From Janibacter sp. CX7 (GTDB lineage: Bacteria; Actinomycetota; Actinomycetes; Actinomycetales; Dermatophilaceae): 64,000 nucleotides of DNA. Both the position numbers and the translations under genes were made by a program. Numbering within the stretch: position 1 is the stretch's first letter; each line of letters starts with the position of its first letter. The DNA lies in assembly GCF_024362365.1 (NCBI RefSeq), contig NZ_CP101464.1, positions 2,914,001-2,978,000 on the forward strand. Direction: 5' to 3'. This document shows positions 1-64,000 of the stretch, piece by piece. Under the pieces are notes generated by a model. It was given only the letters and a program-made list of their open reading frames with translations. It had not been told where the DNA came from and did no database searches.

Positions 1-387
1 GACAAGGTCGACGTCGTCACGCGCCTGCAGGGCGAGGGCAAGGTCGTCGCCATGGTCGGCGACGGCGTCAACGACGCACCCGCGCTCGCGCAGGCCGACC
101 TCGGCCTGGCGATGGGCACGGGCACCGACGTGGCGATCGAGGCCGCCGACATCACCCTCGTGCGAGGGGACCTGCGGGCTGCGGTCGACGCGATCCGCCT
201 CTCGCGCAAGACGCTCGGCACGATCAAGGCCAACCTCTTCTGGGCCTTCGCCTACAACACCGCGGCGATCCCGCTCGCGGCGCTCGGGCTGCTCAACCCG
301 ATGCTCGCCGGTGCCGCGATGGCCCTGTCCAGCGTCTTCGTCGTGAGCAACAGCCTGCGGCTGCGGGCCTTCCGCGCGAGCGCCTGA
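1..387 (+). CDS. copA: Cu+-type P1B ATPase, C-terminal fragment
   Basis: This is the last 128 residues of a P-type metal-transporting ATPase that is cut by the window edge. The hinge motif [10 protein letters not shown] of the P domain is present. It is followed by two membrane segments carrying the YN pair (FWAFAYN) and the MxxSS motif (MALSS), which are the transmembrane Cu+ ligands of the P1B-1 subgroup. The protein would pump cytoplasmic Cu+ (or Ag+) outward using ATP. It ends in a short basic tail (RLRAF). A doubled hairpin starts 13 bases after the stop and may end its transcript. The family is certain; the copper assignment rests on the YN and MxxSS residues. Confidence 0.9.
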
Positions 388-399
388 GCCCCCTTCGCC

Positions 400-509
400 G
401 GGTCGCTGTATGTGGGTGCGCTGGGACTCACCCGAATACATCGACCCGCGCCCCCTGCCCTGGGTTGATGTATGTGGGTGCGCTGGGACTCACCCGCATA
501 CATCAACCC
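400..509. repeat. two diverged copies of a long hairpin, probable terminator
   Basis: Two direct copies of one palindrome lie between the ATPase stop and the next gene (400-447 and 462-509, period 62). Copy 2 has a 19-bp stem (462-480 pairing with 491-509) with one T-G pair. Copy 1 has the same architecture with two additional mismatches. One pair differs in a compensated way: C404-G443 in copy 1 is T466-A505 in copy 2. This suggests that the fold, rather than the exact sequence, is kept. No T-run follows the stems. It may be a transcription terminator or a protein-binding extragenic repeat. Confidence 0.75.
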
Positions 510-519
510 GGGCCCGATC

Positions 520-525
520 TAGGGT
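520..525 (+). promoter_or_regulatory. -10 box of a probable leaderless promoter (mug)
   Basis: TAGGGT sits 7 bases before the ATG at 533, so transcription would begin at or next to the start codon. There is no Shine-Dalgarno sequence. No clear TTGACA-like -35 box is visible. Confidence 0.55.
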
Positions 526-532
526 GACGGGC

Positions 533-1123
533 ATGCCGAGTGCCCGCCGCAGCTTCACCCGTGCCGAGCTGGAGTCCTTCCGCGACGCCGAGGTCCCCGA
601 CCTCCTGCCGGGCCGCGGCCAGGAGCTGCGGCTGCTCTTCGTCGGGATCAACCCCGGGCTGTGGACCGCGGCGACGCAGACCCACTTCGCGCACCCGGGC
701 AACCGCTTCTACCCGGCCCTGCTGCGAGCAGGCATCCTCACCCGCGCCGTCGACCCCGCCGCGGGCATGACCGACGAGGACCGCGAGCACCTGCGCGAGC
801 GCGGCATCGGCATCACCAACCTCGTGCGCCGGGCCACCGCCCGCGCCGACGAGCTCACGGCCGAAGAGCTGCGCGAGGGCGGCGAGCGCCTGCTGGCCAC
901 CATCGCCAGCACCCGCCCGGCAGTCGTCGCCGTCGCCGGGATCACCGCCTACCGACAGGCCTTCGGGGTGCGCAAGGCGCAGACCGGCGAGCAGCCCGAG
1001 CCCGTCGAGGGCGCCCGGCTGTGGGTCGCGCCCAACCCGAGCGGGCTCAACGCCCACGAGACGGTCGACTCGCTGGCCGTCGCCTACGCCGAGCCCGCCC
1101 GCGCCGCCGGCCTCCTCGACTGA
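533..1123 (+). CDS. mug: G/U mismatch-specific uracil-DNA glycosylase (Mug/TDG family)
   Basis: A 196-residue protein with the family's catalytic motif GINPG at residues 38-42, followed by the aromatic-rich FAHPGNRFY segment. A C-terminal NPSGLNAHE motif forms the DNA-intercalating and phosphate-binding loop. It would remove U, and probably ethenocytosine, from mismatches with G, starting base-excision repair. The ATG at 533 is chosen because upstream codons read through the hairpin repeat and because a -10 box sits 7 bases before it. The gene is monocistronic and converges on the gene ending at 1257. Its last codons and stop lie in a 21-bp tandem duplication. Confidence 0.9.
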   Translation: MPSARRSFTRAELESFRDAEVPDLLPGRGQELRLLFVGINPGLWTAATQTHFAHPGNRFYPALLRAGILTRAVDPAAGMTDEDREHLRERGIGITNLVRRATARADELTAEELREGGERLLATIASTRPAVVAVAGITAYRQAFGVRKAQTGEQPEPVEGARLWVAPNPSGLNAHETVDSLAVAYAEPARAAGLLD

Positions 1124-1145
1124 GCCGCCGGCCACCTCGACTGAG
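1104..1145 (+). repeat. 21-bp tandem duplication spanning the mug stop codon
   Basis: Two adjacent 21-bp units (1104-1124 and 1125-1145) differ at one base (CCTCC versus CCACC). Each contains CTCGACTGAG, so the Leu-Asp-stop end of the gene is present twice in frame, with a backup TGA seven codons downstream. Confidence 0.85.
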
Positions 1146-1158
1146 CAGCCAGCAGCGC

Positions 1159-1246
1159 GTCGTCCTGCAGTTCGCCCCGCCCCGACAGCGCCGCCCCCAG
1201 AATTCCGGGCCACACACCCCGCGCAGCCGGCGAACTGCAGGACGAC
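1159..1246. terminator. 18-bp perfect inverted repeat between convergent genes
   Basis: GTCGTCCTGCAGTTCGCC (1159-1176) is repeated exactly in inverted form at 1229-1246 with a 52-base spacer rich in C and G. It lies between the convergent genes ending at 1123 and 1257, where a bidirectional terminator would be expected. The spacer is long for a classical intrinsic terminator and there is no U-tract. Confidence 0.6.
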
Positions 1247-1256
1247 ATGCCGCTCG

Positions 1257-1853
1257 TCAGTCCGTCACCGTCACGTCGACGTGCGCGAAGCCGCCCGCCA
1301 GCTCGCGCAGCCGGTCTGCGTCGAGTCGACCACCGGGCGGGAGCACGAAGGCCACGGTCGTCCCCGGGCGCTGACGGTCCTCGACCTCCCGCAGGTCCGA
1401 GTCCGGCACGCCGTGGCGGTAGGCCTGGGTCCACGCCCCCTCCGACCGGCGGTTGGTGTGCCGCAGGAGGGGCGAGCTGGCGGAGACGATGCTCATCCCC
1501 CGTCGCGGCAGCCCGTCCGGCAGGCGCGGAGCGTCCGGGGCGTCGAAGAACCGGACATCGCGGGTCGCCATGACCGGCTTGCGCACGACCTGCCCCGTCT
1601 CGTCACGCCGGGTGTCGGTGCCCCGACCGTCGTCGTCGACCTCGACCAGGTCGCCCTGCACGACGACCCTCACCACACCTCTGCGACGCATGGCCTGCCC
1701 CTCGTCGTCGGCATAGGCGATGACCTCGAGCGCGAGGTGCAGGGCGAGCGCGTCACCAAGGGACGCCGCCACCCGCCGCGCCTCGACCAGGTGCTCGGCG
1801 TCCACCTCGCGCGACCAGTCGTGCGTCGTCACGCGCCAGGTGTCACGCGACAT
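1257..1853 (-). CDS. GyrB-like GHKL ATP-binding domain protein
   Basis: A 198-residue protein resembling the isolated N-terminal ATPase domain of GyrB/ParE. An ALEVIAYADDEG segment matches the N-box helix and VDDDGRGTD matches the DxGxG (G1) box. A glycine- and serine-containing segment, RRGMSIVSASS, follows at the position of the G2 box and ATP lid. The toprim and transducer domains of a topoisomerase are absent. Its ATG at 1853 overlaps the upstream stop (TGATG), so it is translated from the thioesterase transcript. The fold is likely; the substrate and role are unknown. Confidence 0.6.
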   Translation of the reverse strand: MSRDTWRVTTHDWSREVDAEHLVEARRVAASLGDALALHLALEVIAYADDEGQAMRRRGVVRVVVQGDLVEVDDDGRGTDTRRDETGQVVRKPVMATRDVRFFDAPDAPRLPDGLPRRGMSIVSASSPLLRHTNRRSEGAWTQAYRHGVPDSDLREVEDRQRPGTTVAFVLPPGGRLDADRLRELAGGFAHVDVTVTD

Positions 1854-2320
1854 CAGCCCTGGGCCATCCCGGCGGGCATGAGCACGGCGACGACCTTCCC
1901 CTTCGCCACGAGGGTCTCCCCGGCGCGCACGGTCTCGGCGACGACGACCTTGCGCTCGGTGACCTCCTCGATGACACCCCGCAGCTCGAGCTCGACGCCC
2001 ATCGGCGTCGGCGCGAGGTAGTCGACGTGCAGCGAGGCGGTGACGTAGCGCAGCGCCGGCTCGGTGCCCATCTCGCGACCCTGCGCGCGGTGCCCTGCGG
2101 CGGCGGCGCTGCCCGTGCCGTGGCAGTCGACGAGCGAGGCGATGAGCCCGCCGTAGACGTAGCCGGGCATCGCCGTGTGCTCGGGCCGCGGGGTGAAGCG
2201 CGCGACGGTCTCCTCGCCGTCCCAGTGCGACTTCAGCTGGTGGCCGGCGGGGTTCTGCGTGCCGCACCCGTAGCAGTGCGCGACGTCGTCGGGGTAGGTG
2301 TCCTGGAAGGCGGTGCTCAT
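1853..2320 (-). CDS. PaaI-like hotdog-fold thioesterase
   Basis: A 155-residue single hotdog domain. The PGYVYGGLIASLVDCHG segment matches the HGG/YGGxxAxLxD active-site helix of PaaI-type thioesterases, and the C-terminal strand ends in VAKGKVVAVLM. An N-terminal CYGCGTQNPAG motif is typical of the actinobacterial members. It probably hydrolyses an acyl-CoA, of unknown specificity. It is the first gene of a two-gene unit with the GHKL-like protein and has a -10 box directly before its ATG. Confidence 0.8.
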   Translation of the reverse strand: MSTAFQDTYPDDVAHCYGCGTQNPAGHQLKSHWDGEETVARFTPRPEHTAMPGYVYGGLIASLVDCHGTGSAAAAGHRAQGREMGTEPALRYVTASLHVDYLAPTPMGVELELRGVIEEVTERKVVVAETVRAGETLVAKGKVVAVLMPAGMAQG

Positions 2321-2326
2321 GTCCGC

Positions 2327-2332
2327 ACGCTA
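2327..2332 (-). promoter_or_regulatory. -10 box of a probable leaderless promoter (thioesterase)
   Basis: On the minus strand TAGCGT is followed by 6 bases and then the ATG at 2320. No Shine-Dalgarno sequence is present. Confidence 0.55.
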
Positions 2333-2352
2333 GCCCCACCCCTGCGCGCCGG

Positions 2353-3648
2353 TCAGCCGACGGCCATCCGCTCCCGCTGGGGCTCGACGACCGGCTCGCG
2401 CCGCACGGCGAAGGACAGCACGGAGGCGATGACGCAGAGCATCGCCCCGCCCCACCACGCCCACGTGTAGGCGCCGAAGGTGTCGCGGATGACCCCGGCC
2501 CCGAAGGCCGCGAGCGCCGCCCCGATCTGGTGCGCGGCGAAGACCCAGCCGAAGACGATCGTCCCCTGCTCGCCGAAGATCTCCCGGCACAGCGCGGCGG
2601 TCGGCGGCACGGTCGCCACCCAGTCCAGGCCGTAGACGATGATGAAGAGCAGCATGCTCGGGTGCACGGCGTCCGACAGGAGCAGCGGCAGCACGAGCAG
2701 CCCCACCCCGCGGAAGAAGTAGTAGGCGACGAGCAGCCAGCGTGGGTCGAAGACGTCGGTGAGCCACCCCGAGGCGATGGTCCCGACGATGTCGAAGATG
2801 CCGACGAGCGCCAGCAGTCCGGCAGCTGTCGTCTGCGACATGCCGTGGTCGTGCGCCGACGGGATGAAGTGGATGCCGATGAGTCCGTTGGTCGTCGCGC
2901 CGCAGATCGCGAAGGCGAGCGCGAGCGCCCAGAAGGCCTTGTGCCGCACCGCGAAGCGCAGCCCGTCGATCGCCCGCCCCATCGCGCCGCCGGTCACCTC
3001 TTCCGGCGGGACCCAGGTCTGCGGATCAGCGCCGAAGGGGAGGACGCCCCGGTCGTGCGGGTGGTCCCGCATGACGAGCCAGGCGATGGGCGCGACGGCG
3101 AGTGCTGCGACCGCGATGACGAGCGAGGCGGGTCGCCAACCGACGTCCTCCGCCAGGGCCGCGACCGGCGGCAGGAAGATCAGCTGCCCCGTGGCGGAGC
3201 CGGCGGTGAGGACGCCCATGACCAACCCCCTTCGCGCCACGAACCACCGGTTGGCGACGGTCGCGGCGAGCACGAGGGCCATCGAGCCGGTACCGGTCCC
3301 GATGAGCACGCCCCAGAAGATGTGCAGCTGCCACGACGCCGTCATGAGCGTGCTGCCGCCGGCGCCGAGCGCGACGAGGGTGAGCGCGCCGGCGATGACC
3401 TGCCGCATGCCGAAGCGGTCCATCAGGGCCGCGGCGAAGGGGGCGACGAGACCGTAGAGCAGGAGGTTGATCCCGACCGAGAGCGACATCGTGCTCATCG
3501 ACCAGCCGAACTCCTCGTGGAGCGGCACCATGAGCGCGCCCGGGGCCGCACGGAAGCCGGCCGCGCCGAGCAGCGCGAGGAAGGCGACGGCCGCGACCCA
3601 CCACGCGGGGTGGATGCGGTGAGGCGTCGAGGTGGCCGGCTCGGTCAT
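2353..3648 (-). CDS. MFS transporter
   Basis: A 431-residue, 12-helix major facilitator protein. MDRFGMRQ follows helix 2 as in the A-motif, a glycine-rich GVLIGTGTGSMALV helix follows, and WLTDVFDPR provides the second-half A-motif. Overall it resembles monocarboxylate/oxalate-type MFS proteins. The substrate cannot be assigned. It is transcribed alone, with a -10 box at 3684-3689, a short leader, and an imperfect palindrome at the likely transcription start. It lies downstream of an uncharacterised membrane protein gene. Confidence 0.85.
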   Translation of the reverse strand: MTEPATSTPHRIHPAWWVAAVAFLALLGAAGFRAAPGALMVPLHEEFGWSMSTMSLSVGINLLLYGLVAPFAAALMDRFGMRQVIAGALTLVALGAGGSTLMTASWQLHIFWGVLIGTGTGSMALVLAATVANRWFVARRGLVMGVLTAGSATGQLIFLPPVAALAEDVGWRPASLVIAVAALAVAPIAWLVMRDHPHDRGVLPFGADPQTWVPPEEVTGGAMGRAIDGLRFAVRHKAFWALALAFAICGATTNGLIGIHFIPSAHDHGMSQTTAAGLLALVGIFDIVGTIASGWLTDVFDPRWLLVAYYFFRGVGLLVLPLLLSDAVHPSMLLFIIVYGLDWVATVPPTAALCREIFGEQGTIVFGWVFAAHQIGAALAAFGAGVIRDTFGAYTWAWWGGAMLCVIASVLSFAVRREPVVEPQRERMAVG

Positions 3649-3661
3649 CGGGTCTCACTTC

Positions 3662-3689
3662 GCTCAAGAAAGTTTGCTCGAGCAGCCTA
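3662..3689 (-). promoter_or_regulatory. putative promoter and operator of the MFS gene
   Basis: On the minus strand TAGGCT (3684-3689) is followed at once by a 22-bp imperfect palindrome (3662-3683, arms GCTC..AG / CT..GAGC, 16 of 22 positions symmetric). A repressor bound there would cover the start of transcription. The leader to the ATG at 3648 would be about 30 bases. The palindrome is partly broken, so this is tentative. Confidence 0.4.
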
Positions 3690-3720
3690 GCCCACGCCAC
3701 CGACTCCTGAGGAGCCCTGC

Positions 3721-4449
3721 TCAGGTCCCGGTCTGCCGCCCGGCCACGCGTCGGGCCTCCTCCTCGCGTGCGGTCCGGGTCACGAAGCTCTCCCGCCGGG
3801 TGAGGACGGACACGGTCGCGACCGCCAGCAGGGCGAGGCCGACGAGCGAAGGGAGGGTCAGCGCGACGCCCTCGACCCGACCCGCGTCGGTCGCCTCTTC
3901 CGCGCCGGCGGTGCGCGGCGGCAGCACCCCCGCCGGGTCGGTGAGGACGGTCGCCCGAGTGCCGGGCGCGGGCACGATGTAGCTGGAGTGGGGCCTCGAG
4001 CTCATCGCCGTGCTGTAGCCACGCTCCCGACTGCCGTCCTCGAGCTCGAAGAGCACCGACGGTGGCTGACTCCCCCGACTGCGCGCCTCGACGACCGTCG
4101 CCTCGCTCCGCTGCATCGCGAACTGGCCGTACCCCGACAGGACCCCCATCGTGACGAACCCGGGCAGGAGGACGAGGGCCATGAAGATGATGCCGATGAC
4201 GAAGGGCCGCCAGCGGTGGCTCACCTGGATGAGCAGGGCGACGAGCAGCACGAGCCACACGCCCCCGAGCACGACGGCGAGCGGGTTGACGTCAAGGACC
4301 CCCACGTCGAGCCCGGGGAAGACCAGGGCCGCGCTCGCGCCGAGCAGCACCGCCCAGGTCAGCACGACGAGGAGCACCCGGCTGCGCAGGCGCATGCCCG
4401 AGATGTAGGGCAGGTCGTCCCCCGAGGTGTCCACCATGCCGATGATCAT
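3721..4449 (-). CDS. membrane protein of unknown function
   Basis: A 242-residue protein not matched to a known family. Three hydrophobic helices are predicted near residues 24-44, 58-77 and 82-104. A soluble segment of about 90 residues follows (SEATVVEARSRG...), resembling the small beta domain seen in DUF3592-like proteins. A fourth helix lies near 198-216, then a basic cytoplasmic tail. The start is uncertain: ATGs occur at 4449, 4437 and 4395, and none has a strong ribosome-binding site. The topology suggests an envelope protein with a domain outside or between helix pairs. Confidence 0.55.
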   Translation of the reverse strand: MIIGMVDTSGDDLPYISGMRLRSRVLLVVLTWAVLLGASAALVFPGLDVGVLDVNPLAVVLGGVWLVLLVALLIQVSHRWRPFVIGIIFMALVLLPGFVTMGVLSGYGQFAMQRSEATVVEARSRGSQPPSVLFELEDGSRERGYSTAMSSRPHSSYIVPAPGTRATVLTDPAGVLPPRTAGAEEATDAGRVEGVALTLPSLVGLALLAVATVSVLTRRESFVTRTAREEEARRVAGRQTGT

Positions 4450-4480
4450 CCCCCGCCCGGCCCGTCGAGGCTCCTCGAGG

Positions 4481-5221
4481 TCAGGACGACGGTGCTCGTC
4501 GCACGCGCCCGGTCGCCGGGTCGCGCTCGGTGAGGCAGTAGACGTGCCCGTCGGGTGCGCGCAGGACGGTCCACCACGGGAAGACCCCCTCGACGTCGGC
4601 GCCGAGCGCGACGTGCCGTCGGGTCTCGGCCTCGCGGTCCGCGACGGCGAAGTCCGGGTGGGCCCGGACCTCACCGGACTCGTCGTCGAGCCGCTGGAGG
4701 AGGACGCGCAGGGCGGCCCCGCCGTCGAGGAAGGCGAACTCGGGCTCCCTCCCCTTCGTCAGCGGCCGCTGCAGCAGCTCGGCCCAGAAGGCGGTCTCGG
4801 ACTCCCAGAGCCGGGCGGGGATGTCGATGCACACCTGGTCGAGGACGCGAAGGGGGTCACCCCGGTCGATCCGCCCCGGCGCCTCGACGGTGTGGCAGAA
4901 GAACAGCCCACCCGGCGAGCGCATCACCGGCACGCCCTCGTACTCCCACTGGGGACTCGCCCCAAGGCAGACCGAGCGCCGCGTCGCGCCGGCGCGGTCC
5001 GGGTCGTCGAGGTCGAGATGCAGCCGTGGCGGACCGTCGACCGCCTGGAGCTTGACCCACCCCGGGCCGTCGGCCGGCACGAGCGTGACGAACTGCCCGC
5101 GCTCGCCTCGAGGCTCGCTCGCCGCCCACCCGGTCGCGGCCGTCCAGAAGTCCACCGACCTCTCCCACGTCTCGCGCGGGACATCGATGAAGAGCTGGAT
5201 CCAAGGACCGTCGGAGACCAT
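4481..5221 (-). CDS. two-domain VOC (glyoxalase-like) protein
   Basis: A 246-residue protein built from two vicinal-oxygen-chelate modules. The first begins WIQLFIDVPRETW and the second, near residue 128, begins VCIDIPARLWE; both have the FW...LG pattern that opens such domains. The C-terminus (APDGHVYCLTERDP) is a typical last VOC strand. No enzyme function can be assigned because metal ligands are not obvious. It is divergent from the GNAT gene at 5249 across only 27 bases. Confidence 0.75.
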   Translation of the reverse strand: MVSDGPWIQLFIDVPRETWERSVDFWTAATGWAASEPRGERGQFVTLVPADGPGWVKLQAVDGPPRLHLDLDDPDRAGATRRSVCLGASPQWEYEGVPVMRSPGGLFFCHTVEAPGRIDRGDPLRVLDQVCIDIPARLWESETAFWAELLQRPLTKGREPEFAFLDGGAALRVLLQRLDDESGEVRAHPDFAVADREAETRRHVALGADVEGVFPWWTVLRAPDGHVYCLTERDPATGRVRRAPSS

Positions 5222-5227
5222 GGACCC

Positions 5228-5242
5228 AGCGTGCCGCAAGAT
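5228..5242. promoter_or_regulatory. back-to-back leaderless -10 boxes in a 27-bp divergent gap
   Basis: On the minus strand CACGCT (5228-5233) lies 6 bases before the ATG at 5221. On the plus strand CAAGAT (5237-5242) lies 6 bases before the GTG at 5249. Both fit the CANNNT variant of the leaderless box seen elsewhere in the window. Any -35 regions would lie inside the opposing gene. Confidence 0.35.
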
Positions 5243-5248
5243 GGTCCC

Positions 5249-5782
5249 GTGCCTCTCGTCATCCGCCCCCGCACCGACGCCGACCTGCCTGCGCTGGGTC
5301 GCGCCCTCGTCGAGCAGCAGGCCGCGTCCGGCTACCCGCACCGCGAGCCCCTGCCGATGGCGCCGGAGGACTTCGTGGCCCGGTCCGGCGCACTGGCGAC
5401 GTGGACCGCCCTCCTCTTCGACGAACCCGTCGGCCACGTCGCGGTGCTGCCGGTCCGCGACCCCGAGGTGAGCCTGGAGCCGGCGCTGTCCCGCCTGTGG
5501 ATGGCCGGCCACGGCCTGCCGGCCGACCGGCTCGCCGAGATCGGCGTGTACTTCACCGCGACCCACGTGCGCGGCCGGGGCGTCGGCGCCGCCCTCATGC
5601 GCACCGCCCTCGACCACCTCGCCGCGCACGAACTGGCCCCGTGCCTCGACGTCATCCCCACCGGCTCGGCCGTCGACCTCTACCGCCGCACCGGCTGGCG
5701 AGAGGTCGGCCGCACCCGCCCCGCGTGGCTCGACGCCGACGCCCCCGACGTCGTCGCGATGGTCCTGCCGACGGGCTCCTGA
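5249..5782 (+). CDS. GNAT family N-acetyltransferase
   Basis: A 177-residue acetyltransferase. IRPRTDADLPAL opens the fold. VYFTATHVRGRGVGAALMR holds the acetyl-CoA-binding (Q/R)xxGx(G/A) loop, and VDLYRRTGWREVGR is the last strand-helix of the domain. The substrate is unknown. GTG at 5249 is the only in-frame start that leaves an intact first strand; the ATG 8 bases upstream is in another frame. Confidence 0.8.
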   Translation: MPLVIRPRTDADLPALGRALVEQQAASGYPHREPLPMAPEDFVARSGALATWTALLFDEPVGHVAVLPVRDPEVSLEPALSRLWMAGHGLPADRLAEIGVYFTATHVRGRGVGAALMRTALDHLAAHELAPCLDVIPTGSAVDLYRRTGWREVGRTRPAWLDADAPDVVAMVLPTGS

Positions 5783-5856
5783 ACGGGGGCAGACCCCCCT
5801 TCGTCCCGGCCGGTGCCTGCATGGCCCCGACGAGTCCGCCTCGCAAGGCTGGAGCC

Positions 5857-6405
5857 ATGACACAGGGATGGCAGAGACGGGAACCGCAGGCATGGGCACG
5901 AGCAGCGGCATGGGGGGTGCTCGCGTGCGCCGTCCCGTCCGCGGTGTGGCGCCTGATGATGATGGCCGGGTGGCTCCCCGGCACCGAGCAGTTGCAGGCC
6001 CTCCACGAGGGCGAAGGGGGCTACGTCCTCGGTCTGTCGATCGCCCAGGTCCTCGCGGCCGTCCTCGTCGTGGGCCTCGTGCGCCCGTGGGGTGAGCGCT
6101 TCGTCGGCGTCGACATCAACCGCTGGCTGCCGGTCGTGCTCGGCACGGTCGGCGGGGCCGTCATGACCTGGCTCTTCACGATCTCGCTGTGGGCCGGTGT
6201 GCTGGCCGGCCAACGCCCCGACCAGAGCACCCTCGAAGGTGTCCCCCTGGCGATCATGGTCTGGGCCTACGCGCCGATGATGCTCTTCGGCCCGCTGACG
6301 CTCGTCGCCGTCGCGGGGTACGCGCGACGACGGTCGGGGTCGGGTGGGCCCGGTCTCGAGGCTCGGCCGCGGGCGGCCTCGCACCTCATCGACCACCGGG
6401 GGTGA
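5857..6405 (+). CDS. small polytopic membrane protein of unknown function
   Basis: A 182-residue protein with about four hydrophobic helices (near residues 12-32, 50-70, 82-108 and 123-145) and a Gly/Arg-rich cytoplasmic tail. No family was recognised. The ATG at 5857 is preferred to the in-frame ATG at 5821 because GGAG lies 5-8 bases before it. The last codons and the stop fall in a three-copy 21-bp tandem repeat. It converges on narI. Confidence 0.55.
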   Translation: MTQGWQRREPQAWARAAAWGVLACAVPSAVWRLMMMAGWLPGTEQLQALHEGEGGYVLGLSIAQVLAAVLVVGLVRPWGERFVGVDINRWLPVVLGTVGGAVMTWLFTISLWAGVLAGQRPDQSTLEGVPLAIMVWAYAPMMLFGPLTLVAVAGYARRRSGSGGPGLEARPRAASHLIDHRG

Positions 6406-6451
6406 GCCCTCGACCACCGGGGGTGAGCCCTCGACCAACGGGGGTGAGCGG
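6389..6451. repeat. 21-bp tandem repeat (three copies) spanning a stop codon
   Basis: Units at 6389-6409, 6410-6430 and 6431-6451; the first two are identical and the third differs at three bases. Each carries TCGACCA(C/A)CGGGGGTGAG, so the Asp-His-Arg-Gly-stop end of the plus-strand gene is present three times in frame. The array ends one base before the narI stop at 6452, so it fills the whole convergent gap. Confidence 0.9.
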
Positions 6452-7198
6452 TCAGCCGACCTTTTCCCAACCTCGCTTCTGCGGCCGGGTCCCGGGCGAG
6501 GCACCCGGACGGTCGTCACGACTGCGGTAGACGATGTACGGCCGGACGAAGTAGCCGAGCGGCGCCGAGAAGACGTGCACCAGTCGGGTGAAGGGCCACA
6601 TCGCGAAGAGCACGAAGGCGAGCACGGCGTGCAGCTGGAAGCCCAGGGGTGCGCCGGCCATGAGCTGCGGGTCGGGCTGGAACCAGAAGATCGAGCGGAA
6701 CCACGGTGAGACGCCCTCGCGGTAGTTGTAGTGGTCACCGGCGATGCCGAGGTTGAGCATCGACCCGGCGATGGTGTTCCAGATGCCGAGCACGATGACG
6801 GCGGCGAGCACGAGGTACATCACCTTGTCGTTGACCGTCGTCGCGGAGAAGACCGGGCCGACGGTGCGCCGCCGGTAGACGAGGATCGCCAGCCCGACGA
6901 GTGCGGCCACACCCGCGGGGATGCCGCCGGCGAGCGCGACGAAGTGGTAGAGCTCCTGGCTGACACCCAGGCGCTCGGTGAGACTCATCGGGACCACGAG
7001 CCCGAGGAAGTGCCCGACGACGACGCCGAGGATGCCGAAGTGGAAGAGCGGGCTGCCGATCCGCAGCAGCTTCGACTCGTAGAGCTGGCTGCTGCGGGTG
7101 GTCCAGCCGAACTTGTCGTAGCGGTACCGCCACACGTGCCCGACGACGAAGATCGCCAGGCAGATGTACGGGAAGATCACCCAGAGAAAGGTGCTCAT
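6452..7198 (-). CDS. narI: respiratory nitrate reductase gamma subunit (cytochrome b)
   Basis: A 248-residue membrane protein with five predicted helices, starting FLWVIFPYICLAIFVVGHVWRYRYDKFGW as in NarI. Histidines in helices 2 and 5 (FHFGILGVVVGH and FTRLVHVFSAPL) are the expected ligands of the two b-type hemes. It anchors NarGH to the cytoplasmic side of the membrane and passes electrons from menaquinol. The ATG at 7198 overlaps the narJ stop (ATGA). It is the last gene of narKGHJI. Confidence 0.95.
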   Translation of the reverse strand: MSTFLWVIFPYICLAIFVVGHVWRYRYDKFGWTTRSSQLYESKLLRIGSPLFHFGILGVVVGHFLGLVVPMSLTERLGVSQELYHFVALAGGIPAGVAALVGLAILVYRRRTVGPVFSATTVNDKVMYLVLAAVIVLGIWNTIAGSMLNLGIAGDHYNYREGVSPWFRSIFWFQPDPQLMAGAPLGFQLHAVLAFVLFAMWPFTRLVHVFSAPLGYFVRPYIVYRSRDDRPGASPGTRPQKRGWEKVG

Positions 7199-7944
7199 CG
7201 CGGGGCTCCTACAGGGATCGTGTGGCCAAGGGACTGGGGTGGCGGCGGTTCGTGGATCGCCTGCAGTGCCGGGTCGAGGGCGAAGGGGGCATTGACTGAA
7301 TCGTCGTCAAGACCGACCGTCTCCTTGGGTGGTCCCTGCGTGATGAGCTTGGCCAGGGCGATCTCGTCGTCACCATCGAGGGCGGGCAGGGTCGCTCGCA
7401 GGGCGTCGACGACGTCGGACCACGGCGAGTCGCGTCGCTCGAGGGCCCGGCGCAGCAGCTCGATGCCGACCCGGTGGTCGTTGAGCAGCTTCCACGCGGC
7501 GTCCGGGTCGACGGTGGCGCCGAACTCGAGGACCACCGGCAGGTAGTCCGGCAGTTCCCCACCGGCGTCCCCGTCCTCGGACAGCTCCACCCCGTGCGAC
7601 CGGTAGAGCTGCTTGAAGCGCACGAGCGCGACGCCCCGGTTGCGGGTGTCGCCGTGCAGGAAGTACGTGAGGTGCAGCGCGCACTTGCGGGTCACGTCAA
7701 AAGTGTCGACGTAGTCCGTCTGCAGTGCGCGAAGGGAGGTCCCCGCCACGTGGTCGAGGAAGCGCCGCAGCGGGTCACCGACCCCTGCCGGTAGCGCCGC
7801 ACTGACCTCGCGCAGCATCGGCAGCCGATCGGGCAGGTCGGCGCGCGGGTAGTCGAGCAGCACCGAGCACAGCTGCCAGGCGTCGGCCTGTGCGCCGGCG
7901 TCGAGGCGCTGCCCCGAGCGACGGTGACGCTTCCACAGGAGCAT
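7195..7944 (-). CDS. narJ: nitrate reductase molybdenum cofactor assembly chaperone
   Basis: A 249-residue protein of the NarJ/TorD chaperone family. An all-helical N-terminal half contains the conserved FLDHV...LQTDYVDTFDVTRKCALHLTY-type region (around residues 62-98), followed by a variable acidic C-terminus. NarJ is a dedicated chaperone that binds apo-NarG during insertion of the molybdenum cofactor and FeS clusters and is not part of the final enzyme. Its start overlaps the narH stop and its stop overlaps narI. Confidence 0.92.
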   Translation of the reverse strand: MLLWKRHRRSGQRLDAGAQADAWQLCSVLLDYPRADLPDRLPMLREVSAALPAGVGDPLRRFLDHVAGTSLRALQTDYVDTFDVTRKCALHLTYFLHGDTRNRGVALVRFKQLYRSHGVELSEDGDAGGELPDYLPVVLEFGATVDPDAAWKLLNDHRVGIELLRRALERRDSPWSDVVDALRATLPALDGDDEIALAKLITQGPPKETVGLDDDSVNAPFALDPALQAIHEPPPPQSLGHTIPVGAPR

Positions 7945-9623
7945 CAGCGCCCCCCTTCGGCGTCCTGGTCGGAGCGCTCGGGGAACATCCCCGGGGGCAT
8001 GCCGTGGCCGTCCCAGTTGAGCAGGTTGACCCGCCCCTTTGTGGCGCTGTCGCCGGTCAGGGACTCCTGGGTCTGGCGCTGCTGGAGCATCTTGAAGTTC
8101 TCCACCGCCACCGGGGTGAGGTTGCCTCGGCCAGAGCCCTCGCCGAAGGGACCGGAGGTCTCGAGCAGCTCGTCGTCGTAGCCGCTCACCGCGCAGTCGG
8201 TCGCGAGCTCCTCCAGGGCGTGGGCGTCCTCACCGTGTGCGGTGGGGATGACATAGCGGTCGGCGTACTTGGCGATCGCGAGGAGGCGGAACATCTCGTA
8301 GAGGTCCTCCTCCGACATGCCCACGGACTCGGCGATCGACGCCTGCGGGTCGCGGCCGAGGTTGATGTCGCGCATGTACGAGCGCATCGCGGCGAGCTTG
8401 CGCAGCACGTCGTCGACCGGTCCGGGGTCGCCGGCGGTGAAGAGGTTGGCTAGGTACTCGACGGGGATGCGCAGGGTGTCGATCGCGGCGAAGAGGTTGT
8501 CCTTGTCCTCCGCGTCGTGGCCGGTCTCCTGGATGACGTCGACGACCGGCGACAGCGGCGGGATATACCAGACCATCGGCATGGTGCGGTACTCCGGGTG
8601 CAGGGGCAGCGCCACCTTGTAGTCCTGGATCAGGCGCAGGACGGGGGACCGCTTGGCCGCGTCGATCCAGTCCCCCGGGATGCCCGCCTGCTCGGCGGCG
8701 TGCGCGACCGCCGGGTCGCGCGGGTCGAGGAAGACGTCACGCTGGGCCTCGTAGAGGTCGCGGTCGTCCTCGACCGATGCCGCCTCGAGCACCTTGTCGG
8801 CGTCGTAGAGCATGAGGCCGATGTAGCGCAGCCGGCCGACGCAGGTCTCGGCGCAGACGGTCGGGATGCCGACCTCGATGCGCGGGTAGCAGAAGGTGCA
8901 CTTCTCGGCCTTGCCGGTCTTGTGGTTGAAGTAGACCTTCTTGTACGGGCAGCCCGTGACGCACATGCGCCAACCACGGCACTGGTCCTGGTCGACGAGG
9001 ACGATCCCGTCCTCTTCGCGCTTGTAGATCGCGCCGGACGGACAGGAGGCGGCGCAGCTGGGGTTGAGGCAGTGCTCGCAGATCCGCGGCAGGTAGAACA
9101 TGAAGGTCTGCTCGAACTCGAACTTCACCTTGTCCTCGATGCCCTTGAGCATCGGGTCCTTGATCGCGTGCTCCTGGGAGCCACCGAGGTCGTCGTCCCA
9201 GTTGGCCGACCACTCGACGTTGATCTGCTTGCCCGTGATGAGCGAGTGCGGCCGGGCGACGGGGAAGGTCGCCTGGGCCGGCGCCTTGAGCAGCGTCTCG
9301 TAGTCGTAGGTCCACGGCTCGTAGTAGTCGCTCAGGCTCGGCATGATCGGGTTGGAGAAGATGTTGAGCAGCTTCTTCAACCGCCCACCCGCGCGCAGCT
9401 TGAGTCGGCCGTTGGCGCCGACCTCCCAGCCGCCCTGCCACTTCTCCTGGTCCTCGTAGCCGCGTGGGTAGCCCAGACCGGGCCGGGTCTCGACATTGTT
9501 GAACCAGACGTACTCGGTGCCCTGCCGGTTGGTCCACGCCTGCTTGCACGTGACCGAGCAGGTGTGACACCCGATGCACTTGTCGAGGTTCATGACCATC
9601 GCCATCTGTGCCATGACGCGCAT
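7944..9623 (-). CDS. narH: respiratory nitrate reductase beta subunit (iron-sulfur)
   Basis: A 559-residue ferredoxin-type electron-transfer subunit. The first cluster motif is CIGCHTCSVTCKQAW near residue 17. The central motifs are CEHCLNPSCAASCP and CRGWRMCVTGCPYKK; the Trp in place of a Cys in CRGW is the known signature of the [3Fe-4S] cluster of NarH. CTFCYPR...CAETC completes the set. It carries electrons from NarI hemes to NarG. The start MRVMAQMAMVMNLDKC agrees with other NarH proteins. The narG stop lies just upstream, with one base between. Confidence 0.96.
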   Translation of the reverse strand: MRVMAQMAMVMNLDKCIGCHTCSVTCKQAWTNRQGTEYVWFNNVETRPGLGYPRGYEDQEKWQGGWEVGANGRLKLRAGGRLKKLLNIFSNPIMPSLSDYYEPWTYDYETLLKAPAQATFPVARPHSLITGKQINVEWSANWDDDLGGSQEHAIKDPMLKGIEDKVKFEFEQTFMFYLPRICEHCLNPSCAASCPSGAIYKREEDGIVLVDQDQCRGWRMCVTGCPYKKVYFNHKTGKAEKCTFCYPRIEVGIPTVCAETCVGRLRYIGLMLYDADKVLEAASVEDDRDLYEAQRDVFLDPRDPAVAHAAEQAGIPGDWIDAAKRSPVLRLIQDYKVALPLHPEYRTMPMVWYIPPLSPVVDVIQETGHDAEDKDNLFAAIDTLRIPVEYLANLFTAGDPGPVDDVLRKLAAMRSYMRDINLGRDPQASIAESVGMSEEDLYEMFRLLAIAKYADRYVIPTAHGEDAHALEELATDCAVSGYDDELLETSGPFGEGSGRGNLTPVAVENFKMLQQRQTQESLTGDSATKGRVNLLNWDGHGMPPGMFPERSDQDAEGGR

Positions 9624-9624
9624 G

Positions 9625-12600
9625 TCAGAACTCCACCTTCGCCGTCCGCTTGCGGATCATCGTGACTTCGTCCCGGTTGTTGCCCGTCGGTCCGATGTAG
9701 TTGAAGAAGTAGGACAGCTGCGCGTAGCCACCGATGATGTGACTCGGCTTGACGAGGATCCGCGTCAGGCTGTTGTGGATCCCGCCGCGCTTCTTGTCCG
9801 TCTCCGTCAGGGGCACATCGATCAGGCGGTCCTGCGCGTGGTGCATGTAGACCGTGCCCTCCGGCATGCGGTGGCTGACGATCGCGCGACAGGCGACGAC
9901 ACCGTTGCGGTTGACCGCCTCGATCCAGTCGTTGTCCTTGACCCCGATCTTTTCGGCGTCCCGGTCCGACATCCAGATCGCCTGACCGCCTCGCGACAGC
10001 GAGAGCATGAAGAGGTTGTCCTGGTACTCGGAGTGGATCGACCACTTGTTGTGAGGGGTCAAATATCGAACCGAGACACCCAGCTCGGTCTGCTCCCCGA
10101 TCGGGCGCTCACCGAAGAGCGTCGCCATGTTGAGCGGTGGTCGATAGGTCGGCAGCCCCTCCCCCATCCCGAGCATCCAGTCGTGATCGACGTAGAACTG
10201 CTGTCGCCCGGTGAGCGTGTGGAAGGGCTTGGACCGCTCGATGTTGATCGTGAAGGGGGCGTAGCGCCTGCCCCCGGACTCGCTGCCCGACCACTCGGGC
10301 GAGGTGATGACCGGGACCGGCGCCACCTGCGTGTCAGCGAACGTGATGTGCTTGCCCTCGTGCTCCGACGCGAGGTCGTGCAGCTGCGTGCCGGTGCGCT
10401 TCTCGAGGAACTTGAAGCCCTCGGTCGCCAGATGCCCGTTCGTCGTGCCCGAGAAGCGCAGGATGCCCTCGGCGACGTGGACGTCGGTCTCCAGCTTGGG
10501 CTGGCCGTTAGCCACCCCGCCGTGGACGGTGCCGTTGAGGTGGCGCAACTCGTCGACCTCCCGGGAGGGGTCGTACTTCACGCCCTTCGTCAGCATCCCG
10601 ACCTTCTCGAGAAGGGGGCCGACGGCGGTCATCTTGTCGTAGATCGCCGTGTAGTCCCGCTCGACCTCGACAATGACCGGCAGGGTCTTGCCGGGCACCG
10701 GCTCGCACTCACCGTGCTTCCAGTCCAGGACCCGCCCGTGGACCGTCGCCATCGCCTCGGGGGTGTCGTGCCACAGCGGCTTGGTCACGACGTCCTTGCG
10801 GGTGCCGAGATGGTCGACCGCCAGCTCGGAGAACCGCTTGGCGATCGCCTTCCACGCCTCCCAGTCGGTCTTGGACTGCCACGGTGGGGAGATCGCGGGG
10901 TTGAAGCTGTGCACGAAGGGGTGCATGTCGGTCGTGTTGATGTCGTGCTTCTCGTACCAGGTCGCGGCCGGCAGCACGACATCGGACAGGAGCGTGGAGC
11001 TCGTCATCCGGAAGTCGAGCGTGAGGACCAGATCGAGCTTGCCCTCCGGTGCCTTGTCGGCCCACCGCACGTCCTGGGGGCGCACTCCCTCGGCGGCCTC
11101 CGTCGCCTTGACGGCGTTGTCGGTCCCCAGCAGGTGCCGGAGGAAGTACTCGTTGCCCTTGGCGGACGAGCCGAAGAGATTGGCCCGCCACAGCGAGAGG
11201 ATCCGGGGGAAGTTCTCCGGGTTCTCCGGGTCCTCGATGGCGAACTGCATCGAGCCCGCCTTGAGCTGGGCGGCCACGTAGTCACCGGCGGCCATCCCGG
11301 CCTCGGCCGCCTCGTCGGCCACCTGGAGCGACGAGCGGTCGAACTGGGGGTAGGAGGGCGCCCAGCCGAGTCGCGCCGACTGCGCGAGCAGGTCCATCGT
11401 CGTGCGCCCGGCGAAGGCCCCGGTCGCGCCGTTGATGCCATCGGCGTCGAAGGTGTCGTAGCGGTACTGGGAGGTGTTGACGTACCAGTACGCGGTCTGG
11501 TTCATGTGCCGCGGCGGTCGCACCCAGTCGAGCGCGAAGGCGAGGTGCTGGAAGCCCATGATCGGGCGGACCTTTTCCTGCCCGACGTAGTGCGCCCAGC
11601 CGCCACCGTTGCGGCCTTGGCACCCGGTGATCGTCGTGAGCACGAGCATCGCCCGGTAGATCTGGTCGGAGTGGTACCAGTGGTTGGTGCCCGCCCCCAT
11701 GAGGATCATGCCGCGGCCGTCGGTGTCGATGGCATTTTGCGCCCACTCGCGGGCGATCCTGATGATCTGTTCGGCCGGAGCCCCGCAGATCTCCGCCGCC
11801 CAGGCCGGGGTGGCGGGCACGGACGGGTCCTCGTAGCCGGTGGGCCACTGACCGGGGAGCCCGTCCCGGGCCACCCCGTAGTGCGCGAGCATGAGGTCGA
11901 GGACCGTCGTCACGAGGCGTCCGCCGACCCGACGGACCGGGACGCCGCGCCGCTCCGTGCGCTGGTGGCCCTCGACATTGTCGAACCGCGGGAGCTCGAC
12001 CTCGACGGCCTCGCCCGAGTCGCCGTGGAGCGTCAGGACCGGGTCGATGTCACCGAGGTCGAGGTTCCAGCGGCCGACTCCCTCGTCACCGAAGCGGTGT
12101 CCGATCGACCCGTTGGGGATCGCGACGGCATCGGTGACGCGGTCCAGGACCGCTGGCTTCCACACGGCGTTTTCGCTCGTGCTCTCGGGGTGTCCCTCGA
12201 TGTCGCCGGCGGTGAGGAACTTGCCCGTTCGGTATGCACCAGCGGCGCCCTCGCCCCCTTCGACCGGATCGAGGGTGACGAGGTAGGGCAGGTCGGTGAA
12301 GCGCTTGTTGTACTCGGCGAAGAAGGGGACCTCCTGGTCGACGAAGTACTCCTTGAGCAGGACGTGGCCCATGCCCATGGCCAGCGCACCGTCGGTGCCG
12401 GGGTCAGCGGCGACCCACTCGTCGGCGAACTTCACGTTCTCGGCGTAGTCGGGAGCCACCGCGATGACCTTCTGCCCCCGATAGCGCGCCTCGGTCATCC
12501 AGTGCGCGTCAGGGGTCCGCGTCAGCGGGACATTGGAGCCCCACATGATGAGGTAACCGGCGTCCCACCAGTCACCCGACTCGGGCACATCGGTCTGGTC

Positions 12601-13341
12601 TCCGAACATCTGGGGCGAGGCATTGGGCAGGTCGGCGTACCAGTCGTAGAAGGAGAGCATCGGGGCGCCGATGAGCTCGTGGAAGCGAGAACCGGAGCTG
12701 TAGGAGACAGGCGACATCGCCGGGATCGGGGAGAAGCCGGCGATGCGGTCCGGTCCGTAGCGCTTGACGGTGTAGACGTGCGCCGCCGAGATGAGGTCGA
12801 CGGCCTCTTCCCACGAGGCGCGCACGAGGCCACCCTTGCCGCGGGCCGACATGTATGTCCTGCGCTTGTCCTCGTCCTGGACGATCGAGGCCCAGGCCAC
12901 CACCGAGTCGCCGTACTGCGCCTTGGCCTCGCGGAACATCTCGAGCAGAACCCCGCGCACGTAGGGGTAGCGGACCCGCGTGGGGCTGTAGGTGTACCAG
13001 GAGAAGGCCGCGCCACGCGGGCACCCCCGGGGCTCGTACTCCGGCTTGTCGGCGCCGGTCGAGGGGTAGTCGGTCTGCTGCGCCTCCCAGGTGATGATCC
13101 CGTCCTTGACGTAGACCTTCCAGCTGCACGAGCCGGTGCAGTTGACCCCATGGGTCGAGCGGACGACCTTGTCGTGGCTCCACCGGTCGCGGTAGAAGGC
13201 ATCGCCCGCGCGGCCACCTTCGACGTGCACCGACCGCTTGTCGTCGGAGACCTCCCCCCGGGTGAAGAAGCGACTGGTCCCCACCAGCGCCTCGCTGAGC
13301 CTCCCGTCGAGTCCCGGACGGTGGTCGGTGCGCTCACTCAT
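9625..13341 (-). CDS. narG: respiratory nitrate reductase alpha subunit (molybdenum)
   Basis: A 1,238-residue catalytic subunit of full length (E. coli NarG has 1,247). His64, Cys68, Cys72 and Cys107 form the HxxxCxxxC...C site of the FS0 [4Fe-4S] cluster with its unusual His ligand. Asp237 in FYDWYADLPN corresponds to the molybdenum-ligating Asp222 of E. coli. It reduces nitrate to nitrite in the cytoplasm using bis-MGD. There is no twin-arginine signal at the N-terminus, consistent with the cytoplasmic enzyme. AGGAGA precedes the ATG at 13341. The gene sits 39 bases after narK. Confidence 0.97.
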   Translation of the reverse strand: MSERTDHRPGLDGRLSEALVGTSRFFTRGEVSDDKRSVHVEGGRAGDAFYRDRWSHDKVVRSTHGVNCTGSCSWKVYVKDGIITWEAQQTDYPSTGADKPEYEPRGCPRGAAFSWYTYSPTRVRYPYVRGVLLEMFREAKAQYGDSVVAWASIVQDEDKRRTYMSARGKGGLVRASWEEAVDLISAAHVYTVKRYGPDRIAGFSPIPAMSPVSYSSGSRFHELIGAPMLSFYDWYADLPNASPQMFGDQTDVPESGDWWDAGYLIMWGSNVPLTRTPDAHWMTEARYRGQKVIAVAPDYAENVKFADEWVAADPGTDGALAMGMGHVLLKEYFVDQEVPFFAEYNKRFTDLPYLVTLDPVEGGEGAAGAYRTGKFLTAGDIEGHPESTSENAVWKPAVLDRVTDAVAIPNGSIGHRFGDEGVGRWNLDLGDIDPVLTLHGDSGEAVEVELPRFDNVEGHQRTERRGVPVRRVGGRLVTTVLDLMLAHYGVARDGLPGQWPTGYEDPSVPATPAWAAEICGAPAEQIIRIAREWAQNAIDTDGRGMILMGAGTNHWYHSDQIYRAMLVLTTITGCQGRNGGGWAHYVGQEKVRPIMGFQHLAFALDWVRPPRHMNQTAYWYVNTSQYRYDTFDADGINGATGAFAGRTTMDLLAQSARLGWAPSYPQFDRSSLQVADEAAEAGMAAGDYVAAQLKAGSMQFAIEDPENPENFPRILSLWRANLFGSSAKGNEYFLRHLLGTDNAVKATEAAEGVRPQDVRWADKAPEGKLDLVLTLDFRMTSSTLLSDVVLPAATWYEKHDINTTDMHPFVHSFNPAISPPWQSKTDWEAWKAIAKRFSELAVDHLGTRKDVVTKPLWHDTPEAMATVHGRVLDWKHGECEPVPGKTLPVIVEVERDYTAIYDKMTAVGPLLEKVGMLTKGVKYDPSREVDELRHLNGTVHGGVANGQPKLETDVHVAEGILRFSGTTNGHLATEGFKFLEKRTGTQLHDLASEHEGKHITFADTQVAPVPVITSPEWSGSESGGRRYAPFTINIERSKPFHTLTGRQQFYVDHDWMLGMGEGLPTYRPPLNMATLFGERPIGEQTELGVSVRYLTPHNKWSIHSEYQDNLFMLSLSRGGQAIWMSDRDAEKIGVKDNDWIEAVNRNGVVACRAIVSHRMPEGTVYMHHAQDRLIDVPLTETDKKRGGIHNSLTRILVKPSHIIGGYAQLSYFFNYIGPTGNNRDEVTMIRKRTAKVEF

Positions 13342-13380
13342 GGTGTGCTCTCCTGTTCTGCGGCGTCGGGGGTCGGGTGG

Positions 13381-14628
13381 TCAGTGGTGGTCGGCGAGCT
13401 CTGTGCGAAATCCGACGACGGTGTAGAGGCCGCCGGCCACGGCGACGACGGCCAGGGCCAGCAGTCCGGCGGTGTAGCTGCCGTAGGCGTCGTAGATCAC
13501 GCCCATGAGCAGCGGCGGGACGAAGCCGCCGAGGCCACCTGCCGCACCGACCACGCCGGTGACCGAGCCGACCCGGGACGGCTCGACGAGGGCGGCGACG
13601 AGGGCGAAGACGGCTCCCGCAGCTGCGCCCAGCCCCGCGGCCATGCCCAGGAAGGCGATCGTGCCGACCGGCTCGAGGCCGAGGTCGACGTTGCCACCGC
13701 CGACGAGCGCGGCCAGGCCGGCGAGGAGACCGGTCGCGACGAGCAGGCCGGACAGGACCGTGGTCTTGGGCAGGCGGTCGCACAACCAGCCGCCGACGGG
13801 CCGGGCGAGCACGGACACGACGACGAAGCCGGCGGTCCGCAACGAGGCCGCCCCGGTCGCCATGCCGAAGTTGTTGACGAGGTAGGTCGGCAGGTAGACG
13901 CTGAAGGCGACGAAGCCACCGAAGGAGATGGCGTACAGCAGGGCGAGCTTGATCGCCACCGGCTGGGCGAGGGTGCGCACGGCCGCGCCGAGCCAGTTGC
14001 CGCCGCCGGCGTGGCCCCCGGGCCCCGGCGGGGGCCGCAGGAGGGACCACGCGGCGACGGCGTACAGGGCGAGCAGGACGGCGACGAGGACGAAGGGGGC
14101 CGGCCGCCCGAAGGCGTCGGACAGCTGCAGCGTCGTGAAGGCCGCGATCGCCGTGCCCCCGGTCCCCATGCCGAAGATGCCGAGCGCGGCGCCCCGCTGG
14201 GCCGGCGGGTGCCAGGTGTTGACGAAGGGGACCCCGACGGCGAAGGCCGTGCCGCCGATGCCGAGGAAGAAGCCGCCGACGAGCAGGGCGGTCAGGGAGT
14301 CGCCGAAGAAGGCGAGGAAGAGCACCGGGAGGATCGTCAGCGCGGAGACCGCGGGGAACATCAGCCGGGCGCCGAGCTTGTCGGTCAGCGCGCCCACGGG
14401 GATGCGACCGAGCGAGCCGACGATGACCGGTGTCGCGACGACGAGCGACTGCTCGAACGAGGACAGCCCGAGCTCCTCGCGCAAGGTGACCGCCAGCGGG
14501 GACAGCAGCGCCCAGGCCCAGAAGCAGAGGGCGAACCCGATCGTCGCCAGGAGGAGCATGCGCCGGGCCGTGCTCGGGTCCGGCCCCTGCTCCGCGACGG
14601 GGTGGGGAGTGACTCGTGGCTCGTGCAT
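13381..14628 (-). CDS. narK: nitrate/nitrite MFS transporter
   Basis: A 415-residue, 12-helix MFS protein. LGRIPVGALTDKLGAR is the A-motif region of NarK proteins. The glycine-rich segments FFLGIGGTAFAVGVPFVNTW and GAAGGLGGFVPP match the two nitrate-signature motifs that line the pore. It would bring in nitrate and/or expel nitrite for the reductase encoded just downstream. It is the first gene of narKGHJI. The upstream 120 bases hold a perfect 7-bp-arm palindrome. Confidence 0.92.
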   Translation of the reverse strand: MHEPRVTPHPVAEQGPDPSTARRMLLLATIGFALCFWAWALLSPLAVTLREELGLSSFEQSLVVATPVIVGSLGRIPVGALTDKLGARLMFPAVSALTILPVLFLAFFGDSLTALLVGGFFLGIGGTAFAVGVPFVNTWHPPAQRGAALGIFGMGTGGTAIAAFTTLQLSDAFGRPAPFVLVAVLLALYAVAAWSLLRPPPGPGGHAGGGNWLGAAVRTLAQPVAIKLALLYAISFGGFVAFSVYLPTYLVNNFGMATGAASLRTAGFVVVSVLARPVGGWLCDRLPKTTVLSGLLVATGLLAGLAALVGGGNVDLGLEPVGTIAFLGMAAGLGAAAGAVFALVAALVEPSRVGSVTGVVGAAGGLGGFVPPLLMGVIYDAYGSYTAGLLALAVVAVAGGLYTVVGFRTELADHH

Positions 14629-14670
14629 GGTGCCCTCACCTGACCAGTAGTGCTCCGATGGACTGCGTCA

Positions 14671-14685
14671 ACGACAGACTGTCGT
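14671..14685. promoter_or_regulatory. putative operator between narK and the SDR gene
   Basis: ACGACAG-A-CTGTCGT is a perfect 15-bp palindrome in the divergent intergenic region, 43 bases before the narK start and 66 bases before the SDR start. It is the only clear dyad there. It may bind a nitrate, redox or oxygen regulator, but it does not look like an FNR box (TTGAT....ATCAA). Confidence 0.4.
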
Positions 14686-14750
14686 AGTTTGTCCGCCTTG
14701 TGAACTCCCGGGGGTCACCGCTTCGACCCGAGGTCGGGCAGACTGACCGC

Positions 14751-15560
14751 ATGAGCGATCCGCGCGCCGTCCTCGTCACCGGCGCCGCCCGCGGGATCGG
14801 CCGGGCCGTCGCCACCGCCTTCGCCGAGCAGGGCGAGCGCGTCGCGGTCCACGTGCACACCGCCGTGGACGAAGGCGGTGTCCTGAGGCGCGACGAAGGA
14901 GCCTCGAAGGGGGAGGCGACCCTCGCCTCCCTCCCCGGCGACGGACACGCCCTCGTCGTCGCCGACCTCGGCGACGCGGAGCAGGCAGCGGGCCTGCCGG
15001 CGGCCGCCGAGGAAGCCCTCGGCGCGCCGGTCACGGTGCTCGTCAACAACGCGGGCATCGCGACCACCCCCGCGCTCGCCCACCCGCCCGCGACGACGGA
15101 TCCCCTTGCGTGGCAACGCAGCTGGGAGGACTACCTGCGGATCAACACGATCGGCACGGCGATGGTCACGCACGCGATGACCCGGCGGCTCGTCGAGCTC
15201 GGGCTGCCGGGGCGGGTCATCACCATCGGCACGCGCGGAGTCCACCGCGGCGAGCCGGAGTACCCGGCCTACGCCGCATCCAAAGCGGCGCTGCACTCGA
15301 TGGACGCCTCGCTCGCGGTCGCGCTCGCCCCGCACGGCATCGCGGTCGCGACCGTGGCACCGGGCTTCATCGACACCGAGCGGGTGGCCGACCGGCTCGA
15401 CTCCCCTGCGGGAGAAGCGATCCGGGCGGACTCCCCCTTCGGCCGCGTGGGGCGACCGGAGGAGGTGGCCTCGGCCGTGGTCTGGCTCGCCTCGCCCGAC
15501 GCGCAGTGGGCGTCCGGGGCGACGCTCGACCTCAACGGCGCCTCGCACCTGCGGCCATGA
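14751..15560 (+). CDS. SDR family oxidoreductase
   Basis: A 269-residue short-chain dehydrogenase. TGAARGIGRA (residues 10-19) is the NAD(P)-binding loop, LVNNAGIA the NNAG motif, and YAASK the catalytic YxxxK. The C-terminus reads EEVASAVVWLASPDAQWASG...LDLNG as in FabG-like enzymes. The strand before YxxxK reads ITIGTRG, so the usual catalytic Ser is not evident. About 15 extra residues (VDEGGVLRRDEGASK) lie in the second Rossmann unit. ATG at 14751 is 6 bases after CAGACT, a leaderless-type box. The substrate is unknown. Confidence 0.85.
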   Translation: MSDPRAVLVTGAARGIGRAVATAFAEQGERVAVHVHTAVDEGGVLRRDEGASKGEATLASLPGDGHALVVADLGDAEQAAGLPAAAEEALGAPVTVLVNNAGIATTPALAHPPATTDPLAWQRSWEDYLRINTIGTAMVTHAMTRRLVELGLPGRVITIGTRGVHRGEPEYPAYAASKAALHSMDASLAVALAPHGIAVATVAPGFIDTERVADRLDSPAGEAIRADSPFGRVGRPEEVASAVVWLASPDAQWASGATLDLNGASHLRP

Positions 15561-16105
15561 CCCGCTACGTCGCCCTGCTGCGCGGGATCGCGCCGGCGCT
15601 GCCCCACAACTCCAACGCAGAGCTGCGGGCGGTCCACGAAGGGTTGGGGCTGCGGCGCGTCGGGTCGGTGCTCGCGAGCGGCAACATCGTCTTCGAGACC
15701 GACGAGACCGATGTGCCCCAGCTCGAGCGGCGAATCCAGGCCGCACTCGTCGACCAGCTCGGCATCGGCGGCGGCACGATCATCCGCTCCCTGGAGGAGC
15801 TGCGGGCGCTGCTCGAGCGCGACCCCTTCGACGGACTGACGCACGGGCGCGGGACCTATCTCGTGACGACCTTCCTCAAGGACGGCGAGCTGGCACCCAC
15901 CGAGATCCCCGACGACCCGGACCCGAAGGTGCGCGTCGTCGGATTCGACGCGCCGGCTCGAGCCTTCCTCGCCGTCATCGACAACAGCGTTCCGGGCAAG
16001 ACGCCGGACTTCATGACCTGGCTCGACCGGACCTACGGCAAGAGCATCACCACCCGGACCTGGCTCACCGTGCAGCGGATCGTGCGCAAGCTCGAGTCGC
16101 TCTGA
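15557..16105 (+). CDS. DUF1697 family protein
   Basis: A 182-residue protein of the DUF1697 family. It opens with RYVALLRGIAP..., has the conserved VGSVLASGNIVFE segment, a DGLTHGRGTYLVTTFL middle and a C-terminal TRTWLTVQRIVRKL. No function has been established for the family. Its ATG overlaps the SDR stop (ATGA), so the two are translationally coupled. Confidence 0.85.
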   Translation: MTRYVALLRGIAPALPHNSNAELRAVHEGLGLRRVGSVLASGNIVFETDETDVPQLERRIQAALVDQLGIGGGTIIRSLEELRALLERDPFDGLTHGRGTYLVTTFLKDGELAPTEIPDDPDPKVRVVGFDAPARAFLAVIDNSVPGKTPDFMTWLDRTYGKSITTRTWLTVQRIVRKLESL

Positions 16106-16151
16106 GCGCAGGGGCGGGCGCGTGGCGCCGCGCGGTGCGAGGATCGACGAC

Positions 16152-16697
16152 GTGCCCGAGACGCTGACGACCGACCGGCTGACCCTGCGGACCTTCCGCG
16201 ACGACGACGCCGACGCGCTCTTCGACCTGCACTCGCGACCCGAGGTGCAGCGCTGGATCGGCGACGGGCAGCCGATGACCGACGTCGCCGAGGCACGCGC
16301 CTCGATCCCGCGTCGCCGCGACGTGCCCTACCCGCCGCCGCAGGGCATCTGGGCGATCGACCTCGAGGAGCGCTTCGTCGGGACGCTGCTGCTCAAGCCG
16401 ATCCCCATCACCGGCTCGCCCCTCGCGGCGGACCCGCGCGACCCCGACCTCGCGCTCGACAGCCCCGAGGTCGAGATCGGCTGGCACCTGCACCCCGACG
16501 TGTGGGGTCGCGGCATCGCGACCGAGGCCGCTACACGCGTACTCGAGCACGCCACCGCGCTCCCTCGCGTCGTCGCCGTCACCCACCCGGACAACGCGCC
16601 CTCGCAGCGGGTCGCCCGGCGCCTCGGCATGCGTGACGGGGGTCTGACGGACCGCTACTACGAGACGACGACGCGGCTCTTCGTCCTCGAGCGCTGA
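16152..16697 (+). CDS. GNAT acetyltransferase (RimJ/RimL type)
   Basis: A 181-residue acetyltransferase that begins ETLTTDRLTLRTFRDDDADALF, the hallmark of RimJ/RimL-like GNATs. EIGWHLHPDVWGRGIATEAA is the acetyl-CoA pyrophosphate loop and SQRVARRLGMRDGGL the final helix. GTG at 16152 is preferred to the in-frame GTG at 16122, which would add ten poorly conserved residues. The substrate is not known. Confidence 0.82.
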   Translation: MPETLTTDRLTLRTFRDDDADALFDLHSRPEVQRWIGDGQPMTDVAEARASIPRRRDVPYPPPQGIWAIDLEERFVGTLLLKPIPITGSPLAADPRDPDLALDSPEVEIGWHLHPDVWGRGIATEAATRVLEHATALPRVVAVTHPDNAPSQRVARRLGMRDGGLTDRYYETTTRLFVLER

Positions 16698-16728
16698 CCC
16701 CGGTCCTGCTCGTGCGAGGCTCGACGCC

Positions 16729-19293
16729 ATGACCGACCTCGACCTGCGCGCGATCGGCGAGGGACTCCCCTTCGCCGAGGCGCTCGACGCGCTGCGCAGG
16801 GCGGTGACCACCCGTGGGGTCGCGGTCGTCCAGGCCCCGCCCGGGTCTGGCAAGACGACGCTCGCTCCCCCGCTCGTCGCCGACTGCGTCGAGGGTCGGG
16901 TCGTCGTCACCGGGCCGCGACGGGTCACCGTGCGTGCTGCGGCGCGGCGCCTCGCGCACCTCACCGGGACCGAGCTCGGCGACCTCGTCGGCCACACGGT
17001 GCGCGGCGAGCGACGGGTCGGGCCGCGCACGCGGCTGGAGTTCGTGACGCCGGGGGTGCTCGTGCGCCGCCTCCTCGCCGACCCCGAGCTGACCGGCACC
17101 GCGGCCGTCGTCCTCGACGAGGTCCACGAGCGCGCCCTCGACACCGACCTGCTGCTCGGCATGCTCGCCGAGGTCCGTCAGCTGCGCGAGCTGCCCGTCG
17201 TCGCGATGTCGGCCACCCTCGACGCGCCGGGCATCGCCACGCTGCTGGGCGACGACGACGATCCGGCTCCGCTCGTCGACAGCGAGGGCGCGCCGCACCC
17301 GCTCGAGGTGCTCTGGGAGCCGGCGCCCGGCCCGCGGACCGATGCTCGGGGCGTCACCCGGGACTTCCTCGAGCACGTCGCGCGGGTGACCGCACAGGAG
17401 CACGACCTCGACCACCACACCCTCGTCTTCGTCCCGGGAGCCCGCGAGGTCGACCGCGTCGTCGAGCTGCTCGCCCGTCTCGTCCCCGGCGCCGAGGTCC
17501 TCCCGCTCCACGGTCGCCTCTCCCCGCGCGAGCAGGACCTCGCGATCGGCGGCAGCCCCTCCCCAACCGGTGGCCGCATCGTCGTCTCCACCGATCTCGC
17601 CGAGTCCTCGCTGACCGTCCCCGGCGTGCGCCTGGTCGTCGACGCGGCCCTCTCCCGCGAACCCCGCCGCGACGCCGCCCGCGACATGTCCGGCCTCGTC
17701 ACGGTGCAGGCCTCCCGGGCCTCGATGACCCAGCGCGCCGGCCGGGCCGCGCGCCTGGGCCCCGGCCGCGCCGTGCGACTCGTCGAGGAGTCGGCGTGGT
17801 CGCGCGCACCCGAGCACGTGACCCCGCAGATCACGACGGCCGACCTCACCGAGACGGCCCTGACCCTCGCGGCCTGGGGCTCGCCCCGCGGCGAGGGCAT
17901 GGCGCTGCTGTCACCACCCCCGGCGGCCGGCATCGCCGCGGCCGAGACCGCCCTGCGCGGGCTCGGCCTCGTCGACGACGACGGACGGATCACCGACGAC
18001 GGGCTCGCCGCGACGCGCATCCCCGCCGACCCACGGCTCGCCCGCGCCCTGCTCGACGGCGCCGACCTCGTCGGCGCCACCGCGGCGGCCGAAGTCGTCG
18101 CGACCCTCGCCGACGACCTGCGCAGCGACGACGGCGACCTCGACCGGCTGCTCGCCGACCTGCGCTCCGGGCGCTCCCGCGACGCCAGCCGCTGGCGCCG
18201 CGAGGCCGACCGTCTCGCGCGGCTGGTCCCCACCGACGGGGACGAACGCCCCGGCAGCGGTGCCCGTGCCGGCGACCGGCACGTCTCCGGCGCCGGACTG
18301 GTCACCGCCCTCGCCCACCCCGGCCGGATCGCGCGCCGCGTCGGCGACGGCCCCACCTATCTCCTCGCCTCGGGCACTCGAGCGGCCCTGCCCTCCGGCA
18401 GCCCGATGCGCCACCACGAGTGGCTCGTCGTCGCCGACGTCGCCCGTGCCGACGGGCGCGTCGCGGCCGGCACCGGCGCCGTGATCCGGCTCGCCGCGGC
18501 CCTGACCCGGGACGAGGCGGAGACCGCGGGCTCCGGGCTGCGGGTCCGCGAGGTCCGCGCCGACCTGGGCGCAGGCGAGGCAGGCGCCGCGAAGGGGAGG
18601 GTGACGGCCCGCGAGGTCGACGCCCTCGGCGCCATCGAGCTCTCCTCCACGCCGGTCCGGCCGGACCCCGAGACCGGGGCCGACGCCGTGCGTCGCGCCC
18701 TCGCCACCCGCGGCCTCGATCTGCTCACCTGGTCGCCCACCGCAGTCACCCTCCGTCGACGCCTCGCCGCGCTCCACCACCACCTCGGCGACCCGTGGCC
18801 CGACGTGTCCGACGAGGCACTGGCCGCGCGGCTCGACGAGTGGCTCGGACCCGAACTGCAGCGCGTGGCGACGGGCACTCCCTTCGCCCGCCTCGACCTG
18901 ACCGACCCGCTGCGTCGCCTGCTCCCGTGGCCCGAGGCGACCCGGCTCGACGAGCTCGCCCCCGAGCGCCTGCCCGTCCCCAGCGGGTCGACGGCAGCCA
19001 TCACCTGGCCGCCGCACGACGAGCCCTCTGCCGCACCGGTGCTCGCGGTCAAGCTGCAGGAGTGCTTCGGCCTCGCCGAGACGCCTCGACTCGTCGACGG
19101 GAGGGTGCCGGTGCTCTTCCACCTGCTCTCCCCCGCCCGTCGCCCGCTCGCCGTGACCGACGACCTCGCGTCCTTCTGGTCCGGGCCCTACGCCCAGGTG
19201 CGCGCCGAGATGCGCGGCCGCTACCCCAAGCACCCGTGGCCGGAGGACCCGTGGACCGCCCCGGCGACGGCCCGCACGAAGCGCCGGACCTGA
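16729..19293 (+). CDS. hrpB: ATP-dependent RNA helicase HrpB
   Basis: An 854-residue DEAH-family helicase. Walker A is APPGSGKTT near residue 37, the DEVH box is VVLDEVHER, and motif III is AMSATLD. The C-terminal helicase half carries STDLAESSLTVPGV and QRAGRAARLGPG (motif VI), followed by the winged-helix/ratchet region. The C-terminal HrpB domain ends LKLQECFGLAETP...GPYAQVRAEMRGRYPKHPWPEDP in outline, which is diagnostic. HrpB is widely conserved but its RNA target is unclear. Length and motifs are normal. Confidence 0.95.
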   Translation: MTDLDLRAIGEGLPFAEALDALRRAVTTRGVAVVQAPPGSGKTTLAPPLVADCVEGRVVVTGPRRVTVRAAARRLAHLTGTELGDLVGHTVRGERRVGPRTRLEFVTPGVLVRRLLADPELTGTAAVVLDEVHERALDTDLLLGMLAEVRQLRELPVVAMSATLDAPGIATLLGDDDDPAPLVDSEGAPHPLEVLWEPAPGPRTDARGVTRDFLEHVARVTAQEHDLDHHTLVFVPGAREVDRVVELLARLVPGAEVLPLHGRLSPREQDLAIGGSPSPTGGRIVVSTDLAESSLTVPGVRLVVDAALSREPRRDAARDMSGLVTVQASRASMTQRAGRAARLGPGRAVRLVEESAWSRAPEHVTPQITTADLTETALTLAAWGSPRGEGMALLSPPPAAGIAAAETALRGLGLVDDDGRITDDGLAATRIPADPRLARALLDGADLVGATAAAEVVATLADDLRSDDGDLDRLLADLRSGRSRDASRWRREADRLARLVPTDGDERPGSGARAGDRHVSGAGLVTALAHPGRIARRVGDGPTYLLASGTRAALPSGSPMRHHEWLVVADVARADGRVAAGTGAVIRLAAALTRDEAETAGSGLRVREVRADLGAGEAGAAKGRVTAREVDALGAIELSSTPVRPDPETGADAVRRALATRGLDLLTWSPTAVTLRRRLAALHHHLGDPWPDVSDEALAARLDEWLGPELQRVATGTPFARLDLTDPLRRLLPWPEATRLDELAPERLPVPSGSTAAITWPPHDEPSAAPVLAVKLQECFGLAETPRLVDGRVPVLFHLLSPARRPLAVTDDLASFWSGPYAQVRAEMRGRYPKHPWPEDPWTAPATARTKRRT

Positions 19294-19302
19294 GCTTCGG
19301 CG

Positions 19303-19659
19303 TCAGCGACGGTCGGTGATCCAGGTAGTACCCGTCGGGCTCGTGCACCCGGACGTCGGTCAGCCCCCACGGACGATCCGTGAGGTCCTCGGCGAGATCG
19401 ATGCCCGCGGCCACGAGCCGGTCACGCTCGGCCTGCACGTCGTCGACGACGAGCACGATCTCGGTCCCGCTCGGCACGTGCAGGTGCTCCGCCGGGCGGG
19501 CCGGCGACTCGACCATCCCGATCCGCACCTCGTCCCGCCCGACCGAGGCATAGGGCGGGTCGTCCTTGCGGCCGAGCACCTCGAAGCCCAACTATTCGTA
19601 GAAGCCCACGGCACGTCGATGTCCGCAGGGAAGATCTCGATCCTCAGCGTCGCTCCCAT
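19303..19659 (-). pseudogene. decayed VOC (glyoxalase-like) gene
   Basis: On the minus strand ATG at 19659 opens GATLRIEIFPADIDV, the start of a VOC protein. A frameshift near 19610 is followed in the new frame by GFYE-stop-LGFEVLGRK, where a TAG interrupts the usual GFYE(S/R)LGF motif. The rest of the domain reads on through VRIGMVESPARPAEH and EIVLVVDDVQAERDRL to HEPDGYY. After that, a second frame change would restore a WITDRR-stop ending at 19303. Two frameshifts plus a nonsense codon make this a broken gene. A sequencing error could explain one of them, but hardly all three. Confidence 0.75.
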
Positions 19660-19683
19660 GCCGCCATCGTCACCGGCCCGGCG

Positions 19684-19834
19684 GGCTCACGCCAGCAACG
19701 TCCCGCTCGCCTGCGGCCAGGCCGTGCACAACCGGTAGCGGAATGGGCCCATATCCCTTGGCGAACGGCGCGACATGCACCAGGACGACCTCTTGTGCTC
19801 GCCACCGGCCGGTCGGCTCACGCCAGCAAGGTCC
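19684..19834. repeat. spaced direct repeat including a stop codon
   Basis: GGCTCACGCCAGCAA(C/G)GTCC occurs at 19684-19703 and again at 19815-19834, with similar flanks (CACCGGCC...). The second copy is the 3' end of the SRPBCC gene (its stop is 19818-19820). The first is a stray copy 131 bases further downstream. It suggests a local duplication or rearrangement next to the broken VOC gene. The 19660-19814 gap shows no gene. Confidence 0.8.
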
Positions 19835-20261
19835 GGATCGCCCGCCGATAACCGGGCGCCATGACCCGGGCAGCGAGCGCTTCGATCCACCGCAGCGGTC
19901 GCGGCAGCCAGGGCAGACGCACCGTCTGGCGCCAGGTGACGCGCGAGCCGTGACGAAGGGAGGCGACCGTCACCTCGATCCGGCCGCCGACGACCCGGCC
20001 GACCTTGTCGACGACCGCACGGCCGCTAGCTGCGTCGGACGGGGGCGACCACTCGACGACCCGCATGACGTCGTCGAAGCCGAGCGACCCCAGCGCGGTC
20101 CTGCCGGTGAAGCCGACGCCCGCCCCCAGCCGGGTCGCCGGCGGGTGGGGCGTCACCGTCGTCAGCGGGATGACGGCCGTGTGCCGATCGAGGTCCCACA
20201 GCCGTCGCCACGTCTCCTCGGGAGACGTCTCGGTCTCGACCCTGGTGCAGAACTCGCTCAC
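19818..20261 (-). CDS. SRPBCC (START-like) family protein
   Basis: A 147-residue protein that begins FCTRVETETSPEETWRRLWDLDRH, the first strand and helix of polyketide cyclase/SRPBCC folds. GFDDVMRVVEW and GSRVTWRQTVRLP lie in the central sheet and a long C-terminal helix follows. It would form a hydrophobic ligand cavity; the ligand is unknown. The GTG at 20261 overlaps the stop of the NAD-kinase-like gene (GTGA), placing it third in the SPFH operon. Confidence 0.75.
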   Translation of the reverse strand: MSEFCTRVETETSPEETWRRLWDLDRHTAVIPLTTVTPHPPATRLGAGVGFTGRTALGSLGFDDVMRVVEWSPPSDAASGRAVVDKVGRVVGGRIEVTVASLRHGSRVTWRQTVRLPWLPRPLRWIEALAARVMAPGYRRAIRTLLA

Positions 20262-21148
20262 GCGACCACAGTACGCAGCACCTCCGGCGCCCGACGCACG
20301 ATCACGCGCTGCCCCCAGCCGAGGGTGAGGCGGTCCTCCTCCATCCCGTCGCCGAAGACAACGAGCCCCTCGGACTCGACGCCGAGCTCGAGGGCCGCGT
20401 CCGGCGCGAGTGCACCGGCGACGAGTTCGGCGCCGGTGCTCGGCGAGGGCCACGGCTCACGGACGAACCAGGTCAGCCGCGGCGACGTCGCCTCCGGCAG
20501 GTCCATCCCCGGCGCCTGGATCCGCTGCAGCGAGGCGCACCAACCCGTCGAGCCGGTCCCGGTGCCCACGATGACGCCCGAGGACGACTGCCGCTCGCGC
20601 CGGCCACCGACCGTGAGGGTGTAGCGCGCCGACTGGTGACCGGCCTGCCCGACGAAGATCTCGTTGAGCGCCAGCAGCCGCTGGCCGTCGTCGGCCACGG
20701 CCTCGACCATCGTCCGGTCGAGGGTACGGGCCGCGCCCCGTGCCACGGCGGTCAGCAGGCCGGCCACGTCGGACGCCCGGTGCGTCACGAGGACGCCGGC
20801 GTTGACACCGACCCGCGGGTCGACGCCGATGACCGGCTGTCCGTCGAGGTACTTCGCGAGGTTGGCGACGAGGCCGTCGGGCCCGACGGCGACGACGATG
20901 TCGCCCGGCTCCATGACGAAGCGGGCCAGGTCGGCCCGCTCCACCCGGGCCCGCCGCCAGTCGGCCGGGATCGCCGCGGCGACGGTGGCCAGGGCGGCGT
21001 GCAGCGCCTCGTGGCCTGCGTCGACCTCGGCGAGGTCGCGCCCACGGGTGCCGAGGACGAAGCCGACCTGACCGCGCGTGCCGTGCCGGGCGATGAGCTC
21101 CTCGTACTCGCTCGCCCGGTGGGCGACGACGACCCGGGGCGTGGCCAC
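20258..21148 (-). CDS. divergent NAD kinase-like protein
   Basis: A 296-residue protein with the two-domain layout of ATP-NAD kinases. The catalytic GGDGT loop is replaced by VGPDGLVAN (around residue 88). NEIFVGQAGHQSARYTL matches the NE motif region, and SSSGVIVGTGTGSTGW matches the conserved (S)SGxxxxTPTGSTAY motif of the beta-sandwich domain. Retention of the NE and GSTG elements suggests nucleotide binding, but the altered glycine loop leaves kinase activity in doubt. It lies 3 bases downstream of the SPFH gene, opposite an NrtR-type regulator of NAD metabolism. Confidence 0.75.
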   Translation of the reverse strand: MATPRVVVAHRASEYEELIARHGTRGQVGFVLGTRGRDLAEVDAGHEALHAALATVAAAIPADWRRARVERADLARFVMEPGDIVVAVGPDGLVANLAKYLDGQPVIGVDPRVGVNAGVLVTHRASDVAGLLTAVARGAARTLDRTMVEAVADDGQRLLALNEIFVGQAGHQSARYTLTVGGRRERQSSSGVIVGTGTGSTGWCASLQRIQAPGMDLPEATSPRLTWFVREPWPSPSTGAELVAGALAPDAALELGVESEGLVVFGDGMEEDRLTLGWGQRVIVRRAPEVLRTVVA

Positions 21149-21151
21149 CGC

Positions 21152-22192
21152 TCAGCCCTCCCCGGTCTGACCGGCGAGGCGGGCGAGCACGCTGCTCACG
21201 ACATCGGGCGTCAGGACCAGCTGGTCGATCTGCGGCAGGTTGCGCGCGAGCTCCGCCATCGCCATGGCCATGAGGACCTCGGGCGCCACGCCCGCGTGGG
21301 CTGCCAGGCGGGCCCGCTCGGCCTCTGCGTCGGCCGCGCCCATCGCCTGCCGGGCCTCGGCCTCGGCGACGCCCATGGCCTGCGTGGCCTCGGCGCTCGC
21401 CCGGGCCAGGGCCGTCGTCCGCTCCCCCTCCGCGGCGACCGCGACCCGGTCGGCATCCGCCGTGTCCCGGGCCTCGCGCACCGCGTTGGCACCGCGCTGG
21501 GCGATGAGCTCCTCCTGCCGCCGGGCGAGCTCGATCTGGTTGGTCAGCTCGTTGTCCCCGATCGCCGCCTCCCGCTCGACGGCGACCGCCCGCCGCTCGA
21601 AGGTCGCCTTGTCGGCCTCCTGCTGGATCTGCTCGCGCGAGGGCAGCTGGAGGGCACGCTCGACGTCCGGGTCGGCGCGCAGCACGTCGAAGCGAATACC
21701 CACGACAGCGATGCCGACGTCGGCCAGCCTGGGGTCGGCGACGAGGCGCTCCCTGACCTGCGCCGCGAGCTGCGCCGGGTCGCTCATGAGGATCTGGGCC
21801 AGCGGGCGCCCGGTGAGCGCGGCCGTCACCGCGTCGGCGGCCGCTCCGTGGACGGTCGCGCCGACGACCTCGAGGGGACGGGCGAGCCAGATGCCGCTGC
21901 GGACGTCGATGCCGAAGTCCACGCGCTCGGCGGCGGTCGCGGGCTGGGCGATCCGGTAGGTGACGACGCCGGGCACGTTGACCTCCTGCAGGTCGCTCGC
22001 GCGCACCTTGACGAGCACGGGCTGCTCCCGGTCGTCGACGGGCACCTCGCTGAGCACGGCGGGCAGCCGGCGGAACCAGAAGGAGGCCCCGACCCCCTCG
22101 TGCTTGAGGTCGCCGTGGGCGAGGTGCTGGACGTAGGTCGTCGCGGGGGTCCGCAGGTGGGTGATGAAGGGGTAGCCGGTGATGGTGGCCAT
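21152..22192 (-). CDS. SPFH/Band 7 domain protein
   Basis: A 346-residue prohibitin-homology protein. The SPFH domain covers about residues 10-185 (PVLVKVRASDLQEVNVPGVVTYRI, then GIAVVGIRFDVLRADPDVERAL). A long Ala/Glu/Arg-rich coiled coil follows (about 185-300), then a short C-terminal helical segment. There is no N-terminal membrane anchor, which is unusual for the family. The start at 22192 follows a good GAGGAG ribosome-binding site. It heads the operon SPFH, NAD-kinase-like, SRPBCC. Confidence 0.85.
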   Translation of the reverse strand: MATITGYPFITHLRTPATTYVQHLAHGDLKHEGVGASFWFRRLPAVLSEVPVDDREQPVLVKVRASDLQEVNVPGVVTYRIAQPATAAERVDFGIDVRSGIWLARPLEVVGATVHGAAADAVTAALTGRPLAQILMSDPAQLAAQVRERLVADPRLADVGIAVVGIRFDVLRADPDVERALQLPSREQIQQEADKATFERRAVAVEREAAIGDNELTNQIELARRQEELIAQRGANAVREARDTADADRVAVAAEGERTTALARASAEATQAMGVAEAEARQAMGAADAEAERARLAAHAGVAPEVLMAMAMAELARNLPQIDQLVLTPDVVSSVLARLAGQTGEG

Positions 22193-22215
22193 GACGCGCC
22201 TCCTCGGGTTGTTTG

Positions 22216-22262
22216 CGTCAGTTTGACGATATTGGCCCATCCGGCAATGTGTCAAATTGACG
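22216..22262. promoter_or_regulatory. two NrtR-type operator palindromes with the SPFH promoter
   Basis: CGTCA-GTT-TGACG (22216-22228) and TGTCA-AAT-TGACG (22250-22262) share the pattern GTCA-NNN-TGAC, each followed by ATA, 34 bp apart, between nrtR and the SPFH operon. Read on the minus strand, the second gives a perfect TTGACA -35 box (22250-22255) followed 16 bases later by AATATC. A repressor bound to both sites would therefore block the SPFH operon and the nrtR start. NrtR as the ligand is inferred from adjacency. Confidence 0.7.
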
Positions 22263-22272
22263 ATAAAGACGC

Positions 22273-22278
22273 TAGGCT
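22273..22278 (+). promoter_or_regulatory. -10 box of a probable leaderless promoter (nrtR)
   Basis: TAGGCT ends 6 bases before the ATG at 22285. The second operator palindrome ends 10 bases upstream of it, so a bound repressor would cover the promoter. Confidence 0.55.
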
Positions 22279-22284
22279 GGCGCC

Positions 22285-22989
22285 ATGCACCCCTCCCCGA
22301 TGGCCGTCACCGTGGACCTGGCGATCCTCACCGTCCGGTCGGCGCAGCTGCAGGTCCTGCTCGTGCGAAGGGGGGAACCCGCCGCTGGCGACGACGGCGC
22401 CGCCCCCGAGGGGACGGCCTTCGCCGGCGACTGGGCGCTGCCCGGGGGCTACGTGCGGCTCGAGGAGGACCTCCTCGCCGCCGCCGAGCGCGAGCTCGCC
22501 GAAGAGACCGGGTTGGCCGGGGTCCACCTGGAGCAGCTGGCGACCTACGGAGCCCCTGACCGCGACCCGCGGGGCCGCACCGTGACCGTCGCGCACCTCG
22601 CGCTGACCCCCGACGCGGGCACCCCCGAGGCGGGGACCGATGCGGCCGAGGCCCGGTGGTGGCCGGTCGCCGAGGCCCTGTCGCAGGCCCTGGCCTTCGA
22701 CCATGAGGTGATCCTGCGCGACGCCGTCGAGCGGGCCCGCGCCAAGCTCGAGTACAGCTCGCTGGGGGCGGCCTTCTGCCCTCCGGAGTTCACGGTGAGC
22801 CAGCTCCGCGAGGTCTACGAGGCCGTGTGGGGAGAGCGGCTCGACCCGCGCAACTTCCACCGCAAGGTGACCAAGACGCCCGGCTTCCTCGAGGAGACCG
22901 GACGCACGTCGAGCGCCGAGCCCGGGCGCCCCGCGCGGCTCTACCGCCGGGGTCCGGTGGAGCAGCTCAACCCACCGATCACGCGGTGA
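22285..22989 (+). CDS. nrtR: NrtR-type Nudix transcriptional regulator
   Basis: A 234-residue protein with an N-terminal Nudix domain and a C-terminal winged helix. The Nudix box GGYVRLEEDLLAAAERELAEETGL is complete in its Gx5Ex7REUxEExGU residues (given in parts: GGYVRLEE, then RELAEETGL). The C-terminal FTVSQLREVYEAVWG and DPRNFHRKVTKTPGF segments with RPARLYR are typical of NrtR. NrtR proteins repress NAD-related genes and respond to ADP-ribose-type effectors. The intact Nudix box could mean it hydrolyses its effector. It is divergent from the SPFH operon and overlaps the DinB gene by 11 bases at its 3' end. Confidence 0.85.
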   Translation: MHPSPMAVTVDLAILTVRSAQLQVLLVRRGEPAAGDDGAAPEGTAFAGDWALPGGYVRLEEDLLAAAERELAEETGLAGVHLEQLATYGAPDRDPRGRTVTVAHLALTPDAGTPEAGTDAAEARWWPVAEALSQALAFDHEVILRDAVERARAKLEYSSLGAAFCPPEFTVSQLREVYEAVWGERLDPRNFHRKVTKTPGFLEETGRTSSAEPGRPARLYRRGPVEQLNPPITR

Positions 22990-23482
22990 GCAGGCCCCTG
23001 AGGTAGGCCGCCTGCCCGACGTGCTGGGTGTCGTCGTCGACGACGCTCACGAGCCGCACCCCGAGCGTGACCGGCGGATCCCACGAGGTGTCGACGACGC
23101 GGTCGAGGTCGGCCTCGTGCAGCCCGGCAACCCACGTCACCGTCTGGTCGTGCACGGCCTCGACGTAGCGGGCGAGCAGCTCGGCGCTGGCGACGACCTT
23201 GCCCACCTGCGCACTCGTGTGCCCGTAGCCGGTGTCGTCCTCGTCGAGGTCGAGGTCGAAGAACTCGATGAAACCCCGTGCGGCCCAGACCTGCTGGAGA
23301 CCGGCGACGTCGGACACATGGTCGTCCTGAACCCGGTAGGCGTGCCAGACCAGCCACGCGATCGAGTTGGCATCGGGCGTGACGCGGTGCGTCAGCTCCT
23401 CCTCGGTCAGACCGTCGATGGCGGCCAGCGCGCTCTCGCGCACCCGGCCGAAGCAGTCGATGAGCAACTGTGCAGGAGTCAT
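22979..23482 (-). CDS. DinB-like DUF664 protein
   Basis: A 167-residue four-helix-bundle protein. It starts TPAQLLIDCFGRVRESALAAIDG, has the SIAWLVWHAYRVQDDHV metal-site helix with its His, and a C-terminal DDDTQHVGQAAYLRG helix with a second His. Such DinB/YfiT-type proteins bind a metal through three His; many actinobacterial ones are thought to be mycothiol-dependent transferases. The reaction here is unknown. It converges with nrtR and overlaps it by 11 bases. Confidence 0.82.
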   Translation of the reverse strand: MTPAQLLIDCFGRVRESALAAIDGLTEEELTHRVTPDANSIAWLVWHAYRVQDDHVSDVAGLQQVWAARGFIEFFDLDLDEDDTGYGHTSAQVGKVVASAELLARYVEAVHDQTVTWVAGLHEADLDRVVDTSWDPPVTLGVRLVSVVDDDTQHVGQAAYLRGLLTA

Positions 23483-23489
23483 GCCCCCG

Positions 23490-23495
23490 ACGCTA
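23490..23495 (-). promoter_or_regulatory. -10 box of a probable leaderless promoter (DinB-like gene)
   Basis: On the minus strand TAGCGT precedes the ATG at 23482 by 7 bases. It lies inside the 30-base gap after the DsbA-like gene. Confidence 0.5.
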
Positions 23496-23512
23496 CGCCC
23501 GGGTCGCGGCGC

Positions 23513-24202
23513 TCAGCAGCCGTCGGGCCCGCAGACGTCCCCGGACTGCACGACCTGCACGGCCGGGGTCCGCTCGGCGAGCGCCTTGTCGACGACCTCG
23601 CGGAAGAGCTCAGGTGGCTGGGCGCCGGAGACGGCGTACTTCATGTCGACGACGACGAAGGGGACGCCCGTCACCCCGATCTGGCGAGCCATGTCGATGT
23701 CGGCCGCGACCGCGGCCTTGTAGCGGCCGTCCGCGAGGGCCGAGCGGACCTCCCCTTCGTCCAGACCGGCGTCGACGCCGACGCGCACGAGGGAGTCGAC
23801 GTCGCCGATGTTCATCCCGTGCTCGAAGTGACCCGAGAGCAGCGCCTCCTTGACCTCGTCACCCAGCCCACGGTCCTTGGCCAGGTGGAGCAGCTCGTGG
23901 GCGCGGGCGGAGTTGGCGACGACGAGCCGGTCGAAGTCGTAGGCCAGCCCCTCACCGGCGGCCTGCTCGGCGACGTGGCCGAACATCTCGCGCACCTGCT
24001 CGACGGGCATCCCCTTGCGCGAGGCGAGGTAGTCGGCCTCGGTGCCCTCGTAGTGCTCCGGCAGCGTCGGGTCGAGCTGGTAGCTGTGCCAGGTGACCTG
24101 GAGGTCGTCGCGCTGCGGGTGGTCGGCGAGGGCGGTCTCGAGACGGCGCTTGCCGATGTAGCACCACGGGCAGGCGATGTCGGACCAGATGTCGATCTGC
24201 AT
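23513..24202 (-). CDS. DsbA family (FrnE-like) oxidoreductase
   Basis: A 229-residue thioredoxin-fold protein. IWSDIACPWCYIGKRRL carries the CPWC active site (Cys11, Cys14) of the FrnE/2-hydroxychromene-carboxylate-isomerase-like group. A helical insertion follows, and GVTGVPFVVVDMKYAVSGAQ contains the cis-Pro loop (VPF). There is no signal peptide, so it acts in the cytoplasm. A C-terminal CGPDGC pair may add a second dithiol. The upstream MFS gene ends 29 bases before its start. Confidence 0.88.
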   Translation of the reverse strand: MQIDIWSDIACPWCYIGKRRLETALADHPQRDDLQVTWHSYQLDPTLPEHYEGTEADYLASRKGMPVEQVREMFGHVAEQAAGEGLAYDFDRLVVANSARAHELLHLAKDRGLGDEVKEALLSGHFEHGMNIGDVDSLVRVGVDAGLDEGEVRSALADGRYKAAVAADIDMARQIGVTGVPFVVVDMKYAVSGAQPPELFREVVDKALAERTPAVQVVQSGDVCGPDGC

Positions 24203-24231
24203 GCTCCCGGCAACGCTGCCCGCGGCGGGAA

Positions 24232-25437
24232 TCATCCCGGGTCGGTCATGAGGGTCTCGCGGGCCTGCAGCCACGGGAGGATCGCGAGCGCCGAGACGAG
24301 CCCGCTCAGGGCGAAGGCCCACTGCCAGCCCCACAGGTCCGCGACCGCCCCGATGACGACGGGACCGCCGATGCCGCCGGCGTCCTGGCACATCTGGAAG
24401 GCCGCGAGGACCTTGCCCCCGGACCGGCCGTTGCCGACGACGTCGGCGACGGTCGCCTGCTGCGCGGGGTTGAGCAGCCCGGCGCCGACGGACAGCACCG
24501 TCGTGAGGGCGATGATCGCGACGAGGCCACCGGCCAGACCCATCGCCCCCATGCCGACCGCGCTGAGCACCAGCCCGACGAGGATCGGTCGGCGTCGGCC
24601 GAGGGTGTCGGCGACCCGGCCGGAGAACTGCAGGGTCACGGCCGTGGCGGCAGCCCCGGCCGCGAGCACGACACCCGCCGCCCACGTCTCGCCGACGACC
24701 GCGACGGCGAAGAGCGGCAGGATCGCCACGCGCACCCCGAAGTTGGTCCAGCCGTTGGCGAAGGCGGACACCATCGCCGACCGGTAGGCGCTGTCCTGCA
24801 CCGCCTCGGCGACGGTCATCGGTGGCAGGGCACCCTGCGTCGGGTCGGCGCGAAGGGGGGTTCCCCGCAGCATGACCGCGACGAGGGCCGCGGCGATGAG
24901 CAGCGCGACGCCGTAGACGACGAAGGGGACGCGCATCCCGAGCTCGCCGAGGGCACCGCCGATCACCGGTCCGATGACGCCACCGATGAGGAAGGCGCTG
25001 CCGTACATCGAGGAGACCCGGCCACGGATCAGGGGCGGCGCCAGCCGCACGAGCAGCGCCATCGCCGAGACGGTGAACATCGTCGAGCCGATGCCACCGA
25101 GGGAGCGGAAGACGAGCAGCTGCCAGTAGCTCTGGGCGAAGGCCGAGGCGCCCGTCGACAGCGCGACGATGACCAGACCGGTGATGTAGACGGGCCGCTC
25201 ACCGAGCCGTGCGACGAGCGAGCCGCCGGCGGGGGCGAAGAGCAGCCGGAAGAAGGCGAAGGCCGAGACGATGACGGACGCGGCCGTCACCCCGACGTCG
25301 AAGCTGCGCGCGAACTGCGGCAGGACCGGCGAGATCAGGCCGAAGCCGACGGCGATGACGAAGGCCGCGACGACGAGGACCTTGATCTCGATCGGGATGC
25401 TCGCCCGCTGGGCGGTCGACGCTGCCGGGGTGCTCAC
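24232..25437 (-). CDS. MFS transporter
   Basis: A 401-residue, 12-helix MFS protein. GLISPVLPQFARSFDVG lies in helix 1 and loop, SLVARLGERPVYITG is the A-motif, and RVADTLGRRRPILVG its second-half repeat. The pattern resembles drug:H+ antiporters of the DHA1 type. Start GTG at 25437 overlaps the DUF1361 stop (GTGA). The substrate is unknown. Confidence 0.85.
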   Translation of the reverse strand: MSTPAASTAQRASIPIEIKVLVVAAFVIAVGFGLISPVLPQFARSFDVGVTAASVIVSAFAFFRLLFAPAGGSLVARLGERPVYITGLVIVALSTGASAFAQSYWQLLVFRSLGGIGSTMFTVSAMALLVRLAPPLIRGRVSSMYGSAFLIGGVIGPVIGGALGELGMRVPFVVYGVALLIAAALVAVMLRGTPLRADPTQGALPPMTVAEAVQDSAYRSAMVSAFANGWTNFGVRVAILPLFAVAVVGETWAAGVVLAAGAAATAVTLQFSGRVADTLGRRRPILVGLVLSAVGMGAMGLAGGLVAIIALTTVLSVGAGLLNPAQQATVADVVGNGRSGGKVLAAFQMCQDAGGIGGPVVIGAVADLWGWQWAFALSGLVSALAILPWLQARETLMTDPG

Positions 25438-26138
25438 CCGCCGTACTGTGCCACCCCGCGCCGACGGCCCTCGGCGAGGGCCTGCCCGACGGCCCACGTC
25501 GCGAGGTAGGAGACGAGCAGGCCGGCGGTCATCGCGAGGGCGAACTGCACGAGGAAGGGGTTGCCCAGCGGGTCGGCGAGCCGGTAGCCGACGACCTCGA
25601 CGAGGCCGTGCGGGTTGGTGAGCACGTCCCAGGAGTTGAAGCGCGGGAAGCGCCCGAGGTAGACGCCGATCGACGACAGGGCGAGCGAGCCGACGGCGAG
25701 CACCCACCCGGCGACCGCGCCGAGGCGACGCGCGACGACGTGGTGGACGAGCAGCAGGGAGGCCAGCCCGAGGAGCAGCCCGGTCGCGGCGAAGGACCCG
25801 ATGAGCAGCACGTCGAACCACTGCGGAGCACCGGGGATCGCCCCGACGTGGATGAAGTCGGTGAGGATGTAGGGCGCATTGGGCAGGAAGAGCAGCCACA
25901 CGACACCCACACCGGCCAGCAGCCAGCCGGGCGCCCGGAGCCGGTCGAGCCCCACGAGGGCGAGCGCGACGAGGTAGGGCACCCACGCGAGGAAGAGGTT
26001 CCAGAAGAGGAACGCGAAGACCGGGGCGCCGGCGCGGTCGGCGCGCACGTTCTGCAGTCCGGCCGCCACGGCGGTGCCGGCGAGCAGGAGCAGGGTCAGC
26101 CCCGTCAGCCAGCGCGCGGGGTGCGAGATGTGTGCCAT
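25434..26138 (-). CDS. DUF1361 membrane protein
   Basis: A 234-residue protein with about seven hydrophobic helices. The conserved DUF1361 features are present: FLFWNLFLAWVPYLVAL, then WLLFLPNAPYILTDFIHV, and later RFPRFNSWDVLTNP. Function is unknown. ATG at 26138 is chosen; an in-frame GTG at 26180 would add 14 non-conserved residues. It is transcribed ahead of the MFS gene with a 4-base overlap. Confidence 0.85.
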   Translation of the reverse strand: MAHISHPARWLTGLTLLLLAGTAVAAGLQNVRADRAGAPVFAFLFWNLFLAWVPYLVALALVGLDRLRAPGWLLAGVGVVWLLFLPNAPYILTDFIHVGAIPGAPQWFDVLLIGSFAATGLLLGLASLLLVHHVVARRLGAVAGWVLAVGSLALSSIGVYLGRFPRFNSWDVLTNPHGLVEVVGYRLADPLGNPFLVQFALAMTAGLLVSYLATWAVGQALAEGRRRGVAQYGG

Positions 26139-26251
26139 TCGATGCACCGTAGGCCGGGCACCTTGGGAGACGCTGGACACTTTCCCTAGGCCGGCTGACC
26201 TGGGCGGGCCGCTCCCGACGAGGAGGGTGGGCGCGCTGCACCCCAGCGGAC

Positions 26252-26348
26252 GGCGGGGAGGTCCGGCGCAGCGTCAAGTCGAAGTCGGGAACGACAAGGC
26301 GACCACACGACGACGAAGGACTTCGGCAGCGCGCCGGGCCTCCCCGCC
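26252..26348. repeat. long palindromic extragenic element, copy 1
   Basis: An imperfect hairpin in the 274-bp divergent gap. The outer arms 26252-26269 and 26331-26348 match at 17 of 18 positions. The inner arms 26278-26286 and 26319-26327 match at 8 of 9 (GTCGAAGTC / GACTTCGGC). The inner part shares GAAGTC..G.ACGACAA and ACGAAGGACTTCGGC with the element at 61637-61741, but the outer arms differ completely. No gene or promoter was identified in the rest of the gap apart from CAGACT at 26401-26406 before the next ATG. Confidence 0.75.
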
Positions 26349-26412
26349 GGGAGCCACCGGGAGCGACCGCTTCGCCCGCCTCCGTGTCGGCCCTGGGTGC
26401 CAGACTCGACTC

Positions 26413-27003
26413 ATGGCCGACCTCAAGACCGTCCTGCACGACATGCTCAAGACGCAGCGAGCGGCGCTGCTGCTCAAGCTCGACGGGCTCGACGAGTACG
26501 AGGCGCGGCGGCCGCGGACGCCGACGGGGACCAACCTGCTCGGCCTGCTCAAGCACTCCGCGGCGTGCGAGCTGGGCTACTTCGGCGAGACCTTCGGTCG
26601 GTCGAGCGAGCTCGTCCTGCCGTGGGAGGTCGAGGGGGTCGACCCCGACGACAACGAGGACATGTTCGCCACCGAGGGCGAGTCGATGGCCGACGTGCTC
26701 GCGTGGTGCCAGGCCTGCTTCGACCACGCCGACGCGACGATCGAGGCCCTCCCTCTCGACGCCGAGGGCCGGGTGGCGTGGTGGCCCGAGGAGCGCAGCA
26801 CCGTGACGCTCGGGCAGATCATCGCCCACATGGCCCTCGACGAGGCCCGTCACGCCGGCCACGCCGACATCCTGCGCGAGCAGCTCGACGGCTCGGTGGG
26901 CCTGCGCTCCGAGGGCAACAACCTCCCCGGCTGGGACGAGCAGCGCTGGGCCGACTACGTCGCGCGCCTCACCCGCATCGCCGAGGCCACGCGCACCTCC
27001 TGA
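26413..27003 (+). CDS. DinB-like DUF664 protein
   Basis: A 196-residue DinB-superfamily protein. TNLLGLLKHSAACELGYFGETFG contains the first metal-site His, and VTLGQIIAHMALDEARHAGHADILREQL holds the other two (HMALDEARHAGH). This HxxxExxxHxGxxD pattern is typical of actinobacterial DUF664, thought to act with mycothiol. ATG at 26413 lies 6 bases after CAGACT, with no ribosome-binding site. It is followed by the gene at 27017. Confidence 0.83.
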   Translation: MADLKTVLHDMLKTQRAALLLKLDGLDEYEARRPRTPTGTNLLGLLKHSAACELGYFGETFGRSSELVLPWEVEGVDPDDNEDMFATEGESMADVLAWCQACFDHADATIEALPLDAEGRVAWWPEERSTVTLGQIIAHMALDEARHAGHADILREQLDGSVGLRSEGNNLPGWDEQRWADYVARLTRIAEATRTS

Positions 27004-27016
27004 CAGGATCGTCACC

Positions 27017-27766
27017 ATGGACCTCACGGCGGCGGTGTACGAGCTCTACGGGGTGGCCCCGGCCGACTTCGTCGCGACCCGCACCCGGCTGGTCCAGACG
27101 GCGAAGGGGGACGACCCGGACCTGGCCGCGCAGGTCAAGGCCCTGCGCAAGCCCACCCAGTCGGCCTGGCTGCTCAACCGCGTCGCCCGTGACGAGCCCC
27201 AGGTCGTCGCGGACCTGACGGCCCTCGGCGAGCGCATGCGCACGGCCCAGTCCCGGGGCGACGGCGCCGCCCTCGCCGCCGCCCGTCCCGAGCGCCGGGC
27301 GGCCATCGACGCCCTCGTCGCGGCGGCCGGGCGGTGCGCCGAAGCCGCCGGGGCGCGCCTGTCCCCCACCGGCGCCGACGAGGTCGAGGCGACGGCGGTC
27401 GCCGCCCTCGCCGACGAGCAGAGCGGCCGGGCGCTGCGCTCGGGCAGCCTGCTGCGGCCGCTGTCGTACGCAGGATTCGGCGAGGTCGAGCTCGACGACG
27501 CGGTGGCGACCCCCCTTCGCCTGCTGCCGCCACTGCCCGACGACGCCCCGGAGGAGCCGACCGCCCCCGACGAGACGGAGCGTGCCCTGACGCAGGCCCG
27601 CGACGACCTGCGCGAGGCCGAGCGCGAGCTCTCGGCAGCCCGCCTCGACGAGTCGCGGCTGCGCTCCGAGCTCGTCGCCGCGCGCGACCGGACGACGACT
27701 GCTGAGGCCCGTGTGACGAGTGTGACTCACATCATCACCGACCTCGAGACACGCCGGGCGCGATGA
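27017..27766 (+). CDS. hypothetical actinobacterial protein with C-terminal coiled coil
   Basis: A 249-residue cytoplasmic protein. The first 200 residues are alpha-helical (TAAVYELYGVAPADFVATRT, KALRKPTQSAWLLNRVARD). The last 55 are a charged coiled coil (ALTQARDDLREAERELSAAR and onward). Similar proteins are widespread in actinobacteria without a known role, in my recollection. It starts 13 bases after the DinB gene, probably on the same transcript. Confidence 0.65.
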   Translation: MDLTAAVYELYGVAPADFVATRTRLVQTAKGDDPDLAAQVKALRKPTQSAWLLNRVARDEPQVVADLTALGERMRTAQSRGDGAALAAARPERRAAIDALVAAAGRCAEAAGARLSPTGADEVEATAVAALADEQSGRALRSGSLLRPLSYAGFGEVELDDAVATPLRLLPPLPDDAPEEPTAPDETERALTQARDDLREAERELSAARLDESRLRSELVAARDRTTTAEARVTSVTHIITDLETRRAR

Positions 27767-27807
27767 ATTTGCGCTAGATCCCTGCTACGGCGCGGGATCA
27801 TGGGCCC

Positions 27808-28290
27808 ATGAGCACGGCACGCACCACCTCCGACCGCACTGCCCCCACCGATCTGCCCACGTGGGCGATCCAGGCGGAGGACCTCGAGGCCATGCTGGCG
27901 ACCAACGACGACGAGGTCGACACCGCAGCCATCCCGCGACTGGCCTTCCGTGACGCCGTCGAGGAGGCCGCCGCCCCCGGCGCCACCACCGTCGCCCCGG
28001 TCGAGGAGGCCCCCGAGGCCACCCCGGAGCCCGCCGCGGCGCCGGTCGGCCACAACCTGCGCCACCGCCACGCCAGCCCGGAGTCGGTCGCCGCGATCCG
28101 TCGCAACCTCATCGCCGTCGCCTGCGTGCTCACCGCCGTCGTCCTCATCGGTGCGGCCGCGACCTGGCTCGCCGGCTGGATCGCCCTCGGCGTCTGGACC
28201 CTCTGCGTCGTCGCCGGCGCCGTCGCCCTGCGCCGCGCCAACTCGCGCTACACCGCGCGGCACAGCCGCTACAGCGCCCGCCACGCCTGA
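27808..28290 (+). CDS. membrane protein with acidic N-terminus, unknown function
   Basis: A 160-residue protein. The first 90 residues are hydrophilic and rich in Glu, Ala and Pro. Two membrane helices follow (about 101-119 and 123-141), then a basic tail made of two SRY(T/S)ARH repeats. No family was recognised. An inverted repeat GATCCC..GGGATC (27777-27782 and 27794-27799) lies just upstream and may be an operator or part of the promoter. A strong hairpin follows the stop. Confidence 0.6.
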   Translation: MSTARTTSDRTAPTDLPTWAIQAEDLEAMLATNDDEVDTAAIPRLAFRDAVEEAAAPGATTVAPVEEAPEATPEPAAAPVGHNLRHRHASPESVAAIRRNLIAVACVLTAVVLIGAAATWLAGWIALGVWTLCVVAGAVALRRANSRYTARHSRYSARHA

Positions 28291-28303
28291 TCGCCCGGCA
28301 GCG

Positions 28304-28339
28304 CGAAGGGGGTCCCGCCCGTCGGCGGGACCCCCTTCG
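28304..28339. terminator. bidirectional hairpin terminator
   Basis: A 16-bp perfect stem (28304-28319 with 28324-28339) with a CGTC loop, placed between the convergent genes ending at 28290 and 28351. The stem ends are CGAAGGGGG and CCCCCTTCG, the 9-mer that is abundant throughout the window. No T-run is present. Confidence 0.75.
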
Positions 28340-28350
28340 TCGTGCCCGGG

Positions 28351-28842
28351 TCAGGTGAGCAGAGCCGCGAGGGTGCCGCCGAGCTCGGTCGCCGACTCGA
28401 GCGCGGCGTCGTCGACGTCGCCGACGACCTCGAGGACCGGCGCCGACTGCCGCCAGTCGAGGGCCTGGACGATCGAGGTCACGGCCCGCACGGCACCGGT
28501 GACGTCGTAGCGACCGTGGACCCACAGGCCGTAGGGCCGCTTGGCGGTCGTGCCGCCGCCCGGGTCGCCGGCGCCGCCGGAGTCGTCGAGGGCGCCCCCG
28601 ACCTGCAGGAAGGTCGAGTCGAAGAAGTGCTTGAGGGCGCCCGACATGTAGCCGAAGTTGGCCGGCGTGCCCAGCAGGTAGCCGTCGGCGGCGAGGACGT
28701 CGTCGGCGGTGGCCTCGAGCGCCGGGACCACGTCGACGTCCACGCCGGCGATGTCGGGATGCCTCGCCCCGGCCAGCGCTGCCTCGAGCAGCGCCTGCGT
28801 GGAGCGGGTCGGGCTGTGGTGGACGACGAGAAGACGTGCCAT
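28351..28842 (-). CDS. flavodoxin family protein
   Basis: A 163-residue flavodoxin-fold protein. LLVVHHSPTRSTQALLEAAL is the FMN phosphate loop, and ADGYLLGTPANFGYMSGALKHFFDST the second FMN loop as in WrbA/NADPH-FMN reductase-like proteins. A Gly-rich insertion (GGAGDPGGGTTAKRPYGLW) lies before the last strand. It probably carries electrons or reduces quinones. The start lies 6 bases after CAGGAT, a leaderless-type box. Confidence 0.8.
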   Translation of the reverse strand: MARLLVVHHSPTRSTQALLEAALAGARHPDIAGVDVDVVPALEATADDVLAADGYLLGTPANFGYMSGALKHFFDSTFLQVGGALDDSGGAGDPGGGTTAKRPYGLWVHGRYDVTGAVRAVTSIVQALDWRQSAPVLEVVGDVDDAALESATELGGTLAALLT

Positions 28843-28894
28843 GTCCCCATCCTGCCCCGAGGCACCTGATCGCGACCGAAGGGCCGGCGTGCCT

Positions 28895-28970
28895 TAGCCT
28901 GATCCCCGGACATCGGGGAGCGTCTGCACGAGCGCACCCCTTCGGGTACGACGCACAGGGAGTAGCACCC
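28895..28970 (+). promoter_or_regulatory. promoter and structured leader of the Tad operon
   Basis: TAGCCT at 28895-28900 is a likely -10 box. About 65 bases of leader follow with two hairpins: TCCCCG/CGGGGA (28903-28908 and 28914-28919) and ACCC/GGGT (28936-28939 and 28944-28947). GGGAG at 28958-28962 could serve as the ribosome-binding site for the ATG at 28971. A similar TAGCCT plus hairpin leader precedes the pilin gene at 34125. Confidence 0.5.
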
Positions 28971-29735
28971 ATGACCGCCCCCACCGCCGAGCCGCCGCCG
29001 GACGAGCAGACCTCCCGCCGCAAGCGCAAGGGCGAGAGCACCCCGACGCCCGGTGCTGCTCCGGAGCCGCCCAAGTTGCGGCGCCGGCCGATGCTCGTCG
29101 CCGTGTCGGTGCTGCTCACCGCGCTCGGTGCGCTGCTCGGCGCCTTCCTCCTGTCGACCTTCTCCGGCACCGACGACTACATCGCCGTCTCGTCCGGCAT
29201 CGAGCGGGGCGACCGCATCACCGAGCAGGACCTCGCCCGCACCCAGATGCGCAAGGACACCAACGTCTCGCCGATCCGGTGGGACCAGCGCCGGGCGGTC
29301 GTCGGCACCTATGCGACGAACGACATGGCGAAGGGGTCGATCGTCACCCAGGACTCCATCGCGGCCGAGATCAGCCCCAAGGAGGGCTACTCGATCGTGG
29401 GTCTGGCCCTCACGCCGGGCCAGGGCGTGAGCGGTGAGCTGCGGGTCGGCCAGTCGGTCCAGGTCGTCCTCGTGCCCGCGAGTGCCGAGGTCGGCGCCCA
29501 GCCGGAGAAGGTCGCGGGCGAGGTCTCGGCGGTCAAGCTCTCCGACGACGGCTCGACGAAGCTCGTCGACGTGCAGGTGGACAGCGGCAACGGCCCGAAG
29601 GTCGCGGCCTCGGCCGCGCGCCAGGAGGCCTCGCTCGTCGTCGTCGGCGACACCGAGGAGGGCGACGTCCCGCTCACGCCGTCGGGCGAGGGCGACTCGT
29701 CGACCCCGACCTCCGAGAGCAGCACGAGCAACTGA
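28971..29735 (+). CDS. CpaB/RcpC-like SAF domain protein
   Basis: A 254-residue protein. A charged cytoplasmic N-terminus precedes one membrane helix (about 40-63), then an extracytoplasmic SAF domain (about 70-135: YIAVSSGIERGDRITEQDL, KGSIVTQDSI) and a Ser/Thr-rich tail. SAF proteins of the CpaB/RcpC type belong to Tad/Flp pilus loci and are thought to act in assembly at the envelope. It is the first gene of the Tad cluster and overlaps the next start (TGATG). Confidence 0.8.
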   Translation: MTAPTAEPPPDEQTSRRKRKGESTPTPGAAPEPPKLRRRPMLVAVSVLLTALGALLGAFLLSTFSGTDDYIAVSSGIERGDRITEQDLARTQMRKDTNVSPIRWDQRRAVVGTYATNDMAKGSIVTQDSIAAEISPKEGYSIVGLALTPGQGVSGELRVGQSVQVVLVPASAEVGAQPEKVAGEVSAVKLSDDGSTKLVDVQVDSGNGPKVAASAARQEASLVVVGDTEEGDVPLTPSGEGDSSTPTSESSTSN

Positions 29736-30541
29736 TGGCGGTCGTCACCCTCTTCTCCGCCTCCGGGTCCCCGGGGGTCACCGTCTCCGCCCTCGGCATG
29801 GCCCTGGCCTGGCAGCGCCACGTCATGCTCGTCGACGCCGACCCGACCGGGTCCTCCTCGATCCTCGCCGGCTACCTGCAGGGCCAGACCGCCCACGACC
29901 GCGGCCTGCTCGACCTCGCCGTGGCCAACCGCGTCGGCAACCTCGGCCAGGCCATCGCCACCGTGTCGATGACCCTGCCCGGCTCGACGGTCGAGTTCGT
30001 CCCCGGGATCCGTTCGCACCAGCAGGCCCCCTCGATGCGCAACCTCTGGGAGCCGCTGTCGGGCGTCCTGCGCGGCATGGAGCAGCGCGGGGTCGACGTC
30101 GTCGTCGACGCCGGCCGCCTCGGCCTGGAGCAGTCCCCGATGCCGCTCGTGCGCGGCAGCGACCTGTCCCTGCTCGTCGTGCGCAGCGACCTGCCGGCTG
30201 TCTCCGGTGCGCGGGCATGGGCCCGCAGCCTGCGCGACCAGCTGACCTCCGTCGGCGCCGCGCACCAGCTCGGCGTGCTCCTCGTCGGCCCCGGACGGCC
30301 TTACTCCGCGCGCGAGATCCGCTCGGTACTCGGCCTGCCCGTCGTCGCCGAGCTGCCCTGGGACCCGGAGTCGGCCGAGGTCTACTACGCCGGCCGCCGC
30401 CCGAAGAAGAGCTTCGCCGGGGGCCCGCTCAACCGCGCCCTGCGCGCGACCGTCAGCTCCTCGCAGGGCCTGATCGCCAACAACCGTGAGCGCCTGGGCA
30501 CCCAGACCCACCGCGCCACCCAGGAGGCTGGACAGCCGTGA
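29735..30541 (+). CDS. ParA/MinD-like protein of the Tad cluster (CpaE/TadZ position)
   Basis: A 268-residue P-loop-family protein in the CpaE/TadZ slot. It keeps the fold (VVTLFSASGSPGVTVSALGM, HVMLVDADPTGSSSIL) but the deviant Walker A reads SGSPGVT, so both lysines of KGGxGKT are missing. The D-A-D of switch I is present. Tad ParA-like proteins localise the pilus machine; here ATP hydrolysis is doubtful and a scaffold role is inferred. Its stop overlaps the tadA GTG start. Confidence 0.8.
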   Translation: MAVVTLFSASGSPGVTVSALGMALAWQRHVMLVDADPTGSSSILAGYLQGQTAHDRGLLDLAVANRVGNLGQAIATVSMTLPGSTVEFVPGIRSHQQAPSMRNLWEPLSGVLRGMEQRGVDVVVDAGRLGLEQSPMPLVRGSDLSLLVVRSDLPAVSGARAWARSLRDQLTSVGAAHQLGVLLVGPGRPYSAREIRSVLGLPVVAELPWDPESAEVYYAGRRPKKSFAGGPLNRALRATVSSSQGLIANNRERLGTQTHRATQEAGQP

Positions 30542-32181
30542 GCGACTCCTCAGGGGGCGCCCCCTTCGACCCGACGTCGCTGCCGCTCTTCGCGCAGGAC
30601 GACGACCTGCCCGACCAGACCCAGCCCCGCGACGACGTCTCGCAGCGTCTCGCCGCGGGCGCCGGCAGCGTCTCTCCCCACGACCGCTACGCGGCACCGA
30701 CCCAGACCCCGCCGCCGCCCACGTGGGGCGCGGGGCCCCCGAGCCCGCCGCCGGCCCCGCCCGCGCAGCAGACCCCGGCCCCGCCGTCCTTCTCCGAGGG
30801 GTCCGGCTTCACGACGGTCGCGGCCCAGCGGCTGAGCGGCGACATCGCCCACGACACGAGCATCGACTGGACCCAGGTCGCCGAGCTGCGCACCCAGGCC
30901 TCGGAGATGCTCACCGGCGCGCTGCAGGACCGCTCGCACCTCGAGCCGCACCAGCAGCGCGAGCTCGGCCGCTCGATCATCGTCGAGCTGCTGCAGACCA
31001 CGGCGGCCAACAACCTCGCCGTCGGCCGCCGTGCGTGGTCGATGGACGAGCAGGACCGCATCGGGCAGGCCGTCTTCGACGCACTCTTCGGCCTCGGCCG
31101 GCTGCAGCCGCTCGTCGACGACGAGCAGGTCGAGAACATCGAGATCACCGGGTGCGACCAGGTGCTCCTCGAGTACACCGACGGCACCCTGCGTCCCGGC
31201 CCGGCCGTCGCCGAGAGCGACCAGGAGCTCATCGACTTCCTCGTCTTCCTCGCCAGCCGCTCCGAGGTCAACGCGCGCCCCTTCTCCGAGGCCCAGCCCC
31301 GGCTGCACATGCGCCTCGACGGCGGCGCGCGCCTCGCCGCGACCGCGTGGGTCACCCCGCGGCCCTCGATGGTCATCCGACGCCACCGGCTGCGGGAGAT
31401 CACGCTCGAGGAGCTGTCCGAGCGCGGCATGCTCGACGCCGTCGCGGTCTCCTTCCTGCGGGCCGCGGTCAAGGCGAAGAAGAGCATCGTCGTCGCCGGC
31501 GCCCAGGGCGCCGGCAAGACGACCATGGTCCGCGCGCTGTGCGCCGAGCTCGACCCGTGGGAGCGCATCGGCACCTTCGAGACCGAGTACGAGCTGCACC
31601 TGCACGAGCTGCCGGAGAAGCACCGCCGCATCGTCGCGTGGGAGTCCCGCCCGGGCTCCGGCGAGGTGGGCGCCGACGGCCGTCAGGCCGGCGAGATCCC
31701 GCTCGACGACCTGCTCTACGACTCCTTCCGGTTCAACCTCTCCCGCCAGATCGTCGGTGAGGTCCGCGGGCGCGAGGTGCTCGCCATGATCAAGGCGATG
31801 CAGTCCGGCTCCGGCTCGATCAGCACGACCCACTCGGCCAATGCTGTCGGCGCGATCCGCAAGCTCATCACCTGTGCCATGGAGGCCGGCTCCCACGTCA
31901 CCGAGGCCTACGCCGAGCGGGCCGTCGCCGAGCACATCGACGTCATCGTCCAGCTGCAGCTCGACACGGCGCCCACCTCCGACGGCGAGGCCCGTCGCGA
32001 GCGCTATGTCAGCGAGATCATCGCGATCCACCCCGGCGAGGACGGGCCGGCGACGACGCACGTCTTCCAGCCCAACCCGCAGGGCGGGCCCCCGATCCCG
32101 GGCATCCTGCCCGACGACTACCGCTCCCTCGAGCGCTGGGGCTTCGACCTCGACGGCTACTTCGCCCGGGCGGCGCCGTGA
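30538..32181 (+). CDS. tadA: Tad pilus assembly ATPase (TadA/CpaF)
   Basis: A 547-residue secretion ATPase of the PilT/VirB11 superfamily. An unusual N-terminal 90 residues include a Pro-rich linker (about 55-85). The N1D-type domain follows, then Walker A GAQGAGKTT (321-329). The Asp box is FETEYELHL, and SGSGSISTTHSANA with a Walker B region (VGEVRGREVLAMI) completes the core. It would power pilus assembly from the cytoplasmic face. GTG at 30538 overlaps the previous stop. Confidence 0.92.
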   Translation: MSDSSGGAPFDPTSLPLFAQDDDLPDQTQPRDDVSQRLAAGAGSVSPHDRYAAPTQTPPPPTWGAGPPSPPPAPPAQQTPAPPSFSEGSGFTTVAAQRLSGDIAHDTSIDWTQVAELRTQASEMLTGALQDRSHLEPHQQRELGRSIIVELLQTTAANNLAVGRRAWSMDEQDRIGQAVFDALFGLGRLQPLVDDEQVENIEITGCDQVLLEYTDGTLRPGPAVAESDQELIDFLVFLASRSEVNARPFSEAQPRLHMRLDGGARLAATAWVTPRPSMVIRRHRLREITLEELSERGMLDAVAVSFLRAAVKAKKSIVVAGAQGAGKTTMVRALCAELDPWERIGTFETEYELHLHELPEKHRRIVAWESRPGSGEVGADGRQAGEIPLDDLLYDSFRFNLSRQIVGEVRGREVLAMIKAMQSGSGSISTTHSANAVGAIRKLITCAMEAGSHVTEAYAERAVAEHIDVIVQLQLDTAPTSDGEARRERYVSEIIAIHPGEDGPATTHVFQPNPQGGPPIPGILPDDYRSLERWGFDLDGYFARAAP

Positions 32182-33059
32182 GCCCCTGGATGGGCGGCGC
32201 CCTCCTCGGCGGGATCCTCGTCCTGGCCGTCATCACCTTCGTCGAGGGCATGCGCAGGGTCCCGGCGGCGACCCGCCGCACCAAGGTGCGCCTCGCTGCG
32301 GGTGACCGCGACGGCTGGTGGGACAAGCTCCCCCGCCGCACCCGGCAGCTGGTGATCCTCGGGGTCATCGGAGGTGTCGTCTTCGCCCTCTTCACCGGCT
32401 GGGTCATCATGATCGTGCTCATCCCCGCGGCGATCATCGGCCTGCCCTGGCTGCTCAGCGCCGGCGACGCCGAGGCGAGCATCGAGCGGCTCGAGGCCAT
32501 GGAGGAGTGGACCCGCTCGCTCGCCGGCGTGCTCACCGTCGGCGTCGGCCTCGAGCAGGCGATCGTCGCCACCCTTCGCTCGGCCCCGAAGGAGATCCAG
32601 CCGGAGGTCAACCTGCTCGCGGCGCGGCTGCGGGCCCGCTGGCCCACGGCCGAGGCCCTGCGCTCCTTCGCCGACGACCTCGACGACTCGACCGGCGACC
32701 TGCTCGCGGCCAACCTGCTCCTCGGCGCCCAGCGCCGCGGCGCCGGCCTCGCGAGCGTCCTGGAGTCCGTCGCCGTCTCCGTCGGTGAGGACGTGCGCGC
32801 CCGACGGATGATCGAGGCCGACCGGGCCAAGCCGCGGGCCACCGCCCGCTGGGTCACGATCATCACGCTCGTCGTGCTCTTCTTCCTCTTCTTCTTCTCG
32901 ACGATGTTCGAGCCCTACCGCACCGGCGTCGGCCAGCTCATCCTCGCCGCGCTGCTCGCCGCCTACGTCGGCGCACTCATCTGGATGAAGTCGATGGCCA
33001 AGGGCAAGAAGCTGCCCCGCTTCATCGGCAACGAGGTCGCCGAGGAGGCGCGCCGATGA
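32178..33059 (+). CDS. tadB: TadB-like type II secretion F domain protein
   Basis: A 293-residue inner-membrane platform protein. Hydrophobic helices lie near residues 5-22 and 57-88, and a helix pair lies near 228-275. Between them is the T2SSF cytoplasmic domain (EEWTRSLAGVLTVGVGLEQAI, then SVLESVAVSVGEDVRARRMIEAD). TadB and TadC form the membrane platform engaged by TadA. GTG at 32178 overlaps the tadA stop and the gene overlaps tadC by 4 bases. Confidence 0.88.
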   Translation: MSPWMGGALLGGILVLAVITFVEGMRRVPAATRRTKVRLAAGDRDGWWDKLPRRTRQLVILGVIGGVVFALFTGWVIMIVLIPAAIIGLPWLLSAGDAEASIERLEAMEEWTRSLAGVLTVGVGLEQAIVATLRSAPKEIQPEVNLLAARLRARWPTAEALRSFADDLDDSTGDLLAANLLLGAQRRGAGLASVLESVAVSVGEDVRARRMIEADRAKPRATARWVTIITLVVLFFLFFFSTMFEPYRTGVGQLILAALLAAYVGALIWMKSMAKGKKLPRFIGNEVAEEARR

Positions 33060-33967
33060 CCACCTCCCTGCAGCTCGCTCTCATCGCCGGGGCGCTCATC
33101 GGGCTCGGCCTGTCGATGCTCGTCTGGCGCTTCCGCCCGGCGCAGGTCGACCTCGCGACCGCCCTCGACCGGCTCTCCCCCGACCGGTCGCTCGCCCGGC
33201 CAGAGGAGGAGGGCGACCTCGACGCAAGCGGTGACAGCACCGACCGACTCGGCCGCTGGGCCATGCGGGCCCTGCCGCTCGACTCGCTCGGCGCCCCGCC
33301 CTACCGGGAGCTGGCGCTCATGCGCATCCCGGTGCACCGCTTCTACGGTGAGAAGGTCGTCTTCGCCATCCTCGGCGCGATCATGCCGGTGCTCCTCATG
33401 CTGGTCGCATCCTTCTTCGGGCTGGGGCTGCCGTGGATCTTCACGCCGGTGCTCGCCGTCGCCGGCGCGGTCGGCATGTTCTTCCTGCCGGACTACAACG
33501 TCAAGGACGACGCCAAGGCGGCCCGGAAGGAGTTCGGCCGGGCCCTGGCGTCCTACATCGACCTCGTCGCGCTCGAGCGCAATTCCGGCTCGGGGCCGCG
33601 CCAGGCCATGGAGATCGCCGCCAACATCGGCGACTCCTGGGTCTTCCGCCGGCTGGCCGAGGAGCTCTCCCGCTCCCGCTGGTCGGGGCTGCCGCCGTGG
33701 GACGCCCTGCGCAAGCTCTCCGACGAGCTCGGCCTGCCCGAGCTCGCCGACCTCGCCGACATCATGCGGCTGTCCGGCGAGGAGGGGGCGCAGGTCTACC
33801 AGACCCTGCGCTCGCGCTCGCAGAGCATGCGCACCGCGGAGCTCAACTCCGCACTCGCCGAGGCCAATGCCACCGGTGAGCGGATGTCGATCCCGATGTC
33901 AGCCCTCGGACTGATCTTCATGGCGATCCTCGTCACGCCGTCGGTGCTGCAGATCATCGGCGCCTGA
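33056..33967 (+). CDS. tadC: TadC-like type II secretion F domain protein
   Basis: A 303-residue second platform protein. An N-terminal helix (about 8-24), a helix pair near 100-140 and a C-terminal helix frame a T2SSF domain. SYIDLVALERNSGSGPRQAMEIAANIG and ADLADIMRLSGEEGAQVYQTLRSRSQSMR are the typical TadC segments. Start ATG 33056 overlaps tadB. The following 157 bases separate the machine genes from the pilin genes. Confidence 0.88.
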   Translation: MTTSLQLALIAGALIGLGLSMLVWRFRPAQVDLATALDRLSPDRSLARPEEEGDLDASGDSTDRLGRWAMRALPLDSLGAPPYRELALMRIPVHRFYGEKVVFAILGAIMPVLLMLVASFFGLGLPWIFTPVLAVAGAVGMFFLPDYNVKDDAKAARKEFGRALASYIDLVALERNSGSGPRQAMEIAANIGDSWVFRRLAEELSRSRWSGLPPWDALRKLSDELGLPELADLADIMRLSGEEGAQVYQTLRSRSQSMRTAELNSALAEANATGERMSIPMSALGLIFMAILVTPSVLQIIGA

Positions 33968-33987
33968 GGGCGCTCGCCCCGGATCGG

Positions 33988-34028
33988 CGGGTGAACACCC
34001 GGTGGCCCGGGCCGGAGGGCAGTCCTCC
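33988..34028 (+). terminator. cluster of GC hairpins after tadC
   Basis: Three small stems follow each other: CGGGTG/CACCCG (33988-33993 and 33996-34001), the palindrome GGCCCGGGCC (34003-34012), and GGAGG/CCTCC (34014-34018 and 34024-34028). They could reduce read-through from the tadABC genes into the pilin genes, which have their own apparent promoter. Confidence 0.4.
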
Positions 34029-34054
34029 CCTTAGCGCTACGGGGCCGCCTTCGA

Positions 34055-34124
34055 TAGCCTGTCGCTCGTCCGGGGGGACCACCCGCCTCCCGGGATCACC
34101 CTCGTCTTCGGGAGCATCCCAGTC
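34055..34124 (+). promoter_or_regulatory. internal promoter and leader before the Flp-like pilin
   Basis: TAGCCT at 34055-34060 matches the -10 box of the operon promoter at 28895, and the bases before it are also alike (GGCCG.C.T.C). A leader of about 57 bases with GTCC/GGAC and GGGAT/ATCCC stems leads to the ATG at 34125. Separate expression of the pilin is usual in Tad loci. Confidence 0.5.
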
Positions 34125-34343
34125 ATGATCCAGTTCTACGCCGCCCTGCAGGTGCTGGGCGCTCACGTCAGCAACTACTTCGGCGACCAGGCCGACACGA
34201 TCTCCCGTGCGCGCGACGAGCGCGGTTCGGTGACCATCGAGCAGGTGCTGTGGGCCGTCGCCGTCATCGCCATCGCGGTCATCGTCATCGGCGCGATCCG
34301 CACCTTCGTCAGCAGCAAGTCGCAGGAGATCAAGGCTCCCTGA
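34125..34343 (+). CDS. Flp-like major pilin
   Basis: A 72-residue prepilin. A 34-residue leader ends in ERG, then SVTIE with Glu at position +5 of the mature protein (Gly34/Ser35, Glu39), followed by one hydrophobic helix (VLWAVAVIAIAVIVIGAI). This matches a class IVb/Flp or TadE-type prepilin cut after the Gly. Size and position before the TadE-like genes suggest the major subunit. No prepilin peptidase gene is in the cluster. Confidence 0.75.
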   Translation: MIQFYAALQVLGAHVSNYFGDQADTISRARDERGSVTIEQVLWAVAVIAIAVIVIGAIRTFVSSKSQEIKAP

Positions 34344-34801
34344 TGCGGGGGTCGCAGGGGCTGCACACGAGGTCGGGGCGCTGGCGCTCCGACCGCGGTG
34401 CGCTGTCCATGGAGATGGTCGTGCTCCTGCCCCTGGCCCTGAGCCTGCTCTTCCTCGCCGTCCAGGGCGCGGTCTACTACCAGGGCCGCACCGTGGCCCT
34501 GGCCTCCGCGCAGGAGGGCGCCCGTGATGCTGCGGGCTTCAAGGGCACCGACGCCCAGGGGCGCACCTCCGCCATCGACTTCGCCTCGCGCGCCGGCGGT
34601 TCCGGGCTGCTCGAGGACCCCGACGTCGCCGTCCGTCGTGATCCCACCGCAGGCACGGTCACCGTGCAGGTCACCGGGACGACGATGTCGCTCGTGCCCG
34701 GCTGGGACCCCACGGTGTCGATGTCAGCGACGCGCAACATCGAGGAGTTCACCGCGCCCGAGGACTTCATCGTGCGGGGCACCGAGGGGCAGGGCGACTG
34801 A
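34343..34801 (+). CDS. TadE-like pseudopilin 1
   Basis: A 152-residue protein. The leader ends SDRG, then ALSME with Glu24 at +5, followed by one membrane helix (MVVLLPLALSLLFLAVQGAVYY) and an extracytoplasmic domain of about 100 residues. TadE-family minor pilins have this layout. ATG at 34343 overlaps the pilin stop (TGATG), so pilin and pseudopilin are coupled. Confidence 0.8.
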   Translation: MRGSQGLHTRSGRWRSDRGALSMEMVVLLPLALSLLFLAVQGAVYYQGRTVALASAQEGARDAAGFKGTDAQGRTSAIDFASRAGGSGLLEDPDVAVRRDPTAGTVTVQVTGTTMSLVPGWDPTVSMSATRNIEEFTAPEDFIVRGTEGQGD

Positions 34802-35280
34802 TGATGACGGTTCCACGGCGCCTCCTCGCCGTCCGGCGCCCACGCCTCGACGCCCGGGGACGGCTGCTCGGCGAGCGCGGCTCGGCGAGCATCGAGATGG
34901 TCATCCTCGCCCCGGCCTTCGGCCTGCTCATCGCCATGCTCGTCATGGGTGGCCGCATCGCGATCGCCCAGCAGAGCATCCAGTCGGCGGCTGGCGAGGC
35001 TGCTCGCGCCGCCTCGCTCGAGCGCGGCGCCGACTCCCGCGACCGTGGCCTGAGCGCCGCCCGGGCCTTCCTCGCCGAGCAGGACATGACCTGCCGCAAC
35101 CTCGACGTCCAGCTCGACGCCTCGGGCAAGCAGACCGACCCCGGCGTCGCCGACCAGATCGTCAACGCGACCGTCAGCTGCGAGGTCCCCCTCGGCGACC
35201 TCGCGCTCCCGGGCATCGGCGGCGGTCACACCGTCACCGCGACCGCGGCCAGCCCCGTCGACACCTACCGGGAGCGCTGA
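34801..35280 (+). CDS. TadE-like pseudopilin 2
   Basis: A 159-residue protein with leader end GERG, then SASIE (Gly27, Glu32 at +5), a hydrophobic helix (MVILAPAFGLLIAMLVMGG) and a soluble domain with two Cys (MTCRN, VSCEV) that may form a disulfide outside the cell. Its ATG overlaps the preceding stop. It belongs to the TadE family by layout. Confidence 0.8.
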   Translation: MMTVPRRLLAVRRPRLDARGRLLGERGSASIEMVILAPAFGLLIAMLVMGGRIAIAQQSIQSAAGEAARAASLERGADSRDRGLSAARAFLAEQDMTCRNLDVQLDASGKQTDPGVADQIVNATVSCEVPLGDLALPGIGGGHTVTATAASPVDTYRER

Positions 35281-35777
35281 TGTCCGCCCTCCGCTCCCGC
35301 ATCCGGCGCCTGCGCGACGAGCGCGGCTCGCTGAGCACCTACTTCGTCTCCGCCGTCTTCGCCGTCGTGCCGCTCGTCGGTCTCGTCGTCGACGGTGGCG
35401 GCCAGGTCCGCGCCATGCAGCAGGCCAACGACCTCGCGGACGAGACCGCCCGCTTCGCCGGCCAGCAGATCGAGACCGGCTGCGCGATCAAGGGGTCCGA
35501 GGTCGTCATCTACCTGCCGCGCGCCCGCCAGGCCGCGCAGCGCTTCCTCGAGGCCAGCCCGAGCGGCGCATCGCTCAAGGAGGTCACGGTCGGGTCCGAC
35601 GGGCACACGGTCAACGTGCGCACGAGCCTGACCTACGACCCGATCTTCCTCGGGATGATCGGCGTCGGCCCTCGCGAGATCGAGGGCACCGGCTCGGCCT
35701 ACCAGTACCGGACCAACGCAGACGGACGGGAGTACGACGCCGATGAGGGCAGCTACGGCACGTGCAGCGGCTGGTAG
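35280..35777 (+). CDS. TadG-like pseudopilin 3
   Basis: A 165-residue protein with leader end DERG, then SLSTYFVSAVFAVVPLVGLVVDGGGQVRAMQQANDLADETARFA in outline. The +5 Glu is replaced by Tyr, and the helix runs into a VDGGG..R..Q..ND.AD motif typical of putative TadG-like proteins. It overlaps the preceding stop by one base and the next gene by 35 bases. Lack of the Glu suggests it may not be processed like the other two. Confidence 0.75.
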   Translation: MSALRSRIRRLRDERGSLSTYFVSAVFAVVPLVGLVVDGGGQVRAMQQANDLADETARFAGQQIETGCAIKGSEVVIYLPRARQAAQRFLEASPSGASLKEVTVGSDGHTVNVRTSLTYDPIFLGMIGVGPREIEGTGSAYQYRTNADGREYDADEGSYGTCSGW

Positions 35778-38700
35778 GGCGCGAGGGCTGATCGCCCTCC
35801 TCGGGATCGTCGCACTCCTCGTCGGCGTCCCGTGGCTCCTGCTGCACATCGGCGCGGGGCCGATCCCGGACCAGTGGGCCACGCCCGCCGAGATCTGGGA
35901 CGCCGTCACCTCCCCCGACGACGGCACCGCACTGCTCGTCATCTTCCGCTACGCCGCGTGGCTCGCGTGGTTCTTCATCGCCGCCTCGATCGTCATCGAG
36001 GTCGGCGCCCGGCTGCTCGGCACCGACGTGCCCCAGCTGCCCGGACTCTCGCTGCCCCAGGGCATCGCCCGCTACGTCGTCGGCACCGCCGCGCTGCTCT
36101 TCATCACCGTCCCGACGGTCGCCACCTGGGCCGGCACCGCCCAGGCCGCGACCACCGGGTCCACCGATCTCGCGACGACCACCGCCGTCACCGGTGGCGT
36201 CTCCGCCGCCGCAGCGGCCGACGCAGTCGCCGCGCACTCAGCCGACCGGGCGGACCACACGAGCGCCGACCAGCAGGACGCCCCCACGCTCACCCACGAG
36301 GTCGCCCAGGGCGAGAGCCTGTGGTCGATCGCCGAGCAGCGCCTCGGTGACGGCACCCGCTACACCGAGATCCTCGACCTCAACCGCGACTCGATCCCGG
36401 CCTCGCACTGGATCGCCCCCGGCCAGCAGCTCCAGCTGCCCGGCGACGCGACGGGTGCCGATGACTCCGCCGACGACGCCATGCCCGGCGGCACGCACAC
36501 CGTCGAGCAGGGCGACACGCTGTGGGAGATCGCCGAGGACGAGCTCGGCGACGGCAGCCGCTACACCGAGATCGTCGCCGAGACCGGATCCGCCGAGCAG
36601 CCCGACGGCGACCGGCTCACCGACCCCGACCTCATCCGGCCCGGCTGGCAGCTCCAGCTGCCGGGCGACGAGACCGCCGCCGACACCCCGAGCGCCACTC
36701 CCGGCACCGCCCAGACCGCGGCCGACGCCGCGCACGGGGCGTCCACCCCCTTCGGCACGACCCCTGCGGACCAGGCTCCCGCCGACCAGCCGGCCAGCGC
36801 GCAGACCCCGGCCGTCTCCGGGGCGGCTTCCGGCACCGCCGGGGCAGCCGCATCGACCGCGAGCGCCGAGGAGGGCTCCGCCGACCCGGTGCTCGTCGGC
36901 GACCCGGCCGACGAGTGGGGCAGCACGGTCCTCGGGCTGTCCGGCATCACCGCCGCCGGCCTGCTGACCCTCGTCGAGCGGGCCCGCCGCCGGCGCGCTG
37001 CCCGCCTGACCCGCCCCACCGACGAGGCGGTCACCGACCTCGAGCGCGAGCTCGCGCTCGTCGCCGACGTCCACACGGTCGACACCGTCGACATCGCCCT
37101 GCGGCACATCTCCGTCGCCGCCCGTGAGGCCGGCCGCGCGCTGCCCGGTCTGCGCTCGGTGCGGATCGGTCGCCAGCAGCTCGACGTCCAGCTCGCCGAC
37201 CCGATGCGGCTGCCCGCGCCCTGGACCTCCACCGCCGACCCCCGGCTGTGGACCCTCGCCGTGGACCGCGCCATGACGCTCGACCCGCAGATGCTCGTCA
37301 CCGAGCCGGCGCCCTTCCCCGCCCTCGTCGCCATCGGGCAGGACGACGAGGAGGCGCACGTGCTCGTCAACCTCGCCGACGTGCGCACCTTCGCCGTCGT
37401 GGGCGACCCGGCCCGCACCCGCGACACCCTCGCGGCGATGACCCTCTCGCTCGCCTCCGCCCCCTGGGCCGACGCGACGACCGTGACCGTCATCGGCGGG
37501 CACCCCGAGCTCACCCGGGCGATCGACTCCCCGCGGGTGCGCTCGGTGCCCGACATGGCGGCCTACACCCTCTCGGTGCAGGTGCAGATCGACCCGACTG
37601 CCCGTGAGGTCATCGTCGTCAGCGGCGAGCTCGACGCCCGCGACCGGCGGCGCCTCGACAAGGCGGTCGCCTCCTCACCGCGTGTCGCGCTCGCCCACGC
37701 CGCGAGCTCGGTCGCCGACGGCGCCGATGCCCTGACGATTGCCGACGACACCGACGCCGCGGTCCTCTCCCCCGCCTACCTGCAGGTGCGGCCGGAGCGG
37801 CTGACGAGCGCCGACGCCGCCCGCATCGGCTTCCTCTTCGACCTGCTCGCCCCGGCCGAGGACGTGTGGGCACCTGCCGCGGGCGAGCCCGACGCGGCAG
37901 CGCTCGCAGGGGTCCCGACCGCCGCCGAGGTCACCCTCGACCCGGCCGACGACCTCGTCGACGACGCGCCCACGATCCGTCGTTCGCAGGTGGCCGACGA
38001 GGCGACCGACCCCACCCCGGTCCGCTGGAACACGCCGGTCAACACCCCGGCGGGGCAGACCCCCTTCGAGCCCGGGGAGGACGTCGCGACGGTGCGCCGC
38101 ACCGCCGGCCTCGACCTCACCTCGCTCGGCACGACACCCGGGTGGCTCTCCAACCAGATCACCCCGACGCCGGGCACGCCGCTGCCGCCGGTCATCGCCT
38201 TCCCCGAGCGGGTGCGCGAGCTCGCCGCACCCACCGACGAGCCCGTGCTGCGCCTGCTCGGCCCGGTCGACATCGACAACGTCGGCGAGGTCGCCGCAGC
38301 CCACCGCATGCGCCTCACCGAGCTCGCGGCCTACGTCAGCACGCACCCGCACGCCACCGCCACCGAGATCGACGACGCGATGTGGCCCAACCGCGCGATG
38401 CACGACCACTCCCGCGTGCGTGACCGTTCGCTCGCCGGGCTCGGCGCGTGGCTCGGGCCGGAGGAGACCCCGGCCGGTGGCCTCGACGCGGCCCGCGGTA
38501 TCACGAGCGACTGGCGGCTCTGGCAGGGCCTCGTGCCCGCCGACCCCTCGCACGCCGGCACCGAGCACCTCGAGCAGGCCCTCGGCCTGGTGCGCGGGCG
38601 CCCCTTCGCCGGGGTCCACCCCCGCCACTACGTGTGGGCGCAGGCGCTGCGCGCGCAGATGATCTTCGCGATCACCACCGCCGCCACCGAGCTCGCCCGC

Positions 38701-38973
38701 CGCCGCCTCATGGAGGGGCGCTGGGCCGCGGCCTACGACGCGACGGTCGTCGGCCTGACCGTCGAGCCCGGTGTCGAGGCCCTGTGGCGCCTGCAGGTCC
38801 TCGCCACCCACGAGATCGGCGACGCCGACGCCCGCGACGCTGCTGCGGTCGGCCTCGCCGACTGCGGCCGACTCGCCGACCGCGACCTCGAGCCCGCATC
38901 CCGCGAGCTGCTCGCGAGCCTGCCGGAGCTCACCAGGTCGCAGACCCCGACGACCACCCACCACGCCGTCTGA
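35743..38973 (+). CDS. membrane protein with two LysM domains and a BTAD/SARP-like C-terminus
   Basis: A 1,076-residue protein. Helices lie near residues 13-37, 64-85 and 108-132. Two LysM modules follow (about 184-234 THEVAQGESLWSIAEQRLG; about 251-308 THTVEQGDTLWEIAEDELG), then a Pro/Ala/Ser linker, and another helix near 388-410 followed by RARRRRAARL. The remaining 650 residues end in a winged-helix-like segment (LRLLGPVDI...MRLTELAAYVSTHPHATATEIDDAMW) and a helical BTAD repeat. Such proteins are found in actinobacterial Tad loci. It could anchor the machine to peptidoglycan and signal to the cytoplasm; that is inference. Confidence 0.8.
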   Translation: MRAATARAAAGRARGLIALLGIVALLVGVPWLLLHIGAGPIPDQWATPAEIWDAVTSPDDGTALLVIFRYAAWLAWFFIAASIVIEVGARLLGTDVPQLPGLSLPQGIARYVVGTAALLFITVPTVATWAGTAQAATTGSTDLATTTAVTGGVSAAAAADAVAAHSADRADHTSADQQDAPTLTHEVAQGESLWSIAEQRLGDGTRYTEILDLNRDSIPASHWIAPGQQLQLPGDATGADDSADDAMPGGTHTVEQGDTLWEIAEDELGDGSRYTEIVAETGSAEQPDGDRLTDPDLIRPGWQLQLPGDETAADTPSATPGTAQTAADAAHGASTPFGTTPADQAPADQPASAQTPAVSGAASGTAGAAASTASAEEGSADPVLVGDPADEWGSTVLGLSGITAAGLLTLVERARRRRAARLTRPTDEAVTDLERELALVADVHTVDTVDIALRHISVAAREAGRALPGLRSVRIGRQQLDVQLADPMRLPAPWTSTADPRLWTLAVDRAMTLDPQMLVTEPAPFPALVAIGQDDEEAHVLVNLADVRTFAVVGDPARTRDTLAAMTLSLASAPWADATTVTVIGGHPELTRAIDSPRVRSVPDMAAYTLSVQVQIDPTAREVIVVSGELDARDRRRLDKAVASSPRVALAHAASSVADGADALTIADDTDAAVLSPAYLQVRPERLTSADAARIGFLFDLLAPAEDVWAPAAGEPDAAALAGVPTAAEVTLDPADDLVDDAPTIRRSQVADEATDPTPVRWNTPVNTPAGQTPFEPGEDVATVRRTAGLDLTSLGTTPGWLSNQITPTPGTPLPPVIAFPERVRELAAPTDEPVLRLLGPVDIDNVGEVAAAHRMRLTELAAYVSTHPHATATEIDDAMWPNRAMHDHSRVRDRSLAGLGAWLGPEETPAGGLDAARGITSDWRLWQGLVPADPSHAGTEHLEQALGLVRGRPFAGVHPRHYVWAQALRAQMIFAITTAATELARRRLMEGRWAAAYDATVVGLTVEPGVEALWRLQVLATHEIGDADARDAAAVGLADCGRLADRDLEPASRELLASLPELTRSQTPTTTHHAV

Positions 38974-38986
38974 TGGAGGCCCGCCG

Positions 38987-39913
38987 ATGACGACCCTGAC
39001 CCGACTGCTCCCGTGGGAGCGCGTCGTCGCCGTGCTCGGTGTGACGGCGCTCGTGCTCGTCGCCTCGCTCGCCACGGCGCCGCGCAGCGAGGCCGACATC
39101 TGCGAGAACTTCAACCTCAGCGCCCGCTGCCGCATCGTCTTCGGCGGGGAGAAGGGCGACGGCAAGGGCGGCGGGGGCAAGGGCCCGACGCGCCCGCCGT
39201 GCAACCTCGGCGCGCCCGACTACGAGCGCGTGCCGTGCGACAACGCGGTGGCGGGCTCGTGGAGCAACGAGCGCCAGTGCTACATCATCGAGGCCTCCGA
39301 CCAGCCCACGCCGGACGACCCGGAGTGGCGACCCAAGGGCAAGCTCTACCAGTGCACGGGCTTCGACTCCGACGGCACGACGCTCATCCTCAAGGACCCG
39401 TTCTGGTCCGAGACGCCCCCTCGCACGAGCAACCCCGACGACCTCATCGCCGACCTCGAGACCGCCGTCGGCACCAAGTTCCGGGCGATGTACCCCGGTC
39501 TCGCGCCCAACCCCATCGCTGTCGGCCAGGAGTGGACCGGCTCGCGCATGGCGCCGGTCGGCCTGTGGGTGTGGATGTGGCCGCGGACGATGTGGCGCAC
39601 GCAGTGGGGCCCGATCCAGGCCGAGGCCGAGGGCACGCCCTACTGGGTCAAGGCCGGCGTGACCCACGTGAAGTGGCAGATGGGTGACGGCTCGACGGTC
39701 GTCTGCCAGAAGAGCCCGCCCTTCGCACCGTGGATGCGTGACCGCACCCCCGAGTGCGGGCACAAGTACAAGAAGCCGGGCAACTACCGCGTCTTCATCA
39801 CGACCTACTGGCACATCACCTACGTCGACGCCAACGGTCCCGGCGAGCAGAACATCGAGTTCAAGCAGTCGCTGTGGATCCGCATCGGGGAGAATCAGGT
39901 GGTCAACAAGTGA
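38987..39913 (+). CDS. secreted Tad-cluster protein with PKD-like C-terminus
   Basis: A 308-residue protein with a signal sequence (VVAVLGVTALVLVASLATA, about 13-31), several Cys pairs, a Gly/Lys-rich linker (GDGKGGGGKG) and a C-terminal domain. Its DGSTVVCQ...TPECGHKYKKPGNYRVFIT segment resembles a PKD-like domain. It probably sits outside the membrane. The start at 38987 has GGAGG 7-11 bases before it. It overlaps the lipoprotein gene by 4 bases. Confidence 0.7.
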   Translation: MTTLTRLLPWERVVAVLGVTALVLVASLATAPRSEADICENFNLSARCRIVFGGEKGDGKGGGGKGPTRPPCNLGAPDYERVPCDNAVAGSWSNERQCYIIEASDQPTPDDPEWRPKGKLYQCTGFDSDGTTLILKDPFWSETPPRTSNPDDLIADLETAVGTKFRAMYPGLAPNPIAVGQEWTGSRMAPVGLWVWMWPRTMWRTQWGPIQAEAEGTPYWVKAGVTHVKWQMGDGSTVVCQKSPPFAPWMRDRTPECGHKYKKPGNYRVFITTYWHITYVDANGPGEQNIEFKQSLWIRIGENQVVNK

Positions 39914-40500
39914 CCCGAGCGTCCCGGGTCACCCCGCTCGCCCTCGCCGCGGTCGCGGCGCTCGTGCTCTCCGGGTGCGGCGGTGACGACGACGGCGGGC
40001 TCACCCCCGACCTCGTCGACCAGCGCCAGACCACCACGACCGACCCCGACGAGGCGGCCACCGAGGGCGCCCGCACCCGCGTCGGCCAGTGGGTCGACGG
40101 GCGCAACACGATCCTCGCCTCGCCCGAGAGCTATCGGAGCACGGCGTCCATCGGCTTCGCCGAGGGGCGCGCCTCCTCTGCGCTCATCGCGGAGGCCGGA
40201 CGCCTCGACATCAAGGGTCAGCGCCGCGAGGGCACGACCGAGATCGTCGGCGAGCTCCAGGTGACGAAGATGGAGCTCGAGCCGAAGCCGAAGAACGGCG
40301 TGGCGATCTCCCCCTTCGTCGAGATGCGCGCCTGCCTCGACGAGAGCGGGACGAGCCTCGTCAAGGAGAGCGGCGGCACGGTCGCCGGCTCGAAGGGCCG
40401 GGGGCCCCGGCCGATGAAGTTCCACGTGAGCAACGACAGCTACCCCAACCCCGACTCGTGGATGGTCTCGTGGACCCAGGAGGTCAAGGGGCACTGCTGA
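39910..40500 (+). CDS. lipoprotein of the Tad cluster
   Basis: A 196-residue protein starting at GTG 39910 (GTGA overlap with the previous stop). The signal peptide ends in the lipobox LSGC (Cys23), so it should be lipidated and membrane-anchored. The mature part has a Thr/Asp-rich linker and one small domain of unknown fold with two Cys near the end. It is the last gene of the cluster; only 7 bases separate it from the convergent ECF gene. Confidence 0.75.
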   Translation: MTRASRVTPLALAAVAALVLSGCGGDDDGGLTPDLVDQRQTTTTDPDEAATEGARTRVGQWVDGRNTILASPESYRSTASIGFAEGRASSALIAEAGRLDIKGQRREGTTEIVGELQVTKMELEPKPKNGVAISPFVEMRACLDESGTSLVKESGGTVAGSKGRGPRPMKFHVSNDSYPNPDSWMVSWTQEVKGHC

Positions 40501-40507
40501 CCGGTCG

Positions 40508-42805
40508 TCACCGGCGCGCGAGCAGCACCACGACGACGGTGACGAGCGAGGCCAGCACGACGAGCGTGTCCGCCCGTCGCCAGGGCGCGGGCTCGGCCCA
40601 GGTGCGCCGACCGGCCGAGGCGAAGCCCCGCGCGTCCATCGCGACGGCGAGCGTCGCGGCCATGCCGAGCGAGCGCAGCAGCATGCCGAAGGTCGACGCC
40701 CACAGGTGCGCCACGACCCCGGCCGGCCGCCGCCAGGTCACGCCCTGGCCCCGCAGCCGCCGCGCCCAGCCCACCTCGGACCACGCTGCACCGAAGGACT
40801 GGACCCGCTGCAGGGCGGCGCCGAGCGCCACGACCGGTCGAGCGGGCAGGTGCAGCCGCTGACCGAGGTGGTCGGCGAGGTCGTCCGGGTCGACGAAGCC
40901 GAGCAGGATCGCCGACGGCACGACGATGACGAGCAGCCGCAGCGCCGCCGAGACGGCGACCTCGACGTCGTGGGTGCCGAGCAGCCACGTCGACCAGCCC
41001 ACGCCGAGGGCGCCGACGAGGGCAGGCACGAGCCGCAGGGCCAGCCCCCGCCAGCGACGCGCGGTGGTCCAGCCTGGTCCGGTGCCGGGCAGCGTCGACA
41101 GGCCGACGACGGCGCCGACGGCGAGCAGGGCGAGGACGACGAGCGAGACCTGCCAGCCCGGCGAGAGGACCGCGGCGACCATCGGGACGACGGCCGCGGC
41201 GAAGAGCGAGAGCGGGCCGCACGCGGAGAGCACCGCACGAGGGGCCGGCGGGGGTGGGTCGACCCGAGGGCGCCGGACCGTGCGGACCTCGTCGACGAGG
41301 GCCACGAGGTCGGGGTCGTGGGTTGCGGCGACGACGCCGCCGCCCCGGGCACGGTGGGCGGCGAGCAGGCCGGCGACGGCCGCCCAGGTGCCCCGGTCCT
41401 GGCCGACGGTCGGTTCGTCGGCCAGGACGGCAGCCGGGCCGTGCGCGAGGGCCGCGGCGACGGCGAGGCGGCGCTGCTCGCCGCCAGAGAGGGTCTGCGG
41501 GTCGGCGCGCTCGAGGTGCGCCAGGCCGAGCACGTCGAGCAGGTGCCGGGCCGCGCCCTCGTCGGCCGTGCCGAGGGTGCGGCCGGTGAGCAGGACCTCG
41601 TCGAGGACCGTGCGAGCGAGCAGCGCGCTCGAGCTCCACTGCGGCACCCAGCCGAGCAGCTGCGCCACCTCGTCGGCCGGCAGGTCCGCCACCTCGGGAG
41701 CGTCGGCTCCCGCGTCGTCGCCGACCACCACCCGCCCCGACGAAGGGGGCACCAGTCCAGCCATCGTGGCCAGCCACGTGCTCTTGCCCCCACCGCTGGG
41801 TCCGACGAGCGCCGTGGCCCGGCCCGCGGCGACGGTCAGCGGGGCCTGCGTGACGAGCGCGGTCGTCAGCTCGCTGCGCCCGTCGAGGTGGTTGCGCCGC
41901 CGCTCGACCCGCAATGGCTCGGCGGTGAGCACCGGCGCGCCGGGCGCGAGTGCGCCGCGCGCGGGAGCGTCGGGCGCGAGTGCGCCGCGCGCGGGCGCAA
42001 CGGGGCAGGCCAGGGGACCGAGGTCGACGTCGAGCGGCTCAGGAGCCGGCACGCCCGGCACCCAGATGCCGTCGGCCGCCAGGCTCTCGCCGTGCTCGGC
42101 GAGGACCCTCCGCGGGTCACCGTCGTGGCGGATGCGCCCGTCGCGGCCGAGCACGAGCACCCGGTCGACGTGCTCGAGCCAGGGCTCGAGGCGGTGCTCG
42201 ACGACGACCGTCGTCAGCCCGGCCGCCGCGGTGACGACGGCATCGCGCACCTGCGCGGCGCTGTCGGCGTCGAGCATCGCCGTCGGCTCGTCGAGCAGGA
42301 GCAGCCCCGGCCGCAGGGCGAGGGCCCCGGCGAGCGCGAGTCGCTGGGTCTGGCCGCCCGACAGGGCGTGGGTCGGCGTGTCGAGGGGCAGGTGGCCCAG
42401 GCCGACGGCGTCGAGGCACGACGCGACGACGGTCTGCATCTCGGCGGGGGGCCGGCCCACGTTTTCCAGCCCGAAGGCCACGTCGCGACCGACCGTCGCC
42501 GCCACGGTGCCCGACCCGGGTTCCTGGAGGAGGAGCCCGACCGCACCCGCCCGCTCGCCGGGCGCCACGCCGTCGACGGTGACCTCACCGGCGAGGTCGC
42601 CGGAGTCGACGGTGAGCAGCAGGCCCGCGAGGGCCCGGAGCAGGGTCGACTTGCCCGACCCGCTCGGCCCCACGAGCAGCACCCGCTCGCCGGGCCGCAG
42701 GCTCAGGTCGACGTCCGTGAGGACCGGCTCCCGCCGACCTGCGGGACGCCAGGTCAGCCCGTGGACCTCGACGGCGCCACGGGCACCCCCTTCGACCTCC
42801 GACAC
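40508..42805 (-). CDS. fused ECF transporter protein: two ATPase domains plus EcfT
   Basis: A 765-residue fusion of YkoD-like and YkoC-like parts. ABC domain 1 has Walker A GPSGSGKST (46-53), LSGGQ and LLLDEPTAMLD. ABC domain 2 has Walker A GPSGGGKST (about 335-343) and ends in ADEPTVGQD. The last 230 residues are an EcfT-like membrane domain (about five helices). The interdomain linker has a duplicated APARGALAP unit. With YkoE it would import thiamine or its precursor HMP. GTG at 42805 is chosen because it lies right after the ykoE stop and starts the first ABC strand. Confidence 0.9.
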   Translation of the reverse strand: MSEVEGGARGAVEVHGLTWRPAGRREPVLTDVDLSLRPGERVLLVGPSGSGKSTLLRALAGLLLTVDSGDLAGEVTVDGVAPGERAGAVGLLLQEPGSGTVAATVGRDVAFGLENVGRPPAEMQTVVASCLDAVGLGHLPLDTPTHALSGGQTQRLALAGALALRPGLLLLDEPTAMLDADSAAQVRDAVVTAAAGLTTVVVEHRLEPWLEHVDRVLVLGRDGRIRHDGDPRRVLAEHGESLAADGIWVPGVPAPEPLDVDLGPLACPVAPARGALAPDAPARGALAPGAPVLTAEPLRVERRRNHLDGRSELTTALVTQAPLTVAAGRATALVGPSGGGKSTWLATMAGLVPPSSGRVVVGDDAGADAPEVADLPADEVAQLLGWVPQWSSSALLARTVLDEVLLTGRTLGTADEGAARHLLDVLGLAHLERADPQTLSGGEQRRLAVAAALAHGPAAVLADEPTVGQDRGTWAAVAGLLAAHRARGGGVVAATHDPDLVALVDEVRTVRRPRVDPPPPAPRAVLSACGPLSLFAAAVVPMVAAVLSPGWQVSLVVLALLAVGAVVGLSTLPGTGPGWTTARRWRGLALRLVPALVGALGVGWSTWLLGTHDVEVAVSAALRLLVIVVPSAILLGFVDPDDLADHLGQRLHLPARPVVALGAALQRVQSFGAAWSEVGWARRLRGQGVTWRRPAGVVAHLWASTFGMLLRSLGMAATLAVAMDARGFASAGRRTWAEPAPWRRADTLVVLASLVTVVVVLLARR

Positions 42806-42813
42806 CGCTGGGA

Positions 42814-43458
42814 TCAGACGGCCCTGCGCTCGAGCTGCTCCTGCCCCGGGGGGAAGGGGTTGAGCGCACCCGCCGCGGCGAGCGCCCGGGTGAGGGCCCA
42901 GCCGCCGAGGCCGGCGATGACGATGCCGGAGACGACCATGAGCGGCAGGTAGGCGAGCTTCCACGTCCAGGTCCAGTCGGCGAAGTACCAGACGATCTCG
43001 TAGACCCACTCCAGCGGGGCGGACAGGGCGCCGGCGAGCAGCGCGACGGCCGGGCCGAAGGCCTTGTAGGCGAAGATCGCGAAGGCGAGCTCGGCGCCGA
43101 TGCCCTGCGCGAGGCCGGAGAGGATCGTCGTCGCGCCCCACTGGTTGCCGAAGAGCGCCGAGACGACCGCGGCGATGAGCTCGCACGCGACGGCCGCGCC
43201 GGGGCGGCGCACGACGAGCCCACCGACGACGCCGGCGATGAACCAGAAGCCGACGACGAGGCCCATCGCGGGCTGGAAGGCGGAGCCGACGACCGAGAGC
43301 GGCCCGGCGTAGACGAGGTTGTAGCCCCAGTAGGCGACGCCGAAGGCCACGCCGAGGAAGGCGACGGTCAGCAGGTCGACGGTGCGCCAGCCCATGAGGG
43401 GGCGGGTCGCGAGGACGGTGCCGGCGCGGGACGCGGCCGGCGTCTTGGTGGTGGTCAT
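42814..43458 (-). CDS. ykoE: ECF transporter substrate-binding (S) component YkoE
   Basis: A 214-residue membrane protein of the YkoE family with six hydrophobic helices. It begins with MGWRTVDLLTVAFLGVAFGVAYWGYN, the conserved first helix, and later has LFGNQWGATTILSGLAQGIGAELAFA. YkoE binds thiamine/HMP and docks on the ATPase-EcfT module encoded downstream. It has a strong ribosome-binding site (AGGAGA) and a TPP riboswitch upstream, which supports the substrate assignment. Confidence 0.92.
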   Translation of the reverse strand: MTTTKTPAASRAGTVLATRPLMGWRTVDLLTVAFLGVAFGVAYWGYNLVYAGPLSVVGSAFQPAMGLVVGFWFIAGVVGGLVVRRPGAAVACELIAAVVSALFGNQWGATTILSGLAQGIGAELAFAIFAYKAFGPAVALLAGALSAPLEWVYEIVWYFADWTWTWKLAYLPLMVVSGIVIAGLGGWALTRALAAAGALNPFPPGQEQLERRAV

Positions 43459-43465
43459 GCTGATG

Positions 43466-43489
43466 CTTCTCCTGTGTGGGTTCCACAGG
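43466..43489 (-). promoter_or_regulatory. ykoE ribosome-binding site inside a small hairpin
   Basis: On the minus strand CCTGTG (43484-43489) pairs with CACAGG (43471-43476), and the AGG of the latter is the first part of the AGGAGAAG Shine-Dalgarno (43466-43473). This hairpin could be the part of the riboswitch expression platform that hides the ribosome-binding site when TPP is bound. Confidence 0.5.
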
Positions 43490-43544
43490 GAGGGATCGGC
43501 GCCGTCACCCGGCCACGGGCCGTGCGTCGACGACGTTCCCTGAG

Positions 43545-43632
43545 ACTCGACTCCCTACGCCGGTGCTAGCCGGATCAGGTACGAGGGTCTGCGGTCACCC
43601 GCACTCTCAGCGCTGCTGCGCTCCCCTGTCGT
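43545..43632 (-). ncRNA. TPP riboswitch (THI element)
   Basis: Read on the minus strand, the aptamer core is unmistakable: GGGGAGC near the 5' end, GCTGAGAGTGCGGG, then GACCCTCGTACCTGATCCGG in parts, and GCTAGCACCGGCGTAGGGA. CTGAGA and ACCTGATC are the conserved pyrimidine-binding and pyrophosphate-binding elements. It lies about 90 bases before ykoE, whose product takes up thiamine or HMP, so TPP should lower expression. A TATGCT at 43641-43646 may be the -10 box. Confidence 0.95.
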
Positions 43633-43760
43633 GCCCGGCCAGCATAGCCGCGCGGGTGGACGGGCGGTCCGCCGTGCCCGTCCTGTGGCAGGGTTGGAGA
43701 CGTACCGGGTGGCGGCGACCGTCGCCACCTCCGCAGCGTGTGTGTACGAAAGGACGTCTC

Positions 43761-44057
43761 GTGGGCAACATGGTCTGGAAGGTGCTGGGCACCGGCTCGG
43801 CGATCATCGCCGGCATCGTCGCCAACAAGGTCATCTCCATCGCGTGGTCGCGCCTCGGCAAGGGCGAGACGATCGACCCCAACAACCCCGAGAACCCCAT
43901 CGGCGAGGCCATCGCCTTCGCCGCCCTCGCCGGTCTGGCGATGGGCCTGGCCCGCACCATGGCCACGCGCCAGGCGGCGAGCTTCTACAAGAAGTCCGCG
44001 GGTCACCTGCCCGAGGCCATGCAGTCCGTCCAGGGAGAGCTGGACAAGGTCTCCTGA
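43761..44057 (+). CDS. DUF4235 membrane protein
   Basis: A 98-residue protein of the DUF4235 family. MVWKVLGTGSAIIAGIVANKVISIAW is the first helix with the conserved A..A..V..K pattern, and EAIAFAALAGLAMGLARTMATRQAA the second. Its function is unknown. GTG at 43761 is preferred because AAAGGA lies 7 bases upstream; ATG 43770 is the alternative. In the upstream gap a GGTGGCG/CGCCACC hairpin is visible. The downstream gene overlaps the stop. Confidence 0.8.
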   Translation: MGNMVWKVLGTGSAIIAGIVANKVISIAWSRLGKGETIDPNNPENPIGEAIAFAALAGLAMGLARTMATRQAASFYKKSAGHLPEAMQSVQGELDKVS

Positions 44058-45034
44058 TGCGCGGCGTCTCCATCACCGAGCCCGGTGACGCCGACGTCCT
44101 GCAGGTCACCGAGGTCGAGGCCCCCACGGCCGGCCCGGGCGACGTCGTCGTCGACATGGTGGCCGCCGGGGTCAACCGCGCCGACGTCATGCAGCGGCTC
44201 GGGCACTACCCGCCGCCCGCGGGCGCCTCGCCACTGCCGGGCCTCGAGGTCTCGGGCACGATCCGCGAGGTCGGTCCCGGTGTCGAGGGCTGGTCCGTGG
44301 GCGACGAGGTCTGCGCCCTCGTCGACGGTGGCGGCTATGCGGAGCAGGTCCGGGTGCCTGCGGCACAGCTCCTCCCCGTGCCGAAGGGAGTGAGCCTCAC
44401 CGAGGCCGCGGGGTTGCCCGAGGTCGCGTGCACGGTCTGGTCCAACGTCTTCATGACGGCCAACCTCCAGCCCGGCGAGGTCTTCCTCGTCCACGGCGGG
44501 TCGTCGGGCATCGGCACGATGGCGATCCAGCTCGCCACGGCCGCCGGAGCGCGGGTGGCGGTGACTGCCGGCTCGCAGGACAAGCTCGACGTCTGCCGCG
44601 ACCTCGGCGCGCAGATCCTCGTCAACTACCGAGAGCAGGACTTCGTCGAGGAGGTGCGCGCGGCGACCGACGGTCACGGGGCCGACGTCGTCCTCGACCT
44701 CATGGGCGCCAAGTACCTGCCCCGCAATGTCGACCTGCTGGCGACGTCGGGCCGGCTCGTCGTCATCGGCCTCATGGGCGGCCGCAAGGGCGAGCTCGAC
44801 CTCGGCAAGCTGCTGAGCAAGCGCGCCGCGGTCATCGCGACCTCGCTGCGGGCCCGCCCCGCTGCGGAAAAGGCGGCGATCGTCGCCGCGGTCCGCGAGC
44901 ACGTGTGGCCGCTGGTCGAGGACGGTGCCGTGCGCCCGATCGTCCAGGGCACCTACCCGCTCGAGCGCGCCGCCGACGCCCACCGCGAGCTCGAGGCGAG
45001 CGGTCACATCGGCAAGATCCTGCTCACCGCCTGA
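44057..45034 (+). CDS. NAD(P)H:quinone oxidoreductase (MDR superfamily)
   Basis: A 325-residue zeta-crystallin-type reductase. GVNRADVMQRLGHYPPP and LPGLEVSGTIREVG form the catalytic GroES-like domain, and VHGGSSGIGTMAIQLA the NADPH-binding Rossmann loop. The C-terminus DAHRELEASGHIGKILL is conserved in the quinone oxidoreductase PIG3/QOR group. Zinc ligands are lacking. It likely reduces quinones or enones in the cytoplasm. Its ATG overlaps the DUF4235 stop (TGATG). Confidence 0.88.
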   Translation: MRGVSITEPGDADVLQVTEVEAPTAGPGDVVVDMVAAGVNRADVMQRLGHYPPPAGASPLPGLEVSGTIREVGPGVEGWSVGDEVCALVDGGGYAEQVRVPAAQLLPVPKGVSLTEAAGLPEVACTVWSNVFMTANLQPGEVFLVHGGSSGIGTMAIQLATAAGARVAVTAGSQDKLDVCRDLGAQILVNYREQDFVEEVRAATDGHGADVVLDLMGAKYLPRNVDLLATSGRLVVIGLMGGRKGELDLGKLLSKRAAVIATSLRARPAAEKAAIVAAVREHVWPLVEDGAVRPIVQGTYPLERAADAHRELEASGHIGKILLTA

Positions 45035-45058
45035 GCCACCCCCTTCGCCCGGCCCCCC

Positions 45059-45131
45059 AACCCTGCAAAACCCTAGGGTCCTGCAGAGTTGCCCGGCCCC
45101 AACCCTGCAAAACCCTAGGGTCCTGCAGAGT
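45059..45131. repeat. tandem palindromic repeat, two copies, period 42
   Basis: Two identical 31-bp units (45059-45089 and 45101-45131) with an 11-base spacer. Each holds ACCCTAGGGT, a perfect 10-bp palindrome, flanked by CTGCA and TGCAG, so each can fold into a hairpin. They fill the gap between convergent genes ending at 45034 and 45131, and the last base of unit 2 is the last base of the minus-strand stop codon. A doubled terminator is the simplest reading. Confidence 0.85.
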
Positions 45132-45850
45132 CAGGGGGTCGGGGTGAGGCGGCCGTCGTCGAGGTGCCAGCGGGCGGGGGCGATCTCGGCGACCTCGGGG
45201 TCGTGCGTCGCCAGGAGCACCGTCGCGCCACGGCGGGCGAGGTCCTCGAGCAGCACCACGACCCGCTCGCGGGTGTCGTGGTCGAGCTCGGAGGTGGGTT
45301 CGTCGGCGAGCAGCACCGCCGCCCCCGCCCCCAGGCGAAGGGAGGCCAGCGCCAGTCCCCGAGCCACGGCCACGCGCTGCCGCTGACCGCCGGAGAGCTC
45401 CTCGGCGAGGTGGTCGCCGTGCTCGTCGAGCCCGACGGAGGCGAGCGCGTGGTCGGCCTGGGCGAGCGCGTCCCCGCCGGGCACACCGGCTGCGACGAGT
45501 GGCACCGCGACGTTGTCGCGGGCGGTGAGGACCTCGGCGAGGGCGCTGCCCTGCGGGATGAGCACGGCACCCGCGGCGCGCGAGGTCGCCTCCTCGCCGA
45601 TCGCGGTGTCCCCCAGTGTGATCGAGCCGCTCGCCTGCCCCGGCGCGAGCAGCCCGCCGACCGCCCACAGCAGCGAGGTCTTGCCCGCCCCGGAGTGACC
45701 GGTGACGGCGGTGACCTCTCCCGGGCGGGCGGTGGCACTCGCGCCGTCGACCGCGACGACCTCTCCGTAGCGGACGCTCACGTCGTCGAGGACGAGGACC
45801 CCTCCGGTCCGGTCCGGGGCGTTGGTCGTGGCGGGGCTGCCCGGGCTCAT
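45131..45850 (-). CDS. ABC transporter ATP-binding protein (MacB/LolD type)
   Basis: A 239-residue ATPase with Walker A GHSGAGKTS, Q-loop LIPQG, the signature LSGGQRQRVAVARG, Walker B VLLADEPTSELD and the H-loop THD. This is the LolD/MacB branch that pairs with FtsX-like permeases. It works with the second ATPase and the permease encoded just upstream. ATG 45850 overlaps the preceding stop (ATGA). The canonical motifs suggest it is the hydrolysing half. Confidence 0.9.
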   Translation of the reverse strand: MSPGSPATTNAPDRTGGVLVLDDVSVRYGEVVAVDGASATARPGEVTAVTGHSGAGKTSLLWAVGGLLAPGQASGSITLGDTAIGEEATSRAAGAVLIPQGSALAEVLTARDNVAVPLVAAGVPGGDALAQADHALASVGLDEHGDHLAEELSGGQRQRVAVARGLALASLRLGAGAAVLLADEPTSELDHDTRERVVVLLEDLARRGATVLLATHDPEVAEIAPARWHLDDGRLTPTP

Positions 45851-46683
45851 GCGCCCTCCTCGTCGGTGATCAGCTGCCAGGTGCCGTCGTCCGCCCGGTG
45901 GACGCGCACGAGGGTGCCGGGCGGGAAGGCGTCGAGCGCCGGCGGGGGCAGCGGCAGCGACCCGTCGGCGGCGACGACGGAGTACTCCTCGCCGCTGCGC
46001 CCCTCGCCACCGACCCGCCCGTCGCGGATCGTCACGGTCCGGGGAAATGCTGCGGCCACGTCGGGGTCGTGGGTGACGACGACGATCGTCGTGCCGAGGG
46101 TGCGCCCGACCTCGGCCATGGCCTCGAGGACGACGTCGCGGGAGTCGTGGTCGAGCTGGCTCGTCGGCTCGTCGCCGAGGAGCAGCCCCGGCCCGGAGGC
46201 GAGCGCGACCGCGAGTGCGGCGAGCTGGAGGGCGCCCGGGGTGAGCCCGTCGAGCGGGGCGTCGGCGACGTCGGTGAGCCCGAGCAGCTCGAGCAGGTCG
46301 TCGACCTCGGGCACGGTGCGCCCTGAGCGGCGGGCCGAGCGCTGGGCGAAGTCGATGTTGCCCCGCACCGACAGCCACGGCAGGTGGTTGCGCGCGGCGC
46401 CCTGCAGGACGATGCCGACCTCCTGCGCGCGGAAGGCGTCGACCTGCGCCTCGGACATCACCGACAGCTCGTGGTCGCCGACGTGGATGCGGCCGGCGCT
46501 CGGGCGCAGCAGGCCGCCGAAGAGTGCGAGGAGCGTCGACTTGCCCGCACCGCTCGGCCCGAGCAGCGCGATGCGCTCGCCCGCCGCGACGGTGAGGTCG
46601 ACGCCCGAGAGGGCGGCGACGTCGTGCCCCTCGGCGCGGTAGATGTGCACGAGCCCGTGGGTGCGCAGCGGCAGACCGGTCAC
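45847..46683 (-). CDS. ABC transporter ATP-binding protein with degenerate signature
   Basis: A 278-residue ATPase with Walker A GPSGAGKST, Walker B LLLGDEPTSQLD and H-loop THD all intact. The signature LSGGQ is replaced by LTPGALQLAALA. Extra C-terminal residues (about 215-278) form a small tail domain. Start GTG at 46683 overlaps the permease stop (GTGA). In a heterodimer with the downstream ATPase it would give one intact and one degenerate composite site, as in other asymmetric exporters. Confidence 0.85.
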   Translation of the reverse strand: MTGLPLRTHGLVHIYRAEGHDVAALSGVDLTVAAGERIALLGPSGAGKSTLLALFGGLLRPSAGRIHVGDHELSVMSEAQVDAFRAQEVGIVLQGAARNHLPWLSVRGNIDFAQRSARRSGRTVPEVDDLLELLGLTDVADAPLDGLTPGALQLAALAVALASGPGLLLGDEPTSQLDHDSRDVVLEAMAEVGRTLGTTIVVVTHDPDVAAAFPRTVTIRDGRVGGEGRSGEEYSVVAADGSLPLPPPALDAFPPGTLVRVHRADDGTWQLITDEEGA

Positions 46684-49600
46684 GTCGGCTCCCCCCTCGC
46701 GGCCGAGAGGGTGACCCGACGGCGCACGCCGGCCGCGAGCAGCAGGGCGACGACGAGCAGGACGACGGCGACCCCGACCGTCGCGGCCAGCACCGCGACC
46801 CAGGCGGGCGAGTGGTCGAGCGCGGGCACCGCTGCGCGCGAGGTGAAGAGCGGCAGCGCCGGCAGCGCGATCCACGATCCGGCGAGCGCGCACAGGGCGC
46901 CGAGGAGGACACCGACGGCGACGCTCGTCAGGTGCTCGGTGCGCAGGGCGCGACCGATGTCCTTCGCCGCCACACCGCTGACCCGCAGGGCGGCGAGGTC
47001 GCGCACGGTAGCCCGCCAGCCGGTGACGGCAAGGATGAGCAGGACGAGCGCCGCGAGGACGACGGCGAGCGCCCCACCGATGAGCGCGAGCTGCAGCCCC
47101 CACCCGGACGCCGACTGGTCGAAGACCCGGTCGGCCTGCTCGGTCGTGCGCACCGAGCGCACGGCGACGCCCTCGTCGGCGAGCACCTCCTGCGCCCGCT
47201 CGAGGGTGCCCGGCGACGCGTCGGCGAGCCACAGCTCGCGGTCGGTGCGGGTGGTGTCGAGCTCGCCCGTCACCCGCGCCAGGGCGCGAAGGGAGACGAG
47301 CACCCCGGCGTCGGTCGCGGCCGGCAGCGCCGCGACGTGCTGGGCGGCGACGACGTCGGTCTGACCGCCGGCGACGTCGAGCACCTGCACCGTGTCGCCC
47401 TTCTCCGCGACCTCTCCCGAGACGATCGCGGGCACCGGTCGCGGCACGTCGGTGACGTGGGCGGCGACGTCGGCGCCGTCGGCGGCTGCGACCCCGAGGG
47501 TGAGGGACTTCCCCTTCGCCGTGAGGGTCAGGCCGGTGCCGTCACCGGCCTTCTCGTCCTCCCACGTGCTCTGGCTGCCCACGGGCAGCGGGCGGCCGGC
47601 GACGGACAGGTCGGTGACGGTGACCGTGCCGCGCACACTGCTGCCGGTGACGCCCGAGGTCCCGACCCGGATGCCGGCGAGGCGGCAGCCCGCCGAGCAG
47701 AAGAGCGGGGAGTCGACCGTGACCTGGCCCGTGCCCTTGGGCCCGAGGGTCGCGATCTCCGCCGAGCGGGCATCCCCCTCGCGGGTCGTCATGTCGAGCA
47801 GGAGCGTCGGGGGTTCGGCGTCGCCGAGCCCGCGCAGGTCCCAGGTCACCCGCGCGGTCACGTCGCCGGCCGGCAGCCGGACGGGCTCCTGCTCGGGCAG
47901 GGCCAGGGCGTCGACGTCGAGACCGCTCACGGCCTCGGGGTGGGCGACGCGCACGAGCGCCTCGGGGTCGACCGCCATCGTCGCGCCGGCGGTGTCGGCC
48001 TTGGGCCGGATGAGGGCCACGGGCGCGGCATCGATGTCGTGCTCGTCGAGGGTGGTCGCGGCGTCGAGGAGCGCCGGCGCGGTGGGCGAGTCCACCGACA
48101 GCACGGCAGGGGAGCCGGTCTCCAGCTCGGCGCGGGCGAGCCGGTTGCGATCGGCGACGACGACCGCATTGGCCCCGAAGACGGCGACCGCGGTGGCCAC
48201 GGTCGTGACGACGAGGACCCGTCGGGCCGCCGGGCGGCGGCCGATGCCGTGCCCGGCGATGGCCGCGGCGACGCGTCCCCGACGCATCGCCGAGGTCGCC
48301 CGGCGGGCGGCGAGCCACGGCACGAGGCGGGCGGCGAGCACGCCGACGGCGATGGCGAGCAGGGTCGGGGTGGCGAGGGCGGCCGGCCCGCTGAGCGCGC
48401 CGGTCGCGAGCCCGACGACCCCGACGGCAGCGAGGACCACGACGACGATCTCGACGACGGCGGAGCCACCCGCACCGGTCGGCCGCACCGAGCGCAGCAG
48501 GTCGTTGACCGGCTCGCGCAGCACGGGTCGCGAGGCGAGGTGCACGGCGAGCACCGACAGCAGCAGCGCCCCGAGCGTCCACGGGACGACCGCGAGCGGG
48601 ATCTCGAAGGGGATGCCCCCCGGCAGCATGAGCGCCCGCACCCCGAGGGCGAGCAGCATGGCGGCGACGACGCCGAGGGGCAGTCCGAGCAGGACCGGCA
48701 CGACGAGCTCGCCGAGCAGCAGTCGCCGGGCGCCCGAGCGTGAGCGTCCGCGCAGCCGGGCGAGGGCGACGTCGTGGCGCCGCTGGTCGACGGCGGACTG
48801 GGCGACGAGGAAGAGCACGAGCACCGACAGCAGCGCCAGCTGCACCATGACGAAGGGGACGATGACCGCGGTCTGCGAGCGTCCGGTCTCGATGCCGGAG
48901 ACGATCGTCCCGGCGGAGTCGCTCACGGTGATCTCGGGGTGCTCCTCGCCGAGATCCTCGACGGCGGCCGCAGCACGGGGCAGCGAGTCGAGGGTGGCCT
49001 TGGAGGTGTCGAGCGGCAGGTCGACGCTGACGGAGGCAGTCGGCAGTGCGTCGGCGAAGGTCGCGTCGACGGTGAAGAGGTCGTCGAGCCCCGGGAGGTT
49101 GTCGAGGTCGGGGTGCGGGACGCCGGACTTGCCGTCCGGCCGGTTGCCCAGCCAGTAGTCGGCGTCCTCGTCGGGCACGGAGTAGATGCCGACGACCTCG
49201 AGCGGCACGTCGGGCTCGTCGGGGTCGAAGCGCGAGTACTTCGCCTGCGGGATGAGCAGCTCGGTGCCCTGCCTCCACCCCCAGGCCTTGGCGTCCGCCG
49301 CGGAGACGACGACCTCACCGCCCTGCTGCGGGCAGCGCCCCTCGATCTCGACGTGGTCGCACAGGCCGGAGCGGGTGCGCAGCAGGGCCGGCGAGGCCTT
49401 GCGGCCCTTCGCCGGGCTGAGGTTGGTCGCGTAGCGCAGCCCGGTGATGGGCTCGCCCGAGACGGCCTGCAGGCCGGCGGGCACCTCGTCGGCGAGGGTC
49501 TGCGGCATGAGGGTGCGCTCGGTCGAGGTGCGCGGACGGGTCATCGTCGTGGCCGTCGTCGCCGGGTCGGCCTCGGTGAGGTGCACCCGCAGCAGCCCCT

Positions 49601-49712
49601 GGTCGATGCTCCGCGCGAAGACGGGCGCGAAGACCGCACAGGTCGTCACGAGGGCGGAGACGAGGACAAGCGCGATGACCTGCCCCCTGCGGTACCGCAA
49701 CGCTGCCCACAT
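46680..49712 (-). CDS. large FtsX-like ABC permease
   Basis: A 1,010-residue permease. Helix 1 (VIALVLVSALVTTCAVFAPVF) precedes an extracytoplasmic domain of about 240 residues, a central set of FtsX-type helices with LARLRGRSRSGARRLLLGEL, a second large extracytoplasmic domain, and a C-terminal FtsX domain (LALIGGALAVVLAALVLLILAV, then LAALRVSGVAAKDIGRALRTE). The double-FtsX layout resembles permeases for lipids, lipoproteins or peptides. AGAAGGGGGA precedes the ATG. The substrate is unknown. Confidence 0.88.
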   Translation of the reverse strand: MWAALRYRRGQVIALVLVSALVTTCAVFAPVFARSIDQGLLRVHLTEADPATTATTMTRPRTSTERTLMPQTLADEVPAGLQAVSGEPITGLRYATNLSPAKGRKASPALLRTRSGLCDHVEIEGRCPQQGGEVVVSAADAKAWGWRQGTELLIPQAKYSRFDPDEPDVPLEVVGIYSVPDEDADYWLGNRPDGKSGVPHPDLDNLPGLDDLFTVDATFADALPTASVSVDLPLDTSKATLDSLPRAAAAVEDLGEEHPEITVSDSAGTIVSGIETGRSQTAVIVPFVMVQLALLSVLVLFLVAQSAVDQRRHDVALARLRGRSRSGARRLLLGELVVPVLLGLPLGVVAAMLLALGVRALMLPGGIPFEIPLAVVPWTLGALLLSVLAVHLASRPVLREPVNDLLRSVRPTGAGGSAVVEIVVVVLAAVGVVGLATGALSGPAALATPTLLAIAVGVLAARLVPWLAARRATSAMRRGRVAAAIAGHGIGRRPAARRVLVVTTVATAVAVFGANAVVVADRNRLARAELETGSPAVLSVDSPTAPALLDAATTLDEHDIDAAPVALIRPKADTAGATMAVDPEALVRVAHPEAVSGLDVDALALPEQEPVRLPAGDVTARVTWDLRGLGDAEPPTLLLDMTTREGDARSAEIATLGPKGTGQVTVDSPLFCSAGCRLAGIRVGTSGVTGSSVRGTVTVTDLSVAGRPLPVGSQSTWEDEKAGDGTGLTLTAKGKSLTLGVAAADGADVAAHVTDVPRPVPAIVSGEVAEKGDTVQVLDVAGGQTDVVAAQHVAALPAATDAGVLVSLRALARVTGELDTTRTDRELWLADASPGTLERAQEVLADEGVAVRSVRTTEQADRVFDQSASGWGLQLALIGGALAVVLAALVLLILAVTGWRATVRDLAALRVSGVAAKDIGRALRTEHLTSVAVGVLLGALCALAGSWIALPALPLFTSRAAVPALDHSPAWVAVLAATVGVAVVLLVVALLLAAGVRRRVTLSAARGEPT

Positions 49713-49779
49713 GCAGCGGTCCCCCTTCTGTCGTGACCGCCGTCACCCTACGCCTCGGTGTGGGCCAGTGAAGGCCGGA

Positions 49780-51444
49780 TCAGTCGCCGATCTCCTGCGC
49801 CATCGCCCGACCGGCCGTGCGCCCGGAGAAGATGCAGCCACCGAGGAAGGTCCCCTCGAGGGCGCGGTAGCCGTGCAGGCCGCCACCGCCGAAGCCGGCC
49901 GCCTCGCCGGCGGCGTAGAGGCCCGGCACCGGCGCGCCGTCGTGACCGAGGACCCGCGAGGACAGGTCGGTCTCGAAGCCACCGAGCGTCTTGCGGGAGA
50001 GGACGTGCAGCTTGACGCCGACGAGCGGACCCTTCTTCGGGTCCTGCAGCTTGTGCGGCGGGTAGGCGCGCTTGGAGATCTTGTCGCCGCGGTAGGAGCG
50101 GGCGACCCGCATCGCGGCGATCTGCGCGTCCTTGCCATAGGGGTTGTCGAGCTGGGCGTCGCGCTCGTCGAGCTGCCGCTTGACGTGGGCGACGTCGAGC
50201 CGCGGCTCGCCCTCCTCGACGAGCTCGTTCATCTTCGCGACGAGCTCCTCGACGGTGTCGGCCAGGACGAAGTCGGCGCCCTTGTCGAGGAAGGCCTGCA
50301 TCGACGGCGTGACGTCGGCGAGCGAGCGCTTGCGCAGGACCCCGGCGACGTCCTTGCCGGTGAGGTCCTCGTTCTGCTCCGAGCCGGAGAGGGCGAACTC
50401 CTTGCCCGCGACCGACCGGTTGGTGACGAACCACGAGTGGTCGTGACCGGTGGCACGCAGGTGCTCCAGCGTGCCGAGGGTGTCGTAGCCAGGCATGAGC
50501 GGGGCCGGCAGCCGGGTGCCCTCGGCGTCGAGCCACATCGAGCTCGGCCCGGGCAGGATCCGGATGCCGTGGCCGGCCCAGATGGGGTCCCAGTTGCGGA
50601 TCCCTTCGACGTAGTGCCACATCCGGTCGCGGTTGATGAGGTTGCCGCCGGCGGCCTCGGTGATGGCGATCATCCGGCCGTCGACGTGCGCCGGCACGCC
50701 GGTCACCATGTGCTTCGGCGGGGTGCCGAGGCGCTCGGGCCAGTTGGCGCGCACGAGGTCGTGGTTGCCGCCGATGCCGCCCGAGGCGACGAGGACGACG
50801 GGGGCCCGCAGCTCGAAGCCACCGATGCTGTCGCGGTTGGTCGCCACGCCACGCTCGGCGTCGTCGGGCGCGAGCTCGACCCCACGGACACCGGTGACGG
50901 CACCCCCTTCGACGATGATCTCGTCCACGCGGTGCCGGTGGGCATAGGTCACCAGTCCGCGCTCACGGGCCTCCTCGACCCTGCGGACGAAGGGAGCCGC
51001 AACACCGGGACCGGTCCCCCACGTGATGTGGAAGCGGGGCACGGAGTTGCCGTGGCCGTGGGCCGAGCCGTCTCCGCGCTCGGCCCAGCCGACGATGGGG
51101 AACCAGCGCATGCCCTGCTCGTGCAGCCAGGCCCGCTTCTCCCCGCCCGCGAAGTCGAGGTAGGCCTGCGCCCACTGCCGCGGCCAGTGGTCCTCCTCGC
51201 GGTCGAAGCCGGCGGTGTTCATCCAGTCACCGTGGGCCAGCTCGGCCGAGTCCTTGATGCCCATGCGGCGCTGCTCGGGGCTGTCGACGAAGAAGAGGCC
51301 ACCGAAGGACCAGTGCGCCTGACCGCCGATGTTGGCGACGCTCTCCTGGTCGACGAGGAGGACCTTGCGGCCGGCATCCGCCAGCTCCGCGGTCGCGACG
51401 AGTCCGGCCAGCCCGTGGCCCACGACGATGGCATCAGCATCCAT
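49780..51444 (-). CDS. FAD-binding dehydrogenase (KsdD-like flavoprotein)
   Basis: A 554-residue flavoprotein of the fumarate reductase/3-ketosteroid dehydrogenase superfamily. VVGHGLAGLVATAELADAG is the FAD GxGxxG loop. VVLVASGGIGGNHDLVRANWP is the middle of the FAD domain, and GLYAAGEAAGFGGGGLHGYRALEGTFLGG the C-terminal FAD motif. Close relatives are annotated FAD-binding dehydrogenase without a proven substrate. It is transcribed alone from a leaderless-type promoter, divergent from the metallophosphoesterase. Confidence 0.88.
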   Translation of the reverse strand: MDADAIVVGHGLAGLVATAELADAGRKVLLVDQESVANIGGQAHWSFGGLFFVDSPEQRRMGIKDSAELAHGDWMNTAGFDREEDHWPRQWAQAYLDFAGGEKRAWLHEQGMRWFPIVGWAERGDGSAHGHGNSVPRFHITWGTGPGVAAPFVRRVEEARERGLVTYAHRHRVDEIIVEGGAVTGVRGVELAPDDAERGVATNRDSIGGFELRAPVVLVASGGIGGNHDLVRANWPERLGTPPKHMVTGVPAHVDGRMIAITEAAGGNLINRDRMWHYVEGIRNWDPIWAGHGIRILPGPSSMWLDAEGTRLPAPLMPGYDTLGTLEHLRATGHDHSWFVTNRSVAGKEFALSGSEQNEDLTGKDVAGVLRKRSLADVTPSMQAFLDKGADFVLADTVEELVAKMNELVEEGEPRLDVAHVKRQLDERDAQLDNPYGKDAQIAAMRVARSYRGDKISKRAYPPHKLQDPKKGPLVGVKLHVLSRKTLGGFETDLSSRVLGHDGAPVPGLYAAGEAAGFGGGGLHGYRALEGTFLGGCIFSGRTAGRAMAQEIGD

Positions 51445-51450
51445 GGGGTG

Positions 51451-51456
51451 ACCCTA
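51451..51456 (-). promoter_or_regulatory. -10 box of a probable leaderless promoter (FAD dehydrogenase)
   Basis: TAGGGT on the minus strand is followed by 6 bases and the ATG at 51444. Confidence 0.55.
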
Positions 51457-51503
51457 GACCGCATTACTCGTCAGTAGCAACTGGGGTTCAGGTGGCTTCT
51501 GCC

Positions 51504-51509
51504 TACAGT
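51504..51509 (+). promoter_or_regulatory. -10 box of a probable leaderless promoter (metallophosphoesterase)
   Basis: TACAGT is followed by 7 bases and the ATG at 51517. The divergent box at 51451-51456 is 48 bp away. Confidence 0.55.
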
Positions 51510-51516
51510 GGGCCGC

Positions 51517-53031
51517 ATGTCCTGGACCGCTCGCCTGCGCCTCGTCGCCGCGACCCTGGCGCTCGTCGCCGCGGTCGTCACCGGTGGGCTCGTCACCGCC
51601 TCGCTGTGGCCCGTGACCGTCGAGACGGACTACTACGCCGCCGACGTGCGCCTGTCCCCGAGCTGGACGGACCGGTCCCACATCGGCACCGACACGGTCG
51701 TCGGCAGCGTGTCCGCGCAGTTCGCCGGCATCGCCCCCGGCGTGCGGGTCTCGCCGCGGGTCAAGCCCTCGATCACCGAGCTCGTCGCCTCGGGCAACCT
51801 CGACGCCGCGAGCCTCGACGTCAGCCCGCAGGAGCGCACCCGGGTCATCACCGACGCCGCGACCGGGGTCGGGCTGCGCTTCGCCGCCGGTGGCGTGCTC
51901 GGTCTGCTCCTGTGCCTCGGCGTGGTCCGGCTGCGCCGTCGCACGCTCCCGCACCGCCGGACCGTCGTCGGCGCGAGCCTCGTCACCGCGGTCACCCTGT
52001 CGACCCTGGGCCTGTCGGCCTGGCGCACCTACGACCCCGACCGGCTCGTCGAGCTGCGCTCGAGCGGGCTGCTCCAGCTGGCCATCGCCAACCGCGACCT
52101 CCTCGACGACGTCGAGCAGCGGGCCGACCAGGCCACGCCCTACCTGCGCAACCTCCTCGCGCTGTCGACGGCGATGCAGCAGGAGTACGCACCCGAGGCC
52201 GAGGACGACTCCGCCGCGCTCAAGGTGCTGCTCGTCTCCGACGTGCACGCCTCCAACCAGTACGCGCTCATGCGCACGATCGTGCGCGAGCAGGACATCG
52301 ACGTCGTCATCGACTCCGGCGACCTGATCAACTTCGGTCGGGTGCAGGAGGCCGGGCTGAGCAACCTCTACCGGTCGATCTCCTCGCTCGGGGTCCCCTA
52401 TGTCTTCGTCTCCGGCAACCACGACCGCAGCGCTGTCGACGACACCCAGCTGCTCGACGACCTCGCCGGCACCGACGGCGTGACGCTCCTCGAGCCGGGC
52501 TCGGGCGAGTACCAGGAGATCGAGGTCGGCGGCCTGCGGATCGCGGGCTTCAACGACCCGCGCTACTACGGCGACGCCGACGACGGCAGCACCGACGAGC
52601 AGGTCGCGGCGCGCGACCGGTGGGTCGAGGCCCTCGGCGAGACCGAGGCGCCGGACATCACCGTCTCCCACGAGGAGCCCGCGCTCGACGACGCTCCCGG
52701 CCGGCTGCGCGTCCACGGCCACGGGCACGTGCCGCAGGTGAGCGGCAACCGGCTGCAGGTCGGCACCTTCACCGGCGGCGGCACCCTCTCGCACTTCGTC
52801 GGCGGTCCCGATGCCGAGCTCGTCGGGCAGCCGAGCAGCTTCGACGTGCTGACCTTCGACGACCGGTGCCGGGCCCAGCGCCTGACCCGCTACGAGTACC
52901 GCTCGGTCATCGAGGGGCGGCCGAGCTTCGACTCGCTCTCCGTGCTCAACGCCGCCCGGATCGTCGACGCCCCCGAGGAGGGGCGCACCTGCGGCGGGGA
53001 CAAGGCGACGGTCCGCCCCCTTCGGCCGTAG
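51517..53031 (+). CDS. membrane-anchored metallophosphoesterase
   Basis: A 504-residue protein. One helix at about 9-30 and another pair near 120-165 precede a calcineurin-like phosphoesterase domain from about residue 236. The metal-binding motifs are all present: SDVHASN (241-247), SGDLINF, SGNHDR (299-304), SHEEPAL and HGHGHVP. The active site probably faces outside, with the first helices as anchors, but topology is not certain. The substrate is unknown. The end of the gene is part of a terminator hairpin. Confidence 0.87.
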   Translation: MSWTARLRLVAATLALVAAVVTGGLVTASLWPVTVETDYYAADVRLSPSWTDRSHIGTDTVVGSVSAQFAGIAPGVRVSPRVKPSITELVASGNLDAASLDVSPQERTRVITDAATGVGLRFAAGGVLGLLLCLGVVRLRRRTLPHRRTVVGASLVTAVTLSTLGLSAWRTYDPDRLVELRSSGLLQLAIANRDLLDDVEQRADQATPYLRNLLALSTAMQQEYAPEAEDDSAALKVLLVSDVHASNQYALMRTIVREQDIDVVIDSGDLINFGRVQEAGLSNLYRSISSLGVPYVFVSGNHDRSAVDDTQLLDDLAGTDGVTLLEPGSGEYQEIEVGGLRIAGFNDPRYYGDADDGSTDEQVAARDRWVEALGETEAPDITVSHEEPALDDAPGRLRVHGHGHVPQVSGNRLQVGTFTGGGTLSHFVGGPDAELVGQPSSFDVLTFDDRCRAQRLTRYEYRSVIEGRPSFDSLSVLNAARIVDAPEEGRTCGGDKATVRPLRP

Positions 53032-53049
53032 CCGGGGACGGACCGTCGC
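53005..53049. terminator. bidirectional terminator overlapping the 3' end of the phosphoesterase gene
   Basis: GCGACGGTCCG (53005-53015) pairs exactly with CGGACCGTCGC (53039-53049), and CCCC with GGGG just inside. The loop includes TTCGGCCG and the TAG stop at 53029-53031. It lies between convergent genes (ends at 53031 and 53059). No T-run. Confidence 0.7.
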
Positions 53050-53058
53050 TCGCCTCGA

Positions 53059-54516
53059 TCAGACTGCCGGGAAGGCCGGCGGGTGGACCTGCGCCATCTC
53101 CTCGAGCACGCGCACGACCTGGCAGGAGTAGCCGAACTCGTTGTCGTACCAGACGTAGAGGACGACCCGGTCGCCCGAGGTGATCGTCGCGCGGCCGTCG
53201 ACGATGCCGGCGTGACGGTTGCCGACGAAGTCGGTCGAGACGACCTCGGGGCTGTCAATGTAGTCGAGCTGCTTGTGCAGGTCGCCGTAGAGCGAGGCCT
53301 GACGCAGGAAGTCGTTGAGCTCCTCGCGCTCGACGCTCTTCTCCAGCGTGAGGTTGAGGATCGCCATCGACACGTCGGGGGTGGGCACCCGCACCGAGTT
53401 GCCGGTGAGCTTGCCCTCGAGCTCGGGCAGCGCCTTGGCCACGGCCTTGGCGGCGCCGGTCTCGGTCAGCACCATGTTGAGCGCCGCCGAGCGGCCACGC
53501 CGCTCGCCCTTGTGGAAGTTGTCGATGAGGTTCTGGTCGTTGGTGAAGGAGTGGACCGTCTCGATGTGGCCACCGACGACGCCGTACTCGTCGTTGACGA
53601 CCTTGAGCGCCGGGACGATCGCATTGGTCGTGCACGAGGCGGCGGTGACGACCTTGCTGTCGCCGATCATCGCGTCGTTGATGCCGCTGACGATGTTGGG
53701 CAGGCCTCCCTTGCCCGGGGCGGTGAGCAGCACGCGGGAGACGCCGGGGCAGGCGAGGTGCTTGGACAGGCCCTCCTCGTCACGCCACTTGCCGGTGTTG
53801 TCGACGACGATCGCGTCGTTGATGCCGTACTGCGTGTAGTCGACGCTCGACGGGTCGTCGGAGTAGATGACCTGGATGAGGGTGCCGTTGGCGAGGATGG
53901 TGCTGGCCTCCTCGTCGACGGTGATCGTGCCGGCGAAGGAGCCGTGGACCGAGTCGCGGCGCAGCAGGCTGGCGCGCTTGGACAGGTCGTTGTCGGCGCC
54001 CTTGCGCACGACGATGGCGCGCAGGCGCAGGCCGTGACCGGTGCCGGCGTGCTCGATGAGGATGCGCGCGAGCAGGCGGCCGATGCGGCCGAAGCCGTAG
54101 AGGACGACGTCGGTGCTCGGCAGCTCGCCCTCGCCGTGCTTGCCGACGACGTCAGCGAGCTCGGAGCGCAGGAAGTCCTCGAGCGCGACGCCATCGCCGG
54201 CCTCGAGGCGGCGGCGGTGCAGGCGGGCGACGTCGATGGAGGCCGGGCCGGGCTGGAGGGCGGTGAGCGCCTCGAGCATCGGCAGGGTGTCGTCGACGGT
54301 CAGCTCGATGTCGACGCGACGGGCGAAGCGGTGCGCCTTGAGCACGTCGGTCGAGGACTGGCCGAGGAGGGCGCGGCCGTGGATCGAGGTCACGACCCCG
54401 AACTCGCGGTAGAGGCGGCCCACGACGGGGATCATCGCCTCCGCCTTGGCCTGGCGGTCGGCCCACTCGGAGAGGTGGTCGTCGGCTGCGTTGCTCGTCT
54501 GCGGCGTCGTCGTCAT
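53059..54516 (-). CDS. gap: glyceraldehyde-3-phosphate dehydrogenase with N-terminal extension (GapB type)
   Basis: A 485-residue GAPDH. The Rossmann loop VLYGFGRIGR (about 138-147) comes after an extra 130-residue helical extension. Catalytic Cys295 lies in ASCTTNAI, and the substrate-loop residues HSFTNDQNLIDNFH and WYDNEFGYSCQVVRVLE are conserved. The long N-terminal extension is known from the second GAPDH of corynebacteria (GapB), used in gluconeogenesis and often NADP-linked. ATG 54516 is set by a -10 box 8 bases upstream. The gene stands alone, away from pgk or tpi. Confidence 0.92.
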   Translation of the reverse strand: MTTTPQTSNAADDHLSEWADRQAKAEAMIPVVGRLYREFGVVTSIHGRALLGQSSTDVLKAHRFARRVDIELTVDDTLPMLEALTALQPGPASIDVARLHRRRLEAGDGVALEDFLRSELADVVGKHGEGELPSTDVVLYGFGRIGRLLARILIEHAGTGHGLRLRAIVVRKGADNDLSKRASLLRRDSVHGSFAGTITVDEEASTILANGTLIQVIYSDDPSSVDYTQYGINDAIVVDNTGKWRDEEGLSKHLACPGVSRVLLTAPGKGGLPNIVSGINDAMIGDSKVVTAASCTTNAIVPALKVVNDEYGVVGGHIETVHSFTNDQNLIDNFHKGERRGRSAALNMVLTETGAAKAVAKALPELEGKLTGNSVRVPTPDVSMAILNLTLEKSVEREELNDFLRQASLYGDLHKQLDYIDSPEVVSTDFVGNRHAGIVDGRATITSGDRVVLYVWYDNEFGYSCQVVRVLEEMAQVHPPAFPAV

Positions 54517-54524
54517 GGGCCCAG

Positions 54525-54530
54525 ATCGTA
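54525..54530 (-). promoter_or_regulatory. -10 box of a probable leaderless promoter (gap)
   Basis: TACGAT on the minus strand precedes the ATG at 54516 by 8 bases. Confidence 0.5.
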
Positions 54531-54589
54531 GCCGCTGACGCCTCGGGGACGAGCCTCGCACCGGCCTGCGACGACAGATCTCACACCGG

Positions 54590-55483
54590 TCAGCCCGGGG
54601 TCGTCACGTCGAAGAGCGCCTGCACCTTGGGCGCCCCTCCGCAGGTGAGCTGGTGGGGCGCGCTCATCGTGCGCACGACATGACGAAGGGAGGACCGCCC
54701 ACCGTGGTCGAGGTGGACCAGCCAGGCGTCCTCGCCGGCGGCCTCGAGGCGCGGCGGTGCGAGGTCGGGCAGGCGCACGGAGGGGTCGGTGCGCAGCAGG
54801 TCGTGGGCCGCGGCCTGCGCCGCCGGGTGCCAGGAGCAGCGGCCACGCCAGCGGTCGAGGTCGACCCGACCGTCGAGGTGGTCGAGGACGACCCGGGGCG
54901 CGGTGTCGCCGGTGAGCCGGCCGTACATCGACCCCTCAGGGAGGATCACGACGTTGCCGGCGAAGCGGTCGCCGCCGAGGTGGGTCGTCTCCCAGACGGC
55001 ACCGGGCAGGGCGTCGTCGAGGACCGCGGCGACGACCCGCCCCTCGACCGCGCAGCAGACGTCCTTGCGCCCGTGGGCGCACACGAGGAAGAGCGGTTCG
55101 CTCGTCGGGTCGGGCAGGTCGTCGAAGCGCCCCGCGAGCGCGACGAGGTCCTCGGGCCGCTCCCAGCGGGCGCGGCCGACGAGCCCGCGCCACACGTCGA
55201 CGAGGAAGACCTGCTGCAGCCCCTCGGCATCGACCTGGTCGCCCTCGAGCCGGCCGTGCCGGCGGATGAGCTGGAGCCGGGCACCGAAGCGCCCCAGGGC
55301 CGCGTCGAGGTCCGCGCGGACGTCGGCGATGTCGGGCGCCGCGATCGGCTTGGCCGGCCACGGGCCGGGGTGACCGACGAGCATCCAGTAGCGCGCGGGC
55401 ACGGCGGTGCCGACCGGCACGTCGCCGCGCTCGAGGGCAGCGAGCGAGCACCGGGTGGGCCTCGCGGAGGGGGTCGTGCTCAC
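54590..55483 (-). CDS. sucrase/ferredoxin-like [2Fe-2S] thioredoxin-fold protein
   Basis: A 297-residue protein of the sucrase/ferredoxin-like family. LFLVCAHGRKDVCCAVEG (Cys135, Cys143, Cys144) is the cluster-binding motif, followed by LGGDRFAGNVVILPEG, another conserved block. WHPAAQAAAHDLLRTDP forms the C-terminal helical part. These proteins resemble thioredoxin-like [2Fe-2S] ferredoxins; the name sucrase is historical. It follows the JmjC gene after 10 bases but also has its own leaderless-type box. A redox role with the oxygenase is possible but unproven. Confidence 0.8.
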   Translation of the reverse strand: MSTTPSARPTRCSLAALERGDVPVGTAVPARYWMLVGHPGPWPAKPIAAPDIADVRADLDAALGRFGARLQLIRRHGRLEGDQVDAEGLQQVFLVDVWRGLVGRARWERPEDLVALAGRFDDLPDPTSEPLFLVCAHGRKDVCCAVEGRVVAAVLDDALPGAVWETTHLGGDRFAGNVVILPEGSMYGRLTGDTAPRVVLDHLDGRVDLDRWRGRCSWHPAAQAAAHDLLRTDPSVRLPDLAPPRLEAAGEDAWLVHLDHGGRSSLRHVVRTMSAPHQLTCGGAPKVQALFDVTTPG

Positions 55484-55490
55484 GCTCGCG

Positions 55491-55496
55491 ACCCTA
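55491..55496 (-). promoter_or_regulatory. -10 box of a probable leaderless promoter (sucrase/ferredoxin-like gene)
   Basis: TAGGGT on the minus strand lies 7 bases before the GTG at 55483. It overlaps the stop codon region of the JmjC gene (stop at 55494-55496), so the last gene of the cassette can be expressed alone. Confidence 0.5.
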
Positions 55497-56729
55497 CGCG
55501 GGGCGCTCGGCGGCGGGCACCGCCACCCCGGCGACGACGAGCCGCCGGGCGAGGTCGGGGTCGAGCACGGCGGGCACCGCGCCGGCGAGCCAGGCCGTCA
55601 CCGCCGCCGCGTCGTCGTCGGTGAGGGGCAGCCGCCCGGCCCGGCTGACGAGGACCGCGCCCTCGGCGCCGGTCTCGAGCGAAGCCTGCAGGTGGGCGCG
55701 GGGCGCGATGGGGAGGTCGTCGAGCCCGTCGGCGAGGGCCTCGACGGTCCCGACCGGGCTCACCGGCCCCGGCCGCTGGGCCGCGCGCTGGCGGGCGGCG
55801 AGCCGTGCGGCGACGGCGCTCGCGTCGACGTCGGCGACGGCCTGCAGCAGCGCCTCGCGGACGGCGGCGAGGTCGTCGGCGATGGCCTCGGGGTCGGCGA
55901 CGTCCACCCCGGGGCGAAGGGAGGTGCGCTGCGACTCCTGCGCAGCCAGCCCCCTTCGCGCGGCGTCGAAAACGGCCTCGGCGAGGTGTCCGCGGTGCCA
56001 CACGTGGATGCCGACGGTCAGGTGCGTGCTCACGCCGCCGAGGGCGGTCGCCGAGTGCAGCCAGCCACGGGGCACGTAGAGCACGTCGCCGGGCCGAAGC
56101 GTGACCTCGAGGTGCGGCTCGCCGGTGGCCGCCTGCTCGACGGCCGGGCGCCGGTCCTGCCACGGCTGGTCACGCAGCGGGTGCGGCTGGACGGGGGCGT
56201 GCAGGCGCCAGCGCTTCTCCCCCGCGGTCTGCAGGACGAAGACGTCGTGCACGTCGTAGTGGGCGGCGAAGCCGCGGCTGCTCGGCGGGGTGACATAGGC
56301 ATTGACCTGCACGGGGTGGCCGAGGTCGGCGGCGAGGTCCTGGGCGAGCTCGAGCACCGGCGGGTGGGTGCGGTGCAGGCCCTGCAGGACGAGGGTGTGC
56401 CCCTCGGCGAAGAGGCGCAGCAGCGCGGTGTCGTCGAGCTGGTCGGTCACGCCCGCGCCGACGCCACCGCCGCGGGTGAAGTCGGCGTCAGCGAGCGTGT
56501 GCCCGTCACGGGCCACGCGCAGGAAGGGAGTGCGCAGGCCACGACGCGAGAGCAGGTCGTCGACGTCACGGGTCGTCAGCAGGTCGTCGAAGGGGGTCGG
56601 CAGCGCCGCCGCGGTCACGTGCCGGGGCTCTCGACCCCAGGAGCGCTCGAGCTCCTCGGGGCCGAGGTCGGTGACGCGGGCGAGGCCGGTGCACCGCGCG
56701 GGTGCACCGGCCTCGTGGGCGTCGGTCAC
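55494..56729 (-). CDS. JmjC/cupin_4-type 2-oxoglutarate oxygenase
   Basis: A 411-residue oxygenase of the RoxA/YcfD-like JmjC group. GFAAHYDVHDVFVLQTAGEKRW contains the HxD iron pair (His157, Asp159) and the 2-oxoglutarate Lys. LRPGDVLYVPRGWLHSATALGG contains the distal His225. The C-terminal 170 residues are helical with a winged-helix-like end. Characterised relatives hydroxylate residues in proteins, such as Arg of ribosomal protein L16. GTG at 56729 follows directly on the stop of the repeat peptide gene, so the two are coupled, and the peptide is a candidate substrate. Confidence 0.88.
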   Translation of the reverse strand: MTDAHEAGAPARCTGLARVTDLGPEELERSWGREPRHVTAAALPTPFDDLLTTRDVDDLLSRRGLRTPFLRVARDGHTLADADFTRGGGVGAGVTDQLDDTALLRLFAEGHTLVLQGLHRTHPPVLELAQDLAADLGHPVQVNAYVTPPSSRGFAAHYDVHDVFVLQTAGEKRWRLHAPVQPHPLRDQPWQDRRPAVEQAATGEPHLEVTLRPGDVLYVPRGWLHSATALGGVSTHLTVGIHVWHRGHLAEAVFDAARRGLAAQESQRTSLRPGVDVADPEAIADDLAAVREALLQAVADVDASAVAARLAARQRAAQRPGPVSPVGTVEALADGLDDLPIAPRAHLQASLETGAEGAVLVSRAGRLPLTDDDAAAVTAWLAGAVPAVLDPDLARRLVVAGVAVPAAERPA

Positions 56730-56960
56730 TCAGGCTCCGCCGTCGGCGCCACCGTCACCGGCAGCGCCGTCGCCAGCGGCTCCGTCCGCGCCACCGTCAC
56801 CAGCGGCTCCGTCCGCGCCACCGTCACCAGCGGCTCCGTCCGCGCCACCGTCACCAGCGGCGCCGTCCGCACCGCCGTCACCGGCGGTCGGGGCCTCGAC
56901 GGGCACGCCGCCGATGGCCTCCTCGGGCAGGTCAGGGGTCTCGTTCGGAGGCTGCGTCAT
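56730..56960 (-). CDS. short Gly/Asp/Ala repeat peptide, candidate substrate of the JmjC enzyme
   Basis: A 76-residue protein. Residues 1-26 (TPDLPEEAIGGVPVEAPTAG at the end) look like a leader. Residues 27-62 are four perfect GDGGADGAA repeats, followed by GDGAA and a final GDGGADGGA. There is no signal peptide and no Cys or Lys after the start. AAGGAG at 56968-56973 is an ideal ribosome-binding site 7 bases before the ATG, unusual among the many leaderless genes here. Its stop touches the JmjC start. A modified peptide precursor is inferred; an unmodified low-complexity protein is the alternative. Confidence 0.65.
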   Translation of the reverse strand: MTQPPNETPDLPEEAIGGVPVEAPTAGDGGADGAAGDGGADGAAGDGGADGAAGDGGADGAAGDGAAGDGGADGGA

Positions 56961-57086
56961 GGTGCTACTCCTTCACAGTCGAGAGGAGGGACGGCATCGT
57001 CCCCGGGCTCCCTGTCTATCGGAGAGCGCCCCGCAAGGGAAGGGGGCGAGTCGGTTGAACATGAAACAGGTTGAGGCACAACGGGT

Positions 57087-57092
57087 TAGTGT
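57087..57092 (+). promoter_or_regulatory. -10 box of a probable leaderless promoter with upstream direct repeats
   Basis: TAGTGT is followed by 6 bases and the ATG at 57099. GGTTGA at 57053-57058 and 57069-57074 and a related GGTTAG at 57084-57089 are spaced about 16 bases apart, possibly binding sites for a regulator. The 138-bp gap is shared with the divergent repeat-peptide operon. Confidence 0.5.
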
Positions 57093-57098
57093 CGATTC

Positions 57099-58397
57099 AT
57101 GACTGCACCCACCGCTGCCCGCGACCTCGACGTCGTGCTTGTCGGAGCCACCGGCTTCGTCGGTCGACTCACCGCGGCGCACCTGCGCGACCACGCCCCC
57201 GACGGCCTGCGCGTCGCCCTCGCCGGACGCTCGCGGGACAAGCTCGACGCCCTCGCCGCCGAGCTCGGTGACGCCGCCGCCACGTGGCCGCGGGTCGTCG
57301 TCGACGTCTCCGACCCCGCCGCCTGCGCGGACCTCGCCGCCCGCACGCGCGTCCTCGTGACCACGGTCGGCCCCTATGCCGCCTACGGGCGCGAGCTCGT
57401 CAAGGCCTGCGCCGTCGCCGGCACGCACTACGCCGACCTCACCGGCGAGGTGCTCTTCGTCCGTGACTCCGCCGAGGCCTTCCACGAGGTGGCCCAGCGC
57501 TCCGGCGCCCGGGTCGTCCACTCGTGCGGCTTCGACTCGATCCCCTCGGACATCGGCGTCTGGGAGACGGCCCGGGTCGCCCGCGAGGAGGGCGCCGGCG
57601 AGCTGACCGACACGGTGCTCTTCGTGCGCCGCCTGCGCGGCGGCCTCTCCGGCGGCACGATCGACTCGATGCGCCGGCAGACGATCGCCGCGCGCGAGTC
57701 CGTCGAGGACCGACGCGTCATCAACGACCCCTACGGCCTGAGCCCCGACCGCGCCGCCGAGCCGACGAGCGCCGACCGGGCCGAGATCGCCCCGACGACC
57801 ACCGAGCACTCGCGGGTGCGCTCGGCGCTCGGCAAGGTCGGCTCCCGGCTGCCGGTGCGCCGCACCGCCGACGGTCACTGGACCGGCCCCTTCATCATGG
57901 CGTCGTACAACACGCGCATCGTGCGCCGGAGCAATGCCCTGCTCGGCTGGGCCTACGGCCGTGCCTTCCGCTACCACGAGGTGACCGACTTCGGCAGCCG
58001 CGCGAAGTCCCCCTTCGCCGCCACCGGCATGACCGCCGGCCTGCTCGGTCTCGTCGCTGGCCTGTCCTTCGCGCCGACCCGTCGGGTCGTCGACCGCTTC
58101 CTGCCCGAGCCGGGCGAGGGTCCGGACGAGCAGACGCGGGTCAACGGGCGCTTCACGATGGAGGTCGTCGCCTCCACGACCGGTGGCGCGCAGTACGCGA
58201 CGACGGTCGCGGCCAAGGCCGACCCCGGCTACAACGGCACGGCGATCATGCTCGGCCAGGCCGCGCTGTGCCTCGCCCAGGACGACCTGACGAGCGAAGG
58301 GGGCGTGCTCACCCCCGCGGTCGCGATGGCCGCCCCGCTCATCGAGCGCCTGCGGGCGCAGGACTTCACCATCGAGACCCGGCGCATCGACGCCTGA
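57099..58397 (+). CDS. saccharopine dehydrogenase-like NADP-binding protein (trans-acting enoyl reductase type)
   Basis: A 432-residue protein. LDVVLVGATGFVGRLTAAHL is the Rossmann NADP loop, and VLVTTVGPYAAYGRELVKAC and THYADLTGEVLFV are the conserved family blocks. A large insertion with SCGFDSIPSDIGVW follows. This architecture matches the mycobacterial trans-acting enoyl reductase/Rv2449c group rather than true saccharopine dehydrogenase. A lipid or polyketide reductase role is possible; the substrate is unknown. It ends before a strong double hairpin. Confidence 0.82.
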   Translation: MTAPTAARDLDVVLVGATGFVGRLTAAHLRDHAPDGLRVALAGRSRDKLDALAAELGDAAATWPRVVVDVSDPAACADLAARTRVLVTTVGPYAAYGRELVKACAVAGTHYADLTGEVLFVRDSAEAFHEVAQRSGARVVHSCGFDSIPSDIGVWETARVAREEGAGELTDTVLFVRRLRGGLSGGTIDSMRRQTIAARESVEDRRVINDPYGLSPDRAAEPTSADRAEIAPTTTEHSRVRSALGKVGSRLPVRRTADGHWTGPFIMASYNTRIVRRSNALLGWAYGRAFRYHEVTDFGSRAKSPFAATGMTAGLLGLVAGLSFAPTRRVVDRFLPEPGEGPDEQTRVNGRFTMEVVASTTGGAQYATTVAAKADPGYNGTAIMLGQAALCLAQDDLTSEGGVLTPAVAMAAPLIERLRAQDFTIETRRIDA

Positions 58398-58412
58398 CGC
58401 TCCCCGGACTCC

Positions 58413-58485
58413 GCATTGCCCAAGGGCAATGCAGCAGGGCGGCGACCTGAGGCCGCATTGCCGTTGGGCAATGCGGCCTCAGGTC
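58413..58485. terminator. doubled hairpin between convergent genes
   Basis: Hairpin 1: GCATTGCCC-AA-GGGCAATGC (58413-58432). Hairpin 2: a 19-bp perfect stem (58444-58462 with 58467-58485) with a GTTG loop, containing the same CCGCATTGCC core; the core repeats with a period of 42 bp. It lies between the convergent genes ending at 58397 and 58503 and should terminate both. No T-run follows. Confidence 0.8.
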
Positions 58486-58502
58486 GTGCGAAGGGGGGAA
58501 GG

Positions 58503-59597
58503 TCAGGACTCGTCGAGGCGGGCCTGCGGCACGGGGGCGTCGGTGCCCTCGGCGCGCACGTCGCGGTGCCAGGACTCGGTGCGATAGCGGGTGACCCAGC
58601 CCATCGACGCATAGATCCCGTCGGCGCCGGTCGGGCTGTCGGCGTCGACCTCGAGCGAGACGCGGTTGCGGCCGCGGCGAGCGGTGTCGGCGATGACGGC
58701 GTGGAGCAGCGACTTGGCCACCCCGCGACCGCGGGCCAGGCGGTGGACGCCGATGTAGTCGATGTAGGTGCCCTCGTGGCCGTCGGCGTCCTCGGGCAGC
58801 ACCGCTGCGGCCACGGCGCCGCCGGGCACCCACTGGCCCTCGATCTCGATGTCGGCGATCCACCAGTGGTCCCACCGGTGGCCGGGCGCCTCGCGCAGCC
58901 GCGAGAGGAACTCCGGGAAGGACTCGCGATAGGAGTTGAAGTGGTCGGCGAAGGACTCCTCGATCATCCGGTAGACCGCCTGCAGGTCCGCCGCGACCGG
59001 GGTGCCGTCCTCGCGGCGCGCGACCTGGCGCACGACGACGCCCTCGCGGGTCTCGGCGAGCTCGGCGTCGCCGGGACCGATGGGCCGGCTCATCTGCAGC
59101 CACCGACGCGCGCGGGTGAAGCCGGCCGGCTCGAGCATGCTGCGCAGGCGGTCGTCGTCCTCGTGCACCGACACGTCGAGCCGGGTGCCTCCGAGCCCGC
59201 GCCCGCGGGAGATGCGCAGCGCGACCGCCTCGGCCCAGGCGAGCAGCGAGGCCGCGAGCGCCTGACCGTCCTCGCGACCGAGCGCCGGGTCAGCGGTCAG
59301 GTCGACGTTGGACCGGCCGGCCGCCCGGTCGTGCACCCGGGCCCACACCCGGATCGCACCCTGCGGATCAGCGACGACGACCTGACGACGGGTCCACGAG
59401 CCCTCACCGACGGCCTCGCCGGCGACGAGCTCGGCCTCGACGGCACCGGAGCCGTCGACCGCCCGCTTGGCCGACGAGACGAGCGCGATGAGCTCGTCGA
59501 CGTCGGTCTCGTCGGGCACCCGGGTCGTCCAGCCCTCGGGCAGGTCCTCCGGGACGATCGGGAGGAAGCCGGTCTGGTTGCGGGGGCCGCCGCTCAC
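58503..59597 (-). CDS. two-domain GNAT acetyltransferase
   Basis: A 364-residue protein with two GNAT-like halves, as in mycothiol synthase and related enzymes. The N-terminal half (LPIVPEDLPEGWTTRVPDET) is degenerate. The C-terminal half keeps the acetyl-CoA loop (HRLARGRGVAKSLLHAV) and GIYASMGWVTRYRTESW. Strand TYIDYIGVHRLARGRG is typical. The substrate is unknown. GTG at 59597 overlaps the stop of the enoyl-CoA hydratase gene. Confidence 0.8.
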   Translation of the reverse strand: MSGGPRNQTGFLPIVPEDLPEGWTTRVPDETDVDELIALVSSAKRAVDGSGAVEAELVAGEAVGEGSWTRRQVVVADPQGAIRVWARVHDRAAGRSNVDLTADPALGREDGQALAASLLAWAEAVALRISRGRGLGGTRLDVSVHEDDDRLRSMLEPAGFTRARRWLQMSRPIGPGDAELAETREGVVVRQVARREDGTPVAADLQAVYRMIEESFADHFNSYRESFPEFLSRLREAPGHRWDHWWIADIEIEGQWVPGGAVAAAVLPEDADGHEGTYIDYIGVHRLARGRGVAKSLLHAVIADTARRGRNRVSLEVDADSPTGADGIYASMGWVTRYRTESWHRDVRAEGTDAPVPQARLDES

Positions 59598-60403
59598 GGG
59601 ACCATCCGTCGCTGACGGGGCAGGAAGTCGGGGGACTCCTTGCGGGCATTGGCCGCTCGTGCCCGAGCGGCGTTGGGCCCGAAGAGCAGGGGCAGCTGCT
59701 CCCTTCGCTCACGGGCGAAGGTGTAGCGCGGGCTGCGGTTCCACGTGCCGTCGAAGAGCCGCTTGGTCGCGGCGAGCGCGTCCGGCGAACGGGTCGCCAG
59801 CTGCTGCGCGAGCTCGGTGGCCGCGGCCACGGGGTCGGCGGCGACCTCGGTCGCGAGCCCGAGCTCGTGCGCCCGGGTCCCCGAGATCTTGTCGGCGGTC
59901 ATCGTCAGCTTCTTCGCCACGTCGATGCCGACGAGCTCCGAGAGGGCCTGCACGCCGGACATGTCGGGGATGATCCCCCAGCGGCCCTCGAGCACCGACC
60001 ACGTCGCCTCGGGATGGGTGATGCGGAAGTCGGCAGCAAGCGCGATCTGCAGCCCGCCACCGAGGCAGTGCCCGCTCACGGCCGCGATGACCGGCACGGG
60101 CAGGCGGCGCAGCGCCCACGGCGCCTCCTGGAAGGTGTTGGTCCCCCGCCACGGCCGCGGGACGAAGCGCGACGCGATCGCCGACGGCTTCTTCATCGCC
60201 GAGCCGAAGTCGAGCCCGGCGCAGAAGGAGTCCCCCTCCCCCGAGACGACGACGGCCCGCAGCCGTCGGTCGGAGCGCAGCCCGTGGGCCGCCGCGGCGA
60301 GGTCGTCGAGCATGTCGAGCGTCAGCGCGTTGAGCTTGTCGGGCCGGGACAGGCGCACGTGTCCGATGCCGTCCTGGATGGTCGTCGTGATGTGCCGGGG
60401 CAT
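59594..60403 (-). CDS. enoyl-CoA hydratase/isomerase family protein
   Basis: A 269-residue crotonase-fold protein. DGIGHVRLSRPDKLNALT opens the fold. VISGHCLGGGLQIALAADFRITHPEATWSVLEGRWGIIPD in outline contains the oxyanion-hole glycines and the position of the second catalytic residue (Glu/Asp). The size matches family members of the EchA type. The CoA substrate cannot be named. It begins 7 bases after TAGTCT and is coupled to the GNAT gene downstream. Confidence 0.88.
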   Translation of the reverse strand: MPRHITTTIQDGIGHVRLSRPDKLNALTLDMLDDLAAAAHGLRSDRRLRAVVVSGEGDSFCAGLDFGSAMKKPSAIASRFVPRPWRGTNTFQEAPWALRRLPVPVIAAVSGHCLGGGLQIALAADFRITHPEATWSVLEGRWGIIPDMSGVQALSELVGIDVAKKLTMTADKISGTRAHELGLATEVAADPVAAATELAQQLATRSPDALAATKRLFDGTWNRSPRYTFARERREQLPLLFGPNAARARAANARKESPDFLPRQRRMVP

Positions 60404-60410
60404 GGCCCCA

Positions 60411-60416
60411 AGACTA
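60411..60416 (-). promoter_or_regulatory. -10 box of a probable leaderless promoter (enoyl-CoA hydratase)
   Basis: TAGTCT on the minus strand is followed by 7 bases and the ATG at 60403. Confidence 0.55.
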
Positions 60417-60432
60417 GGTGGGTCCGGGGACG

Positions 60433-60466
60433 ACGGAAGGGCCCCGTCCGAGGACGGGACCCTTCC
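60433..60466 (-). terminator. hairpin terminator of the anchored Ser/Thr-rich protein gene
   Basis: CGGAAGGG (60433-60440) pairs with CCCTTCCG (60459-60466) and CCCGTCC with GGACGGG just inside, with one mismatched pair between the two segments. It lies 50 bases after the stop at 60518 and before the next promoter. Confidence 0.65.
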
Positions 60467-60517
60467 GGTCGTGGCGGGGACGCGGGTGCGCCGCCGCGTG
60501 GGCGGGGTGCTCCCGGG

Positions 60518-61300
60518 TCAGACCGCCTTGAGGAGCTGGTCGAGGATGCCCGAGACCTCCGAGGCGGACTTCGACGTCGCCGAGGTCACCAGGTAGGTCG
60601 TGCCACCCGCCTCGCCGGCGCACTGCGTCGTCGAGGAGAGCTTGCCGCAGTGGTTGTCGCCGACCTTTTCGTCGCCGTCCCAGATGGCCTCGAAGTCGGC
60701 CGGCTTGACGCCCTCGCCGATGACGACGGAGATCGTGTCCGAGCCCTTGGTGTAGACGGCCGTCTGCTGGCCGCTGTTGTCGCTCGTCGTGCCACGCTTC
60801 CAGCCGTCGAACTCCTCGGGGAACTCAGCGGTGCCGCCACCGGCGGTGGAGGAGGACGAGGTCTCGGAGGTCGGCTCGCTCGTCGACGAGGTGGTCGGCT
60901 CGCTCGTCGTCTCGGAGGTCGGCTCCGTGGTCGAGGACTCGGTGCTGCTCTCGCTGGTCGACTCGCTCGTCGTGGTCGACGAGCTCGACTCGTCGTCGTC
61001 ACGGTTGGCGATGACGAAGCCACCGATGCAGCACAGGACCACGACGAGGGCGATGACGCCGGCGATGGCGGCGATCAGGCCCTTGCTGCGGCTCTTCTTC
61101 GGCGGCTCACCCGGGCCACCGGACATGCCGTAGGGCTGGCCGGGGCCACCGGGACCAGCAGGACCACCGGGGCCGCCGCCGTAGCCCTGGCCGGGCTGGC
61201 CCTGCCCGAACTGCCCGGAGGGCGGCTGGGTCTGGCCGAAGGAACCGCCCGGGGGCGGAGGGACGTTCGGGCCGCTCGGACCCCCTGCTGGTGTGGACAT
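60518..61300 (-). CDS. single-pass membrane protein with Ser/Thr-rich extracellular stalk
   Basis: A 260-residue protein in four parts. A Gly/Pro/Gln-rich cytoplasmic N-terminus (about 1-70) precedes a basic KKSRSKG and one helix (about 75-97, GLIAAIAGVIALVVVLCCIGGFV). A low-complexity Ser/Thr/Glu stalk follows (about 100-155), then a C-terminal domain of about 100 residues with two Cys (NHCGK, TQCAG). The layout resembles actinobacterial surface or DUF4878/Mpr-like proteins; the family was not identified. Its start is 6 bases after CACGAT, a leaderless-type box. Confidence 0.7.
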   Translation of the reverse strand: MSTPAGGPSGPNVPPPPGGSFGQTQPPSGQFGQGQPGQGYGGGPGGPAGPGGPGQPYGMSGGPGEPPKKSRSKGLIAAIAGVIALVVVLCCIGGFVIANRDDDESSSSTTTSESTSESSTESSTTEPTSETTSEPTTSSTSEPTSETSSSSTAGGGTAEFPEEFDGWKRGTTSDNSGQQTAVYTKGSDTISVVIGEGVKPADFEAIWDGDEKVGDNHCGKLSSTTQCAGEAGGTTYLVTSATSKSASEVSGILDQLLKAV

Positions 61301-61335
61301 GAGCCAATCGTGGCACAGCCGGTGCGCACGACGCG

Positions 61336-61410
61336 GCGAAGGGCGGAACTCCCCCTGTCGAGTTCCGCCCTTCGCGTCGGTCCGGAACCCCCCTGCAGGC
61401 TCCGGACCGG
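61336..61410 (+). ncRNA. probable 6C RNA
   Basis: Two adjacent stem-loops with C-runs in the loops. Hairpin 1: a 15-bp perfect stem (61336-61350 with 61361-61375), loop starting CCCCC, with stem top GGAACT/AGTTCC. Hairpin 2: GGTCCGGA/TCCGGACC (61379-61386 with 61401-61408), loop with CCCCCC. Two stem-loops with runs of about six C define the 6C RNA of actinobacteria, reported as a small transcript with its own terminator. A third stem (GGTGTCGG/CCGACACC, 61409-61416 with 61439-61446) follows. The call rests on pattern recognition without a covariance search. Confidence 0.65.
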
Positions 61411-61453
61411 TGTCGGGGGTGGCGTCCCCTGTGCCCTTCCGACACCGACAAAC

Positions 61454-61593
61454 CTATGGATGTGCTGGGAACCGGTCGATGGGGAGAAGTACCCATCCGA
61501 CCCGGGGGCTGGCCCCCGGGCGCCTCATCGGGCGAAGGGAGGCTGCCTCGAGTCAAAGACACAGCGCGTGAGCGAACACGCGCTGTGTCTTTG
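61454..61593. other. structured gene-free stretch ending in a strong hairpin
   Basis: Between the 6C-like hairpins and the palindromic element are GATGGG/CCCATC, the palindrome CCCGGGGGC-TG-GCCCCCGGG (61501-61520), and a 17-bp perfect stem (61554-61570 with 61577-61593) that begins CAAAGACACAG and ends CTGTGTCTTTG. The last is the best intrinsic terminator in the window because it has a short T-run at its 3' end on the plus strand. It may end the 6C transcript or a separate small RNA. No protein gene is evident in 61301-61802. Confidence 0.55.
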
Positions 61594-61636
61594 TCCGAGA
61601 GGGGGCGTCGGTGGGCGGAGGGCCAAGGGAGCCGCA

Positions 61637-61741
61637 GGACGAAGGGGGATGGCTGCGCACATCAAGCCGAAGTCAGGCACGACAACCGCCGGCGAAGAGG
61701 AGAACGAAGGACTTCGGCGGGCGCAGCCGCCCCCCTTCGTC
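61637..61741. repeat. long palindromic extragenic element, copy 2
   Basis: The outer arms 61637-61658 and 61721-61741 pair over 20 positions with one small bulge (GGACGAAGGGGG and GGCTGCGC parts). The inner arms GCCGAAGTC (61666-61674) and GACTTCGGC (61710-61718) pair perfectly. The interior shares ACGACAA and ACGAAGGACTTCGGC with the element at 26252-26348, while the outer arms are unrelated in sequence. Confidence 0.75.
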
Positions 61742-61768
61742 CGGAGGCCAGCAGTCGTCCCCCGTCGC

Positions 61769-61806
61769 CCGGAGGGACGCACCTCAGCCGGAGGGACGCA
61801 CCTCAG
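61769..61806. repeat. 19-bp tandem duplication spanning a stop codon
   Basis: CCGGAGGGACGCACCTCAG occurs at 61769-61787 and 61788-61806. The second copy contains the TGA stop (61803-61805, minus strand) of the SRPBCC gene, and the first repeats it downstream. Confidence 0.9.
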
Positions 61807-62279
61807 CGCGCCTCGAGCAGCTCCTTGAGCCGGCGCAGGGTGACGGCCATGCCCGCCTCCATCTCGCGGTCGAAGTCGGAGACGCCACCGAGCACCTTGT
61901 CCTGCAGGGTGCGCGAGATCTGCGTCGTGCCCTGCGGGGCCTCGCGGCGGTGGGTCACGGTCGTGCCACCCGCGGCCGAGGGCGCGAGCTCGAAGGACCA
62001 GATCGTCGCGTTGTCCTTGACCCGGAAGGCGTAGTCGCGCGCGCGCTCGAAGCGCACGACCTTGGCGCGGGTCGGCCAGAGCAGCGGACCGCGACGGTTG
62101 ATGTTGATCGTGCGCGTGCCGAGCCCGACGGGGGCCGTACCCACGACGTGGGTGCGCACCACCTGATCGGACAGTCCGGCGAGGGCTCGCGGATCGGTGA
62201 TGACCGCCCAGACCTGCTCGGGCGTGGCATCGATGTCGGTCGTGGACTCCAGGAGCGGGGCGTTCTGCGTCGTCGTCAT
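61803..62279 (-). CDS. SRPBCC family protein
   Basis: A 158-residue START/polyketide-cyclase-like protein. LESTTDIDATPEQVWAVITDP is the first strand-helix unit. VKDNATIWSFELAPSAAGGTTVTHRREAPQG lies in the sheet in outline, and the long C-terminal helix is VSDFDREMEAGMAVTLRRLKELL. The ligand is unknown. The start at 62279 follows a -10 box that overlaps the stop codon of the upstream MMPL gene. The 3' end lies in a tandem duplication. Confidence 0.83.
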   Translation of the reverse strand: MTTTQNAPLLESTTDIDATPEQVWAVITDPRALAGLSDQVVRTHVVGTAPVGLGTRTININRRGPLLWPTRAKVVRFERARDYAFRVKDNATIWSFELAPSAAGGTTVTHRREAPQGTTQISRTLQDKVLGGVSDFDREMEAGMAVTLRRLKELLEAR

Positions 62280-62287
62280 GCGACCCG

Positions 62288-62293
62288 ACCCTA
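62288..62293 (-). promoter_or_regulatory. -10 box of a probable leaderless promoter overlapping the MMPL stop
   Basis: TAGGGT on the minus strand starts with the TAG stop codon of the MMPL gene and precedes the ATG at 62279 by 8 bases. Confidence 0.5.
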
Positions 62294-64000
62294 TGAGCCG
62301 CTGACGGGCTCCGCTGTGGCCGAGGTCTCCCCCTTCGTCACCGGACCCTGCTCCAGGGCGGTGCCCTCGACGTCGAGGTCCGGCAGGATCCGGTCGAGCC
62401 AGCGGGGCATCCACCAGGCGCCCTCACCGAGCAGGTGCATCACCGCAGGAGTGAGGGTCATCCGCACGAGGAGCGCGTCGACGAGGACTCCGACGGCGAG
62501 CGCAAAGCCGATCGGCCGGATCATCGTCAGGTGGGCGAAGATGAAGCCCGCGAAGACCGCCGCCATGATCAGGGCCGCGGCGAGCACGACCTTGGCGCCG
62601 TGGGTGAAGCCGTGCCGCACCGCAGCGCGGGCGTCGGCGCCGTGGGCGTGCGCCTCCTTCATCCCGGACACGAGGAACATCTGGTAGTCCATCGCCAGGC
62701 CGAAGAGGACGCCGATGAGCATGATCGGCATGAAGCTGAGCATCGGCCCGGGGGTGTCGACACCGAGGATCGAGCCGAGCCAGCCCCACTGGTAGACCGC
62801 GACGGCGGCACCGAAGGACGCGGCGACGGACAGCAGGAAGCCGGCGGTCGCGACGAGCGGCACGAGGATGCTGCGGAAGACGATGGTGAGCAGGACGAGC
62901 GAGAGCCCGATGACGATCGCCAGGTAGGGAGGAAGCGCGGCGGCGAGCTGCTCGGAGATCTCGATGTTGGCGACGGTCTGGCCGGTGAGGCCGATCTCGG
63001 AGTGCGTCGCCGTGCCGATCGGTCCGGCGCTCGCCTTGAGGAGGCGGACGGTGTCGCTCGTCTCCTTGTCCGCCGGGCCGCCTACGGTGACGACCTGGAA
63101 GGCGAGCGTGGTCCGGTCGTCACTGACCCCGAAGGGGATGACCGCCTTGACGCCGTCGACGCTGCGCAGCTCCTTGACGAGGTGGCTCTGCTCGACGAGG
63201 ACCGCGTCCGTGTCCTTCGCCGGCTCGTCGAGGGTTGCGACGGCGATGATCGGACCGTTGGCCCCGGCGCCGAAGTTGTCCTCGACCTCGACGTAGGTCT
63301 GGTGGGCGGTGGACTCAAGCGGCTCACTCGACCCGTCCGGCAGCCCGAGGCGAAGGGAGAGCGCCGGCACCGCGATGATCCCGCACAGGGCGATGACAGC
63401 GAGCACGACGAGCGCGGGGCGCTTCGTCACGCCGTCGACGTAGCGCGACCCGAAGACCTGGTCGGTGTCGGGCCGGGCGGCATGCTTGGCCCACGCGCGC
63501 TTCGAGATGACCCGGCGGCCGACGACGTGGAGCAGGGCCGGGGTGAGCGTCAGGGCGACGCACACGGCGACGACGACGGTCGCGGCGGCGACGAGTCCCA
63601 TCTGGCCGAGGAGCGGCACGGGGGTGATGACGAGTGCGGTGAGCGCGATGGCGACGGTCGTGCCGGCGACGACGACGGCGCTGCCCGCGGTGCCGACGGC
63701 GTGCGCGATGGAGTCGGTCATCTCGCGCCCGTCGAGCAGCTGGATGCGGTGCCGGTTGACGATGAAGAGCGCGTAGTCGATGCCGACGGCGAGGCCGAGC
63801 ATGAGCGCGAGCGCCGGGGTCATCGCGTGCATGTCGAAGAAGTGCGTCGCGGTCATGGCCCCGGCGAGGCCGACGCCGACGCCGAGGAGGGCACCGGAGA
63901 TCGGCAGTCCGGCAGCGATGAGCGAGCCGAGGGCGAGGGTGAGCACGATGGCAGCGATGACCAGGCCGACGACCTCACCGGGACCGACGAGGGTGTTCTC
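62291..64000 (-). CDS. MMPL family transporter, C-terminal part
   Basis: The last 570 residues of an RND-superfamily MMPL exporter; the gene continues beyond the window. The GLAVGIDYALFIVNRHR helix holds the proton-relay Asp-Tyr pair of the first half, and LFGLAMDYQMFLVSGMKEAHAHG the matching pair of the second half. A porter domain of about 150 residues lies between the two helix bundles. MMPL proteins export lipids or drugs using the proton gradient. The stop codon TAG is shared with the next gene's -10 box. Confidence 0.92.
   Translation of the reverse strand, partial: ENTLVGPGEVVGLVIAAIVLTLALGSLIAAGLPISGALLGVGVGLAGAMTATHFFDMHAMTPALALMLGLAVGIDYALFIVNRHRIQLLDGREMTDSIAHAVGTAGSAVVVAGTTVAIALTALVITPVPLLGQMGLVAAATVVVAVCVALTLTPALLHVVGRRVISKRAWAKHAARPDTDQVFGSRYVDGVTKRPALVVLAVIALCGIIAVPALSLRLGLPDGSSEPLESTAHQTYVEVEDNFGAGANGPIIAVATLDEPAKDTDAVLVEQSHLVKELRSVDGVKAVIPFGVSDDRTTLAFQVVTVGGPADKETSDTVRLLKASAGPIGTATHSEIGLTGQTVANIEISEQLAAALPPYLAIVIGLSLVLLTIVFRSILVPLVATAGFLLSVAASFGAAVAVYQWGWLGSILGVDTPGPMLSFMPIMLIGVLFGLAMDYQMFLVSGMKEAHAHGADARAAVRHGFTHGAKVVLAAALIMAAVFAGFIFAHLTMIRPIGFALAVGVLVDALLVRMTLTPAVMHLLGEGAWWMPRWLDRILPDLDVEGTALEQGPVTKGETSATAEPVSGS

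Follow-up and report, generated by a model that had tools for sequence, protein, structure and literature searches.

The window, the whole 64,000-nucleotide stretch of Janibacter sp. CX7 DNA that was analysed, carries a trio of minus-strand genes that encode, in this order, a 76-aa precursor-like peptide, a 411-aa JmjC Fe(II)/2-oxoglutarate oxygenase and a 297-aa Suc_Fer-like protein. The peptide gene (56730..56960, minus strand) opens with an ATG at 56960 and ends with a stop codon at 56730. Its ribosome-binding site, AAGGAG, was read from the sequence at 56968..56973 (minus strand), and the same motif stands directly before the peptide start codon in 13/13 aligned Janibacter upstream regions. 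The JmjC gene (55494..56729, minus strand) starts with a GTG immediately after the TGA of the peptide gene, both lying in one frame, and the Suc_Fer-like gene (54590..55483, minus strand) follows after a gap of 10 bases. An earlier note on this DNA had pointed out the touching stop and start codons and the sucrase/ferredoxin-like protein 10 bases further on, and both observations were borne out, the latter by a Suc_Fer-like Pfam match of 65.7 bits (cut-off 34.9). The trio is flanked upstream by a divergent saccharopine-dehydrogenase-like gene and downstream by a glyceraldehyde-3-phosphate dehydrogenase gene, homologs of which occur in 9 and 4, respectively, of 80 named loci (the best-scoring of 531).

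Peptide sequence and variation

The peptide begins with a 26-aa N-terminal part, MTQPPNETPDLPEEAIGGVPVEAPTA (residues 1-26; 56883..56960, minus strand), a putative leader that is similar among Janibacter relatives. It continues with an Asp/Gly/Ala repeat region (residues 27-76; 56733..56882, minus strand), presumed to be the modified part, that consists of four perfect GDGGADGAA units and a partly degenerate tail, GDGAAGDGGADGGA. The 26-residue leader-like part and the four perfect repeats are as given in the earlier note. The region is a tandem repeat (period 27, 4.5 copies) and was predicted by AlphaFold to be disordered (pLDDT ~30-42). No Pfam or NCBIfam family was found for the window peptide, nor for eight relatives in NCBIfam and six in Pfam, with the best matches (E 0.36 or more) falling far below the cut-offs. 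Source names listed for Streptomyces-type relatives are 'hypothetical protein' or, once, 'BatC protein'.

Janibacter relatives share a similar leader-like part (PD, then an acidic stretch and IGG) and have varying repeats. The window and J. indicus peptides contain 4 and 10 exact units, respectively, though their enzymes (that of J. indicus being P0021) are 96% identical, and the commonest unit of the two differs at synonymous sites only. The array has accordingly become uniform inside each strain, with the protein unit retained. In 117 arrays, 2457 of 3985 differences between successive units fell at third codon positions; because the repeat period was picked by protein similarity, which favours third positions, this count is used as support only, and the comparison with J. 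indicus is the cleaner one.

The 168 distinct peptides have a median length of 88 aa (range 49 to 207, some starts being uncertain), and their composition is dominated by Gly (31.6%), Asp (19.5%) and Ala (18.1%), while Lys, Arg, Trp, Tyr, Phe and Cys occur seldom or not at all. The unit depends on the clade: Janibacter has GDGGADGAA, Streptomyces has EGPADGGAAGTPGVHDGGADGGA, Geodermatophilus and Kineosporia have runs of DGGA, and classes further away have DGDATDGTDGDA or DADASDADA. What all repeat types share is Asp flanked by small residues. Many distant peptides start with stretches such as LSDEDIETV or MALDDDDMTTS, which resemble RiPP leaders. An ad hoc leader motif (a D/E-rich stretch, then I/M, x and T/S) was present in 65/168 peptides across the phylum and absent from the Streptomyces peptides, and the phylum has no uniform leader. 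A conserved leader with a varying number of repeats, which the earlier note had proposed to look for, is thus seen within Janibacter (4 versus 10 units), and at the scale of the phylum the motif covers fewer than half of the peptides.

The JmjC enzyme

The enzyme matched JmjC_2 with 98.4 bits (Pfam; cut-off 22) and Cupin_8 with 48.2 bits. Its iron triad follows the pattern H157-x-D159...H225. Across 178 aligned peptide-paired rows, in which the window sequence was entered twice, conservation was 1.00 for H157, D159 and K172 and 0.99 for H225, so that the iron ligands described as intact in the earlier note are kept in at least 99% of the rows. K172 is presumably the 2-oxoglutarate-binding Lys, by analogy with FIH and NO66. 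The AlphaFold model of the enzyme aligns to NO66 over residues 8-408, and we take its fold to be made up of a JmjC barrel, a helical part and a C-terminal winged-helix-like part.

RoxA/YcfD (L16 Arg hydroxylase) is not the closest relative of the enzyme: among solved structures, the histidyl hydroxylases NO66 and MINA are closer to it by both sequence and structure (E 2e-32 for NO66; 2e-14 to 6e-11 for YcfD/RoxA). Since its closest solved relatives are NO66 and MINA and not RoxA, the enzyme has a bearing on the origin of the eukaryotic ribosomal oxygenases. A total of 6370 relatives at E up to 1e-10 were found among 7995 scored candidates, other clades included. Four Arg residues of the enzyme, R66, R71, R120 and R344, are conserved as well; R71 is kept in 7/9 and R120 in 5/9 paralogs without Asp repeats, which counts against the reading preferred below. 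In a predicted model of a fused peptide-enzyme chain (peptide TGA read as Trp), the peptide had pLDDT ~30-42, and no docking or binding can therefore be read from it. A defence system was considered separately and rejected, JmjC and Suc_Fer having no PADLOC match.

Pairing of peptide and enzyme genes across Actinomycetota

Among 39 related genomes, the enzyme was present in 16/16 of Janibacter and in 4/23 others. A similar leader-like part with a differing repeat array was found in 13 of the 14 same-genus loci with upstream DNA (L003 and L015 being cut short), the exception being L016. Of the 80 best-scoring named relatives, 76 have 600 bases or more of upstream DNA, and at 75 of these loci an ORF rich in Asp and small residues, equipped with a ribosome site, ends near the enzyme start; such an ORF is also present at the 76th (L064, Kocuria rosea), though it fails the filter. 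The composition test was written after the first peptides had been seen, and in a control none of 1485 other ORFs (30-300 aa, ribosome site, same loci) passed the identical test.

At class and phylum level, removal of duplicate sequences left 204 distinct JmjC genes, some records having been present twice (named and under a genome handle). Seven genes with fewer than 400 bases upstream were set aside, and L197 was left out of the final count because no single open frame was found over the match. An Asp-rich peptide adjoins 177 of the 197 assessable distinct genes; the earlier note had proposed this check, a search for actinobacterial JmjC genes with a short Gly/Asp-rich ORF ahead. The 197 are made up of 168 that pass the script, nine assigned by eye after failing the ribosome-site or composition test (L019, L064, L145, L155, L157, L173, L177, L179, L207), five from a side clade with another peptide ('SSDFI', likewise assigned by eye) and 15 with none recognised. 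Pairing reached 172/178 among JmjC enzymes at least 40% identical to a row of alignment A1 and 5/19 among the remainder. Of the 15 without a recognised Asp-repeat peptide, 11 are more distant; L016, L018, L131 and L132 lack one though 47-60% identical to the window's enzyme.

The search was also run in reverse. With a repeat-only query, 30 of 394 genomes of the class were matched, all of them, by a reading of the two lists, among the 123 with a JmjC relative, and every listed match lay just 5' of a JmjC gene on the same strand. Drawn at random, a 30/30 overlap would have a probability of 4e-17, a figure that leaves kinship uncorrected. The query is of low sensitivity and failed to find the peptide of the window itself. 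At family level, the repeat was detected in 15 of 149 genomes, each of which belongs to the 94 that carry the enzyme, and 16 of the 17 matches adjoin the enzyme gene; this search, insensitive too, passed over three Janibacter genomes that have peptides (G010, G011, G012). The odd match (G864) was a short DGGADGG run in another acidic protein, and this genome also has an enzyme-adjacent peptide. Co-occurrence of the peptide gene and the JmjC gene across Actinomycetota is supported, and the recurrence of such peptides beside the enzyme throughout the phylum shows that the arrangement is not a product of chance.

The exceptions differ in kind. One Janibacter genome (G001) has the enzyme with Suc_Fer and without an adjacent peptide, and carries GDGGADGAA and GDGGADGHAG arrays in two neighbouring proteins ~130 kb from the enzyme, one with a PRC-barrel domain and the other with PRC-barrel and DUF2382 domains. 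These distant arrays suggest that the decisive element is the repeat as such, which may be usable in trans. L131 and L132 have in common an acidic ORF upstream that contains no repeats, repeats of other kinds occur there in L199 and L210, and nothing recognisable was found upstream of the JmjC gene of L018. In a distant JmjC clade (L187, L188, L190-L192), the enzyme pairs with ~37-aa peptides of the form VEVEDLPEVTSRDVTAGGDTDGTDGSSDFI, and Suc_Fer was not detected.

The Suc_Fer-like protein and other neighbours

Pfam places the third protein in the thioredoxin-like [2Fe-2S] ferredoxin family. C12, C135, H137, D141, C143, C144, H168 and C281, including five Cys and two His, are invariant in 49/49 aligned Suc_Fer sequences. 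A Suc_Fer homolog follows JmjC in 145/173 distinct peptide-paired loci versus 6/27 others, the latter including some merely without upstream DNA; the counts come from a single-query tblastn and are lower bounds. Of the named loci with enough downstream DNA, 58/77 have a homolog by tblastn; as a called gene, Suc_Fer was present in 48 of the 80 named loci. The 19 without one are mainly from Terrabacter, Terracoccus, Humibacillus and Intrasporangium, with single records of Nostocoides, Microlunatus, Umezawaea, Phycicoccus and Knoellia and two MAGs assigned to family or order only. Suc_Fer genes are present in 7/8 searched family genomes that have no enzyme, and hence are not exclusive to the trio.

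A first clustering of neighbours on raw ORFs was swamped by shadow ORFs. In clustering of called genes from the 80 named loci, JmjC was found in 71 and every cluster besides JmjC and Suc_Fer in at most 11; a membrane-protein-like cluster lies ~3.7 kb upstream in nine. No regular protease or exporter was identified among these clusters. Iron regulation of the peptide genes was considered and rejected, as no IdeR/DtxR-like box was found upstream of 178 peptides by comparison with one consensus; the best three had 7 mismatches of 19 and 168 had 9-11. The idea of a metallophore is accordingly without regulatory support.

Discussion

We consider it probable that the trio is a RiPP-like operon in which a NO66-type JmjC enzyme hydroxylates the Asp residues of a disordered repeat precursor, most likely at the beta carbon, with the help of Suc_Fer. 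Established here are the genes and their order, the conservation of the pairing, the fold as predicted, and the ligands of the iron. The product of the small gene would be a disordered precursor, in which a short N-terminal part serves for recognition and is followed by the Asp-rich repeats. The oxygenase would bind this precursor and, with Fe(II), O2 and 2-oxoglutarate, hydroxylate the repeated Asp residues one repeat after another. Where present, Suc_Fer would probably be the electron donor that keeps the enzyme iron reduced, or it may act on the modified product. As a first guess, the product would be a polyvalent metal-binding peptide, which is favoured because beta-hydroxyAsp is an iron ligand in siderophores, although neither an iron box nor an exporter was found in the searches described above. 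To describe the trio as a peptide-modifying cassette is well supported, and Asp hydroxylation we infer on good grounds. Speaking against the reading are the lack of a uniform leader, the failure to identify a protease or exporter as a regular neighbour at the 80 named loci, and the 15 of 197 assessable JmjC genes without a recognised Asp-repeat peptide. The earlier note had already named Asp as the presumed target; its presence in all repeat types speaks for this choice.

The JmjC enzyme could act on the repeat peptide with another outcome, such as hydroxylation of His in HDGG units, oxidation beyond the first step or cross-linking by oxidation, and the product would then be something other than poly-hydroxyAsp. 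The nearest solved relatives of the enzyme are indeed histidyl hydroxylases, and HDGG or GVHDGG is present in many peptides. His is absent from the window peptide and from several distant ones (L141, L180, L182), however, and the reactive residue that the repeat types share is Asp. We therefore regard such an outcome as unlikely. It is also improbable, in our estimate, that the peptide is a partner and not a substrate, that is, an acidic, disordered chaperone or scaffold that binds metal and supplies JmjC and Suc_Fer with iron. Its richness in Asp, the lack of an identified regular protease or exporter at the 80 named loci, and the position of its gene, which comes first and in Janibacter abuts the enzyme start, would all fit this role. 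To our knowledge, however, other Fe/2-oxoglutarate enzymes work without any such partner peptide; repeat units and numbers turn over quickly, and in one genome identical units occur in two PRC-barrel proteins far from the enzyme.

The fold alone does not point to a peptide substrate, since NO66 itself modifies a ribosomal protein. The enzyme could accordingly be a ribosomal-protein hydroxylase of the NO66/MINA/RoxA type with the peptide as an unrelated neighbour: it is similar to NO66, MINA and YcfD in fold and over its full length, and some sources name its relatives NO66 or L16 Arg81 hydroxylase. Against this stand the 177/197 pairing with the reciprocal search, and the patchy occurrence of the gene (123/394 genomes of the class with a limit of E 1e-20, a count that includes paralogs), which is unlike that of a gene for ribosome maintenance, and we judge the idea very improbable. 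It is hardly credible that the repeat ORF arises only from the low complexity of GC-rich DNA and that no protein is made from it; although GC-rich repeats give long shadow ORFs in several frames, the ribosome-binding site is conserved in Janibacter, none of the control ORFs passed the test, and the commonest unit differs only synonymously between the window and J. indicus.

Under the preferred reading of Asp hydroxylation, a broader hypothesis may be put forward, which we hold only tentatively. The trio may represent a phylum-wide, previously undescribed class of ribosomally made poly-hydroxyaspartyl peptides, in which a NO66-type JmjC enzyme works on fast-evolving Asp-Gly arrays to give a polyvalent oxygen-ligand polymer (a metal buffer or metallophore), with a variant [2Fe-2S] redox partner. 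The repeats would then be a portable modification tag that can be moved onto other proteins, as in the two PRC-barrel proteins of one same-genus genome. RiPP-like peptide hydroxylation is an already known kind of chemistry, and there is a chance that the product is a new class.

No prior description of the trio was found among the open-licence papers that were searched. Iyer et al. 2010, which reportedly dealt with glycine-rich proteins and with the gene neighbourhoods of bacterial JmjC enzymes, may have mentioned some of it. The trio looks like a widespread, so far unnamed kind of modified bacterial peptide system. For a large group of actinobacterial JmjC genes that go under the names 'cupin', 'NO66' or 'L16 hydroxylase', it points to a specific candidate substrate. 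If our reading is right, these names mislead, and a bacterial branch of the NO66 lineage acts on low-complexity peptides. With its three genes, the trio would also be a simple system in which to study how the side chains of a repeat polymer are hydroxylated iteratively, and it might open a way to hydroxyAsp polymers that are genetically encoded.

Comparison with known systems

The human ribosomal oxygenases NO66 and MINA53 are JmjC histidyl hydroxylases, whereas the trio is a bacterial operon with a repeat peptide, and no ribosomal substrate is indicated for its enzyme. When the enzyme is aligned with NO66, R66 and R71 lie in a gap and R120 is opposite Ala. The L16 arginine hydroxylase YcfD/RoxA is a much weaker sequence match and differs from the trio's enzyme, which is paired with Asp-rich peptides.

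BipG of the biphenomycin RiPP pathway is a JmjC enzyme described as hydroxylating a precursor peptide of ribosomal origin on one of its side chains (PMC12707348), which provides a precedent for JmjC hydroxylation of a RiPP precursor; BpmG is proposed to be such a peptide hydroxylase (PMC12257519). Compared by description, both differ from the trio in that the target is ornithine in a short core and the cluster is larger, with an arginase, a radical SAM enzyme and a protease. PbsQ, a cupin-like relative, is reported to have given no further modification in one co-expression (PMC12257519). SmaO, which is described second-hand as the Asp beta-hydroxylase of a graspetide-type cluster (PMC13097080), resembles the proposed activity in the beta-hydroxylation of Asp in a RiPP precursor and is a precedent for this reaction in a RiPP cluster. 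Unlike the trio's enzyme, it acts jointly with SmaX, at the N-terminal end of a linear graspetide precursor, and that account mentions no Asp-Gly repeat array.

The trio's Suc_Fer protein belongs to the same family as Apd1 and Aim32 and has the CX8C spacing (C135-C144) of the Aim32 motif, given as CX8CXnHX3H (PMC8482512). It differs from these proteins at position 172, where the second His of HX3H is replaced by Asp in 45/49 sequences and by Cys in 4/49. Finally, for certain eukaryotic JmjC PF08007 proteins, the nearest homologs in bacteria are reported, in passages that give no details of the trio, to lie in RiPP-like contexts (PMC12710340).

Upstream ORFs and repeat arrays at related loci

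A second clade of JmjC genes, distant from the JmjC gene of the window, is preceded by an ORF of about 37 aa at five loci (L187, L188, L190, L191 and L192), and the encoded peptides are conserved and resemble VEVEDLPEVTSRDVTAGGDTDGTDGSSDFI. No Suc_Fer gene was detected at these five loci. This JmjC clade and its VEVEDLPEVTSRDVTAGGDTDGTDGSSDFI-like peptides probably constitute a separate RiPP-like family. At L189, a divergent JmjC gene is preceded by a 45-aa, Cys-containing ORF that ends in QFLICDPDPSDDCWIVCNPNYCY and differs from the Asp repeats. Repeats of different types occur upstream of JmjC at L199 (DGTDQGV.GG.YGPRDA-like units) and at L210 (PTEDDENLDAPGEHSQDTGDE units). L131 and L132 share a related acidic ORF upstream of JmjC that has no repeats and terminates in EGRGPTIEPGA or DGQGPTVEPGA; it is a possible precursor of another type.

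Among genomes of the same genus with intact upstream DNA, only G001 has a JmjC gene without an adjacent peptide. Arrays of GDGGADGAA/GDGGADGHAG units are found in this genome within two adjoining PRC-barrel (and DUF2382) proteins, encoded on the minus strand of locus L234 at 1233-2075 and 2186-3202. A short DGGADGG run lies in an acidic protein of 305 aa (L268, 1429-2346, minus strand) from G864, a genome of the same family that carries the usual peptide-JmjC-Suc_Fer set at L269.

Suc_Fer ligands and enzyme annotation

The Suc_Fer protein of the window (54590-55483) was compared with 48 relatives. Of these 49 sequences, 45 carry Asp and 4 carry Cys in place of the second His in the HX3H pair of cluster ligands. 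Judged from these substitutions, the operon's Suc_Fer proteins may have unusual [2Fe-2S] ligation.

Relatives of the window JmjC enzyme bear names that include NO66 demethylase/hydroxylase, L16 Arg81 hydroxylase and cupin; the pairing of JmjC with a peptide suggests that these names are misleading.
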